From the NCBI GenBank assembly GCA_003864495.1, contig PEDN01001106.1, positions 174,548 to 238,547 on the forward strand: a stretch of 64,000 bases of DNA, written 5' to 3'. Below the pieces are notes generated by a model. The model saw only the letters and a list, made by a program, of their open reading frames with translations, had not been told where the DNA came from and did not search any database. This DNA comes from Nemopilema nomurai (taxonomy: Eukaryota > Cnidaria > Scyphozoa > Rhizostomeae > Rhizostomatidae). The position numbers and the translations under genes are program-made. Of the stretch, positions 1 to 64,000 are shown piece after piece (the stretch's first letter is position 1; each line of letters begins with the position of its first letter).

Positions 1-547
1 AATCTGTTCCCCATTGTTGTATGCCTCATTGAATGGGGCGTTAATTTACAACGAGCTAGATTAGTATGCAAAAGGTAGGCTCATCGACTGCTGACGAAAA
101 GATTACAGATCTAGGTCTGTAAGATGTCGTTCGATAGCAGTGAAATTTTAAAGATGTTTTAGAAAGGAGAATGGCTTGCTGCCTGTATTATAATTTAAAT
201 GTGTGAAGGAATGAGAGTGCAAAATTGTGCCTCGAAAATTTAGAACTTTGTATCTCTTGTAACATCTAATGCAAATTGTGATATACTAAGTCTAGGAGGA
301 GACATATTCCATTAAACCATATTGCAAAATACAATTACAAAGTACACTTCTTCTTTAAGTTTGATGGAGTTTCTGCGATAGTTACCAAAGCTCGTTATTG
401 TTACTGGCTTCGTCTTTTGATAGCAGAACCGAGGCATTGCTATGGCAACTACGCTTTGCGGCTTGGGCTTCTTCCGCCAAGCTCTCTAGTCCTTCTCGTG
501 TAGAATGTAGTGACGTTTGATCAATTAAAGTTATAAAAACTCCCATC
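1..547. other. Left-edge upstream region, no gene recognised
   Basis: I see no coding exon here. The stretch precedes the ATG at 548 of the plus-strand gene and presumably holds its promoter and 5' UTR. A minus-strand open frame with one hydrophobic run crosses 382-673, but it lies antisense to the first exon and I do not call it a gene. Confidence 0.4.
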
Positions 548-3500
548 ATGACGACTAATATAAGAAGGCCCCACACTAGCCATTTTGGTCGCCGTTGTGG
601 AAGTGCAGGTCCTGCTCTTGCTTGGGGAGAAAAACCTTTCGAGGTAGATATTTGTTGTGTTATTTTCGAACGTTAATGTGCTGAAGCAAACCACCCATTA
701 ACACTTTTTGTTCAAATAGCATGTTTTGTTTCACATAGGTCATTACGAGTTAACTGTTTTCATTATTTTCTTTGTCTTGTCAACAAACAGGTAGCTGTAA
801 GTGACGATAGTTACCAAGTTCAGGTGAGAATTAACCGCAAACATTTCGAATCAGAATTGCAAGACGTGAAAATGGAGAGACCAGTTCAACCCGGATTTGA
901 AAGATTTTCAGGTTTATATTGCATTGTTTCGTTTTTTATGTACTGCTTATTTACTATACTAAACTTCATTCTTATTTTAAGTTGTGTGATTGGTTGTCAG
1001 ACGTAAACTCGTGTCTTTTGGAAAAGTTCCAATTATGAACAAAATATTTCGTGGGCAAAAGTAATGTACAATCTGTGTATATGTTCGAATGATTGGAAAC
1101 AAAACAGATGAAAAATAAATCCTACAAGATTCTAATACTGGTCCACGATCACGAATTGCTAGGTACATTGGTGCCAGTTGCAATCTGAAATTGGCATTGC
1201 ATTAATCACCACACATCCAACTGAACATGAAAATAGAATGTCTTTACCAAGCTTTTTTGCAACATGAAATGCCTTTGATAATTTTTCTGAGAATCTGTCA
1301 CTGCTTCCAGCATGGTTTAGATTAGCTTTTTTATTTTTTTCAGAAAATTCCCCAAGAGATGGCTTGGACCTCACCACTACTCCACAACAATGCAAGGGCA
1401 TGAGAAGCCATGGTTATGCCTTGAAAGACCCTGAGTATTTTTATCTCACATCAAATAGAAGGGACTTCTCTGGACATTCTGGCTTACCAGCTCCTAATGC
1501 AAGGTCCAGTTTCTTTAGTATTTCCAGCTTTGGACTTCATATCAAACCATTTGTTTGTTTCTGGAGTCTGACTTAAGCTAAGAACCATACAGATTTACAG
1601 GAATAACTTGACTTTTTACTTCTGTCTGTCATCTTTGTTACATCAAATTGTTTTTAGAAATAAGATACACTTTGATATGATTTAACAAGCATTGCCTTGC
1701 ATAAAGTCAATTCAAGAACTGTCATTGAGCAAATTATATTGGTTACCTTAAAAGCACCTGTTTCAGCTTCACTGACATGTTTCATTTGCTGATTTTAGAC
1801 CAAAATCTTCAAAGTTCTATCCATCTGAAGGAAAGTTTCTCAGGTCATCCTACCAAGAGGAGTTTTGTGGAAAAGAGTTTGTTAGTGATTCTGCTTTGAG
1901 ATCTGAAGCAGAAAGCGCTCATAGGCGCAACAAACCACACCCATTAGAGGTATGCAGATTCATACATATAATATTATAATATTTTGACAAATAATATTTT
2001 ATTAAAATCCACTGCTAGAGTTGTTTTGTTTGAATGTTAGTGCACAGCCTTGATGTATTGATCAACATAGATCAGCCAATTGCCAGTGGACCTCCTTTTT
2101 AACCTGGAAAAAGGCCTCCTTTATGCCACAAGAAGCCCCTTTTGCAACATTTGAGGCTTTTCTTTTGATGTTCCATTTCAAATGCTATTTGTAAGCGACA
2201 GGTAGTCAATGCTACATTTGCTTGGTAAAATGTCAATATAATATAATAGACTACAACAGTTACTTTTCATGCCTTAAGTTCATTGTGGTCAGTTGAAAAT
2301 TCTGAGCCAGTCAGCCACTGTATTCAAGTGGGCTATAATGCTAGTTTCACACCAACCAGAGTACTATATTAGATGAATAGAAGTCCCAGTGCCCATTCAC
2401 AGTAGAAAAACTCTCATTGTCAATATTTACTTAATAAGAAGATGTAGTGTGGATGAAGTTGAAGCAAAAGTCTTTTTGGTAAAAGGCACTCAGAGTAGCT
2501 TGACATTTTTTAGCATAGCAGAGAAAAATTTTTGTTTTGTAGTAAAGCCAATTTCTTCACTGAAATTAAACTAGGAAGAAAGCTTCACATAATACCTGTG
2601 GGGTATGATATGCTTTAAAGGAGGGAGGATGCATTCGTGCAGCTGTGGCCTAGAGATTTTTATTCACAGCCCTATGTTAATATTATCCACATTTTGATTG
2701 CTAATTAGGCGTTCATGATCTGGAAGTTTCCTGGTCGGCTACCTCCGTTGGAAAATGTTCATGATATTAGTAAGGAGGTGATGGACCAAGTTTCAAAAGA
2801 GTCTTTAAAGTCAACTTATCAAGTAGATTACATTGGATTAACTCAAGGTAATGCATGCTATGTAATATTTTTCAGCAAGAATTGAAGTCTTAAAGAGCTT
2901 AGCTTAATTTGGTAGTTTAAGCAAGCTTAATTCCTTGCTTCTTTGCAATTATTCACTGAGAATTGATTTCTTGTTTCTTGATTTGTTTTTAGACATCATT
3001 GCATGAAAAGATATTTTATCCCTTTTCCAGAACATTCCATTTGATAGCTTTTGGAGAATTTGCTGAATTTGTAATAAGACTTCACCAAAAAGATATACTG
3101 TAGCTTGAAAGCTCCTATAACACCATTTATATTTTGTATATTCCTACTTCTTTGAAGTTTTTAATCATGTTTTCTTGAGCTCTTGCTTGACTTTGATCTT
3201 ATATAGAATTATATAATACATTGGCCTTTATCTTGTAGGTTGCTTTTTAATAAATATTTCTTTATAAGTTCCACAAAAACTATAATTAAGGTACCACTGT
3301 TTTTTGCGCTCTAGAATCTAAATGTGTTTCCTTGTAGGCTCACAGCATATGCCAGAGTCATTGAAGAATTTTTACCCAACAACGAAGTCAGATAAACCAA
3401 CTTTCACTCTGGATTCAACAAAGAGGTTTGATTATCAACAACCACAATTACGTGGCAGCTTAAAAAATAACACTTCAAGGTATGGATGCAACGCTAGAAG

Positions 3501-4374
3501 GCAGCTGCCTGCCAGGGGAGCTGGTGAGTTCTTTTCTTACCTTTTTTAGTCGAACTATTATACTGGAAGTCGAACTATTTTCCAAGATGAATGACCATAC
3601 TTGGTACTATACTTGCCACTCAGTTTTGCTACATACACATTCAGATTGTATTACTAATCTAAGTATAGAATTACTTTACGCTCTGCTTATCACCCTCTAG
3701 TGTTTTCGATCCGCGTCTGGCTATTAATTCGGTCAGTTTTTGGTTATCTTTCGACGTTTGCATACTCTGAGGAGTGTCGGACGAAAAAAAGTACTTTAAG
3801 TATGCAAAAATTAGTTCCGCTTTTTCTAGCCGTTGTGAAGTTTTGTACCACAAAGCACTTGTTCACAGAATTACTTTACTTCTGAATGCTTCAAGAAGCG
3901 CAATTTCTATCCATTTTACATGCTTTTATCTTGCCAACAGTTCTATTTATCATGCAAGAAGCTTCTCCATTAGTGGACTAAAACTCCTTTCTACTCTTTT
4001 AGTTCCAAACATCTCATCACGAGCTCCTGCAATGCACAGGCCCGAGAAAACCATGTATTCAGACGAATATCGACAAGTCAGACAGTGTAAATATTTCACC
4101 TTTCTGAATCGTTGTATTCCCTGATTTTTGGCACCTTTTGCATTTCTGTGTTATGCAAATAAGTATCTTTTCGCTTTGTAAATATCTAAAGCACCTCGAT
4201 TTGGCACACCTCACCGCTTAGAATAAACTGGCACTGTTTAGAAATGCTTAAATAGCTGTAACTTCGACCATACCGTCAACCAACTAGGTACTCTCTTTTC
4301 CACTAACTCGAGTATTTCATGTCACTAGGCAAAAATATCGCAACACGTTCGGCCCATTGTTGCCAAAAGACTAA
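548..4374 (+). CDS. Putative axonemal/sperm microtubule-associated protein, SPMIP4-like (eight exons, 326 aa)
   Basis: Exons: 548-643, 791-911, 1344-1503, 1799-1949, 2709-2847, 3338-3523, 4003-4084, 4329-4374. All junctions are GT/AG and every reading phase matches, giving 326 residues. ATG 548 opens the frame and TAA ends at 4374. The protein is polar, with no signal peptide or membrane segment, and rich in short Tyr/Pro/Arg motifs such as YFYLTSNRRD, STYQVDYIG, NNTSRYGCN and a terminal FGPLLPKD. This style is typical of the small proteins that line ciliary and sperm doublet microtubules. From memory it loosely resembles human C7orf31/SPMIP4 (a YLT-x-N motif, later an S-x-Y-x-x-D-aromatic-x-G motif). 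The exon chain is well supported; the family name is not. The last intron but one (3524-4002) contains a hammerhead-bearing retroposon. Confidence 0.6.
3680..3866 (+). mobile_element. Short hammerhead-bearing retroposon, copy 1
   Basis: A 187 bp insertion in the intron 3524-4002, flanked by a perfect 13 bp direct repeat agaattactttac at 3667-3679 and 3867-3879, as expected of a target-site duplication. From about 3733 it is nearly identical to the element at 22802-22931. It has no coding capacity. The duplication length suggests LINE- or Penelope-type target-primed insertion of a SINE- or retrozyme-like element. Confidence 0.7.
3757..3808 (+). ncRNA. Candidate type I hammerhead ribozyme, copy 1
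   Basis: The order of parts fits the hammerhead consensus. Stem I strand tttgcatact (3757-3766) is followed by the CTGANGA core (CTGAGGA, 3767-3773), a short stem-loop II (gtgtcggac, 3774-3782), then GAAA (3783-3786). Next come an A/T stem III with loop (3786-3797), the pre-cleavage A at 3798, and stem I strand agtatgcaaa (3799-3808). Stem I is a perfect 10 bp helix in exact register with the core. Stem II is weak (two pairs, then a G-G mismatch), so activity may be low or lost. Cleavage would fall after 3798. Confidence 0.6.
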
Positions 4375-6826
4375 GCAAATTCTTGGATAGCCAAAAAAAT
4401 GAAGGTAGATTATTTTTCTTTTAATTAAGTTATTTAAGCATTGTAATTTTAGGCTGCAAGGCTGATTACGATTTTGTCCGAGAAAAGAATTTCTATGTAG
4501 GCAACACAGTGTAAGGTTTCAGTTGTACGCTGCACCCCAGATAACGTTTGTTACGCAGCTGTGAAGCTTCGTTATCAACTGTGGATATAAATAATCTAGA
4601 AGCACGATCATTGTATTGGTGCTTTGCTGCTGATATGACTGCATAAACAGAGAAAGCATTTATATGTAGATTTCAGAAACAGCAGGGCCCTATAGCAGTG
4701 GCAAACATCTTGTTAGTTTAGACAGTGGGTTATTGAAGAACAGGGCTTCTGTAAAGAATTGATCCTTCGTTGACAAAGGCGCTGTTATCTGTCACACTGG
4801 AGTTTTATGCGTTGCCTGCAAGCAAAACACATACATGATCTCAATGTAGTGATTATAGATTAGTTTCACATAAAGCGATCGAAAGCACTTCGCTTCCTTG
4901 TCGGTTTTATCCTAGTTTATCTAATTGTATAGTTTAGCAGCCGACCGAATTGTCGGATTTTGACTAAATCTTAGATTCAATTAGAAAACTGTGAGATTTC
5001 AGCCCTTTTTTAAAGTCATTTTCGTTTTCAGTCAAAACCGACAGTTTAAGAAAAAAGTCATGACATCATAGTATCGTTTTAAAAATGACATGTAACATTT
5101 GTGACTTTTGGAAATGCGAAATTTGGGGTTTTTTTATTTCTAGATATAGAAAATCGATCACAAACGCCATCTTGTGGCACAGTCAACCGAGATCAGTAGG
5201 GGTCTGACCTGGTTCTACAAATAACGTCCTTAATGAAGTGAAAATCTCATTCTGATTGAAACAGTTACACCACTTGCACGGCATCTTGATAGAGGGTTTG
5301 AAGTTAATAATAAGATGCATGCAGTAATCAATGGACGTTAATTAAATTTTAAAGACATGTATTTGTATAAGTAATTGGTATGAAGCATTTGTTAAAACTA
5401 ATTGTAATTCTTTAATTTTGAACGACGCACAAACATTGCACAGCTGATTTTGAATCAAACAGTGACTGAAAAGAATCTGCACTATTTATTCAGAAGTTTT
5501 CAAAATGTAAATATTTAGCAAAGTTTCTATTATAACAATTAGATTTCTTTTTCAGTAATTGCGAGTTTCTCTGCTCAATCGTGACTTGTCTCGAGTGGTT
5601 AATCTTTCTAAAAACATAGCTTGTAGATATTTTGAAGATTGTAAGCCATGTATAACCACAATTTCAAATTAACGTCAAATAAAAAATTAGGTTGTCTTAA
5701 AAATATGCGGAAAGAATTTTAGTTTCCTTTGCTTCAAGAGCTCATTCACCTTCTTGAGTCATTAGCATACTGGTCAATTAGAAAATAATTATTCATGTTA
5801 AGGTTAGTAAGTCGAAAAAAATATTTGTAGATGTTTTAAGATGATTTATTTAAGTCGTTTACTGATATATCTACTTGTAAAAGCAGTTTGTTTCAGACCG
5901 TTTGCTTGAGAAAATGAAAAGCAAGAAGCAGACAGGCATTTCTTTAAATTATTTGTTCAAATAATTAAAAATTAAACAATTGCTATGGCTACAAAAATCA
6001 ATTTTCTATTTTGGTTTGAAGGCAATCTGTCCCTCATCGCTGTAGATTTCATTCTTTGAAACCATGACGTTCAGGCATTGTTAAACAAAGCTATAGAAAA
6101 TTTTTGATACTAATAAATTTTCAGAAAGGCCAGATTGCCTCAAACGACGTTAAAGTGATCAAACTATTTTACAAATTTTGATGATTATAGTGAAGACTAG
6201 GATTTTTAATAATTTACACAGCTGTGTAAGTAATGTTTCGAGAGTCTGTAATTTAACAGTACTCATGACGAAAAAAACAATTATTGTTTCGATCAATATG
6301 AATTCTGGCCTGTCAGAAGTTAAAAATTCCAGATCTATTTGCATGGAACATTTTTTGCCAGTATAGGAACATTATCCAACCCCAAAGATATCAAAGTAAT
6401 TGCTTCTCCAAAGGCAAACCATTTGCTTTCTCTGACCTCTTCATATGATGGGGCTTCAAATACAAGTGGACTAATGGAGAAGGGACGTCTCCCCCTCCTC
6501 TGATTTAGAAGACAGCTAAGACCTTGCACAATCATGCTTCTTTCTACCTACATGTTGACGCTATTTTCTAATTTCACCTTATTCTAAGAGGATGCAATCT
6601 TCTTTGCGTCAGTTTGTTTGATCACTGAAATGTGGTTTTCGAACTGTGAAAGCCGAGCTTCATTCTTCCCTAACTCGTTTCGTATGGAGCAGCCCTCACA
6701 GGCGATCCAAGTAGAAAGACCAATTTTCAGGTCCCCGGGGTTGGCTTAAAGCATGGTACATAATACCACGCTGACGTTGTCCGACGCTTGTTTCAACTAC
6801 ACTGAAACGTGGTTTAAGAAAAGGCG
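4375..6826. other. Intergenic region, no gene recognised
   Basis: This lies between the 3' ends of two convergent genes. No exon chain or conserved protein is visible; the open frames at 6159-6535 are short and unrelated to anything I know. An imperfect inverted repeat, tgtcggattttgact (4951-4965) against agtcaaaaccgaca (5030-5043), could be the remnant of a small transposon. Confidence 0.4.
4951..5043. repeat. Imperfect inverted repeat
   Basis: Arms at 4951-4965 and 5030-5043 are reverse complements apart from one inserted base and are separated by 64 bases. No coding capacity and no clear target duplication. Confidence 0.4.
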
Positions 6827-8108
6827 CTAACATAATTCTGTATACCTCTTCGTACGATGATTTTGTGATGCCCCTTCAAAGTTTTTAATGCAAGATTTAA
6901 CAAGTGGTCTAGGGCAACTGCCGTTGCAAGGAAAATGGCAGTCGACGTTCCAATGTCTCTTTTCACCTTTCTTGTCTCGTATCCACTCGCTAAATGCATG
7001 ACCTAATGTCTGGTTGTTGACACGAATACGAGACCACGTGTAGTCCACGATTGCTTGTCCGTGCCCAATGCATGAATCTGCAAACAGCCCGTAATGTTTT
7101 AGGCCCTTCAAAGCCTCTTTTAAGTTGTTATACATCGTGTTTCTGAACTCCAATATCTGGTCGCGCTGTGGTGGAGCGCATTTATCATTGTTGTAAATGC
7201 AACGCAACCCATGCAGCTCCGACAACTGCCAATGGTCGTAGAGCGAGTTGACAAAGTACAGTGGCAACTTTGTGTACTGCACCATGTTCTGGGGCAACAA
7301 GCATTTGAACCTCGTGCTGTTGTCTCTACTTCTCTCGCACTTGGTTCTGATTTTAGGCGCGTGTATATCGTATAACCCCTTGAACTGACTCTCCACAGCA
7401 TCCGTGCCATTGGCTGATTGCGATTCTAAGAAGAACCCCGCATCGATCAACCCACGGACCTCTGCAGTCTTTGGCAGTTTGTGCCTCAAATAGTCACCCT
7501 GCAGCAACACTGCTAGGCCTCCTGCAGACGTGCCGCTCAGGATGATGTCGCTGGCCTTCCCCAACTCTCTCCCTTTCAAAGTCTCGATCATTGCCTTTAA
7601 GATTTGGCGTCCCCTAAAGTACAACTTCTCGCCACGATAAACCAAAGGCTTTATCCTTCTTCCAGAGAAAAGGCCCCCATCGCAGTATGACTGGACAACG
7701 ACATTCCAATTTTTAAACCAAGGATTTACTTCATTTTTATCCGACAGAAATCCTTGGAAGAAGTTCGTTATGTTTTCAGCCGACCAGCGCCTCGTTGAGC
7801 CGAGTATCGACTTGCTACGACGATAGCACGTTTCGGCGTCGTAACACCAGGCTCCTCCGTGCAAGTGGATTATCCATTTGTTACGATCTTCACCTTGGCC
7901 ACTGCGGAAGTAGTAGCCTGGAGTAGATCCATCAATGCAGACTGCTCCGTGTTTTGCCGCATTTCCGATTTTAAAGTACTTCACGTTCGCGGGCATGTGA
8001 TTCTTAATTGTAGGCACTTCAGGTGAGTTTAGACTTCTTACCGCTCCACTTATTCCGAATTTTGCGATCCCTTTGACATGCTTATGAATCTTGGCCTTAT
8101 ACTTTGTT
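6827..8108 (-). CDS. Notum / pectin-acetylesterase-like serine esterase domain
   Basis: The frame is open on the minus strand from about 8108 to the stop at 6827. Counting from the GTG codon at 8017 (396 aa), the Notum/PAE fold is clear: CIDGSTPGYYF near 27-37, HLHGGAWCYD 51-60, nucleophile motif SGTSAGG 161-167 (Ser164), Asp261 in NSLYDHWQL, and His319 in DSCIGHG. All three triad positions of human Notum (Ser, Asp, His) are present. Paired cysteines run through the C-terminal half. Notum removes palmitoleate from Wnt and plant PAEs de-acetylate pectin; the substrate here is unknown. No signal peptide or convincing ATG directly precedes the domain. The open frame instead overlaps the end of the upstream frame (8050-8108), so the domain is probably the C-terminal part of the larger secreted product and is reached by a -1 frame change. 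Confidence 0.85.
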
Positions 8109-11100
8109 TAGGAGGTCGATGCTTTCTCTTAAGATGCGACATTTTCTTGCTTTTGTCTTTTCGATGTTTTAGTTTTGAGTGACTCTTCCCTCGTTCCATT
8201 GCTCCTATGACCGAAATGTTGGTGTGAAAATGCCCTCCATTCATATGTAATTTCTTAGTTCTCCTTCTATGTTTTCTACCTTTCCTTTTCTTTCTTCCTT
8301 TCTTCAGAGCTTTTTTGTGTTTGTTCCTTTCTTTGTGATGCTCAGCTTTTCTTTCATCTTTTATTTTTGTTTTCTTGCCAACATTAGGCTCGATCACAAT
8401 ATGGCTGGCTTGTCTAGTTGGATGCTCCACTAAATCAGTTAAATTCTCATGGTTCACTTTGTAAAACTCGTGTACTAGATCGTCTATATTCATAGAGACA
8501 ATCGGATGGTTCTTCCATAGACTGCTGTTTCCGGCAAAATAAAGAGAGAGCTGCTTTTTCAAATGACCGGAAATCTTTTCCGTAGCATTTAGCAACTTTT
8601 CTTTCTCGCTTTGCACTGTGCTTTCATTCCGTTGCACTTTTATTTGGTTAGTATCGTTCTGTTGTACACTTGAAATGTGTACATTTGAAGTGTTTTGCGT
8701 TTGACCAGCTTGTTGTGCACGACTCGTTGTCACATTTGTAATGTTGCCAACCTTTTGTTCCTGTGTCACATCTCCAAGACTCTCCTCTGAATTATACGAT
8801 GAAAGCACAGAGTTGCCTGTCAGTATAGAGACGTTACCAGTCGACATAGAAAATGGGATATGCTCCGTGGATGCATTTCCTTTGTCCTGGTTTGGTGACA
8901 TTTTCCCTATCTTTGTCCCGACGCTCTCCTCTGCAATCTTTTCATTCATTGCCTGTTCTCCTTCAATTTCCTGGTCCATCGTTTTGTATTCATCGCTTGC
9001 CTTGGTTCCATCAAGGTTGTCCAGGTTGAAGTTGCTGCCAAGTCCAACCTTGCTCTGCTTTTGAAGCACTGTTTTGCCTGGATTCTCGTTCTCTAACTCG
9101 CCGCTTTTCAAACTCAAATCCTCCTCATTCTCCTGCATTGGTAACGGTATCTCTTTTGTCTCTTGGCTGTTACTCATGTTCATCTCTGCCAACCTCTCTA
9201 CGAGTGAGTTCTGTGTGTCCAGCCTCGAACTGGCAAGACCAATACTTTCGTATGCATCAGCCGTGGTGTGCTTCGCTTGTTCAACAAGCTTTTGATCATT
9301 GGCCACCATTGTACTCAAAATGTTTGTCGCCAGGCTCTTAAGTCCAGTAGTTCCTTTGACATTTGCTCGTCCTTCAGGTTTGGTGGCGTGAAACTTCTTT
9401 TTCGCTTCTGTGTCAGCGAAAAGACCTGGGTTTGAAAAGCTCATATGATGTTTTCTTCTTTTCTCTTTATGCCTTTTCTTCGACATCAAGGCTCGCGATG
9501 TATCATGAATCAGAGTTTTGTAAAGTTCTCTTGCTTTCTTGCTCAGAATGTTTGTAATGAAGCTTCCTGCACCGTTCTTGTTTTTCCTTCCTCTCAATAC
9601 CCTGAATGCCAACTTGCTATTTTTCCCTTTTCTTCTGCTCTTTTTTACTTTAAGATGGTGCTTCCCAGCTTTTCGAAACTTTTTGTGCCTTTTGTGATGC
9701 ACCACTTTGTGTCCACCCTGATGTTTGATTGGGTTTAACATTTTCCTCTCCACATCCTTCCTGTTATTTGTTAACATGTGTTCCTTTTGGCCTTTCCGGG
9801 ACCCTGCATCGCTGGATTTTGAACCTTCAACTTTATCACTCTCCGCCACGCTTGAAATGAATATTTTTCTCACTGCTTCCTCTTTTGACAGTTTGACATT
9901 ATATTTTTGCACTCCTTCGGGTGTGCTCAATGTTTTGTTCACAGTTTTGTCATTTCTATAATTTGGATTGACATATTCCTTTGCAGTGTCGTGCCACTCC
10001 ATTTTAAGGCCTCCTGTCATGCTCGATGGACGACTTTTCTCCTTGAAATCTGCACCTTGCGTTGGTTCTGCAAAACCTGTCCTTTCGTTAACTTGTCCCC
10101 CAATGGGCTGACTAGCCTTCGTAGCATCGGCTTTGGAAGTCGGTCTCATAGCCTCAATTCCAACATTGTCATGTGCAGAGGGAATCGTAGTGTTCAGCTC
10201 AATGGATTCATTAAAGCCTCTTAGAACATCGTTTTCGCTTTCTTCGTAATCATCTGTGAATGGGGAACTTTCCTGCTGAAACTTTGACTCAGTCGAATCA
10301 TTGAACCCTGCCATCCAATCGTATGATGTGTTCTTGGGCCGTTCGCTTATGTTTTGATTATCTTCTCTCACTGCAGCTTTTTCGTTATTTTTAATCAAGT
10401 TTGTATCTTTCCTGCTTTCTGCAAAGCTTGAGTTGCCATTTGATTTTCCAACTGACATGCTTGCATTATTCTGTTTCAAAGCATCAAAACTTGAATGTGG
10501 AAATGGTAACTTAGAAATGTACGCATCGTCGCTTTCCGTTTCAAGATATGTTTGCTCAATCCTCGAAGAATCTATTTTAGGTAGCTGCACCGATTGATTT
10601 TCGTCGACCTTATTTCCAATGGATGCATCTCCATTTGCAAGGAAGGCATTAATTCTCGTTGTTTCATTTAGGCTAACAGGATTTTGGGTAAAGCTATATT
10701 GTCGCTCATCAGTGGCACCACTTTGTGTGGGAACGTCCTGCTGAATCTGTGGTGCAGTTGAAACATTAGATCCAACCATTCTGCCAGATGGCGTGTTCTT
10801 GGGCCGCTTGGTCATGTTTGGACTATCTTCTCTTTCTTTAGCTTCTTCATTCTTTTCAACCAAACTTGAATCTTTCCTGCTTTCTACAAAGCTTGCACTG
10901 TCATTCGATTTCCCAAATGGCAAGCTTGAATTCTTCTGTTCCAAATTCTCAGTGATTGAAGGTGTGCTTGCAGTTTTGAAGGCATATCCGCTGTCACTTC
11001 CTGTGCCAAGATTGGTGTGTCCCACACTGGGAGAGAAATTTGTTTCAGAGGGTGGCACTGAGTAATTGTCGTTGACCCTATTTGTAACAGTTGCATTTCC

Positions 11101-11595
11101 ATTTGCAAATGATGCACTACTTTCTGTAGCTTTATGAAAACCATTCGCACTTTTCGTATAACTTTCTTGTCGCTCGTCAGTGGCATCACTTTTTGTTGGA
11201 ATGTATTGTACCATTGGTGCTTTAGTCGAAATATTAGATCCTATAATTCGGCCAGATGGCATGTTCTTGGGCCGTTCACTTGTTTTTGGACCATCTTCTC
11301 TTTTTTCGGCTTCTGCGTTATTTTTAATCAGGTCTGTATCTTTCCTGCTTTCTGCAAAGCTTGAGTTGCCATTTGATTTTCCAACTGACATGCTTGCATT
11401 ATTCTGTTCCAAAGTATCAAAATTTGAATTTGAGGATGCTGACTTAGAAATGTACGCATTGTCACTTTCTGTTTCAAGATATGTTTGCTCAATCCTAGAA
11501 GAATCTATTTTAGGTAGCTGCACCGAATAATCTTCGTTGACCTTATTTCCAATGGTTGCATCTCCATTTGCAAGGGAGGCATTAATACTTTTCAT
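8050..11595 (-). CDS. Repeat-bearing Lys/His-rich secreted protein, middle frame
   Basis: A 1181-codon open frame. It opens with three units of about 157 residues (starting near 11590, 11118 and 10648), each with a segment like ANGDATIGNKVxEDYSVQLPK and a later ESRKDT...RPKNTPSGRM segment. These continue the shorter unit at the end of the upstream frame. Two strongly basic blocks follow, rich in KHKK, KGRKKRKGRKHRRR and HHK motifs, separated by an acidic, N-glycosylation-rich stretch. No enzyme domain is visible. The composition resembles extracellular-matrix, biomineral-matrix or heparin-binding proteins, but I do not recognise the family. The ATG at 11595 is probably not a real start: the same repeat continues upstream in another frame, which argues for one product interrupted by a frameshift. 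Confidence 0.65.
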   Translation of the reverse strand: MKSINASLANGDATIGNKVNEDYSVQLPKIDSSRIEQTYLETESDNAYISKSASSNSNFDTLEQNNASMSVGKSNGNSSFAESRKDTDLIKNNAEAEKREDGPKTSERPKNMPSGRIIGSNISTKAPMVQYIPTKSDATDERQESYTKSANGFHKATESSASFANGNATVTNRVNDNYSVPPSETNFSPSVGHTNLGTGSDSGYAFKTASTPSITENLEQKNSSLPFGKSNDSASFVESRKDSSLVEKNEEAKEREDSPNMTKRPKNTPSGRMVGSNVSTAPQIQQDVPTQSGATDERQYSFTQNPVSLNETTRINAFLANGDASIGNKVDENQSVQLPKIDSSRIEQTYLETESDDAYISKLPFPHSSFDALKQNNASMSVGKSNGNSSFAESRKDTNLIKNNEKAAVREDNQNISERPKNTSYDWMAGFNDSTESKFQQESSPFTDDYEESENDVLRGFNESIELNTTIPSAHDNVGIEAMRPTSKADATKASQPIGGQVNERTGFAEPTQGADFKEKSRPSSMTGGLKMEWHDTAKEYVNPNYRNDKTVNKTLSTPEGVQKYNVKLSKEEAVRKIFISSVAESDKVEGSKSSDAGSRKGQKEHMLTNNRKDVERKMLNPIKHQGGHKVVHHKRHKKFRKAGKHHLKVKKSRRKGKNSKLAFRVLRGRKNKNGAGSFITNILSKKARELYKTLIHDTSRALMSKKRHKEKRRKHHMSFSNPGLFADTEAKKKFHATKPEGRANVKGTTGLKSLATNILSTMVANDQKLVEQAKHTTADAYESIGLASSRLDTQNSLVERLAEMNMSNSQETKEIPLPMQENEEDLSLKSGELENENPGKTVLQKQSKVGLGSNFNLDNLDGTKASDEYKTMDQEIEGEQAMNEKIAEESVGTKIGKMSPNQDKGNASTEHIPFSMSTGNVSILTGNSVLSSYNSEESLGDVTQEQKVGNITNVTTSRAQQAGQTQNTSNVHISSVQQNDTNQIKVQRNESTVQSEKEKLLNATEKISGHLKKQLSLYFAGNSSLWKNHPIVSMNIDDLVHEFYKVNHENLTDLVEHPTRQASHIVIEPNVGKKTKIKDERKAEHHKERNKHKKALKKGRKKRKGRKHRRRTKKLHMNGGHFHTNISVIGAMERGKSHSKLKHRKDKSKKMSHLKRKHRPPKQSIRPRFISMSKGSQNSE

Positions 11596-12010
11596 TTAAG
11601 CCTACAGGAGTTTGGTTATAGCTTTCTTGTGTCTCATCAGTGTCATCACGTTGTGTAGGCATGCTTTGTGGAAACTGTGATGCAGTCGAAGCATTGAGCC
11701 CCACCATTCTGGCAGATGGCGTGCTCTTGGGCTGTTTAGTCACGTCCGGATTCTCTTCTCTATTTTCAGCTACTTCGTCATTTTCAATCAAGCTTGTATC
11801 TTTCCTGCTTCCTGCAATGTATACACTATCATTTTCTGTGTCGCCTGTCATATCGGTGTGCGCCATCCTTGAAAAATTTGTCTTAGACAGTGGCACTGAA
11901 TAATCATCGCCGACTGTATTTCCAGCAGTTGCATCTTCAGTTGCAAGTGAAGCGTTCTTTCCTGTAGTTTCATCCAAACGAACAGGACTTTTACTATACC
12001 TTTCCTGTTC
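10240..12010 (-). repeat. Four tandem coding repeats, about 363-470 bp each
   Basis: Homologous segments begin near 11950, 11590, 11118 and 10648 on the minus strand. The first is shorter and lacks the Asn/Ser-rich insert around the ASMSVGKSNGNSSF motif found in two of the others. The third and first long units are especially alike (VQLPKIDSSRIEQTYLETESD in both), indicating recent duplication or conversion. Confidence 0.75.
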
Positions 12011-13591
12011 TTCCTCTGCATCGTAACTCCGTTGAGCATTTCCCCGTTGCACAGATGGTGTAGTCGTTGCGTGAAATCTCATTGTGCTTCTTGTCAGGTT
12101 ATCCGCCCCTGTCTGAAGGCCATAGTTTATCTCTCCAACCTCATCACCATGTTCGTTGATATCCTTTTCAAACGAAGGTTTTGTACCTGTCAGTGCAGTA
12201 TCTTTTTGACTTGTTGATTCGTGCACAAAAACCCCATTCACCCTTTGATCATACTTAGCACCATCCGCTTTCGGCCTAAGATCGATTGGCTTGCGTCTTT
12301 TCCCAGAATAGTCTCCCGAACTCTCACCTGATGTCTCCTCCTCAGCCTCACTTGCCGAATCCTCCTCCCCAGAGCCGCTACCTATGTACGTACCAGCACC
12401 CTGCCTTACTGCCGCATTTAACGAGTTGTTTGCTGGTTGCTTAGTAATGTCCATCTGTTCACTGGTACCTACATGCGCAGCAGTGATTACATGCCCGGTG
12501 GTGCTTAGCTGCCCAGTAGTTCCCACTTGCTCTTTGGTTTTCATACTCGTTCCAAATTTTGGTCTCTCTGCGGACTGATAAGACTGCGTATAAGCGACTT
12601 TTGCATTCTTCATATATGGTGTAGCAGTAGCTGTATATATTTCCTTGAAGTAATTCTTTTGTCCTGGTGGCAAACTCAAGTCTTTCTCGTTCTGAGAATA
12701 GATCTGCGTGGCATTGTTTTTTTCTACTCCATTTCTAAGCCTCGAAAGATCTTCTGGACGACTGGCTATTGCTTTGCCATTGGTTCCATTTGAAATCAGA
12801 GTCAAAGGATTCTTGTTGTACTGTTTAGTTGTTCCAGCTCCATTAGTGCTCACTGGAGGTGCATTGGTTCCATCCTTGTGTGCTCCACTACCCTCGTTCT
12901 CACCACTTCCACTACCCTCAGTGCTCCAGTGATCGTCCAGAAACTCTTTGTCTCCTGAGGCATTCGCGTTCCCTTCCTCTTGTTCTTCTTTGTCATTTGA
13001 GTAAAACGACTGTCCCGATATGTTTTGTTTTGTTTTCGTTTCAAAGTTTGCCAAGGGTCTATTACGGTCGACTACTCTGTTTGTAGGCATTTGGGTGGAC
13101 GTTTTCAGCGGTATACCATTCCAGTATGGAGGTTGCAAGTTGTGAAAGCTCTTAATCCCATTCTCATCCTGCAACCCTCCATTGCTCTCTGAGTATCTGT
13201 ATGTTGCATCGATATCATTACCCCTGGCCAACAAGTCATCATAGTCATCCTTTCGATCATATGCCACAAAGGCATTTCTGCCTTGCACAGTAGGAATAAC
13301 AAATTCGGAGTTGTCGTTTCCTCTTTCCTGTGGAACTGTCTCGATCTGCGCATCAATTACTGCTTTTTTGTACCTGGCAAGAGGCTGAAACATCTGCTCC
13401 AAGTCTTGTACTCCTTCGGGGAGAATTTCTGCGACGAAAATGTCCACATCTGGGTCTGATCCGTTCTCGTCTTCAATACTTAAAGCCCTCTCGTGTCTGT
13501 CCAGGTCGATGTCTGCAAATACAGTGGCCAGTGCAAGGAGTGTCCAGGACACAAGCCACTTCTTCCTGTGGTTTGCAGCAGGCATTACCAT
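11582..13591 (-). CDS. Secreted proteoglycan-like N-terminal part of the Notum-like locus
   Basis: A 669-codon frame starting at ATG 13591. Residues 1-26 look like a signal peptide (basic NHRKK, then hydrophobic WLVSWTLLALATVFA). The body is low-complexity, Asn/Thr/Ser-rich and acidic. Two Ser-Gly clusters in acidic context (about residues 225-236 and 404-430) match the usual glycosaminoglycan attachment signal, so a secreted proteoglycan is a fair inference. Short VGTTGQ/LSTTGHV-type repeats lie near 355-385. Residues from about 531 form the first, shortened unit of the repeat that continues in the next frame. The frame ends at 11582 just where sister repeat units read on, because five bases present in the unit near 10660 are missing here. 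Confidence 0.7.
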   Translation of the reverse strand: MVMPAANHRKKWLVSWTLLALATVFADIDLDRHERALSIEDENGSDPDVDIFVAEILPEGVQDLEQMFQPLARYKKAVIDAQIETVPQERGNDNSEFVIPTVQGRNAFVAYDRKDDYDDLLARGNDIDATYRYSESNGGLQDENGIKSFHNLQPPYWNGIPLKTSTQMPTNRVVDRNRPLANFETKTKQNISGQSFYSNDKEEQEEGNANASGDKEFLDDHWSTEGSGSGENEGSGAHKDGTNAPPVSTNGAGTTKQYNKNPLTLISNGTNGKAIASRPEDLSRLRNGVEKNNATQIYSQNEKDLSLPPGQKNYFKEIYTATATPYMKNAKVAYTQSYQSAERPKFGTSMKTKEQVGTTGQLSTTGHVITAAHVGTSEQMDITKQPANNSLNAAVRQGAGTYIGSGSGEEDSASEAEEETSGESSGDYSGKRRKPIDLRPKADGAKYDQRVNGVFVHESTSQKDTALTGTKPSFEKDINEHGDEVGEINYGLQTGADNLTRSTMRFHATTTPSVQRGNAQRSYDAEEEQERYSKSPVRLDETTGKNASLATEDATAGNTVGDDYSVPLSKTNFSRMAHTDMTGDTENDSVYIAGSRKDTSLIENDEVAENREENPDVTKQPKSTPSARMVGLNASTASQFPQSMPTQRDDTDETQESYNQTPVGLNEKY

Positions 13592-15640
13592 GGCTCAGCT
13601 GTGCGATCCCGTTGCCTTGATGCTTGCATGGACGAGGCCTGGAATTCACTGTGGCGCAAGGCAAATTACAATTACTTATAAGGGGAACCACTCTCGATAT
13701 GCAGTGTGAAATTGAGGACGACCTCTAAGTGATATTTATGACTAGGCCCAAGTTTGCTTAAACATAATTAAACTTGTGAAGGCTTCGATGAATAAAAACC
13801 TGCTCTCGACTGCACATGAATGGATCACCAATTCACGTGTTTGGCCAACTAGAATCACGTGTGTCTTATTCAGGAGAGGGTTAATGAATAGCAACTGAGC
13901 CCAGGTCGCTAGACAATGCAGCCATTTGTCAAGGTTATTCCGCTGGGATTCTTTATTCATTAACGTACATCTTGCTAATTAAAGTATTGTCAATGGGTCA
14001 GTTGGAAAGCATATGGCGTAACCAATATTAAGCTTGTCGAAATCCAACAAGTAGGCTATATCCAGCAGTTTGTGTTAATTTTGGAATGCACGTTTATTGC
14101 AATCGGCCAAATGCACGATGAGCAAACCAGACAGTTTTGTACGTGAATTCGGGTACATTTGCTCCTATGGAAACCTGGAAGGTCTTTGAACACCACTTTA
14201 CATACAACGTTAGAAGCTTAGCTTGGCTCTTCTCAAATAGAAAAATGTTTTAGAGCCATTAAAATGAATTCGACTCTTCTGGGAACTGAATGGACCTCGA
14301 TAACATTTCAATTCAGGTAGAAAATAAACCATTTCAATTCTAACCATTTTGACTAGAAATCATGGGTTTGGCACAAAGTGAGATAGATGGCGTCTGATAA
14401 GGGGTCCAAGATGGGATGCTGAGCGCTTAGCGATGCGGCGTAAAGGCTAAGATAACAAACTACGTCATTGTCGTTCAAGCTAAGTTGCTTGAAATTTTTC
14501 GGAAATTCTCTAGGGGTACAATCGGACCATTCTCGGACTTTTTGTTTCTCGCTAGAGCAAAAGCAGATTGCAGAACATCATGGACTTGGGAAGTAGACAA
14601 TGCGCGGCTCAGCCGTCTTTTTGCCGGGCAAAACCAGGCTAGTTCTGCAGGAAGCCGATTAGCAGCTGTCAGGTGACCATTGAATTCGAAACAGCCTCGT
14701 TCCCGCATGGATGTTGATTCCAAATTAATGACACAGCCGCTCACAGAAGGCTCCTAGTCGCTGCGCATTCCCGATTAACGGAGCTCCAAAAATCTCTCCT
14801 GCATTGTCAAGGTGACATTTTAAAAGTGGCAATGAAGTTATCCAGATTCGGGCAAGGCAAAGTCATTTGCAGTGATGTTTGTGATGGACCAACAACAACG
14901 AAGGCTTACTCACTCTCTTGTTTACATCACTGTCACCTCCAGCCACAGAACTGGTTTCTTGAAAGTACCTCCCCCGCCAATAAAGATCTCCTGTCAAGAT
15001 GCCTCTAATGTCAAGAAGTTGAAACCGAGCCTAAAAATAATAATAAGCTGCTAAGTATAGGATTTATGAAAAAGAGAAGTAGCCAACATCTTGTAGGACA
15101 GCAAACAGAAAACAGCCCCCTGAAATTATTTTTCTCCGTTCGCTTTACAAAAGTCCTACTTAATAAATTTCCATAGCGAAAATTTGACACTACTTTCACC
15201 TTTAAAGCTAGCAACAGAAAAACCTTCCGTCGATAAATTGTAACAATTGAAATATGATATTATTCAAAGGATGAATCTTATATTTAGAATTCTTAGCAAT
15301 GTTATGCTGAAGATATTATTTAGTAATATTCTTAAACCGTTTCCATATTTGCTATGGGAAAAATTTCAGTTCGGGAAAAATTTCAGTTCAGGAAAAATTT
15401 GAGCTTGGTTATGACAAAAACCATTTTGGATGAAATTGACAGGCCACTGACATTGAGCAACGTCTAAAAATTTTGAAAGCGAAACTCTTTTGACCTGTGC
15501 CACTGGCGGAAGTAAAGTAAGCACCACACATGTCAACAATGCTCTGTCAACATGAGCCTTCCCCGAAGATGATTCCCACGCGGAAATCGGTGTAGCGAGA
15601 AAGGACAGTCCAAGACGCAGCTACAGAATCAAAATTCAAG
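13592..15640. other. Divergent intergenic region between Notum-like locus and MELK
   Basis: No gene is recognised. It must contain the promoters of the minus-strand secreted-protein locus and of MELK. Open frames on both strands at 14475-14744 and elsewhere overlap each other and look fortuitous. A short direct repeat of ggaaaaatttcagttc type (about 15354-15408, two and a half copies) is the only structure I see. Confidence 0.4.
15354..15408. repeat. Short direct repeat upstream of MELK
   Basis: gggaaaaatttcagttc is followed at once by a second copy and a partial third (ggaaaaatttgagc). It is about 230 bases upstream of the MELK start codon. Confidence 0.5.
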
Positions 15641-27380
<11,740 letters not shown>

Positions 27381-27849
27381 AAATGAATAGGGTTTTTGGT
27401 AGATTTTTCAAGAAAGCCTCAGCAGAGGCTACATAAACGAGAGATTGTGTAGCGTTAGATTAATTGTCCTTTCTATTTAAATTTTAAATCTTAAACAGGT
27501 TGCATCATTCTGCAGAAACAGTTTTTGCGTGATTCATAAGACGTTTAAAAAAAGTCAATAGAAACTTTAGATTATAAATATTCTGAGGAATATGGGTATC
27601 ATGCTCTTCTACTTTTGGTGTTTGTTAAAAAGTAAACATGTAGCAAGTAATCTGATACTAACTTCTCAAAAAACGAAGATCAAAATCTATGCAAATAATG
27701 AAATGCAGTCTAAAAACAAAAGCATTAGCCATGCAAAACGAACCATCCTTAGTCACAACGCCTGTCTGGTAGTAAAACAAAGTGAAGACTCTAACGGTCA
27801 TAATGATATTCTGCCGCCTAGCAGTATAAAGAAAGACCGTATGGCTGCA
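27381..27849. other. MELK 3' flank, no further gene
   Basis: This follows the MELK stop codon and presumably includes its 3' UTR. No exon or RNA gene is seen. It grades into the first, strongly diverged satellite monomers. Confidence 0.4.
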
Positions 27850-30800
27850 AGGAAAAAAGTTTTTCGTTGAAAACCAGCAAGAAAACCAAAGCTATAGCCT
27901 TCAAAAATAGTCAACTTATGACTAAGAGTTTTTCCTTTGAAATCACTATAAGAGACCTCTACGGGAAACTAGGAGGCTTTTCCCTAGCTTGTATTAAATA
28001 ACATAGTCTGGTTAGGGAGAAAACAACGCCTGTTTTTGTTGAAGCACATCTAGAAAAGAAAGGCGATAGCCTTGCGAAATAATCAATTCTGACCAAAAAC
28101 TCTTGCACTTCAAGTCACCTAAGAAGACATCTACGGGTCATTGGAAGACAGTTGCACTGATTTGCATTGAGTAAATGAATCTATAAGGGAGAAAAATGTC
28201 GTCCGTTTTCGTTAAAGCTCAGGCAGAAAGCAAGGCTATAGCATTAGAAAATAACCAATTTTTGACCAAAAATTGTTTGTCTTCAAATCACTTGATAAGG
28301 CCTCTACGGGCAATTAGAAGGAATTTGCACTTGTTTGCAATGAGTAAAAAAAATCTATTTTGGAAGAAAATAGCGACTGTTTTCGTTGAAACTCAGCCAA
28401 AAAGTAAGGCTACAGCCTTAGAAAATGACCAGTTTTTGACAAAATTTTTTTGTCTTCAAATCACTTGATAAGGTCTCTATGGGTCATTTAAAGGCATTTG
28501 CACTGATTGGCATTGAGTAAAAGAACCTATTTTGGAAGAAAATAGCGACTGTTTTCGTTGAAACTCAGCAAAAAAGTAAGGCTATAGCCTTAGAAAATGA
28601 CCAGTTTTTGACCAAAAATTACATGATAAGGTGTCTACGGGTCATTAGAAGGCATTCACACTGGTTTGCATTGAGTAAAAGAATCTATTTTGGAATAAAA
28701 TAGAGACTCTTTTCGTTGAAACTCAGCCATAAAGTAAGGCTATAGCCTTAGAAAATGACAAGTTTTTGACCAAAATTTTTTTGTCTTAAAACCACTTGAT
28801 AAGGACTCTATGGGTCATTTAAATGCATTTGCACTGGTTTGCATTGAGTAAAAAAATCTATTTGGGAAGAAAATGACGACTGTTTTCGTTGAAACTTAGC
28901 CAAAATGTAAGGCTATAGCCTTAGAAAATGACCAGTTTTTGACCAAAAATTTTTTGTCTTAAAATCTCTTGATAAGGTCTCTATGGGTCATTTAAATGCA
29001 TTTGCACTGGTTTGCATTGAGTAAAAGAATCTATTTTGGAAGAAAATAGCGACTGTGGTCGTTGAAACTCAGCCAAAAAGTAAGGCTATAGCCTTAGAAA
29101 ATGACCAGTTTTTGACCAAAAATTTTTTTCTTAAAATCACATAATAAGGTCTCTATGGGTCATTTAAATGCATTTGCACTGGTTTGCATTGAGTAAAAGA
29201 ATCTATTTTGGATGAAAATGGCGACTGTTTTCGTTGAAACTCAGCCAAAAAGTAAGGCTATAGGCTTAGAAAATGACCAGTTTTTGACAAAAAATTTTTT
29301 GTCGTAAAATCACTTGATAAGGTCTCTATGGGTCATTTAAATGCATTTGATCTGGTTTGCATTGAGTAGAAGAATCTATTTTGGATGAAAATAGCGACTG
29401 TTTTCGTTGAAACTCAGCCAAAAAGTAAGGCTATAGGCTTAGAAAATGACCAGTTTTTGACCAAAATTTTTTTGTCTTAAAACCACTTGATAAGGACTCT
29501 ATGGGTCATTTAAATGCATTTGCACTGGTTTGCATTGAGTAAAAAATCTATTTGGAAGAAAATAGACTGTTTTCGTTGAAACTTGGCCAAAATGTAAGGC
29601 TATAGCCTTAGAAAATGACCAGTTTTTGACCAAAAATTTTTTTCTTAAAATCACATAATAAGGTCTCTATGGGTCATTTAAATGCATTTGCACTGGTTTG
29701 CATTGAGTAAAAGAATCTATTTTTGATGAAAATAGCGACTTTTTTCGTTGAAACTCAGCCAAAAAGTAAGGCTATAGGCTTAGAAAATGACCAGTTTTTG
29801 ACCAAAATTTTTTTGTCTTAAAACCACTTGATAAGGACTCTATGGGTCATTTAAATGCATTTGCACTGGTTTGCATTGAGTAAAAAAATCTATTTGGGAA
29901 GAAAATGACGACTGTTTTCGTTGAAACTTAGCCAAAATGTAAGGCTATAGCCTTAGAAAATGACCAGTTTTTGACCAAAAATTTTTTGTCTTAAAATCTC
30001 TTGATAAGGTCTCTATGGGTCATTTAAATGCATTTGCACTGGTTTGCATTGAGTAAAAGAATCTATTTTGGAAGAAAATAGCGACTGTTGTCGTTGAAAC
30101 TCAGCCAAAAAGTAAGGCTATAGCCTTAGAAAATGACCAGTTTTTGACCAAAAATTTTTTTCTTAAAATCACTTGATAAGGTCTCTATGGGTCATTTAAA
30201 TGCATTTGCACTGGTTTGCATTGAGTAAAAGAATCTATTTTGGATGAAAATAGCGACTGTTTTCGTTGAAACTCAGCCAAAAAGTAAGGCTATAGGCTTA
30301 GAAAATGACCAGTTTTTGACCAAAATTTTTTGTCGTAAAATCACTTGATAAGGTCTCTATGGGTCATTTAAATGCATTTGATCTGGTTTGCATTGAGTAA
30401 AAGAATCTATTTTGGATGAAAATAGCGACTGTTTTCGTTGAAACTCAGCCAAAAAGTAAGGCTATAGGCTTAGAAAATGACCAGTTTTTGACCAAAAAAT
30501 TTTTGTCTTAAAATCACTTGATAAGGTCTCTATGGGTCATTTAAATGCATTTGATCTGGTTTGCATTGAGTAAAAGAATCTATTTTGGATGAAAATAGCG
30601 ACTGTTTTCGTTGAAACTCAGCCAAAAAGTAAGGCTATAGCTTAGAAAATGACCAGTTTTTGACAAAATTTTTTGTCTTAAAATCACTTGATAAGGTCTC
30701 TATGGGTCATTTAAATGCATTTGCACTGGTTTGCATTGAGTAAAAGAATCTATTTTGGAAGAAAATAGCGACTGTTTTCGTTGAAACTCAGCCAAAAAGT

Positions 30801-33800
30801 AAGGCTATAGCCTTAGAAAATGACCAGTTTTTGACCAAAATTTTTGTCTTAAAATCACTTGATAAGGTCTCTATGGGTCATTTAAATGCATTTGCACTGG
30901 TTTGCATTGAGTAAAAGAATCTATTTTGGAAGAAAATAGCGACTGTTTTCGTTGAAACTCAGCCAAAAAGTAAGGCTATAGCCTTAGAAAATGACCAGTT
31001 TTTGACCAAAATTTTTTTGTCTTAAAATCACTTGATAAGGTCTCTATGGGTCATTTAAATGCATTTGCACTGGTTTGCATTGAGTAAAAAATCTATTTGG
31101 AAGAAAATAGCGACTGTTTTCGTTGAAACTCAGCCAAAAAGTAAGGCTATAGCCTTAGAAAATGACCAGTTTTTGACCAAAATTTTTTGTCTTAAAATCA
31201 CTTGATAAGGTCTCTATGGGTCATTTAAATGCATTTGCACTGGTTTGCATTGAGTAAAAGAATCTATTTTGGAAGAAAATAGCGACTGTTTTCGTTGAAA
31301 CTCAGCCAAAAAGTAAGGCTATAGCCTTAGAAAATGACCAGTTTTTGACCAAAATTTTTTTCTTAAAATCACTTGATAAGGTCTCTATGGGTCATTTAAA
31401 TGCATTTGCACTGGTTTGCATTGAGTAAAGAATCTATTTTGGAAGAAAATAGCGACTGTTTTCGTTGAAACTCAGCCAAAAAGTAAGGCTATAGCCTTAG
31501 AAAATGACCAGTTTTTGACCAAAATTTTTGTCTTAAAATCACTTGATAAGGTCTCTATGGGTCATTTAAATGCATTTGCACTGGTTTGCATTGAGTAAAG
31601 AATCTATTTTGGAAGAAAATAGCGACTGTTTTCGTTGAAACTCAGCCAAAAAGTAAGGCTATAGCCTTAGAAAATGACCAGTTTTTGACCAAAATTTTTT
31701 GTCTTAAAATCACTTGATAAGGTCTCTATGGGTCATTTAAATGCATTTGCACTGGTTTGCATTGAGTAAAAATCTTTTTGGAAGAAACGACTGTTTTCGT
31801 TGAAACTCAGCCAAAAAGTAAGGCTATAGCCTTAGAAAATGACCAGTTTTTGACCAAAAATTTTTTGTCTTAAAATCACTTGATAAGGTCTCTATGGGTC
31901 ATTTAAATGCATTTGCACTGGTTTGCATTGAGTAAAAGAATCTATTTTGGAAGAAAATAGCGACTGTTTCGTTGAAACTCAGCCAAAAAGTAAGGCTATA
32001 GCCTTAGAAAATGACCAGTTTTTGACCAAAATTTTTTCTTAAAATCACTTATAAGGTCTCTATGGGTCATTTAAATGCATTTGCACTGGTTTGCATTGAG
32101 TAAAGAATCTATTTTGGAAGAAAATAGCGACTGTTTTCGTTGAAACTCAGCCAAAAAGTAAGGCTATAGCCTTAGAAAATGACCAGTTTTTGACCAAAAT
32201 TTTTTGTCTTAAAATCACTTGATAAGGTCTCTATGGGTCATTTAAATGCATTTGCACTGGTTTGCATTGAGTAAAGAATCTATTTTGGAAGAAAATAGCG
32301 ACTGTTTTCGTTGAAACTCAGCCAAAAAGTAAGGCTATAGCCTTAGAAAATGACCAGTTTTTGACCAAAATTTTTGTCTTAAAATCACTTGATAAGGTCT
32401 CTATGGGTCATTTAAATGCATTTGCACTGGTTTGCATTGAGTAAAAGCTATTTTGGATGAAAATAGCGACTGTTTTCGTTGAAACTCAGCCAAAAAGTAA
32501 GGCTATAGCCTTAGAAAATGACCAGTTTTTGACCAAAATTTTTTGTCTTAAAATCACTTGATAAGGTCTCTATGGGTCATTTAAATGCATTTGCACTGGT
32601 TTGCATTGAGTAAAAAATCTATTTTGGAAGAAAATGCGACTGTTTTCGTTGAAACTCAGCCAAAAAGTAAGGCTATAGCCTTAGAAAATGACCAGTTTTT
32701 GACCAAAATTTTTTGTCTTAAAATCACTTGATAAGGTCTCTATGGGTCATTTAAATGCATTTGCACTGGTTTGCATTGAGTAAAGAATCTATTTTGGAAG
32801 AAAATAGCGACTGTTTTCGTTGAAACTCAGCCAAAAAGTAAGGCTATAGCCTTAGAAAATGACCAGTTTTTGACCAAAATTTTTTTTCTTAAAATCACTT
32901 GATAAGGTCTCTATGGGTCATTTAAATGCATTTGCACTGGTTTGCATTGAGTAAAGAATCTATTTTGGAAGAAAATAGCGACTGTTTTCGTTGAAACTCA
33001 GCCAAAAAGTAAGGCTATAGCCTTAGAAAATGACCAGTTTTTGACCAAAATTTTTGTCTTAAAATCACTTGATAAGGTCTCTATGGGTCATTTAAATGCA
33101 TTTGCACTGGTTTGCATTGAGTAAAGAATCTATTTTGGAAGAAAATAGCGACTGTTTTCGTTGAAACTCAGCCAAAAAGTAAGGCTATAGCCTTAGAAAA
33201 TGACCAGTTTTTGACCAAAATTTTTTGTCTTAAAATCACTTGATAAGGTCTCTATGGGTCATTTAAATGCATTTGCACTGGTTTGCATTGAGTAAAGAAT
33301 CTATTTTGGATGAAAATAGCGACTGTTTTCGTTGAAACTCAGCCAAAAAGTAAGGCTATAGCTTAGAAAATGACCAGTTTTTGACCAAAATTTTTTTTCT
33401 TAAAATCACTTGATAAGGTCTCTATGGGTCATTTAAATGCATTTGCACTGGTTTGCATTGAGTAAAGAATCTATTTTGGAAGAAAATGCGACTGTTTTCG
33501 TTGAAACTCAGCCAAAAAGTAAGGCTATAGCCTTAGAAAATGACCAGTTTTTGACCAAAATTTTTTGTCTTAAAATCACTTGATAAGGTCTCTATGGGTC
33601 ATTTAAATGCATTTGCACTGGTTTGCATTGAGTAAAAGAATCTATTTTGGAAGAAATAGCGACTGTTTTCGTTGAAACTCAGCCAAAAAGTAAGGCTATA
33701 GCCTTAGAAAATGACCAGTTTTTGACCAAAATTTTTTTTCTTAAAATCACTTGATAAGGTCTCTATGGGTCATTTAAATGCATTTGCACTGGTTTGCATT

Positions 33801-36800
33801 GAGTAAAGAATCTATTTTGGATGAAAATGCGACTGTTTTCGTTGAAACTCAGCCAAAAAGTAAGGCTATAGCTTAGAAAATGACCAGTTTTTGACCAAAA
33901 TTTTTTTTCTTAAAATCACTTGATAAGGTCTCTATGGGTCATTTAAATGCATTTGCACTGGTTTGCATTGAGTAAAAGAATCTATTTTGGATGAAAATAG
34001 CGACTGTTTTCGTTGAAACTCAGCCAAAAAGTAAGGCTATAGGCTTAGAAAATGACCAGTTTTTGACCAAAAATTTTTTTTCTTAAAATCACTTGATAAG
34101 GTCTCTATGGGTCATTTAAATGCATTTGCACTGGTTTGCATTGAGTAAAGAATCTATTTTGGAAGAAAATAGCGACTGTTTTCGTTGAAACTCAGCCAAA
34201 AAGTAAGGCTATAGCCTTAGAAAATGACCAGTTTTTGACCAAAATTTTTTCTTAAAATCACTTGATAAGGTCTCTATGGGTCATTTAAATGCATTTGCAC
34301 TGGTTTGCATTGAGTAAAGAATCTATTTTGGAAGAAAATAGCGACTGTTGTCGTTGAAACTCAGCCAAAAAGTAAGGCTATAGCCTTAGAAAATGACCAG
34401 TTTTTGACCAAAATTTTTTTTCTTAAAATCACTTGATAAGGTCTCTATGGGTCATTGAAATGCATTTGCACTGGTTTGCATTGAGTTAAAGAATCTATTT
34501 TGGAAGAAAATAGCGACTGTTTTCGTTGAAACTCAGCCAAAAAGTAAGGCTATAGCCTTAGAAAATGACCAGTTTTTGACCAAAATTTTTTGTCTTAAAA
34601 TCACTTGATAAGGTCTCTATGGGTCATTTAAATGCATTTGCACTGGTTTGCATTGAGTAAATGAATATATTTTGGAAAAAATAGCGACTGTTTTCGTTGA
34701 AACTCAGCCAAAAAGTAAGGCTATAGCCTTAGAAAATGACCAGTTTTTGACCAAAATTTTTGTCTTAAAATCACTTGATAAGGTCTCTATGGGTCATTTA
34801 AATGCATTTGCACTGGTTTGCATTGAGTAAAGAATCTATTTTGGAAGAAAATAGCGACTGTTTTCGTTGAAACTCAGCCAAAAAGTAAGGCTATAGCCTT
34901 AGAAAATGACCAGTTTTTGACCAAAATTTTTTTGTCTTAAAATCACTTGATAAGGTCTCTATGGGTCATTGAAATGCATTTGCACTGGTTTGCATTGAGT
35001 AAAGAATCTTTTTTGGAAGAAAATAGCGACTGTTTTCGTTGAAACTCAGCCAAAAAGTAAGGCTATAGCCTTAGAAAATGACCAGTTTTTGACCAAAATT
35101 TTTTGTCTTAAAATCACTTGATAAGGTCTCTATGGGTCATTTAAATGCATTTGCACTGGTTTGCATTGAGTAAAGAATCTATTTTGGATGAAAATAGCGA
35201 CTGTTTCGTTGAAACTCAGCCAAAAAGTAAGGCTATAGCCTTAGAAAATGACCAGTTTTTGACCAAAAATTTTTCTTAAAATCACTTGATAAGGTCTCTA
35301 TGGGTCATTTAAATGCATTTGCACTGGTTTGCATTGAGTAAAAGAATCTATTTTGGAAGAAAATAGCGACTGTTTTCGTTGAAACTCAGCCAAAAAGTAA
35401 GGCTATAGCTTAGAAAATGACCAGTTTTTGACCAAAATTTTTTGTCTTAAATCACTTGATAAGGTCTCTATGGGTCATTTAAATGCATTTGCACTGGTTT
35501 GCATTGAGTAAAGAATCTATTTTGGAAGAAAATAGCGACTGTTTTCGTTGAAACTCAGCCAAAAAGTAAGGCTATAGCCTTAGAAAATGACCAGTTTTTG
35601 ACCAAAATTTTTTTTTAAAATCACTTGATAAGGTCTCTATGGGTCATTTAAATGCATTTGCACTGGTTTGCATTGAGTAAAGAATCTATTTTGGAAGAAA
35701 ATAGCGACTGTTTTCGTTGAAACTCAGCCAAAAAGTAAGGCTATAGCCTTAGAAAATGACCAGTTTTTGACCAAAATTTTTTTCTTAAAATCACTTGATA
35801 AGGTCTCTATGGGTCATTTAAATGCATTTGCACTGGTTTGCATTGAGTAAAGAATCTATTTTGGAAGAAAATGCGACTGTTTTCGTTGAAACTCAGCCAA
35901 AAAGTAAGGCTATAGCCTTAGAAAATGACCAGTTTTTGACCAAAATTTTTTCTTAAAATCACTTGATAAGGTCTCTATGGGTCATTTAAATGCATTTGCA
36001 CTGGTTTGCATTGAGTAAAGAATCTTTTGGAAGAAAATAGCGACTGTTTTCGTTGAAACTCAGCCAAAAAGTAAGGCTATAGCCTTAGAAAATGACCAGT
36101 TTTTGACCAAAATTTTTTTCTTAAAATCACTTGATAAGGTCTCTATGGGTCATTTAAATGCATTTGCACTGGTTTGCATTGAGTAAAGAATCTTTTTGGA
36201 AGAAAATAGCGACTGTTTTCGTTGAAACTCAGCCAAAAAGTAAGGCTATAGCCTTAGAAAATGACCAGTTTTTGACCAAAATTTTTTGTCTTAAAATCAC
36301 TTGATAAGGTCTCTATGGGTCATTTAAATGCATTTGCACTGGTTTGCATTGAGTAAAGAATCTATTTTGGAAGAAAATAGCGACTGTTTTCGTTGAAACT
36401 CAGCCAAAAAGTAAGGCTATAGCCTTAGAAAATGACCAGTTTTTGACCAAAATTTTTTTGTCTTAAAATCACTTGATAAGGTCTCTATGGGTCATTTAAA
36501 TGCATTTGCACTGGTTTGCATTGAGTAAAAGAATCTATTTTGGAAGAAAATGCGACTGTTTTCGTTGAAACTCAGCCAAAAAGTAAGGCTATAGCCTTAG
36601 AAAATGACCAGTTTTTGACCAAAATTTTTTTCTTAAAATCACTTGATAAGGTCTCTATGGGTCATTGAAATGCATTTGCACTGGTTTGCATTGAGTAAAG
36701 AATCTATTTTGGAAGAAAATAGCGACTGTTTTCGTTGAAACTCAGCCAAAAAGTAAGGCTATAGCCTTAGAAAATGACCAGTTTTTGACCAAAATTTTTT

Positions 36801-39330
36801 GTCTTAAAATCACTTGATAAGGTCTCTATGGGTCATTTAAATGCATTTGCACTGGTTTGCATTGAGTAAAGAATCTATTTTGGAAGAAAATAGCGACTGT
36901 TTTCGTTGAAACTCAGCCAAAAAGTAAGGCTATAGCCTTAGAAAATGACCAGTTTTTGACCAAAATTTTTTCTTAAAATCACTTGATAAGGTCTCTATGG
37001 GTCATTTAAATGCATTTGCACTGGTTTGCATTGAGTAAAAATCTATTTTGGAAGAAAATAGCGACTGTTTTCGTTGAAACTCAGCCAAAAAGTAAGGCTA
37101 TAGCCTTAGAAAATGACCAGTTTTTGACCAAAATTTTTTGTCTTAAAATCACTTGATAAGGTCTCTATGGGTCATTTAAATGCATTTGCACTGGTTTGCA
37201 TTGAGTAAAGAATCTATTTTGGAAGAAAATAGCGACTGTTTTCGTTGAAACTCAGCCAAAAAGTAAGGCTATAGCCTTAGAAAATGACCAGTTTTTGACC
37301 AAAATTTTTTTTTAAAATCACTTGATAAGGTCTCTATGGGTCATTTAAATGCATTTGCACTGGTTTGCATTGAGTAAAGAATCTTTTTGGAAGAAAATAG
37401 CGACTGTTTCGTTGAAACTCAGCCAAAAAGTAAGGCTATAGCCTTAGAAAATGACCAGTTTTTGACCAAAATTTTTGTTTAAAATCACTTGATAAGGTCT
37501 CTATGGGTCATTTAAATGCATTTGCACTGGTTTGCATTGAGTAAAGAATATATTTTGGAAGAAAATAGCGACTGTTTTCGTTGAAACTCAGCCAAAAAGT
37601 AAGGCTATAGCCTTAGAAAATGACCAGTTTTTGACCAAAATTTTTTGTCTTAAAATCACTTGATAAGGTCTCTATGGGTCATTTAAATGCATTTGCACTG
37701 GTTTGCATTGAGTAAAAGAATCTATTTTGGAAGAAAATAGCGACTGTTTTCGTTGAAACTCAGCCAAAAAGTAAGGCTATAGCCTTAGAAAATGACCAGT
37801 TTTTGACCAAAATTTTTTTCTTAAAATCACTTGATAAGGTCTCTATGGGTCATTTAAATGCATTTGCACTGGTTTGCATTGAGTAAAGAATCTATTTTGG
37901 AAGAAAATAGCGACTGTTTTCGTTGAAACTCAGCCAAAAAGTAAGGCTATAGCCTTACAAAATGACCAGTTTTTGACCAAAAATTTTTTTGTCTTAAAAT
38001 CACTTGATAAGGTCTCTATGGGTCATTTAAATGCATTTGCACTGGTTTGCATTGAGTAAAGAATCTATTTTGGAAGAAAATGCGACTGTTTCGTTGAAAC
38101 TCAGCCAAAAAGTAAGGCTATAGCCTTAGAAAATGACCAGTTTTTGACCAAAATTTTTTGTTTAAAATCACTTGATAAGGTCTCTATGGGTCATTGAAAT
38201 GCATTTGCACTGGTTTGCATTGAGTAAAGAATCTATTTTGGAAGAAAATGCGACTGTTTTCGTTGAAACTCAGCCAAAAAGTAAGGCTATAGCCTTAGAA
38301 AATGACCAGTTTTTGACCAAAATTTTTTGTTTAAAATCACTTGATAAGGTCTCTATGGGTCATTTAAATGCATTTGCACTGGTTTGCATTGAGTAAAGAA
38401 TCTTTTGGAAGAAAATAGCGACTGTTTTCGTTGAAACTCAGCCAAAAAGTAAGGCTATAGCCTTAGAAAATGACCAGTTTTTGACCAAAATTTTTTTGTC
38501 TTAAAATCACTTGATAAGGTCTCTATGGGTCATTGAAATGCATTTGCACTGGTTTGCATTGAGTTAAAGAATCTTTTTGGAAGAAAATAGCGACTGTTTT
38601 CGTTGAAACTCAGCCAAAAAGTAAGGCTATAGCCTTAGAAAATGACCAGTTTTTGACCAAAATTTTTTTCTTAAAATCACTTGATAAGGTCTCTATGGGT
38701 CATTTAAATGCATTTGCACTGGTTTGCATTGAGTAAAGAATCTATTTTGGAAGAAATAGCGACTGTTTTCGTTGAAACTCAGCCAAAAAGTAAGGCTATA
38801 GCCTTAGAAAATGACCAGTTTTTGACCAAAATTTTTTTCTTAAAATCACTTGATAAGGTCTCTATGGGTCATTTAAATGCATTTGCACTGGTTTGCATTG
38901 AGTAAAAATCTTTTGGATGAAAATAGCGACTGTTTCGTTGAAACTCAGCCAAAAAGTAAGGCTATAGCCTTACCAAATGACCAGTTTTTGACCAAAATAT
39001 TTTTTTTAAAATCACTTGATAAGGTCTCTATGGGTCATTTAAATGCATTTGCACTGGTTTGCATTGAGTAAAGAATATATTTTGGAGAAAATGCGACTGT
39101 TTTTGTTGAAACTGAGCCAAAAAATAAGGCTTTAGTCTTAGAAAATGACAAGTTTTTGACCGAAAATTTTGTGTCTTAAAATCACTGGATAAGGTGTCTA
39201 TGGGTGATCTAAATGCATTTGCACTGGTTTGCATTGAGTAAAAGAAACCATTTGGGAAGAAAATAGCGACTGTTTTTAAGGCTATAGCCTTAGAATCATC
39301 GTATTTAATCAAAATTTTTTTTTCATTCAC
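27850..39330. repeat. Satellite array, about 67 copies of a ~170 bp monomer
   Basis: A head-to-tail array fills about 11.5 kb between the convergent MELK and SUGT1 genes. The monomer (168-172 bp) contains, in order, tctattttggaagaaaatag, cgactgttttcgttgaaact, cagccaaaaagtaaggctat, agccttagaaaatgaccag, a variable T-tract, tcacttgataaggtctctat, gggtcatttaaatgcatttg and cactggtttgcattgagtaa. Most length change is in the T-tract and in gagtaaa(a)gaatct. Monomers at both ends (27850-28500 and 39080-39330, with weaker traces to about 39500) are clearly diverged, while the interior is very uniform. The monomer contains perfect palindromes ggctatagcc and catttaaatg. Short open frames inside it (for example near 38172-39071) are by-products of the repeat. 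Confidence 0.97.
28771..30840. repeat. Higher-order duplication inside the satellite (about 1032 bp)
   Basis: A run of variant monomers beginning near 28771 recurs beginning near 29802. Shared diagnostic variants include accacttgataaggactcta, tttgggaagaaaatgacgac, gaaacttagccaaaatgtaa and aaatctcttgataagg. For instance tttgggaaga lies at 28861 and again at 29893, an offset of 1032, which is six monomers. Confidence 0.8.
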
Positions 39331-42300
39331 ACTTGATAGGATCGTGAAAGGTTGTCTATCAGTCTTTATGAAGGTGAAAGTCGTTTCAGTGAAGTTGGCT
39401 AGAAACTTAGACTATCTCCTTACAAAATGATCAATTTTGGAGCACACAGTATTTCTTATAAGGCTAAAATGTGTTTGCATCAGTTTTTAAGGAAATAAAC
39501 ATACTGTTGGAAGAGAAAAGTTTAATTGCAATAATTTCTTTCTTTCATTGCAGTACGGCCTAAATGCTGTTGCCAAAGTGTTGCAAAATGACTTATTTTC
39601 TACCAAATTCTGTTTTGTAGGAAGCCATTTTGTCGGTAGTCGATAGGTTAAGAAAATGCTCTTGCACAGCTTTGCTTGGATACAATTCATTCAGTGGGTC
39701 TGCTTTCACTCCAGCATGACCTAGGAACCAATGTTACAGCCTTGCAAAGTGAGCCAATTGAGCAAAGTTTGTTCATAACACCCTTACTTCATTCTACAGG
39801 CTCCAGGGAATTTTTTTGATGCTCTCGTTGCAAATGCCATCTAGCTAATTATGGAAAAGATGCCTTTGGACGCTTTGCAGTATTGTTCAGTGTCCAGGGA
39901 TAATTTTGACTGCCTCGTTGCATTGAAAGGGCATGGTTTGGCGGCGAAAATTTGAAAACAAATTTATGGCAGGTAATTTATTAATGTATGACCTATGCAT
40001 TACTCAATGAATACTAAAAAGGGAAGCTTGATGAATAAAGAGGTAGAACACATTGTGAATACAAGAGTCAAATTAACCCTTCATGAAAAACACACAGTAG
40101 ATACCAAAACAAAAGTAAGTACTGATGTTTAGTATTCATTTCATTTCTATGCCAAAATGTTTAACAGGACGTATGTTGACAAAAATGGCATTCTTCTTCA
40201 TGAAAAGTTTGTTTGGGACTCCGACCCCCAACAGAAGAATTTTGCAACCTAAATTAATTTGGGAATGTGCAATTAATAAGCTTTTAGAAAAAGCAAAGAT
40301 TGCACTTTCCAGATAGAATATAGATTCGGGACGTGATGGCCTTTGCGACAGGAAGCTGATGGTCGATGAGTCTTCGCATAACGCCCAGTGTGATAACATT
40401 GTTGCTGTGAACTTTTTATAAGCAAATCCAACAACTTAAATAGCTCCCTGGGAAGATATTCTTTCGCTGCCTGGCAGAAAGATCAGCTCTATACTTTTCA
40501 GTGTGAGATATTCGACTAACGCGTGAACTGATGATGAATCCATTCTTAGGCCGCTGAGAGCTCCTTGATTACAGCGAGTTTTCGAAGGCAAACCAATATC
40601 ACTGAAGCAAGTCGTTTTGAGAATCGATTTTTCAATTTTGGAGATAATAATAATAATAACAAAAGAAATAATAATAGCTCAATCCAGTGCAAAATGAGAA
40701 AGCAGTGGGAGTCACAAGAGGAGTTCAGCTCTAAAGCTCTCAAATATTTTGTCAATGTATGTCCACGCATCTTTATAATGTATTTTGACAAACGCAGAAT
40801 AATCTGTAATTATTATCCTCATATGTTTTGCACTCATCATGTTAAGATATTGCAAACGACGTTGTCGAGCAAGTGAACGTGTTTTCAAGGCTGGAAAAAC
40901 GCTATAGTTAGCTTTCTTTTTTCTACCTAATCTCTAATATTAGCTTGAAGAGCACTGGGATCAGATCTTGACTGGCTGAGAGCTTGTGCTAAATCATGTG
41001 GCCTCTCTTCCCATGCCATGATTCTTTTCTGTGTTGCTCAGAATTTCATTACATGAAGTTATTGTAACTTGCACTTATTGTCAGTAATTAAATCAAGCGC
41101 TGACTTAGAATTTATCACCATTAACTCGTAAAAAATTATGATTGGAATTCAACATTTCACTCAGTGCGCATGCGCGTAGCCCGACGCTGCCCTCATTTAG
41201 TAGCGTTCACATCATGAACAACTAAGAGACTTACAGGCGGCCACAGTTTGAAAAGGGTGTCTGCCGTCACTGGCACGTGGAAGCTCCCCATGGGGCGCTC
41301 TGCGCGGAATCGCCATCATGAGATTTCGGATGCATAATTTTTAAACCCAGGAGCAGTTGATCTCAATTGATCGGCGCTCCTCTCCACAATCCCAAAATCA
41401 ACAATGCAGCAGTAAACCCTGCATTTTCGCGAATAGAGAAACTTTGTCTAATGAGCTACGCGTTTTCATCTTGCCCGCGAGCTTTAATTGTCTAGGATAC
41501 TTGCAGACTCTAAAATTAGCATGGAGATCGCTTGGACCGGTATAGAATAGTTACCACTCTTCAAGTCATCGGTAGAAAAATTCTTAACATCAGAGATGGA
41601 CATGTCGTTCATTAAAGAGCTTGACTTTCATTTCTCAAACTCTGTATGTAAAGACAAGACAGGACTCTCGCAAAAGAACCGTGCAACTGTTCTGAGTCAA
41701 GCAAAGGAAAATTCAGAGATGCAAACCAAAAATATCCTGGCCGTAACATTAACAAAGAATAACAGGAAGATGTTATTGATTCCACGAATACTCATTGCGA
41801 GAGGCTACCCGAGAAAAAAGCAGCAATATCTACATGATATTGAAGACTTCAAAGGGGAAGTCCAGCGGCTCCTCCGCACCGGCCGATTTGACTGCCGTCT
41901 TAGAAACAAGCAACCATAGGTTGACCCATGACCTTCAAAATTATGGGCCTTAAAAATGTGGCATCAAATCGACAGATCTTTCCATGCTCTTTCCTGCGTA
42001 AATTACCACCATAAAAATTGAAACGTTGGCGTTGTGAGGTAGGGTGTGGCAAATAAAGAAGTTACAAAGGAAGAGAGTGACACTATTGCGAAACGAATGC
42101 GTGAAAAATCATAGAAAAATGCAATTGCAGAACAACGGAACAGTGTGCTAACGAAGTGGTTTTGAAGACTGTTGAAAATCCTTCTGATCTAGGTAACGTA
42201 TGGCTAACTAAACAAATAGAAAGAATGGCCAAAGAAATATTTGCTGCGAAATACCCGAGTCGCATTGCCATGCTTCAAGTCTAACTAGAAATAAAAAGGC

Positions 42301-42562
42301 TTCTTAGTAAAGGAAAAGAAAAGTAAAGGTTTTCAAAAGATCAATAGTTTCTGTGTGAGCTGGAATTTCGCAGCACGGGATGGACATCAAATGAGCAGCA
42401 AAATACGTTATTCAAACAAAAGTGTTGCAACAATTCGAACACATGTCCAATTGCATAAGAATCAGCCAACGGAAATCATGAAGAATCATCAGAACTGGTG
42501 GATCGTGTATTGCCGGATGCAGTTAGCCAGCGACGCCCTGGATATCAGAGACGCCCTGTGCC
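39331..42562. other. Unassigned region between satellite and SUGT1
   Basis: It starts with decayed satellite-like sequence (to about 39500) and then shows no recognisable gene. A short AAT-type simple repeat lies at about 40645-40677. An open frame of 107 codons at 41596-41919 (plus), rich in Lys and Asn, matches nothing I know and may be the remnant of a transposon or old gene. The SUGT1 3' UTR must lie at the right end. Confidence 0.4.
40645..40677. repeat. AAT-type simple repeat
   Basis: Short run of ataataataataacaaaag and related triplets. Confidence 0.7.
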
Positions 42563-45500
42563 TCAGAATTCGTATTTCTTGAACTCCATTCCGTCAGGGG
42601 GTTTGCAGTCCACCTTCTTAGTACCGATATCTTTCCAATTCGTGCTCAGCACAGTACCCCCGGATTCCTGGAAGCTTTTGTTCATCGCCTTCTTCGTATC
42701 CTCGTCTGCATTTGCATAAATCTTCTGAAAGAGTTCGTTCAAGGCAGCCTCACCCTGCTTCTCCTCCTTATCTTCACTTTCGATCTTCGCAGCGAGCTTG
42801 TCCCAGTCGTGATGCCGTTTAGAGGACGTCGGGTATTGTAGTGTTGACGATTCACCTGTCGCTACATCTGTTTTGGGAAAAACACGAGAGCTTTGACTTC
42901 CTCGCGTTCCATTTCGAAAACGAACACATTCACCATTCTAAGCACAACCAACATGGCATTGGTGAAGGCCCAGCAAAAAGTAAGGAATCGATGCAAATAA
43001 ACTTAAGTCGAGAAACACGCAAAGCGCATTTGCTTGAACATCTTTCTAGTAATCTTATGAAAAAAAGGAAAAACGCACAAAAGCCGAACCGTGCTAAACC
43101 GCACAAAAGCCAAAAGCACGCGTGCGCGGTGAAGCGAGCCATCGTTCGAGATTTTTTGCATTAAATCGTGGTTTAATTAGCTGTTGCATTGAACAACGTT
43201 TGCAAGACACAAAATAGAACGGAAAAGAATAGTCTTAAAGCTGAAGCTATGAAAAGTAAAAATGAATAGGCAGGTCGTAATAAACTCAGGTATGTAAAAA
43301 ATTTTAAATTGGAACAAACCTTGATCCAATTTGGCAAAAACTGGTTCGTTTTGATTTTCCAGAGATGACCAGCGCACTCCCTCAGCTTTTTTCATTTTCA
43401 CCTCGATCTGAAAATGAGCAAATGGCCATCTTAAGTACAGCCTTGCCAGATTGGCGACTCTAATGCTGTGGTGAGATTTGCAACAAAACATGTTACAAAA
43501 ACAGTGCTTCAGTTGGTATAAGTTCAAAAGGTATTACATTATTCCATCAATCAAAAATGGTACTCCATATCATTGTTACTTGAATATGTGAGTACTGTTA
43601 GAATCCGGCAGAACCAGGTCCAAGTAGAGACGAGCTTACAGCAAGTCCAGTATCTATTCAGATGGGGCCGAAATCAACTGGCTACGTAAGACATGGGTCG
43701 ATGATTTATGCCCTATATTACAAGTTACATATTATTCCTACAAAAGGTGAAAACACAAAATATGAAGCAAAAACTAGAGTTCACCATTGTTTTAGGCTTG
43801 CCAGAAAACTTGTTACAATAAAAATAAGCTAATTTCTACATTCTCCCTGTTAACAAGCTACGATATAAACTAATCAACAAATAAAATATAAAACATTTAT
43901 GAGAATATAAAGTAGAACATCATTTGAAGAGGCTTGTAAGAATTATAAGTTACAAGTGTAGCCTAGTCAGGAATTTTGGAATTCAGTTCTGGCAACAAAA
44001 TTAAGAAATAATACCAAAAGCAATCATTGCAATATATAAAAAAGATAAAAAATGATGTGCTACTGGCTTACCTTTGTGGACAAAACACGGGAGATACATT
44101 CCTCAGGAAGTATTGGATGTGCAAGTTCCAATTCCCAATTATAATCTTCTGAGCTTGAAAGCTTTATCCTTATGCTAACCTGTTATGATAAAGAAAGATT
44201 GGACTCAGTAATTTGTTGTAAGAAATTGAAGCATCACTGTTACGAATGGCTACTGCTTGGTCTTTTGTAAAGCCTGGTGTCCTTAAAAGAATAAGTCTCG
44301 ATTATAGAGTAAAGTCGCATTTATTAGTTTTAGTTTTATTCCCATATTGCAAAATGGTATGGAATAGTGGGGTTTAGAGTATTCATCAGAACTCTGTAAC
44401 ATTATGACTATTCTCAACTCACTTTTCATAATTCATTAAGGCCAGAAACTTTAAACTTTTAATTGTTTTAAAGTGCTGAGCAATACAATCACAAGATATT
44501 TTTAGAGTCAGTGTATACCAAATCGCTTTGAGCATCAAGCTTTATTCAATAACAAAAATTCTTTTATAAATTTATAAACATGAAATGCCATCATAATTCA
44601 AAAGGCATACATCATACTAACATTTTGATTTCCAAACTCGATATCAACATCTTCCTTCTTCTGATTTTTTAACATCAGAGTAAGGACAACATGAGTTTCG
44701 GTTTGATACCAATCATGCCTTGAAAAAATGCACAACAAATATCACACAACTAAACAAATAACCAGTAGCTTAATCAATACAAATGAAATAGGAATCTGAA
44801 GATGAAATGATAAACCATCTCTTTTCACATCTTTATCAGATGGTAATTACTACAAAATATAACTATTGAACTTGACATTGAGATGTGCTCTAACAGAAAA
44901 CTTTATATTTTTTAGTCACTACATTCACTTAGCAGCTATATAAATCACTTGTCTGAGGTGCTTTATTAAGCAGAAAAGTTAGAGGTAAAGCTTAAACCTA
45001 AATTTAAAAATTCTTCACATTACTAAAATATTATCACTGTTAATTATAGGAGATAGGTACCTTCCAAACAAAATGTTATGATGGCTTTTAGACTATTGTC
45101 AATAAAAACAGTTAAAAAAGTGAGATCCTTTGAAATCAATACAATTGCCAAATAACTATCCTTGCAATTTCTATTTTGACTAACCAATTAATTGAATACT
45201 GAAAATGGAAAATTTGAAATCATCTCACTTTACAGTTCTACTAGCAACATTTTTCTCATCCACCTTTTTCTCTGTATCAAGAGCTTTGTTTGTTACTTCG
45301 TTTTCAACATTATTCAAACCTTTTGCTGAAATTGACAAAAGATTCTGTCACTCAAGCACAATATGCATGTTATCATCTAGCAATTAAGATCTAAGCAACG
45401 ATAAACATTTTCTCACATAGAGCAGAGAGCTTAGATATATTGAAATTTTCAACTATGACAAGCATGCACTACATGGTTTTTATGCAAAACAGGGCAGAGT

Positions 45501-47296
45501 ACAGCAAGGCAGTAACATATTTATAAAATCTATAAAATATAACTTTCTTACATATTTCAGCATCACATTTCTTTATCCAATCATTTACTTCTTTGTTTGC
45601 AGCTGAAAACGAAATACCTTCACTATACTCAGTTTTACTATACACCACTTAAGAGTCTTTGGTCAAATTACAGTACAATGATTGCAGCATCAAAGAAATT
45701 GAAAACTGACAACTTTAGGAGAATATACCATCTAAAGCAGCTAACTGCTGGAAGGCTTGCTTTGCAAGTTGGAACTCTTTGAGGTGGAATTTTGCAGTCC
45801 TAAGGGCAGAAAACAAGTACTAGTTAGATTTCTCTAAGAAAAAATAAAATCCATTGAAACCAAGAAACCTTTTTAAAAAGAAAACATACCCTAATCTGAA
45901 ATATGCTTTTGGATTATTTTCATCAAATGTGATTGACTTCATTGCATCATTGGCTGAGTCTAAAACACAAAAATTTACATCATTTTAAAAACGCAAAAAA
46001 AATTATCTTCAATATAAATATAAAGTGCACAAAAATAAAAACTTCAAGGGAAAAGCTTTTTCACCATACATATAAAGTCAAGTGTAATTTAAATTGTACA
46101 ACAAATGTAAATCAAAGTTTGCAAATAACTGCAGTTATATAGTCAGGCTCTTTCATGAGATATGGCCAATGTGAGTGCACAAGGTAAACATAAATAAAAC
46201 CAAAAATAAAACCTGTATGAATTGTTCATACAATTTGACAAAACAGATGAAAATAAAGACAATCTGATGAGAAAATAAATAACTTTCCAAAACAAACATA
46301 GTGAAATGTCAAAGAATCTTAAAGCCATTAAAAACTCCTGCCAACAGGTTTGCCCAAGTCAATCCTTGGCGTCAAACAAAAAGGCCTGCACTTTTCCATC
46401 CTACATATTAATGATCACCCTGATCTGCATGTGTTGCAGAGCTGTTTGAAGAATGCAAGAGTAAGTTTCTGCAGCTCTATCAAATCTCTTTTTAGGTAAC
46501 ATGAAACATTTCATTTTAAACAACTTAATTTCATTGACAATCCACCAATTTTATAAAGACCTCAGATCATAGGATATGCATACTTCCATAGTCATCCAGC
46601 TTTGCATAGCAAATGGATCTTTTTAGGTAATAAGCAGGATTTTCAGGTTCCAGGTTGATTGCTTCTGAATATTTCTAAGATATAAATGGACAACGTCATG
46701 GCACAAAGGAATTAAAAGCCTTTTCATGCAAAACATACACCAATCACTTTTCAGTTGTGACACAAATGTTACAACTTTTCATGGAAAGAAAATTTCTTGG
46801 GTCATTGCTGCTAACAATAAGCCTCACTCTACTCTGTCATTAGCAAACTGGTGCCCTTTCATAACTAGCCACTGTTAAGGGAATTCCGTTTTACAACAAA
46901 TACCAACTTACCTCTTTCGCAAGCATATAATCTTCATCAACAAAGGCATCATTGCCTGAGCTAGAATATCAGGATGGGATTACTAATTAGAACAACAAAA
47001 ATATGTCCAGCAATTGCTGGATTGAGAAAACAGCCTACACATTTGAAATGTCTTTCCTTATATAACACAATCAAAACAAGCGTATAGTTCAAACACCTCA
47101 CAAACTCTTTGTCATTCACTGTAACTTCAATAATCCAGGCCTTAACAATCTGAAGACGAAAACCTGCCAATTTTCTTGCTAAAAGGCTTCAAGAAGTTCA
47201 TAACTGACTAGATACAAGTAACTCCCATTTAAAATGTCTTTGTGGTGAAAATGTGTCGTCAACTGCTTCTTACCTGAGCTCCTTGGCCCCCGCCAT
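42563..47296 (-). CDS. SUGT1: SGT1 homologue, HSP90 co-chaperone (11 exons, 349 aa)
   Basis: Coding exons in order: 47296-47274, 46960-46912, 46674-46584, 45959-45890, 45799-45729, 45602-45552, 45325-45229, 44718-44622, 44179-44072, 43407-43320, 42867-42563. All phases match; 349 aa against 333-365 in human isoforms. Residues to about 105 form three TPR-type helix pairs (EKYSEAINLEPENPAYYLKR and following). The CS domain runs from KHDWYQTETHVVLTLMLK (about 150) to VKMKKAEGVRWSSLE (about 240). The C-terminal SGS part is the most conserved, with DWDKL, KAMNKSFQESGGTVLSTNW and PPDGMEFKKYEF. SGT1 links HSP90 to kinetochore assembly, SCF ubiquitin ligases and NLR proteins. The start ATG gives MAGAKELS, short of the longer human N-terminus. 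No damage is seen. Confidence 0.95.
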
Positions 47297-48405
47297 CTCC
47301 TTTTCTGTCCTTTTGGCCTGTTTTCGAGGGCAGCCTCCTTTTGGAACTTTTGATACAGTACGAGTACAGCCAAGAGAAATAAACAACATCATGGTTTGCC
47401 ACACTGTGCGTGAAACAATTAGTGTTTTTTGCGGAATTATTTAGCAAATAACAATTATTTACGGACAATTTGTAATATATATATAACATCGCTCACATTT
47501 ACTGCAAGGCTTTCGACAAAGATTGTCAGCTGCTGAATTTATCCGTTTATTTAATATTTTAAGATGTGTTTTTGGACTTCGTTAAAATAAGTATTGTTGT
47601 CCTAATCAATTTAGAAATTTTCGGGTTAAGTAAGCTTTGACTTCCTTCAATTATCCATCATTCATACCATTGAATCACCTAATAATTACTGATGCCAAAA
47701 TAATACCAAGTCGCAAAGATTAATATGGTCACATAATTTCCGAGAGATCTGGTGGGAGATATAAAGCCATCAAAGGTGGATCATTTTCTACATTTTGTGG
47801 TGCATTTACGAAAGCATTCTAATTCAACTTTCACCAGCAAAACGAATAATAAATAGAATTCTCAAGCATCCTAGTAAAACATGTGGAATAGAGAGTACGG
47901 CCTGTGAAATGGTATTATACATTACAAGCCTGCCTCTTTCCTGCTTCAAAACAAGTAGAACAAGAGCCTCGCTCTGATCTAAGCTGCTCATTGAACACAG
48001 CACTTGCCCATATTGAAATACCTGCGAAGTTTATGGCCAGAGCAAGCACCGGTTTACATGCTTTGAGACACATTATAATATGTGCGGCTAGAAGGGATTT
48101 TCACATGATACTACTGGAAAGCAACTTTAACCAGATTTTGTAGTAAATTTTCTTGGCAGAAATATAGCCGTAATAGAAGCCTTGGTTTTGTTGGACTTTT
48201 GCAAGCGTCGTCAATTTTATCAAGGAGTTCCAACTTGAAGGATCAGGCGCCTAATGGGGACAACAAACGCGGTAATCTACAGGCAAATGCGATGTAAACT
48301 CGTAACATAGGACAGCGTGACTGAAGATTCTTTGATGAAGGAGACGACAAGAGACGCGTGTTGGAAACCATTTATCAAGCATTCAAACACAAGCAATAGC
48401 AGATA
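47297..48405. other. Divergent intergenic region between SUGT1 and the BPI-fold gene
   Basis: About 1.1 kb separates two start codons pointing away from each other, so both promoters must lie here. I see no coding exon or clear repeat. Short frames on both strands overlap and look fortuitous. Confidence 0.4.
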
Positions 48406-51295
48406 ATGGCAAACATTTTCTGGAAGATTTTTGTTTTGGCAAAGATATTACTGCATCTGCAAAACATTGTTACAGCATTGCCTTCTCTGCCACAAAGGCG
48501 GGACACGTTCAGTATGCAACAGGGCCTGGACTATGGTCAGTGTTCCAAATCTTACCTCATTGACATTAGAAAAGCTTCAGCAACATTCGTTTAATACAAC
48601 CAGGTGCATCAAGTTTCACTATAGCAAATAATACTTTTTGTTTGTGTATCTGCGAAAATTCTAACACCCTTTTAATGTCTTTTAGTGAGAGGTGTAGGCA
48701 TACCGTATCTCTGTAAAGCTCTTCTAAGCTTGAGCATACCAGATGTTTCTGGAGTGGCAGAGTCACCGATTGGGAAATTTGGCTACACAATATCAAAGTA
48801 CGTATGCTAGCTTATTTGGCAAAGTAAGGTGTATTTCAGTAGCTGATAACAAAAGGAAAAAGGTTAACATATGGTCAGATTATTATTCAACTTCGATGAA
48901 TAGGTAGTGACTTCCCTTTCAGCTTGTGCACTTTGGCTGGGATAAATTAACATAGAGTTAGCTCAAATGATAAAAGCATTGAATTTGAAGATTCAGAGCC
49001 TTCACCTACTAAAGAGAAACAAGGGCAGCCAAAAACATACAAATATGCGTGATAATTTGAAATATTAGTTGAGGCCGATGATAGTCACTGCGGTTCATTC
49101 TGCACTCACTCACTACTCACTCACTCACTCACACTCACTCACCCACTAACTAATTCACTCACTCACTCACTCACACTCACTCACCCACTAACTAATTCAC
49201 TCACTCACTCACTCACTCACTCACTCACTCACACTCACTCACCCACTAACTAATTCACTCACTCACTCACTCACTCACACTCACTCACCCACTAACTAAT
49301 TCACTCACTCACTCACTCACTCACTTACTCACTCACTCACCGAACGAGGCCCTGATAAACTTGTGTTTCTCAACAGTGTCTCCTTATACGACGTGGCCAT
49401 TCCGAAGTCAAATTTGACCGTCAGTCGATCGAAGGGGCTGACCATAAGTGCAATAAACGCTACATTGTCCATTCACGCGAACTGGAAATACAAGCAGTAT
49501 GGATGGTATGAAATGGCCTTTTCTCAATCTTCCCTATGTAAACATTTGAAAGTAGCGACCAAATTTTTAAATGATCCCTGATTAATAATAACAGATTGTA
49601 GTGATAGTTGGACAGCATCTTGTTCCCATGAAGCCACTATCAAACCTGCTTGAATATTTTCATTTCCTTAGGCCCCATATAAGTGATAGTGGCTCTTGCA
49701 ATTTGGAGATGAAAAATATCCTGTTGAGCATGACACTGAACGTTGGTGAGTATTGCTCAGTGTATTGCAACGATTTGGTATGATGTGGTCGCCTAGACAT
49801 ACGCAAATAAGACAAGGTACCTTTACTCGATCTAAAGTCGTCAAGCTATCTTGCTAACGAGATTTATCAATAGTACTATTTCTACAACACTTTATAACAC
49901 TTGTAAACTAGCAATAGCAGCAAATCATTACAACAAATATATTGTTCTTAACGCAATTTTACGTAAGCGAATGAGCTGCATGCTTAATATTGTTTTGTGG
50001 TCACTATGTAGACACGAAAGACGAATCCAAGCCAAGAATTTTAACAAGTGACGCAATATTGAAAATAGCAAACATGAAAATCAAGTTTTTCGGCGGTGCA
50101 AGGTTAGTACGGATCGAATTGATGTATAATCAGAATGTATTCCATTTCAAGCAAGTAACTTTCAAAGGCCTTTCACAATGAACTTGAAGCTGGAACCTAA
50201 AAGGCCTCAACGCAAGTCTAACTTCAAAATGATGGCGACTAACAATGTCACACTTTAAGTAGTCTAAAGAGAAACGTGTCTCAGTCACAAAAGGGATTGC
50301 ACCGCTCCAATATCATTAAACAGAAAATAGAGACAATATTGCAATACTAGAAAAGACTTTTTACAAAAAACCCTAGTAATGAAGCTGAGGTGAAGTTCGT
50401 TCGTGGAAAGGAAAAGAGTGTTTTGATACATCTCAATTCTTCAATTAAGGACACTGGAAATTGTTGACCGAGCTAAAGAATAATTACTTCTGCTTCTGGA
50501 TATTCCAAATGTCATCTATCACAAAGAGCATATTGCCCTGCGCCCTTTAAAATGCGGTAGCTACGTACCCTACACATCTTCCGATGAGACATAGCTTTGA
50601 TTGCGACTCCATTGTCGAGGCCTTCTTTCCTTCTTTTAGCTGGTTATACAACATATTTGCTGATTCAATAACAAAGGACGTCAAAGGCACATTTGAACGC
50701 CTGGTATGCAATATTACAATGACCACTTTGGATAGATATGATATCAATCATTCAAGATTGTTTGACAAACTAAATGTGCAGGAAAAATTTCTAGGCATTA
50801 ACTTCCTGATTTAGCATTCATGTGAAACAAAGGTTCACTTGTAGAAAAGGGGATATATCAGTGGCGACAATATCACTTGGCATCATTAATCAGAAATCAT
50901 TAATGAAATGTTGAAGCTGTTGAGGTGCTGCATAACTAAAATTTGATAAGAGTTTATAACCAATACTGTATTAATTGAGGTACAGGGGACAGCGGAATAA
51001 AATGCAAGGTGGCCTCTTACTTTAGTTAAAACGTACCAATTCAGACTTTGACATCTGTAATGAACAGGCCCTTGTTGTGTGAAACGCCACTGTCGTGTCG
51101 AAATAAAGTGTCACGCACCATAGCACTGCAGCCTAACCAGTCTTTAATTCTGTTTGTCAGGTAGTGAATGAAATGGTGTCTCTGATCAACAAGGAAGGCA
51201 ACAAATACTTGGAGAATTTCCCAGATGTGATAAAAAGCATACAGACGCATTTAAGGGAGGAGCACAGGGAAGAAATTGAGGACAGGGAAACCTGA
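48406..51295 (+). CDS. Secreted single-domain BPI/LBP-fold protein (seven exons, 244 aa)
   Basis: Exons: 48406-48535, 48686-48797, 49377-49505, 49672-49745, 50012-50102, 50640-50703, 51161-51295. Phases match at every junction. ATG 48406 begins a hydrophobic signal peptide of about 25 residues. The mature part follows the N-terminal barrel of bactericidal/permeability-increasing proteins: QQGLDYVRG...IPYLCKALLSLSIPDVSG, GKFGYTISNVSLYDVAIP, LTISAINATLSIHANWKYKQ and SWLYNIFADSITKDVKGTFERL. Members bind lipids, including lipopolysaccharide, outside the cell. The model stops at 244 residues, half of human BPI (487) but similar to single-domain PLUNC-type members. The cysteine pair that bridges the barrel in BPI is not in the expected places. 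The last exon is the least certain: its tail (EEHREEIEDRET) is not family-like and the gene may continue. Intron 2 carries the ACTC repeat. Confidence 0.78.
49098..49341. repeat. ACTC simple repeat with a higher-order pattern
   Basis: Runs of cactcactcactcact are interrupted four times by the same tcacccactaactaattcac segment, giving a compound repeat of about 50-65 base units. It ends about 35 bases before exon 3 of the BPI-fold gene, close to that exon's splice acceptor. Confidence 0.92.
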
Positions 51296-53222
51296 CATAG
51301 AAGAACTAGTTTGCCGGCAAAAAATTGAATTTGTGACGGTGTAAATGGCAGAACCATGCTAGACAGTACTCATTCCACCTTCAAATTGAAGTGGACACGG
51401 CAGTAATAGCAAATGTGAAGAAAAGGGGAAAGTTTTATGAACTGGAAAAATAGTCGCGATAAAAAGAAACTAATAGAGATCATTGAGAACATAAAGAAAA
51501 CAGTGTACCTAGATGGGATTTATCATGGCCATACCTTTTTCTCTTTGGTAAAGAAAAGCTTTCCATTGCCAAAATACATGTGGTTCACCAATAAAGCACG
51601 TTTTGCAAATTGGGCAAGTTTTTTCCCAAATTTTTTTTGTCGTTTTACTTTACTTTAGAAAAATAATGCTGAGCTTCACCAAAGGTTTATTTTAGAACGA
51701 TGTCTTAAAACCAGTTTGAGTTTTTTCAAACATTAGCCAATTTTTCGTTGTTCTGCTCCCTCAACCACAAGGTTAGAATGATTTCAACCTAGAATAGGAG
51801 AAAATTTGACGTGTATCTACGGAGGCCCAATGCCTTGTAGACTGTTCAGATGAAGAGGCAGGCCTTAGCACCAAGCCCCTTTAAATCTCCATTGGATATA
51901 TTTAATTATATCAGGAGCTTCATTCAAGTTTCAGCTAAAATCCCTACACATGAATCATCTTTTATCCAAATAACCCACAAATATCTGGCATTTAAACACT
52001 GAAATAAAGGTTTGTTAAACATAAGCGGGAAAAGTGACGACGTAAAAATCCACCAAGCAAAACGTTCGCAAACTAACGTGTCCAGTTATATACAAAACGG
52101 GCTTGGCGTATCCAAGCTTTCGAATATGAGAAGAAAACAAAAGGGTTCATGTCAAACGTAAAATACGTCAATGGCTTGCGTGCGGCGTTATTATGGCACT
52201 AGTATTAAATTAGAGTCGTTTTAACTGTCGAATGGCTCGAAAATGTTAGATTCTTGCCAACACTATTTGATGGCATGCCATTGGGAATATTCGTGATTTA
52301 TATTCTGGTTCTACGCTGAAAAACTGTTAACTTCTCAAGAGCAGTGCCAGTTGACTTAATTTATTGAAGCAGTTTCTACTGTACTTTCTATTGAAGCACT
52401 TCCTACAGAACTTCACAAAAGAGAAACGCAAAACGTGGTAAACCTGATGTAAACTAAAATATATTGTTTGCATTTAGAAGAAAAAAGGTGAAGAAATCAC
52501 CAAGAAAATTGAGGAAATAATTTCTAATATCATATTGAAAGGTATCATTGTCTTATTACTTTACACTCGGGTTAGCTACAATTATGCGAAATTCTGCTGC
52601 AATAAAATGAAACTGGCCAAAAGCATATCAAAACACGAACGAAAATAAATACAAATTAGAATGCCTAATCAAGGAAGGGTTTAGAAGCGATTTGTATTCT
52701 CTAAGCAAACGCGTAACATTGGAATAAACAAAGCATTGTATATTCCACATGAACAATACGATTGTCCTACTTCATGGTGCAGCTACCCATTGTAAGATAG
52801 TCTAATACGAACTAAAGTGACCGAGCTATAAAGGACAATACACTGGGGCTTTGTACAACAGTAATTTTGAATGGCTCTTGCATAGAACTCCCGACGGTGA
52901 CAAAGGACGGAAATAGTTGAAATATGTGTTTTTGCAAGTCAAAGGATAAAATAGCGTGTTGTCAAATTATCCACGAAACAAATGCCTTGTGCTGCTGGCC
53001 TAAGGAGCATGGGCCCCAACGTTTTTGAAAGATGCAGCTTGCCAGCAAGATATCAATCGGACGTTCCCTGTCCTTCTGTTTCTCAAATGACTCCAAGCAT
53101 TTCGTAGACCAACCGAGAACACAGATTGGTAACAGTGAGGAATAATATTACTCGCCTCGTTTTCATGTCACGCGAGGTATATCTCGTTTTCGTGAACAGT
53201 ATACCAAGTGGACCTTGTATAA
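51296..53222. other. Intergenic region between BPI-fold gene and UNC50
   Basis: No firm gene is visible. Two plus-strand stretches look faintly exon-like: 51370-51465 (ending KRGKFYELEK before a stop) and 52478-52541 (KKGEEITKKIEEIISN between good splice signals). Neither extends the BPI reading convincingly. Confidence 0.35.
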
Positions 53223-56200
53223 TCACAGAACACGGTACTTGTAGAAATCCACGATGCCTTGAGTGATGTTCCAAGACAAGGAGAGGGACAAGATGTAAAC
53301 AATGAGCAGCACGACGAAGGGATACAGCAAAATAGCCGTACTCCGCAAGAACGGTAGAGCTGAAATATTAAAAAAGCACAGTAAAAGACGGTACATATAT
53401 CCAATACAAGCTTACAGAAAGCTTAAGCAATAAGCCTGCTTGCCATTCCTGAGAAACTGTATTACTAGGGGTGAATTGCACAAAAGGGCCAGTAAGGAAT
53501 GAAGAACAGCTACATTCAGCTATTTATCAAATAACTTACATGACTCCTAAGGAAAAAGAACGACTGCTTTGTCGTACAAAACTTTATACTTCATTGCGTT
53601 TGGTAATTTTCCGACACTCTGAAGAGCGAGGGATGAAAAAGTACTTAAAGAATGCAAAACTGGCTCCACTTTTGTCAACAGAATGAGTTTATACCCGCTC
53701 AACGGTCTCAACATTCACATCAAGAGACCTTCGAAGTGGATATCTTTTGTGATGGAGCAGTTCTATATGAACCAGACATTAAACTTTAATCACGAATTCT
53801 ATTGTCAAAATAATTAACAACAGAACCTACCGCTGTAGCCAAGGAACGTGATGTATATATAGTATGTTAGAGCGATGAGCCATGATGTATTTCCAAAGAA
53901 ACGTGCAATGAACATGCTTGGGTCGACTAGGTGAGACGAAAAAGGAGAGCATTGAAATATTGATGAAAAACTTTCTATTGGGTTTTATTGCGAGACCATC
54001 AGCATTGCAAAACCATGATAGCAAACATGTCTCTTCATTGCTCAGCAAATTGATAAAAAGATTAAATTTTTCAAGCATTCAGCAAATACCATTCATATAG
54101 CAGTGACATAAGATGCTACTTGATTCTAGCCCTTGTTATTAATTTATATTTGATTGAAAATATCCAAGTTCCAAAATATCAGAAACAAGAGAGGGTCTAT
54201 TAATACAATGATGAAAATTCTAGTGAAATAAAGCGATAAACAACAGGGTGTGCTCCCACAAGCAAGGCAGACAAAAACAAATTTCACCAAATAGATCAAC
54301 AGTTTCAAGACCTATCAAAGCAGCTACAATCATGAATTATCTTGATTATTTAGCGTAGTTACATACCTAAAACTGTTTTTAAAGTATTTGACAGTGAGAT
54401 AGCCATTCGGATCTGTGTAAAGTCAAATTAACTTGAACATTTTACTTACAAAGCAAGCCAATCAGCTGAACCATGTGCAGAACGATGAGCAGAGGGAAGA
54501 AAGCATTCAAATGGACATCAAAGGAGTAACCAAATTCAACCACATGCTCAATGCTGCTACTCCCTGGGATGCGTAAATATTTGTTTGCTATCAGCCTGAA
54601 AAGAAGACTAGATAATTATGGCTTACATATGTAACAGTTTCAAGCATTGATCTAAACAAAATACTTAAACAATTATGGGCTTAACTTTCAACTGGCTTAA
54701 AAATTTTAGGTAGATAGTACATAATCTGGTCTGTCTTAGACTGAATAAGTGCAGAAGTGTCTACTGGAGGCTTGGAATAAATAAGCTAAATAAAACCATC
54801 CTCTTCAAAACAGAAGTTATGTTTGTGTAACCTCCTTCTTAAATATTTGAAAAGAGTGTCAGGTTTATCCTATTAGAAGTACCATGTGTCATTATTTGGC
54901 TTTTTCTGTACCATAACTATGATTACTATGGTTAACCATTTAGAAATGTCATTTGCTTTTGATAACATTATCTTAAAAACATTATATACATCACAAAAAA
55001 GACAACATTAAATGAGCACATAAGAGCAATATCACTCTGAGAAAAGAGTCATATATAGCTAGCTTAGGCATCATGACATTGTTGGCCACAAAATGACATG
55101 AAAAATGGTGAAAACAGATAGATAAAAAGTCACAGCCTCAAAGTGCTACTCACCATAGAAATCCAGCAATGACCAAACCAACTCCTATACAATCAACAAA
55201 GACGACCCAGAGCAGAAATTTGACAAAGCCAACCATACCAAGGTGCAAGGAAACCGCAAAAATTAATGAGGAAACTGCAAGCAAAACAAAGATTAAATGT
55301 GATTGAATGTAAATCTTAGAAACAATATCAAAGAATTCAAAGCCCAATATTCAATCTTTGAAAAAAAACATCCAAATATAAAAATTCTCCAATAGGCATC
55401 AATACTTTTCAATATATTTTCTAACATTTATTATATAATGATTTAGTTTTAATTATTTGTCACAATCATGTTTAGATCTAGTGATACATCAATACACAAA
55501 AAATACAGCTTAACAATAGGTAATCATAGAATATAAACAATCACCTAATAGCCAGAAACTGAGGAGAACAAGAAAGGCAGGGTCATCTCTTGCCCATTGA
55601 TGCTTGGCTTCTAGAGAAAAAGATAAATCTCTTTGAATATTCGAAACATTTAGGGGACAAATCTGATACAGACCTTCTGAAAAAAGGTTAATCAAAATAT
55701 ATAAACTGCAAATAATATTATGAAGGTCAGCCTTTGGTTCAACAAAATAATGAAAAAGTCATATCTATATAATTTATAATTTATATTTGTTTGTTTGGTT
55801 TGTGTTTATATAAATATAGTTAGGCATGATAAGCCCAAAAGCAGACAAAGCCATCTTAGTTGGCATTTTATGGCAAACTGGGTCTCTCAAATGCATGCTG
55901 TCCAAAAGGTTGGCTAACATGTTAGTTGCTATACAAGAGAATGTCATTGAAAGAGAAGACCTTGTGGTGCAAAACCCGATTGGGTTTCATTCATTTGTCA
56001 CATCATATTTCCAAAGATAAAGCACCAAAGGATAAGGCCTTCACATAATCATGTTCACTTCTCTTCATTGTGTATTATTTTTTAAAGAGCTCTGGCTGTT
56101 TTGTGAGATGGGTAGTAAAAGACAACCATGGCATACAGATCTTCTAATCACATAAAATAATTTAAAAATATCAACAACCCATCAAAATACATTTGCTAGT

Positions 56201-56828
56201 TTTTTGTTGGAGACATTATTAACCAGGCATTAAAAGGAAACTAAATAAATGTATACTGTACAAACCTTTATGATAATGAAAATTTCTGTATCTATAACAA
56301 GAAATTATTTGATGTCATTAGAAAGGAAGGCCAATAACCCAAGTTGATGTATCTAGGCAAAATCATAATAAATAACATCTAACACATGCCAAATTGTGAA
56401 GGGAATTCGGGAGGTCACTTGCTTAAGATTTAAGATATATTTTGACTTTTTCCTTTCCTACATAAACATTTCCTTCGAGCTTGGCTATTGATATGGTATG
56501 TTTGAATGCAATTATTGCAAATACATTTAAATCACTGTACAAAACAATGAGTAAATTTTATGAAATTGCTTTTAGCATCTGCTTGAATATCTGCTTCATA
56601 TAAAGTAAAACGAGCTAAATCCAAATACTGCAGTATATTGGCAATGGAAGCCCACACTTACACTCTCCTAGGGGCACAACAAAGATATACCATTTGCCAT
56701 AATGCAAATTCAAAATCCATTTGTCTCCACTTAAAAATTCTTTTCACATATTTGTACCGCTTTGACGTTGACAAATCCATAAATGAATTTTTCGACCTTG
56801 GTGATGTAGCTGGCTCTGGCAGCATCAT
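53223..56828 (-). CDS. UNC50: UNC-50 homologue, multi-pass Golgi/ER membrane protein (7 exons, 252 aa)
   Basis: Exons in order: 56828-56662, 56291-56266, 55610-55545, 55274-55154, 54595-54450, 53926-53831, 53359-53223. All junctions are GT/AG with matching phase; 252 aa against 259 in human. The family signature is clear throughout: KRYKYVKRIFKWRQMDFEFA (about 32-51), VYRNFHY, QWARDDPAFLVLLSFW, LLWVVFVDCIGVGL, FGYSFDVHLNAFFPLL, YYIYITFLGYSALPFL and the terminal FYKYRVL. About five hydrophobic segments are visible. UNC-50 acts in the Golgi/ER in trafficking of nicotinic acetylcholine receptors in worms and has yeast homologues. Two tandem ATGs (56828-56826 and 56825-56823) begin the frame; either could be used. 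Exon 2 is only 26 bp. Confidence 0.96.
53567..53687 (+). mobile_element. Rearranged third copy of the hammerhead-type retroposon
   Basis: The segment from about 53600 (ggtaattttccgac, then actctgaagagcgagggatg, then aaaaagtacttaaagaatgc, then aaaactggctcc) aligns with the copies at 3733 and 22802. It keeps CTGAAGA and GAAA but has lost the first half of stem I. Just upstream, tgctttgtcgtacaaaact (about 53568-53587) is the inverse of the element's usual 3' end. A 7 bp repeat tttatac flanks the forward part (53583-53589 and 53688-53694). It looks decayed. Confidence 0.55.
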
Positions 56829-58200
56829 TTTGAAATCCAACCAAGCTACTTTCAAAAGATTATACTTTAGGCCTAGTCAGGAGGGTGGGCCTACGGAGCT
56901 GTTACTGTTGTGTGACGGCTCAATGCAAAAAATAGTTTATTGACAATTGCATCCAAGTGAGATATGATTCAATCCATTAGTACTGCTTTCCCAACACATT
57001 TGCTTCTTTGAAAGAGTGAATAACGAGCTTTCTTGTACAGATTTGAATGAAATATATCCTGGCTGCCTTGTAAAACATCAGCCACGTACTGACCACAGGG
57101 GCTCGAGGGTCACAAAATCATATGTCGCACTGAGGGGTGTCACCATACTTGGAATGAAAAATCAAATGTACTTCATCTGTCAAATTTTCTGTTCAGGTTT
57201 CCAACTATTCTATGCAAGTAATCGAGTGACGAGAAAAAGATTTCGAGAGACTTGACTTCTAAGATCTTCTGAATCTTTTGGTGTAAAGCGATGTCTATGT
57301 TCAATGCCAATTTTCGGCGCGAAATTCCATGGGATACAACAGTTACTTGAATAGATTTTTCAAGTAGAGAATTTTCAAATAAATTCAATGGAGATTTCCT
57401 TGCGATTACTGAAAAATGATTATCCAAATAGTTGGTTCAACACCTGGCACATGATACTTAAAGCTAATGAAAAGTCACAAGTGAAAAGAAAACCATGATT
57501 TGCGTCTCGTTAAAAAACCCTTTCAGGCTTCATAAACAGTAGGCGTTAGGAAAATGGGGGACTGATATCTCTTGGCTCCTTCAATATATATCATATAGAG
57601 CACAAGCTTTAAAACTGGATTTGTTTAGTACGCTTGAAAACTCATAGAGTTTGCGTTTCCACTTCATCGAAAATTGGATTACTAAGACAAACGTTAATCA
57701 GATTGGCTAGTGTACTGTAATGCGACAGCCGGAATCTTTTGAAAGCAAACAACAAACTTAATTTTAATTAATGGTATGAATAATTCTATTTAATTTCGGA
57801 TTTCATCACATACAGAATAATGTCTACAAATGTTACCCAAATCTACGACAAAAAATGAGCGAGAAAGCATGAAACTTTGGTCAAAGGGCATATTGGTCAA
57901 AGGGCATACAACTGAAATGCCAAGAATTTTTAAAAACTCAAATTAGAATGCTTCGTGTTTACTTTCATCTACTCAAATTACTAGATGGACGTAAAAACAA
58001 CGAAGCTGCGAATAATGAACTGGGCTTTCCGATTTCGACTTTTTTCAGATTTCAACTTTGCAAAAGTTCATGCTGCAGTAATCTTGATAACGAGCAGTGA
58101 ATTTTATTCAGCTACCCATACGTACAAATATACAAAAACGCTCACTCTTCAAACTACAGACAATAATTGGACTAAAAAATTTTCATTCACAGCACGTTGA
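56829..58200. other. Intergenic region between DELE1 3' end and UNC50 5' end
   Basis: About 1.4 kb holds the UNC50 promoter and the DELE1 3' UTR. No gene is recognised; the open frames at 57016-57427 overlap on both strands and have no family features. Confidence 0.4.
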
Positions 58201-61200
58201 CTACAGAATTTCCAAGCTAAAGCAAGGTCCATTGGGCGTGGCTGATGACAGAGACTCCAAACTGCAGGACAACGAACTCGACACTTCCCCCGGAATTTCT
58301 TTCAAATCCTGATCATACTGCCGGCTCTGGTTCGCCATTTTGCCAGAAAGATTGGGGGCAGACATTGACTTATGAAATCTCTTATCACCCTTCTGACTGT
58401 CACTGAATAAACTTTGAACGATTATTTTCTCTAAAATTGGGTGTAGGACATTTCTTCTCTCATTTTTGCTTTCGCGAAGTTCCTTGAGTCTTTGTTTTGC
58501 ATCTTCGTCACCAAACTCAGCGGCTTTCTCGTACCAACGTATTGCCTTCCAGCGACTTTTTGTGAATTCTAATGAACAAAAAAAGATAGTTTTCAAAAAG
58601 TATGATGGGACTGAGCGTCAAGGTGCTTCAAGCAACCGGAAACTTTGGATCCGTAACGTTAAATGTCACAACAATTTAGCAGCTATAGATCAAATGAATA
58701 TTTTTACAAAACCAAAACGCTGGTTCATGAAAACCATGCAGTGCCTAGCTGTAGTCTCTAAACATTTCGAACATGATAAGGGGATTTATGATTATCCTGT
58801 AACATCTGGCACCTGGACGGAAAAAAGAAGGGTAAAACATCACGTAAACAGTTACCTCCGAGTCCCTTCTCATAGAATACAGCACAGTTGAACATCGAGG
58901 AAACATGCCCACGCTCGGCTGCACTTTGGTATAAATGTCCAGCCTAGAAAAGCAACAAACGAACATGAACTCGCAAGGTAACCAAACATGGGGGGGGGCG
59001 AAACTGTAACATTTGGTACAGCCATCAGCGAAGGGCAGCCTTAAAAGTCACTTTTAGCAGGGTTTACTTCAGTGGGTCTCAGATCTATTTGTGATCATTT
59101 CTGGTTGCCTTTGTATGCAAGCAGCATTTTGTATAGGAAATGTTTGGCTAGCCTTTATGAGATCGGAGACTTCAGCAAACCTCATCTAAAGAAGCCAACA
59201 TGCTGTCTGCTACTGCATCGTCGTTGTTATGTTTTCAAAGACAACGAAACTAATGAAGGCCCACCAGTCAAACCTTTTACTTATCATCACTGACCCACGT
59301 AGAAAGATAGACCATCATTATAGTATAAATACCCATCCATAAAATTGTGTTCTTGGAAGGTATGACAAAAAGATATATCCTTACCACAACTATTTGACAA
59401 AAAGCTGATTAGCAACCCATTAACATAATAGTATTTGGCCACAGACGAAAAACAATTACGTTAAAACAAGAAAAGTCATCTTTCTATGTCAATGTCACCT
59501 TTGCTGTGTCCTTTGCCACTCCCCAACCATGCTCTAGACATATTGCAAAATGATACATACCAACTAAATCCTATCAAACAACAAAAATAGCTTTAATGCA
59601 AAATCCTATTGAAAAAACATCAATTATAGCTGCTTCAAAGGTACATCTGGAGCACCCACGTTATTATTTCAATATTTTTCTATTACACAGTGTAAAAAAA
59701 GGAGCTTACAGAAATCACATGTGTATTTGAGCCCCATTGCAAATGTTCTCATTTTTAGGTTACCTAAACTTTTCTTTTGAATCATACAGAGATATGCTTG
59801 GAACTTTCTATTTTTAAGATAATTTACAAATAGAAGAAAACATTCTTCATCGTTCATGATCTGCTATGGCATTAAGGCCCTCTTTACAGGGGAGAAAAAG
59901 GAACAGATCTAAAAGATCCAGACCTGTAGGGAAAGATATGGGTATGGTGCACAAGCATTCACACCAGATTGGACCCAAAACTATAAAACGTTTATATTGA
60001 GACGGACCAAAAGTGAGTTTCTCTTTTTAACCATGCGCAATAACAAAGCCTGTGTTAATTTTCATTCTGGCAGTCTTGCAGTGCAGCCATGCGTTTGCAG
60101 ATCTACTCATTTACATGGAGCCAATAAAGGTACCGGCTCGGAAAGATATTATTCCTATGTGCCCACCGTGTAGATGTGAGGCCTTTCTTAGTCAGTTTGG
60201 ACATAGATCTATGCAGATCCGTTCCCCTGTAAATGAGGCCTTTACATTGGTTTCTTCCAAAAGGTCTTTTAAAGAGGGTTTGTGACATAATGAACTGAGT
60301 AAGGACATTAAAAGAACAGAGGGAGGACTGCGAAAATAATGCTTGAATGCAGGTTTATACATATGTCACAGAAGCTCCCATCCTTCTATCTTTCAAAACA
60401 GATAAAGCCTACTTCAGTGATAAGTAAAAAACATACCTTTTGATCAGAGGCTAAAGAAAAGTAGCTTGCAGAAGCTGCCTGATTGCTTTCTTTTGCATAA
60501 TGAAATCCCATGCATACTTGTGCCTAATGGACATATCAAGGCATTAAAAACTTTGTAACATTCTCTTATAAGAAAATATTAACATGTTATATAGCTTGAA
60601 GGACAAATTCTAATCATTTTCAAATTCGATCCATGCTGGATTCTTCTAAGGCTCTCTGTAACGATGATTAAAAATACCACTGTGGGCTCAAGCCATTCAA
60701 AGCATCACCTTGTCAATACATGTCTGCCTAAATTTGCATTGGGGATTTCAATATACAGTAACAAGAGTTTTGTAAAAAAGCCAGTCATGAAGAATTTGCT
60801 CAGTTCATATTAATGCTTGACTAAAATAAACCTTTGCAATGCCATTGTCAGCTGCCTTCTTGAACCAATGAATAGCTGTTTCGTAATCCTGAGCTAACCC
60901 TCCAACACCTTAAAATACAATAATAACAAAGTATATACATATAACAACACAGTCAAATAAAGTCAAATAACCTATGTGAATTAGATTAAGAAGAATTAAA
61001 TTCTGCTACCTAAGAGAATGCTTTGAAACTCTGTATTGGCGGAAAAAGAATGCATAAATGTCTGAAATGGACAGAAACTAAATTCATTTTTCAAATTGGG
61101 AAATTAATAAAATATAATAAGCAACCCTAATTAAATGAAACTGACAGACATACTTGGGAAACATGATTTGTGATCTTGAAATAATATGATCCAACATTTT

Positions 61201-63906
61201 CAGATTATCTTTCATTATTTGTGTTTGGTCCACCAAATTTTTAAAAAGCTTTTACCAACCATCCTATGTGAAGCTTCTAGGCTTCACTATTTTATTAGAA
61301 ATTATAAACTTTCTAGCTGGAAATATCCAAAACTTTCATAAGATAGGTGAAGACACACTCTTTTTTTACAGCCAAGATACAATTAAATCAAGATACAAAC
61401 CTTCAGCATAGAAGGTGGCCAGATTAAATTGTGCCTTTGGGTGTCCCCTGGCTGCAGCTATTTTGTAGAATTCAGCAGCCTAAAAATATTGTAGGACAAT
61501 GGCACATGATGAACAGAAACGAATCACAGTCATTGAAGGAGGCCCTTAAAATCTCAGACTCAAAATGAGCCACAATTCATAAACTAACAGAAACTTTGTA
61601 TTGTAAGAAAAATCCTTTGGGGAAATTTTCATTATCTTTTTTAAAAACTCATGAGAAACCCAGCTTGTCTATGAATTAAAAAAATTAAAGTTTACAGAAA
61701 TTCTTAAGTATTCAAAAACAATATAAAAGATACATATGTATGAAAATTTAGTAAGGGTTATCAAAGTTGGTATTTCAGAAAAAATTACTTTCGCTTGGTA
61801 TTCATCAACTTTAGAACAACAATGTTCTGATAGCATGTTTATTACCTTGCCATAGTCTTGGGAGATACCTTTACCATTCTCAAAGCAAAGACCCATGTTA
61901 AACATTGCAGATGTATTACCAGCTTGGGCTGCTTTCTCGAACAGTTGATTGGCCTTAACAAGGAAAGTAAAAGAATCTGGATTGTCTGGAAAACCACATA
62001 AAATGTTGCCTGGAAAACAGGCAAAATTTGATATTACAGATGTGAGATATAAAGAATGGCAACAAATAGCATTACAATTTATGTCAATATTTTCAATATA
62101 AATTTAGCAACGAGAGCTGTCCAAAGCATACCTGGGTATTTTGTCCAGAATGGACCAGTTGAATTCCAAGTTTATTCAAGATGCTTGCTGTACACTCATC
62201 AGCCTTTATTTTAAAATTTCTGGCCGCTTGCCTAATTGGATGTTCCTGTTGTGGAGGTAGGTACATTATACAGTGCCAATATACACATAAAATTGCAGCA
62301 TAAAAAATTATTTTGTAAAAGAAGCAGCATACATAAACATAAGAGAACAATAATGTTGATAGTTGAAAAAATCATGCATTTGCTTGATTACCCCTTCTTG
62401 CAGAGATAATAGACATTTGGTCATGCTCAATCTTCATAATGACTATCTAGAACTTGCAATGTATGATTAAAAGATGTATATATTAGGGTGACTTTCATTT
62501 TTGCAATAAACTGATCTTTCAGATCTTAGCAACAGGTAACAGTTTACCTCTGATTTGTCAACATTGTCATCTGTAGCCTTCACAGACAGTAGAAGCTGGC
62601 TCCTTGGAACACCTGAAAAGTACTCTTGAATCGCTTGCTGTATTACTTTTGCATCAAACCATTGTGGAGGCTTGTTTGTGAGATCACCTTTAAGGAACCA
62701 TTTTTGACACAACAGGGCACTAGTTATGGCTAGTACTCCTGAACACCACTAAAATGTAGAAACAGAATAGTATTGAATACTTTATTATAGCCTCTTCAAT
62801 AGTCACTGTCGAGAGTGTATAGAAAGTCATCTTTATAAGGTACCTTGGTTCTGCAAAAATCCTGGTAATTAATGAATATATTAGTATGGCATACTGCTAT
62901 GAGTATTGCCAGAAAATGAAAATTAATGGTCAACATAAACTGCAACATAAGGGCAGGATATTTTCTTATATTATTGACCCCATTCCTGTTGAGATTACTT
63001 GCTTGCATAAACATGCTGTAGATTTTGTCTTTTAAAAAATGCTTTAGGCAAAATAATTCCATGTAAAATTTCATCTTGCAAAAAAGATATAAGCTAAAAC
63101 TTCTATTGATATTGTTCCATTAGCACCAGTTGGTTCAAACACAGTGCATTTGTTACCTTCGAAAACAAAGGTGGAATAGGGAATCTAGGCTTACATAGTT
63201 GGTAAACAGAATATTATCTAGCTGAGGCCATTCTACCCATACTAACCAAGTAAAGTCTCCTTCCTACAGTTGTTCCATATGCCTGTTCTTGATTCTCCCT
63301 TAGAAACTCCAATACTCTTTCAATGTTTTCATTTCTGGGAGATTTCTTGCTCTGAATCAGGTTTATGATAAGGTTTTCCGCACACTTCAGTTCAAAATTG
63401 TCATATTGGCCTCTAGAGTCTTTAATTGAAGATATAGGTAATAAAGACAGCCCAGTGAGTTTTCCTTTATTGCTCTCTGATTGTGGGACCGTAGCCTGGG
63501 CAACAGCTTGGCAAGACCTCACATTTTGGCCAAGGAGCTGACAGCCTAAAAAATTTGAAAAACACTTACGAATGAGATAAAGAGATGACTGAAGACAAAA
63601 TGGCAGATCACAAAACACATCTCAGGTAACCACACTCTATATTGTTGTGTTGGAAGCCTTCAAAGCTCTTGGCAAGAAGCAAATGTGCTTGAATATTGCA
63701 TTTTAATCTTCAGATAACACTTAGCATCGAGGTGCTAATCAAAGGGTGCGCTCACGAGCTCTCATGGGCAACAGTCGAATGACGCTCCTCTGTCCATACC
63801 GGTATACCAGGTTAGGCCTTAATCATATAGACCCCATTTGAGTCACAAACGTGGTAAAAATGCTAAATTCACCTCGCGGGCTGAGACTAATAAACTTTCT
63901 TAACAT
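58201..63906 (-). CDS. DELE1: DELE1-like mitochondrial stress protein with Sel1 repeats (10 exons, 484 aa)
   Basis: Exons in order: 63906-63873, 63545-63247, 62748-62548, 62245-62132, 61953-61846, 61479-61401, 60908-60832, 60523-60437, 58943-58856, 58568-58201. All phases match. The N-terminus (MLRKFISLSPRG) is basic and amphipathic like a mitochondrial targeting sequence. A hydrophobic segment WCSGVLAITSALLCQKWF (112-129) fits the short segment of human DELE1. From about 179 to 375 run Sel1/TPR-like repeats (ANQLFEKAAQAGNTSAMFNM, GLCFENGKG, AAEFYKIAAARGHPKAQFNL, AIRWYEKAAEFGDEDAKQRL). A Ser-rich tail follows. Human DELE1 (515 aa) is cleaved by OMA1 under mitochondrial stress and activates the HRI kinase. 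Order and length match; another Sel1 protein is possible but less likely. A MITE sits in intron 8. Confidence 0.85.
59873..60244. mobile_element. MITE-like element with about 20 bp terminal inverted repeats
   Basis: The left end taaggccctctttacagggg (59873-59892) and the reverse complement of the right end, taaaggcctcatttacagggg (60224-60244), match with few differences. A further gaacagatct/gaacggatct pair lies just inside. The 372 bp body has no coding capacity. The flanking duplication is unclear (at most 2-3 bp). It lies in the DELE1 intron 58944-60436. Confidence 0.65.
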
Positions 63907-64000
63907 CTTCTTGCAACAATGCGATCCCAAGTACACTGCAAAGCTCACAGCGAACTTTGCAACATGCTGCCACCATCTTCCCGTTCGTTTGAATAATCAA
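63907..64000. other. DELE1 upstream edge
   Basis: Likely 5' UTR or promoter of the DELE1-like gene, cut off by the window edge. An earlier ATG near 63975 opens a short out-of-frame reading frame and was not used as the start. Confidence 0.4.

Follow-up and report, generated by a model that had tools for sequence, protein, structure and literature searches.

We consider it highly probable, taking the parts of the claim jointly, that the DNA analysed here (the window, 64,000 nt of Nemopilema nomurai, contig PEDN01001106.1, positions 174,548-238,547, forward strand) carries a truncated insertion of a GIY-YIG Penelope-like element (PLE) with a minimal type I hammerhead in its pseudo-LTR (pLTR), and that such insertions arise by the mechanism proposed below.

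Anatomy and detection of the hammerhead motif

All parts of a minimal type I hammerhead are present at window positions 3757-3808 (copy 1), exactly where, and in the order in which, an earlier sequence-only reading of this DNA had placed them. The component features, with the corresponding motif of a second copy, are:

3757-3766, + strand: stem I, 5' strand TTTGCATACT, 10 of 10 bases paired with 3799-3808
3767-3773, + strand: core CTGAGGA (C3 to A9, N7 = G), identical in copy 2
3774-3782, + strand: minimal stem-loop II GTGTCGGAC, two Watson-Crick pairs and then G-G
3783-3785, + strand: core GAA (G12 A13 A14), assigned from the sequence
3786-3797, + strand: stem III segment AAAAAGTACTTT, 3 A-U pairs in copy 1
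3798, + strand: A17, with cleavage predicted 3' of this base from its position in the motif
3799-3808, + strand: stem I, 3' strand AGTATGCAAA, containing the ORF start codon at 3802
22829-22878, + strand: hammerhead motif of copy 2, located by the structural descriptor, with the cut predicted after 22868

Stem I is open-ended and lies flush with the core and the cleavage site, as in type I hammerheads, and the invariant CUGANGA ... GAA is found in copy 1 together with A15.1-U16.1 and H17. The perfect 10 bp stem I that the earlier reading set against CTGAGGA and the pre-cleavage A proved correct at all ten pairs, and its tiny A/T stem III corresponds to the three A-U pairs at 3786-3797. Stem II comprises two pairs, while stem III comprises 3-4 A-U pairs as a monomer.

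The structural descriptor matched copies 1 and 2 exactly and nothing else in the window, whereas 100 dinucleotide shuffles, searched with stem I set to at least 5 bp, gave an average of 0.01 matches each; when stem I was set to at least 6 bp, the shuffles gave no match. A simpler pattern likewise gave two matches in the window and none in 100 shuffles. As both copies derive from one family, they count as one event in these statistics. Across the genome searched (212.9 Mb in 226 contigs), the core-to-ATG pattern CTGANGAGTGTCNGACGAAAN{3,12}AGTATG had 518 exact matches and its reversed control none, a number that is uninformative on the conservation of the core and stem II, since the core and the greater part of stem II are written into the pattern itself. 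At the level of sequence, the motif at 3757-3808 is thereby confirmed as a genuine minimal hammerhead-type ribozyme sequence.

Covariance models and RNA folding

The earlier reading had proposed a check with the Rfam type I covariance model over 3740-3830, and here the score fell to background. Among the hammerhead families in Rfam release 15, none was detected at E <= 5 across the window, nor any at E <= 10 in 3740-3830 alone. A genome search with Hammerhead_1 gave no match, but is uninformative, as it also matched none of its 14 control genomes. A long copy of the element scored 13.8 bits with RAGATH-1-hammerhead (E 3.2, gathering threshold 56.3), with the alignment in the correct register, and a copy of a second family (family B, see below) had no hammerhead match among the Rfam models. 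The motif thus has no covariance score above a curated cut-off. These background scores count against a canonical hammerhead; they do not exclude, and are compatible with, the minimal PLE form, which reviews class as atypical and describe as having no helix III or no tertiary contacts (PMC6155905, PMC7761336).

Folding of the isolated RNAs favored another structure. The minimum free energy fold of copy-1 RNA (-13.1 kcal/mol) is not a hammerhead, the drawn hammerhead pairs reaching -6.8 kcal/mol, and in copy-2 RNA an alternative hairpin at -13.4 kcal/mol compares with -6.6 kcal/mol for the drawn pairs; these energies leave non-canonical core contacts out of account. In both copies, the alternative hairpin is composed of the stem I 5' strand, the core, and stem II. 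Randomised stems equalled its stability in 2-5% of cases in family A and in 12-16% of cases in family B, and the notion of a conserved off-switch is weak, since randomised stems are so often equally stable. The hairpin is consistent with a ribozyme that would be inactive when monomeric and unbound, as is reported of the PAc element discussed below, a fit which proves nothing in itself.

Identity of the element

The hammerhead motifs lie within insertions delimited by exact repeats of the target, and a third, decayed copy is also present:

3667-3679, no strand: left target-site duplication AGAATTACTTTAC, a 13-bp exact repeat flanking the element
3680-3866, + strand: copy 1, a 5'-truncated direct PLE insertion (pLTR, ORF start, and tail), with limits taken from the duplication
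3831-3866, + strand: PLE 'tail' between two end positions of genomic copies, its commonest form folding as a hairpin
3867-3879, no strand: right target-site duplication AGAATTACTTTAC, exact repeat
22790-22801, no strand: left target-site duplication of copy 2 TCCTCAATAATT, 12 bp
22802-22931, + strand: copy 2, a 5'-truncated direct PLE insertion, 90% identical to copy 1 over 138 columns
22932-22943, no strand: right target-site duplication of copy 2, 12 bp
53616-53673, + strand: third copy, decayed, with a broken hammerhead, 77% identical over 61 columns and without a descriptor match

A genome search with 3680-3900 returned 41 matches from the 40 scored of 2950 candidates; these were 93-95% identical, except for the window itself and one at 89%. 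These matches represent the 3' end of an ORF-bearing element. The ORF of the longer copies matches RVT_1 just above the curated cut-off and GIY-YIG weakly (E 0.002, below the Pfam curated cut-off), and its protein relatives (best 120 of 3362) carry RT domains, a few of them also GIY-YIG. Solved structures yielded no sequence match to the ORF piece. In one longer locus (L050), the upstream pLTR with its hammerhead continues straight into the ATG and the beginning of the ORF, MRKIVPLFLAIVKFCTTKHLFTYF. The pLTRs of this locus flank the ORF at 660-848 and 3354-3449 (the second being cut by the end of the locus), giving the order pLTR-ATG-ORF-pLTR, in which a hammerhead closes each pLTR. The start codon lies within the 3' strand of stem I, the continuation into the ORF being seen in L050, L051, and L052, and the window copies still encode MQKLVPLFLAVVKFCTTKHLFT and MQRLVPLFLAVVKFC at the ORF start.

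The RT and GIY-YIG in the ORF, the pLTRs at both ends, and the ATG after the hammerhead support the assignment of the locus to a PLE with endonuclease, as a truncated copy of an autonomous-type PLE. The Penelope-related membership suggested by the earlier reading is therefore upheld by the RT/GIY-YIG ORF and pLTRs of longer copies and by the target-site duplications at the insertion. Its description of a short retroposon in the PLE/retrozyme class stands for the PLE part and falls for the retrozyme part; since the element is a truncated PLE, the circular RNA expected of a retrozyme is not specifically expected here. A search of viral_contigs with the hammerhead core pattern gave no match.

The window contains further features of interest. 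An ORF at 6827-8107 on the minus strand is pectinacetylesterase/Notum-like (PF03283), and large repetitive ORFs adjoin it at 8050-13594 on the same strand. This ORF is 71% identical to EukProt Seg1303.11/GoldUCD, a label which we take to denote the moon jellyfish Aurelia, with corals among the more distant matches. A U11 spliceosomal RNA (Rfam RF00548, 91.4 bits) is located at 41250-41381 on the plus strand, and on the strength of this clear match the host probably has a minor spliceosome. Finally, a similarity to SCARNA6 at 59258-59295 on the minus strand is sub-threshold (31.4 bits against a gathering threshold of 68) and confined to a short block.

Conservation across two families

Because the copies of one young family say little on conservation, a second family was sought. 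Family B is represented by four loci (L053, L054, L055, and L082) and is ~72-76% identical to family A in matched pieces. In a comparison of one sequence from each family (L027 for A, L055 for B), 19 positions of the 20-nt core block are identical, compared with 49 of 100 in the upstream flank and 23 of 40 in the downstream flank. Three of the four family B loci are damaged in the core (CTGGGGA in L053, one core G fewer in L054, and lost in L082), and L055 possesses two copies, each with an intact CTGAGGA. Coding was considered as a cause of this conservation and excluded, since the frame upstream of the ATG has a TGA within the family B core, as read by eye.

The sequence-only reading had suggested that a minimal stem II with a G-G mismatch might be normal for this family, and the wider sample agrees: among 49 aligned rows, the region was found in 46, of which 42 have GTGTCGGAC as stem II, and family B, with GTGTCAGAC, shares both pairs and the G-G. 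Stem III is frequently palindromic. The commonest genomic form in family A is the palindrome AAAAGTACTTTT, and AAAGTACTTT is also a perfect palindrome. Among the 93 sequences printed of the 518 matches, the two commonest types are both palindromes; in these 93, stem III is palindromic in 57 and non-palindromic in 36. The core-bearing copies of L053, L054, and L055 in family B have the palindrome AAAGCTTT, while copies 1 and 2 of the window are without a perfect one. A dimer of the commonest form would yield 12 pairs. Among 11 3' flanks examined for further PLE families, the descriptor was passed by five (L083, L087, L088, L089, and L090), all of family A; one (L085) has a changed family A core, one is the family B locus L082 with its broken core, and no hammerhead was detected in the other four (L080, L081, L084, and L086).

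Structure of the insertions

A target duplication and an optional tail of 30-40 bp, both hallmarks of PLEs, are present in this element. The target duplications measure ~10-14 bp (13 bp for copy 1 and 12 bp for copy 2). In a set selected by the tail, reading by eye gave 21 insertions in which the left end is clear and the duplication spans at least 10 bp; this leaves aside duplicate loci, loci in which no duplication was found, and ambiguous ones (L034 and L046 among them). An inverted arm is present at the left end of 14 of these 21, and the remaining seven, both window copies included, are direct truncated insertions. Of the inverted left arms, 12 of 14 begin at CTAGC or up to ~9 nt past it, and two begin in or beside the hammerhead.

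A tail-blind sample was drawn with a query ending at position 149, before the tail (CTAGC ends at 152). Ten of its 20 ends carry the tail and ten do not, and each of the five insertions with both ends has exactly one tail, with a shared flank of 12 or 13 bp. The arms join mostly at microhomology: of 13 head-to-head pairs, eight have arms that share 1-15 bp at the junction, two have arms 0 or 1 bp apart, and in three the arms are separated by gaps of 17, 36, and 612 bp. Paired inverted ends had suggested a TIR transposon, a candidate set aside in view of the single tail, the variable junctions, and the internal RT coding; the retrozyme and SINE readings were dropped in view of RT/GIY-YIG and the inverted 3' ends. 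Two individual insertions may be described here. The L027 insertion (959-1686) has near-equal arms of ~330-360 bp around a 36-bp filler and is almost palindromic, and L031 (2483-6729, minus strand) contains gag/pol-like LTR-retrotransposon frames between two PLE arms, which suggests nested insertions.

In the 13 pairs, comparing the two arms of an insertion at diagnostic sites gave 4 differences in 193 comparisons, while comparing different insertions gave 472 in 4356; a total of four or fewer was never reached in 5000 shuffled re-pairings (mean 18.4). The 114 diagnostic sites include many that merely separate a few divergent copies. These figures indicate that both arms normally derive from one source RNA or source copy, and two different templates per insertion are ruled out as the rule by the few differences within insertions. 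The clearest exception is L022 (1022-1686), whose arms differ at two linked diagnostic variants, and this insertion needs two source RNAs or a template switch. Single arm differences occur in L014, L033, and L059, the last being outside the 13-pair tally.

Arm starts and the predicted cut

If the cut RNA serves as template, arms are expected to begin at the base after A17. Three arms begin within 1 nt of the predicted cut: that of L052 exactly, that of L051 one base in, and that of L010 (2083-2120, plus strand), a stub of ~36 nt reaching from the predicted cut, or the preceding base, to the tailless first end site and facing a normal arm. L051 and L052 are separate insertions with different partner arms. 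A genome search for full ORF starts found five: L050, L051, L052, C46:624115, and C91:1970300. L050 continues into the upstream pLTR rather than beginning at the cut, while C46:624115 begins ~9-13 bases past it, as judged from the position of the pattern match. Further arm starts inside the ORF are scattered in the ORF-start loci. Genome-wide counts of arm starts show no clear peak: the test pattern for the cut gave 13, and the three control patterns gave 12 (ten bases downstream), nine (in the core), and four (further upstream). Each pattern accepts starts within ~2 bases of the chosen place and also catches mutated copies. The three starts near the cut raise the possibility that ribozyme cleavage sets one end of the RNA of the element; a transcription start at this position would look identical.

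Discussion

The mechanism that we propose builds on the anatomy of the copies, their duplications, end positions, one tail per pair, junction overlaps, core conservation, and palindromes; protein binding, dimer cleavage, and the use of cut RNA as template are the steps that we infer. The RT-endonuclease would bind the RNA at the small tail hairpin just 3' of the hammerhead and would nick both strands of the target DNA. Synthesis of cDNA would begin within the RNA, on either side of the tail hairpin, and from the two nicks cDNAs of opposite strands would be joined in the middle of the element, often at microhomology. This joining would produce inverted ends and a target duplication of ~10-14 bp, and the failure of one arm would leave a simple truncated direct insert of the kind seen in the window. 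Cleavage would most likely involve either a hammerhead dimer paired at the palindromic stem III or help from the protein, and the cut, falling ~32 nt ahead of the first start site, would separate the ORF from the pLTR upstream of it. Several observations weigh against this account: stem II has only two pairs, cleavage at UUA is slower than at GUC, and a perfect stem III palindrome is lacking in both window copies and in 36 of the 93 printed sequences. Minimal PLE hammerheads reportedly cleave as dimers, to judge from the title of a 2017 paper by Lunse et al.

An extension of this mechanism, which we regard as possible though rather doubtful, is that the cut RNA is the template, that RT runs off at the cut, and that the stem III palindrome pairs two template RNAs within a protein dimer. 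If true, full-length arms begin at AGTATG, exactly where RT leaves the cut template; an RNA cut too early would yield, from the first start site, a stub of ~32 nt like that of L010; and the stem III pairing of two RNAs would explain inverted ends with one tail each.

It is less likely, but still to be weighed, that the hammerhead is a relic: the PLE would move without it, and the sequence would be kept for protein binding, as a promoter, or for the overlapping hairpin, the arm starts at the cut being transcription starts or chance. The alternative hairpin forms in both families and, in both window copies, is more stable than the hammerhead pairing as drawn; the counts of arm starts show no maximum at the cut; and in the PAc study insertion in vitro proceeded with no need of a hammerhead (PMC11167929). 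Against this, the randomised stems that match the hairpin in both families deprive it of much of its distinctiveness, and the hairpin leaves unexplained the GAA, the U16.1, and the placement of the stem I 3' strand in both families, as well as the palindromic stem III.

We find it very improbable that the units are a retrozyme-like non-autonomous element, spread through RNA circles made by the ribozyme. They are indeed short, high-copy, and equipped with a type I hammerhead, and metazoan retrozymes, which are similarly mobile elements with such a hammerhead and have coral among their hosts, are described in PMC7229834 (Nucleic Acids Res. 2020), so that elements of this class are known in cnidarians. 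That source, however, describes retrozymes as tandem repeats that are small and non-coding and carry canonical hammerheads, a description that the present element does not fit: its units are not small tandem repeats but ends of a coding PLE, representing the 3' part of an RT/GIY-YIG element truncated to varying extents on the 5' side and flanked by ~10-14 bp target duplications, and the hammerhead is minimal, having a perfect stem I without a loop for tertiary contact. A chance resemblance to a hammerhead inside a repeat agrees with the background covariance scores but is scarcely credible given an expectation of 0.01 per window, the 19 of 20 core positions kept in the second family, and the hammerheads reported at the same place in PLEs of other animals (PMC11167929, PMC7761336).

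The truncated PLE insertion that we favor finds its closest counterpart in Poseidon PAc of Anolis carolinensis (Frangieh et al. 2024, PMC11167929). PAc has an RT-GIY-YIG ORF and a pLTR hammerhead at the ORF start, and its tail is delimited by two neighboring internal sites at which RT starts, as in the jellyfish element. Its purified protein cuts and extends both target strands, which is here proposed from the structure of the insertions, and its tail measures 30-40 bp (PMC11167929). The two differ in that the PAc ORF begins at stem II, whereas the ATG here lies in the 3' strand of stem I, and in the end sites, which here lie ~32 and ~69 nt past the predicted cut, unlike those of PAc (PMC11167929). 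The PAc hammerhead is reported to cleave only with protein and to be dispensable for insertion in vitro (PMC11167929). Since the PAc hammerhead mutants inserted normally in vitro and RNA-seq gave no reads beginning or ending at the cut (PMC11167929), the role of the hammerhead in movement is unproven; the same study, in its account of the later steps of PLE insertion, calls them not yet validated, and a review refers to the activity and role of PLE hammerheads as a mystery (PMC7761336).

Penelope elements of Adineta vaga have been described with inverted pLTRs, target-site duplications, and a 31-bp tail on one inverted pLTR (PMC3846280). The Adineta pLTR covers 12 ORF codons, or 22 with the tail, compared with ~10-13 or 22 here. 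The main text of that paper does not contain the word 'hammerhead', and for palindromic inverted junctions it proposes self-priming on an antisense template (PMC3846280). The PLE hammerheads of Cervera and de la Pena 2014 and Lunse et al. 2017, as far as their published descriptions go, are of type I with a tiny or missing stem III and are located in pLTRs, a likeness by description only. Among the titles listed by one literature search on hammerhead ribozymes in jellyfish, none concerned this element, which does not show that no such paper has appeared.

As the anatomy of PLE hammerheads, tails, and inverted ends is already published, the additions made here are counts: one tail per insertion, joining at microhomology, and three arms that begin no more than 1 nt from the predicted cut. 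The hundreds of matching copies with clean duplications in the N. nomurai genome make the rules of ends, joining, and source countable. The end rule is one tailed and one tailless end, the joining rule is microhomology, and the source rule is usually one source per insertion; furthermore, the genome allows a direct test of whether the ribozyme cut defines the template ends.
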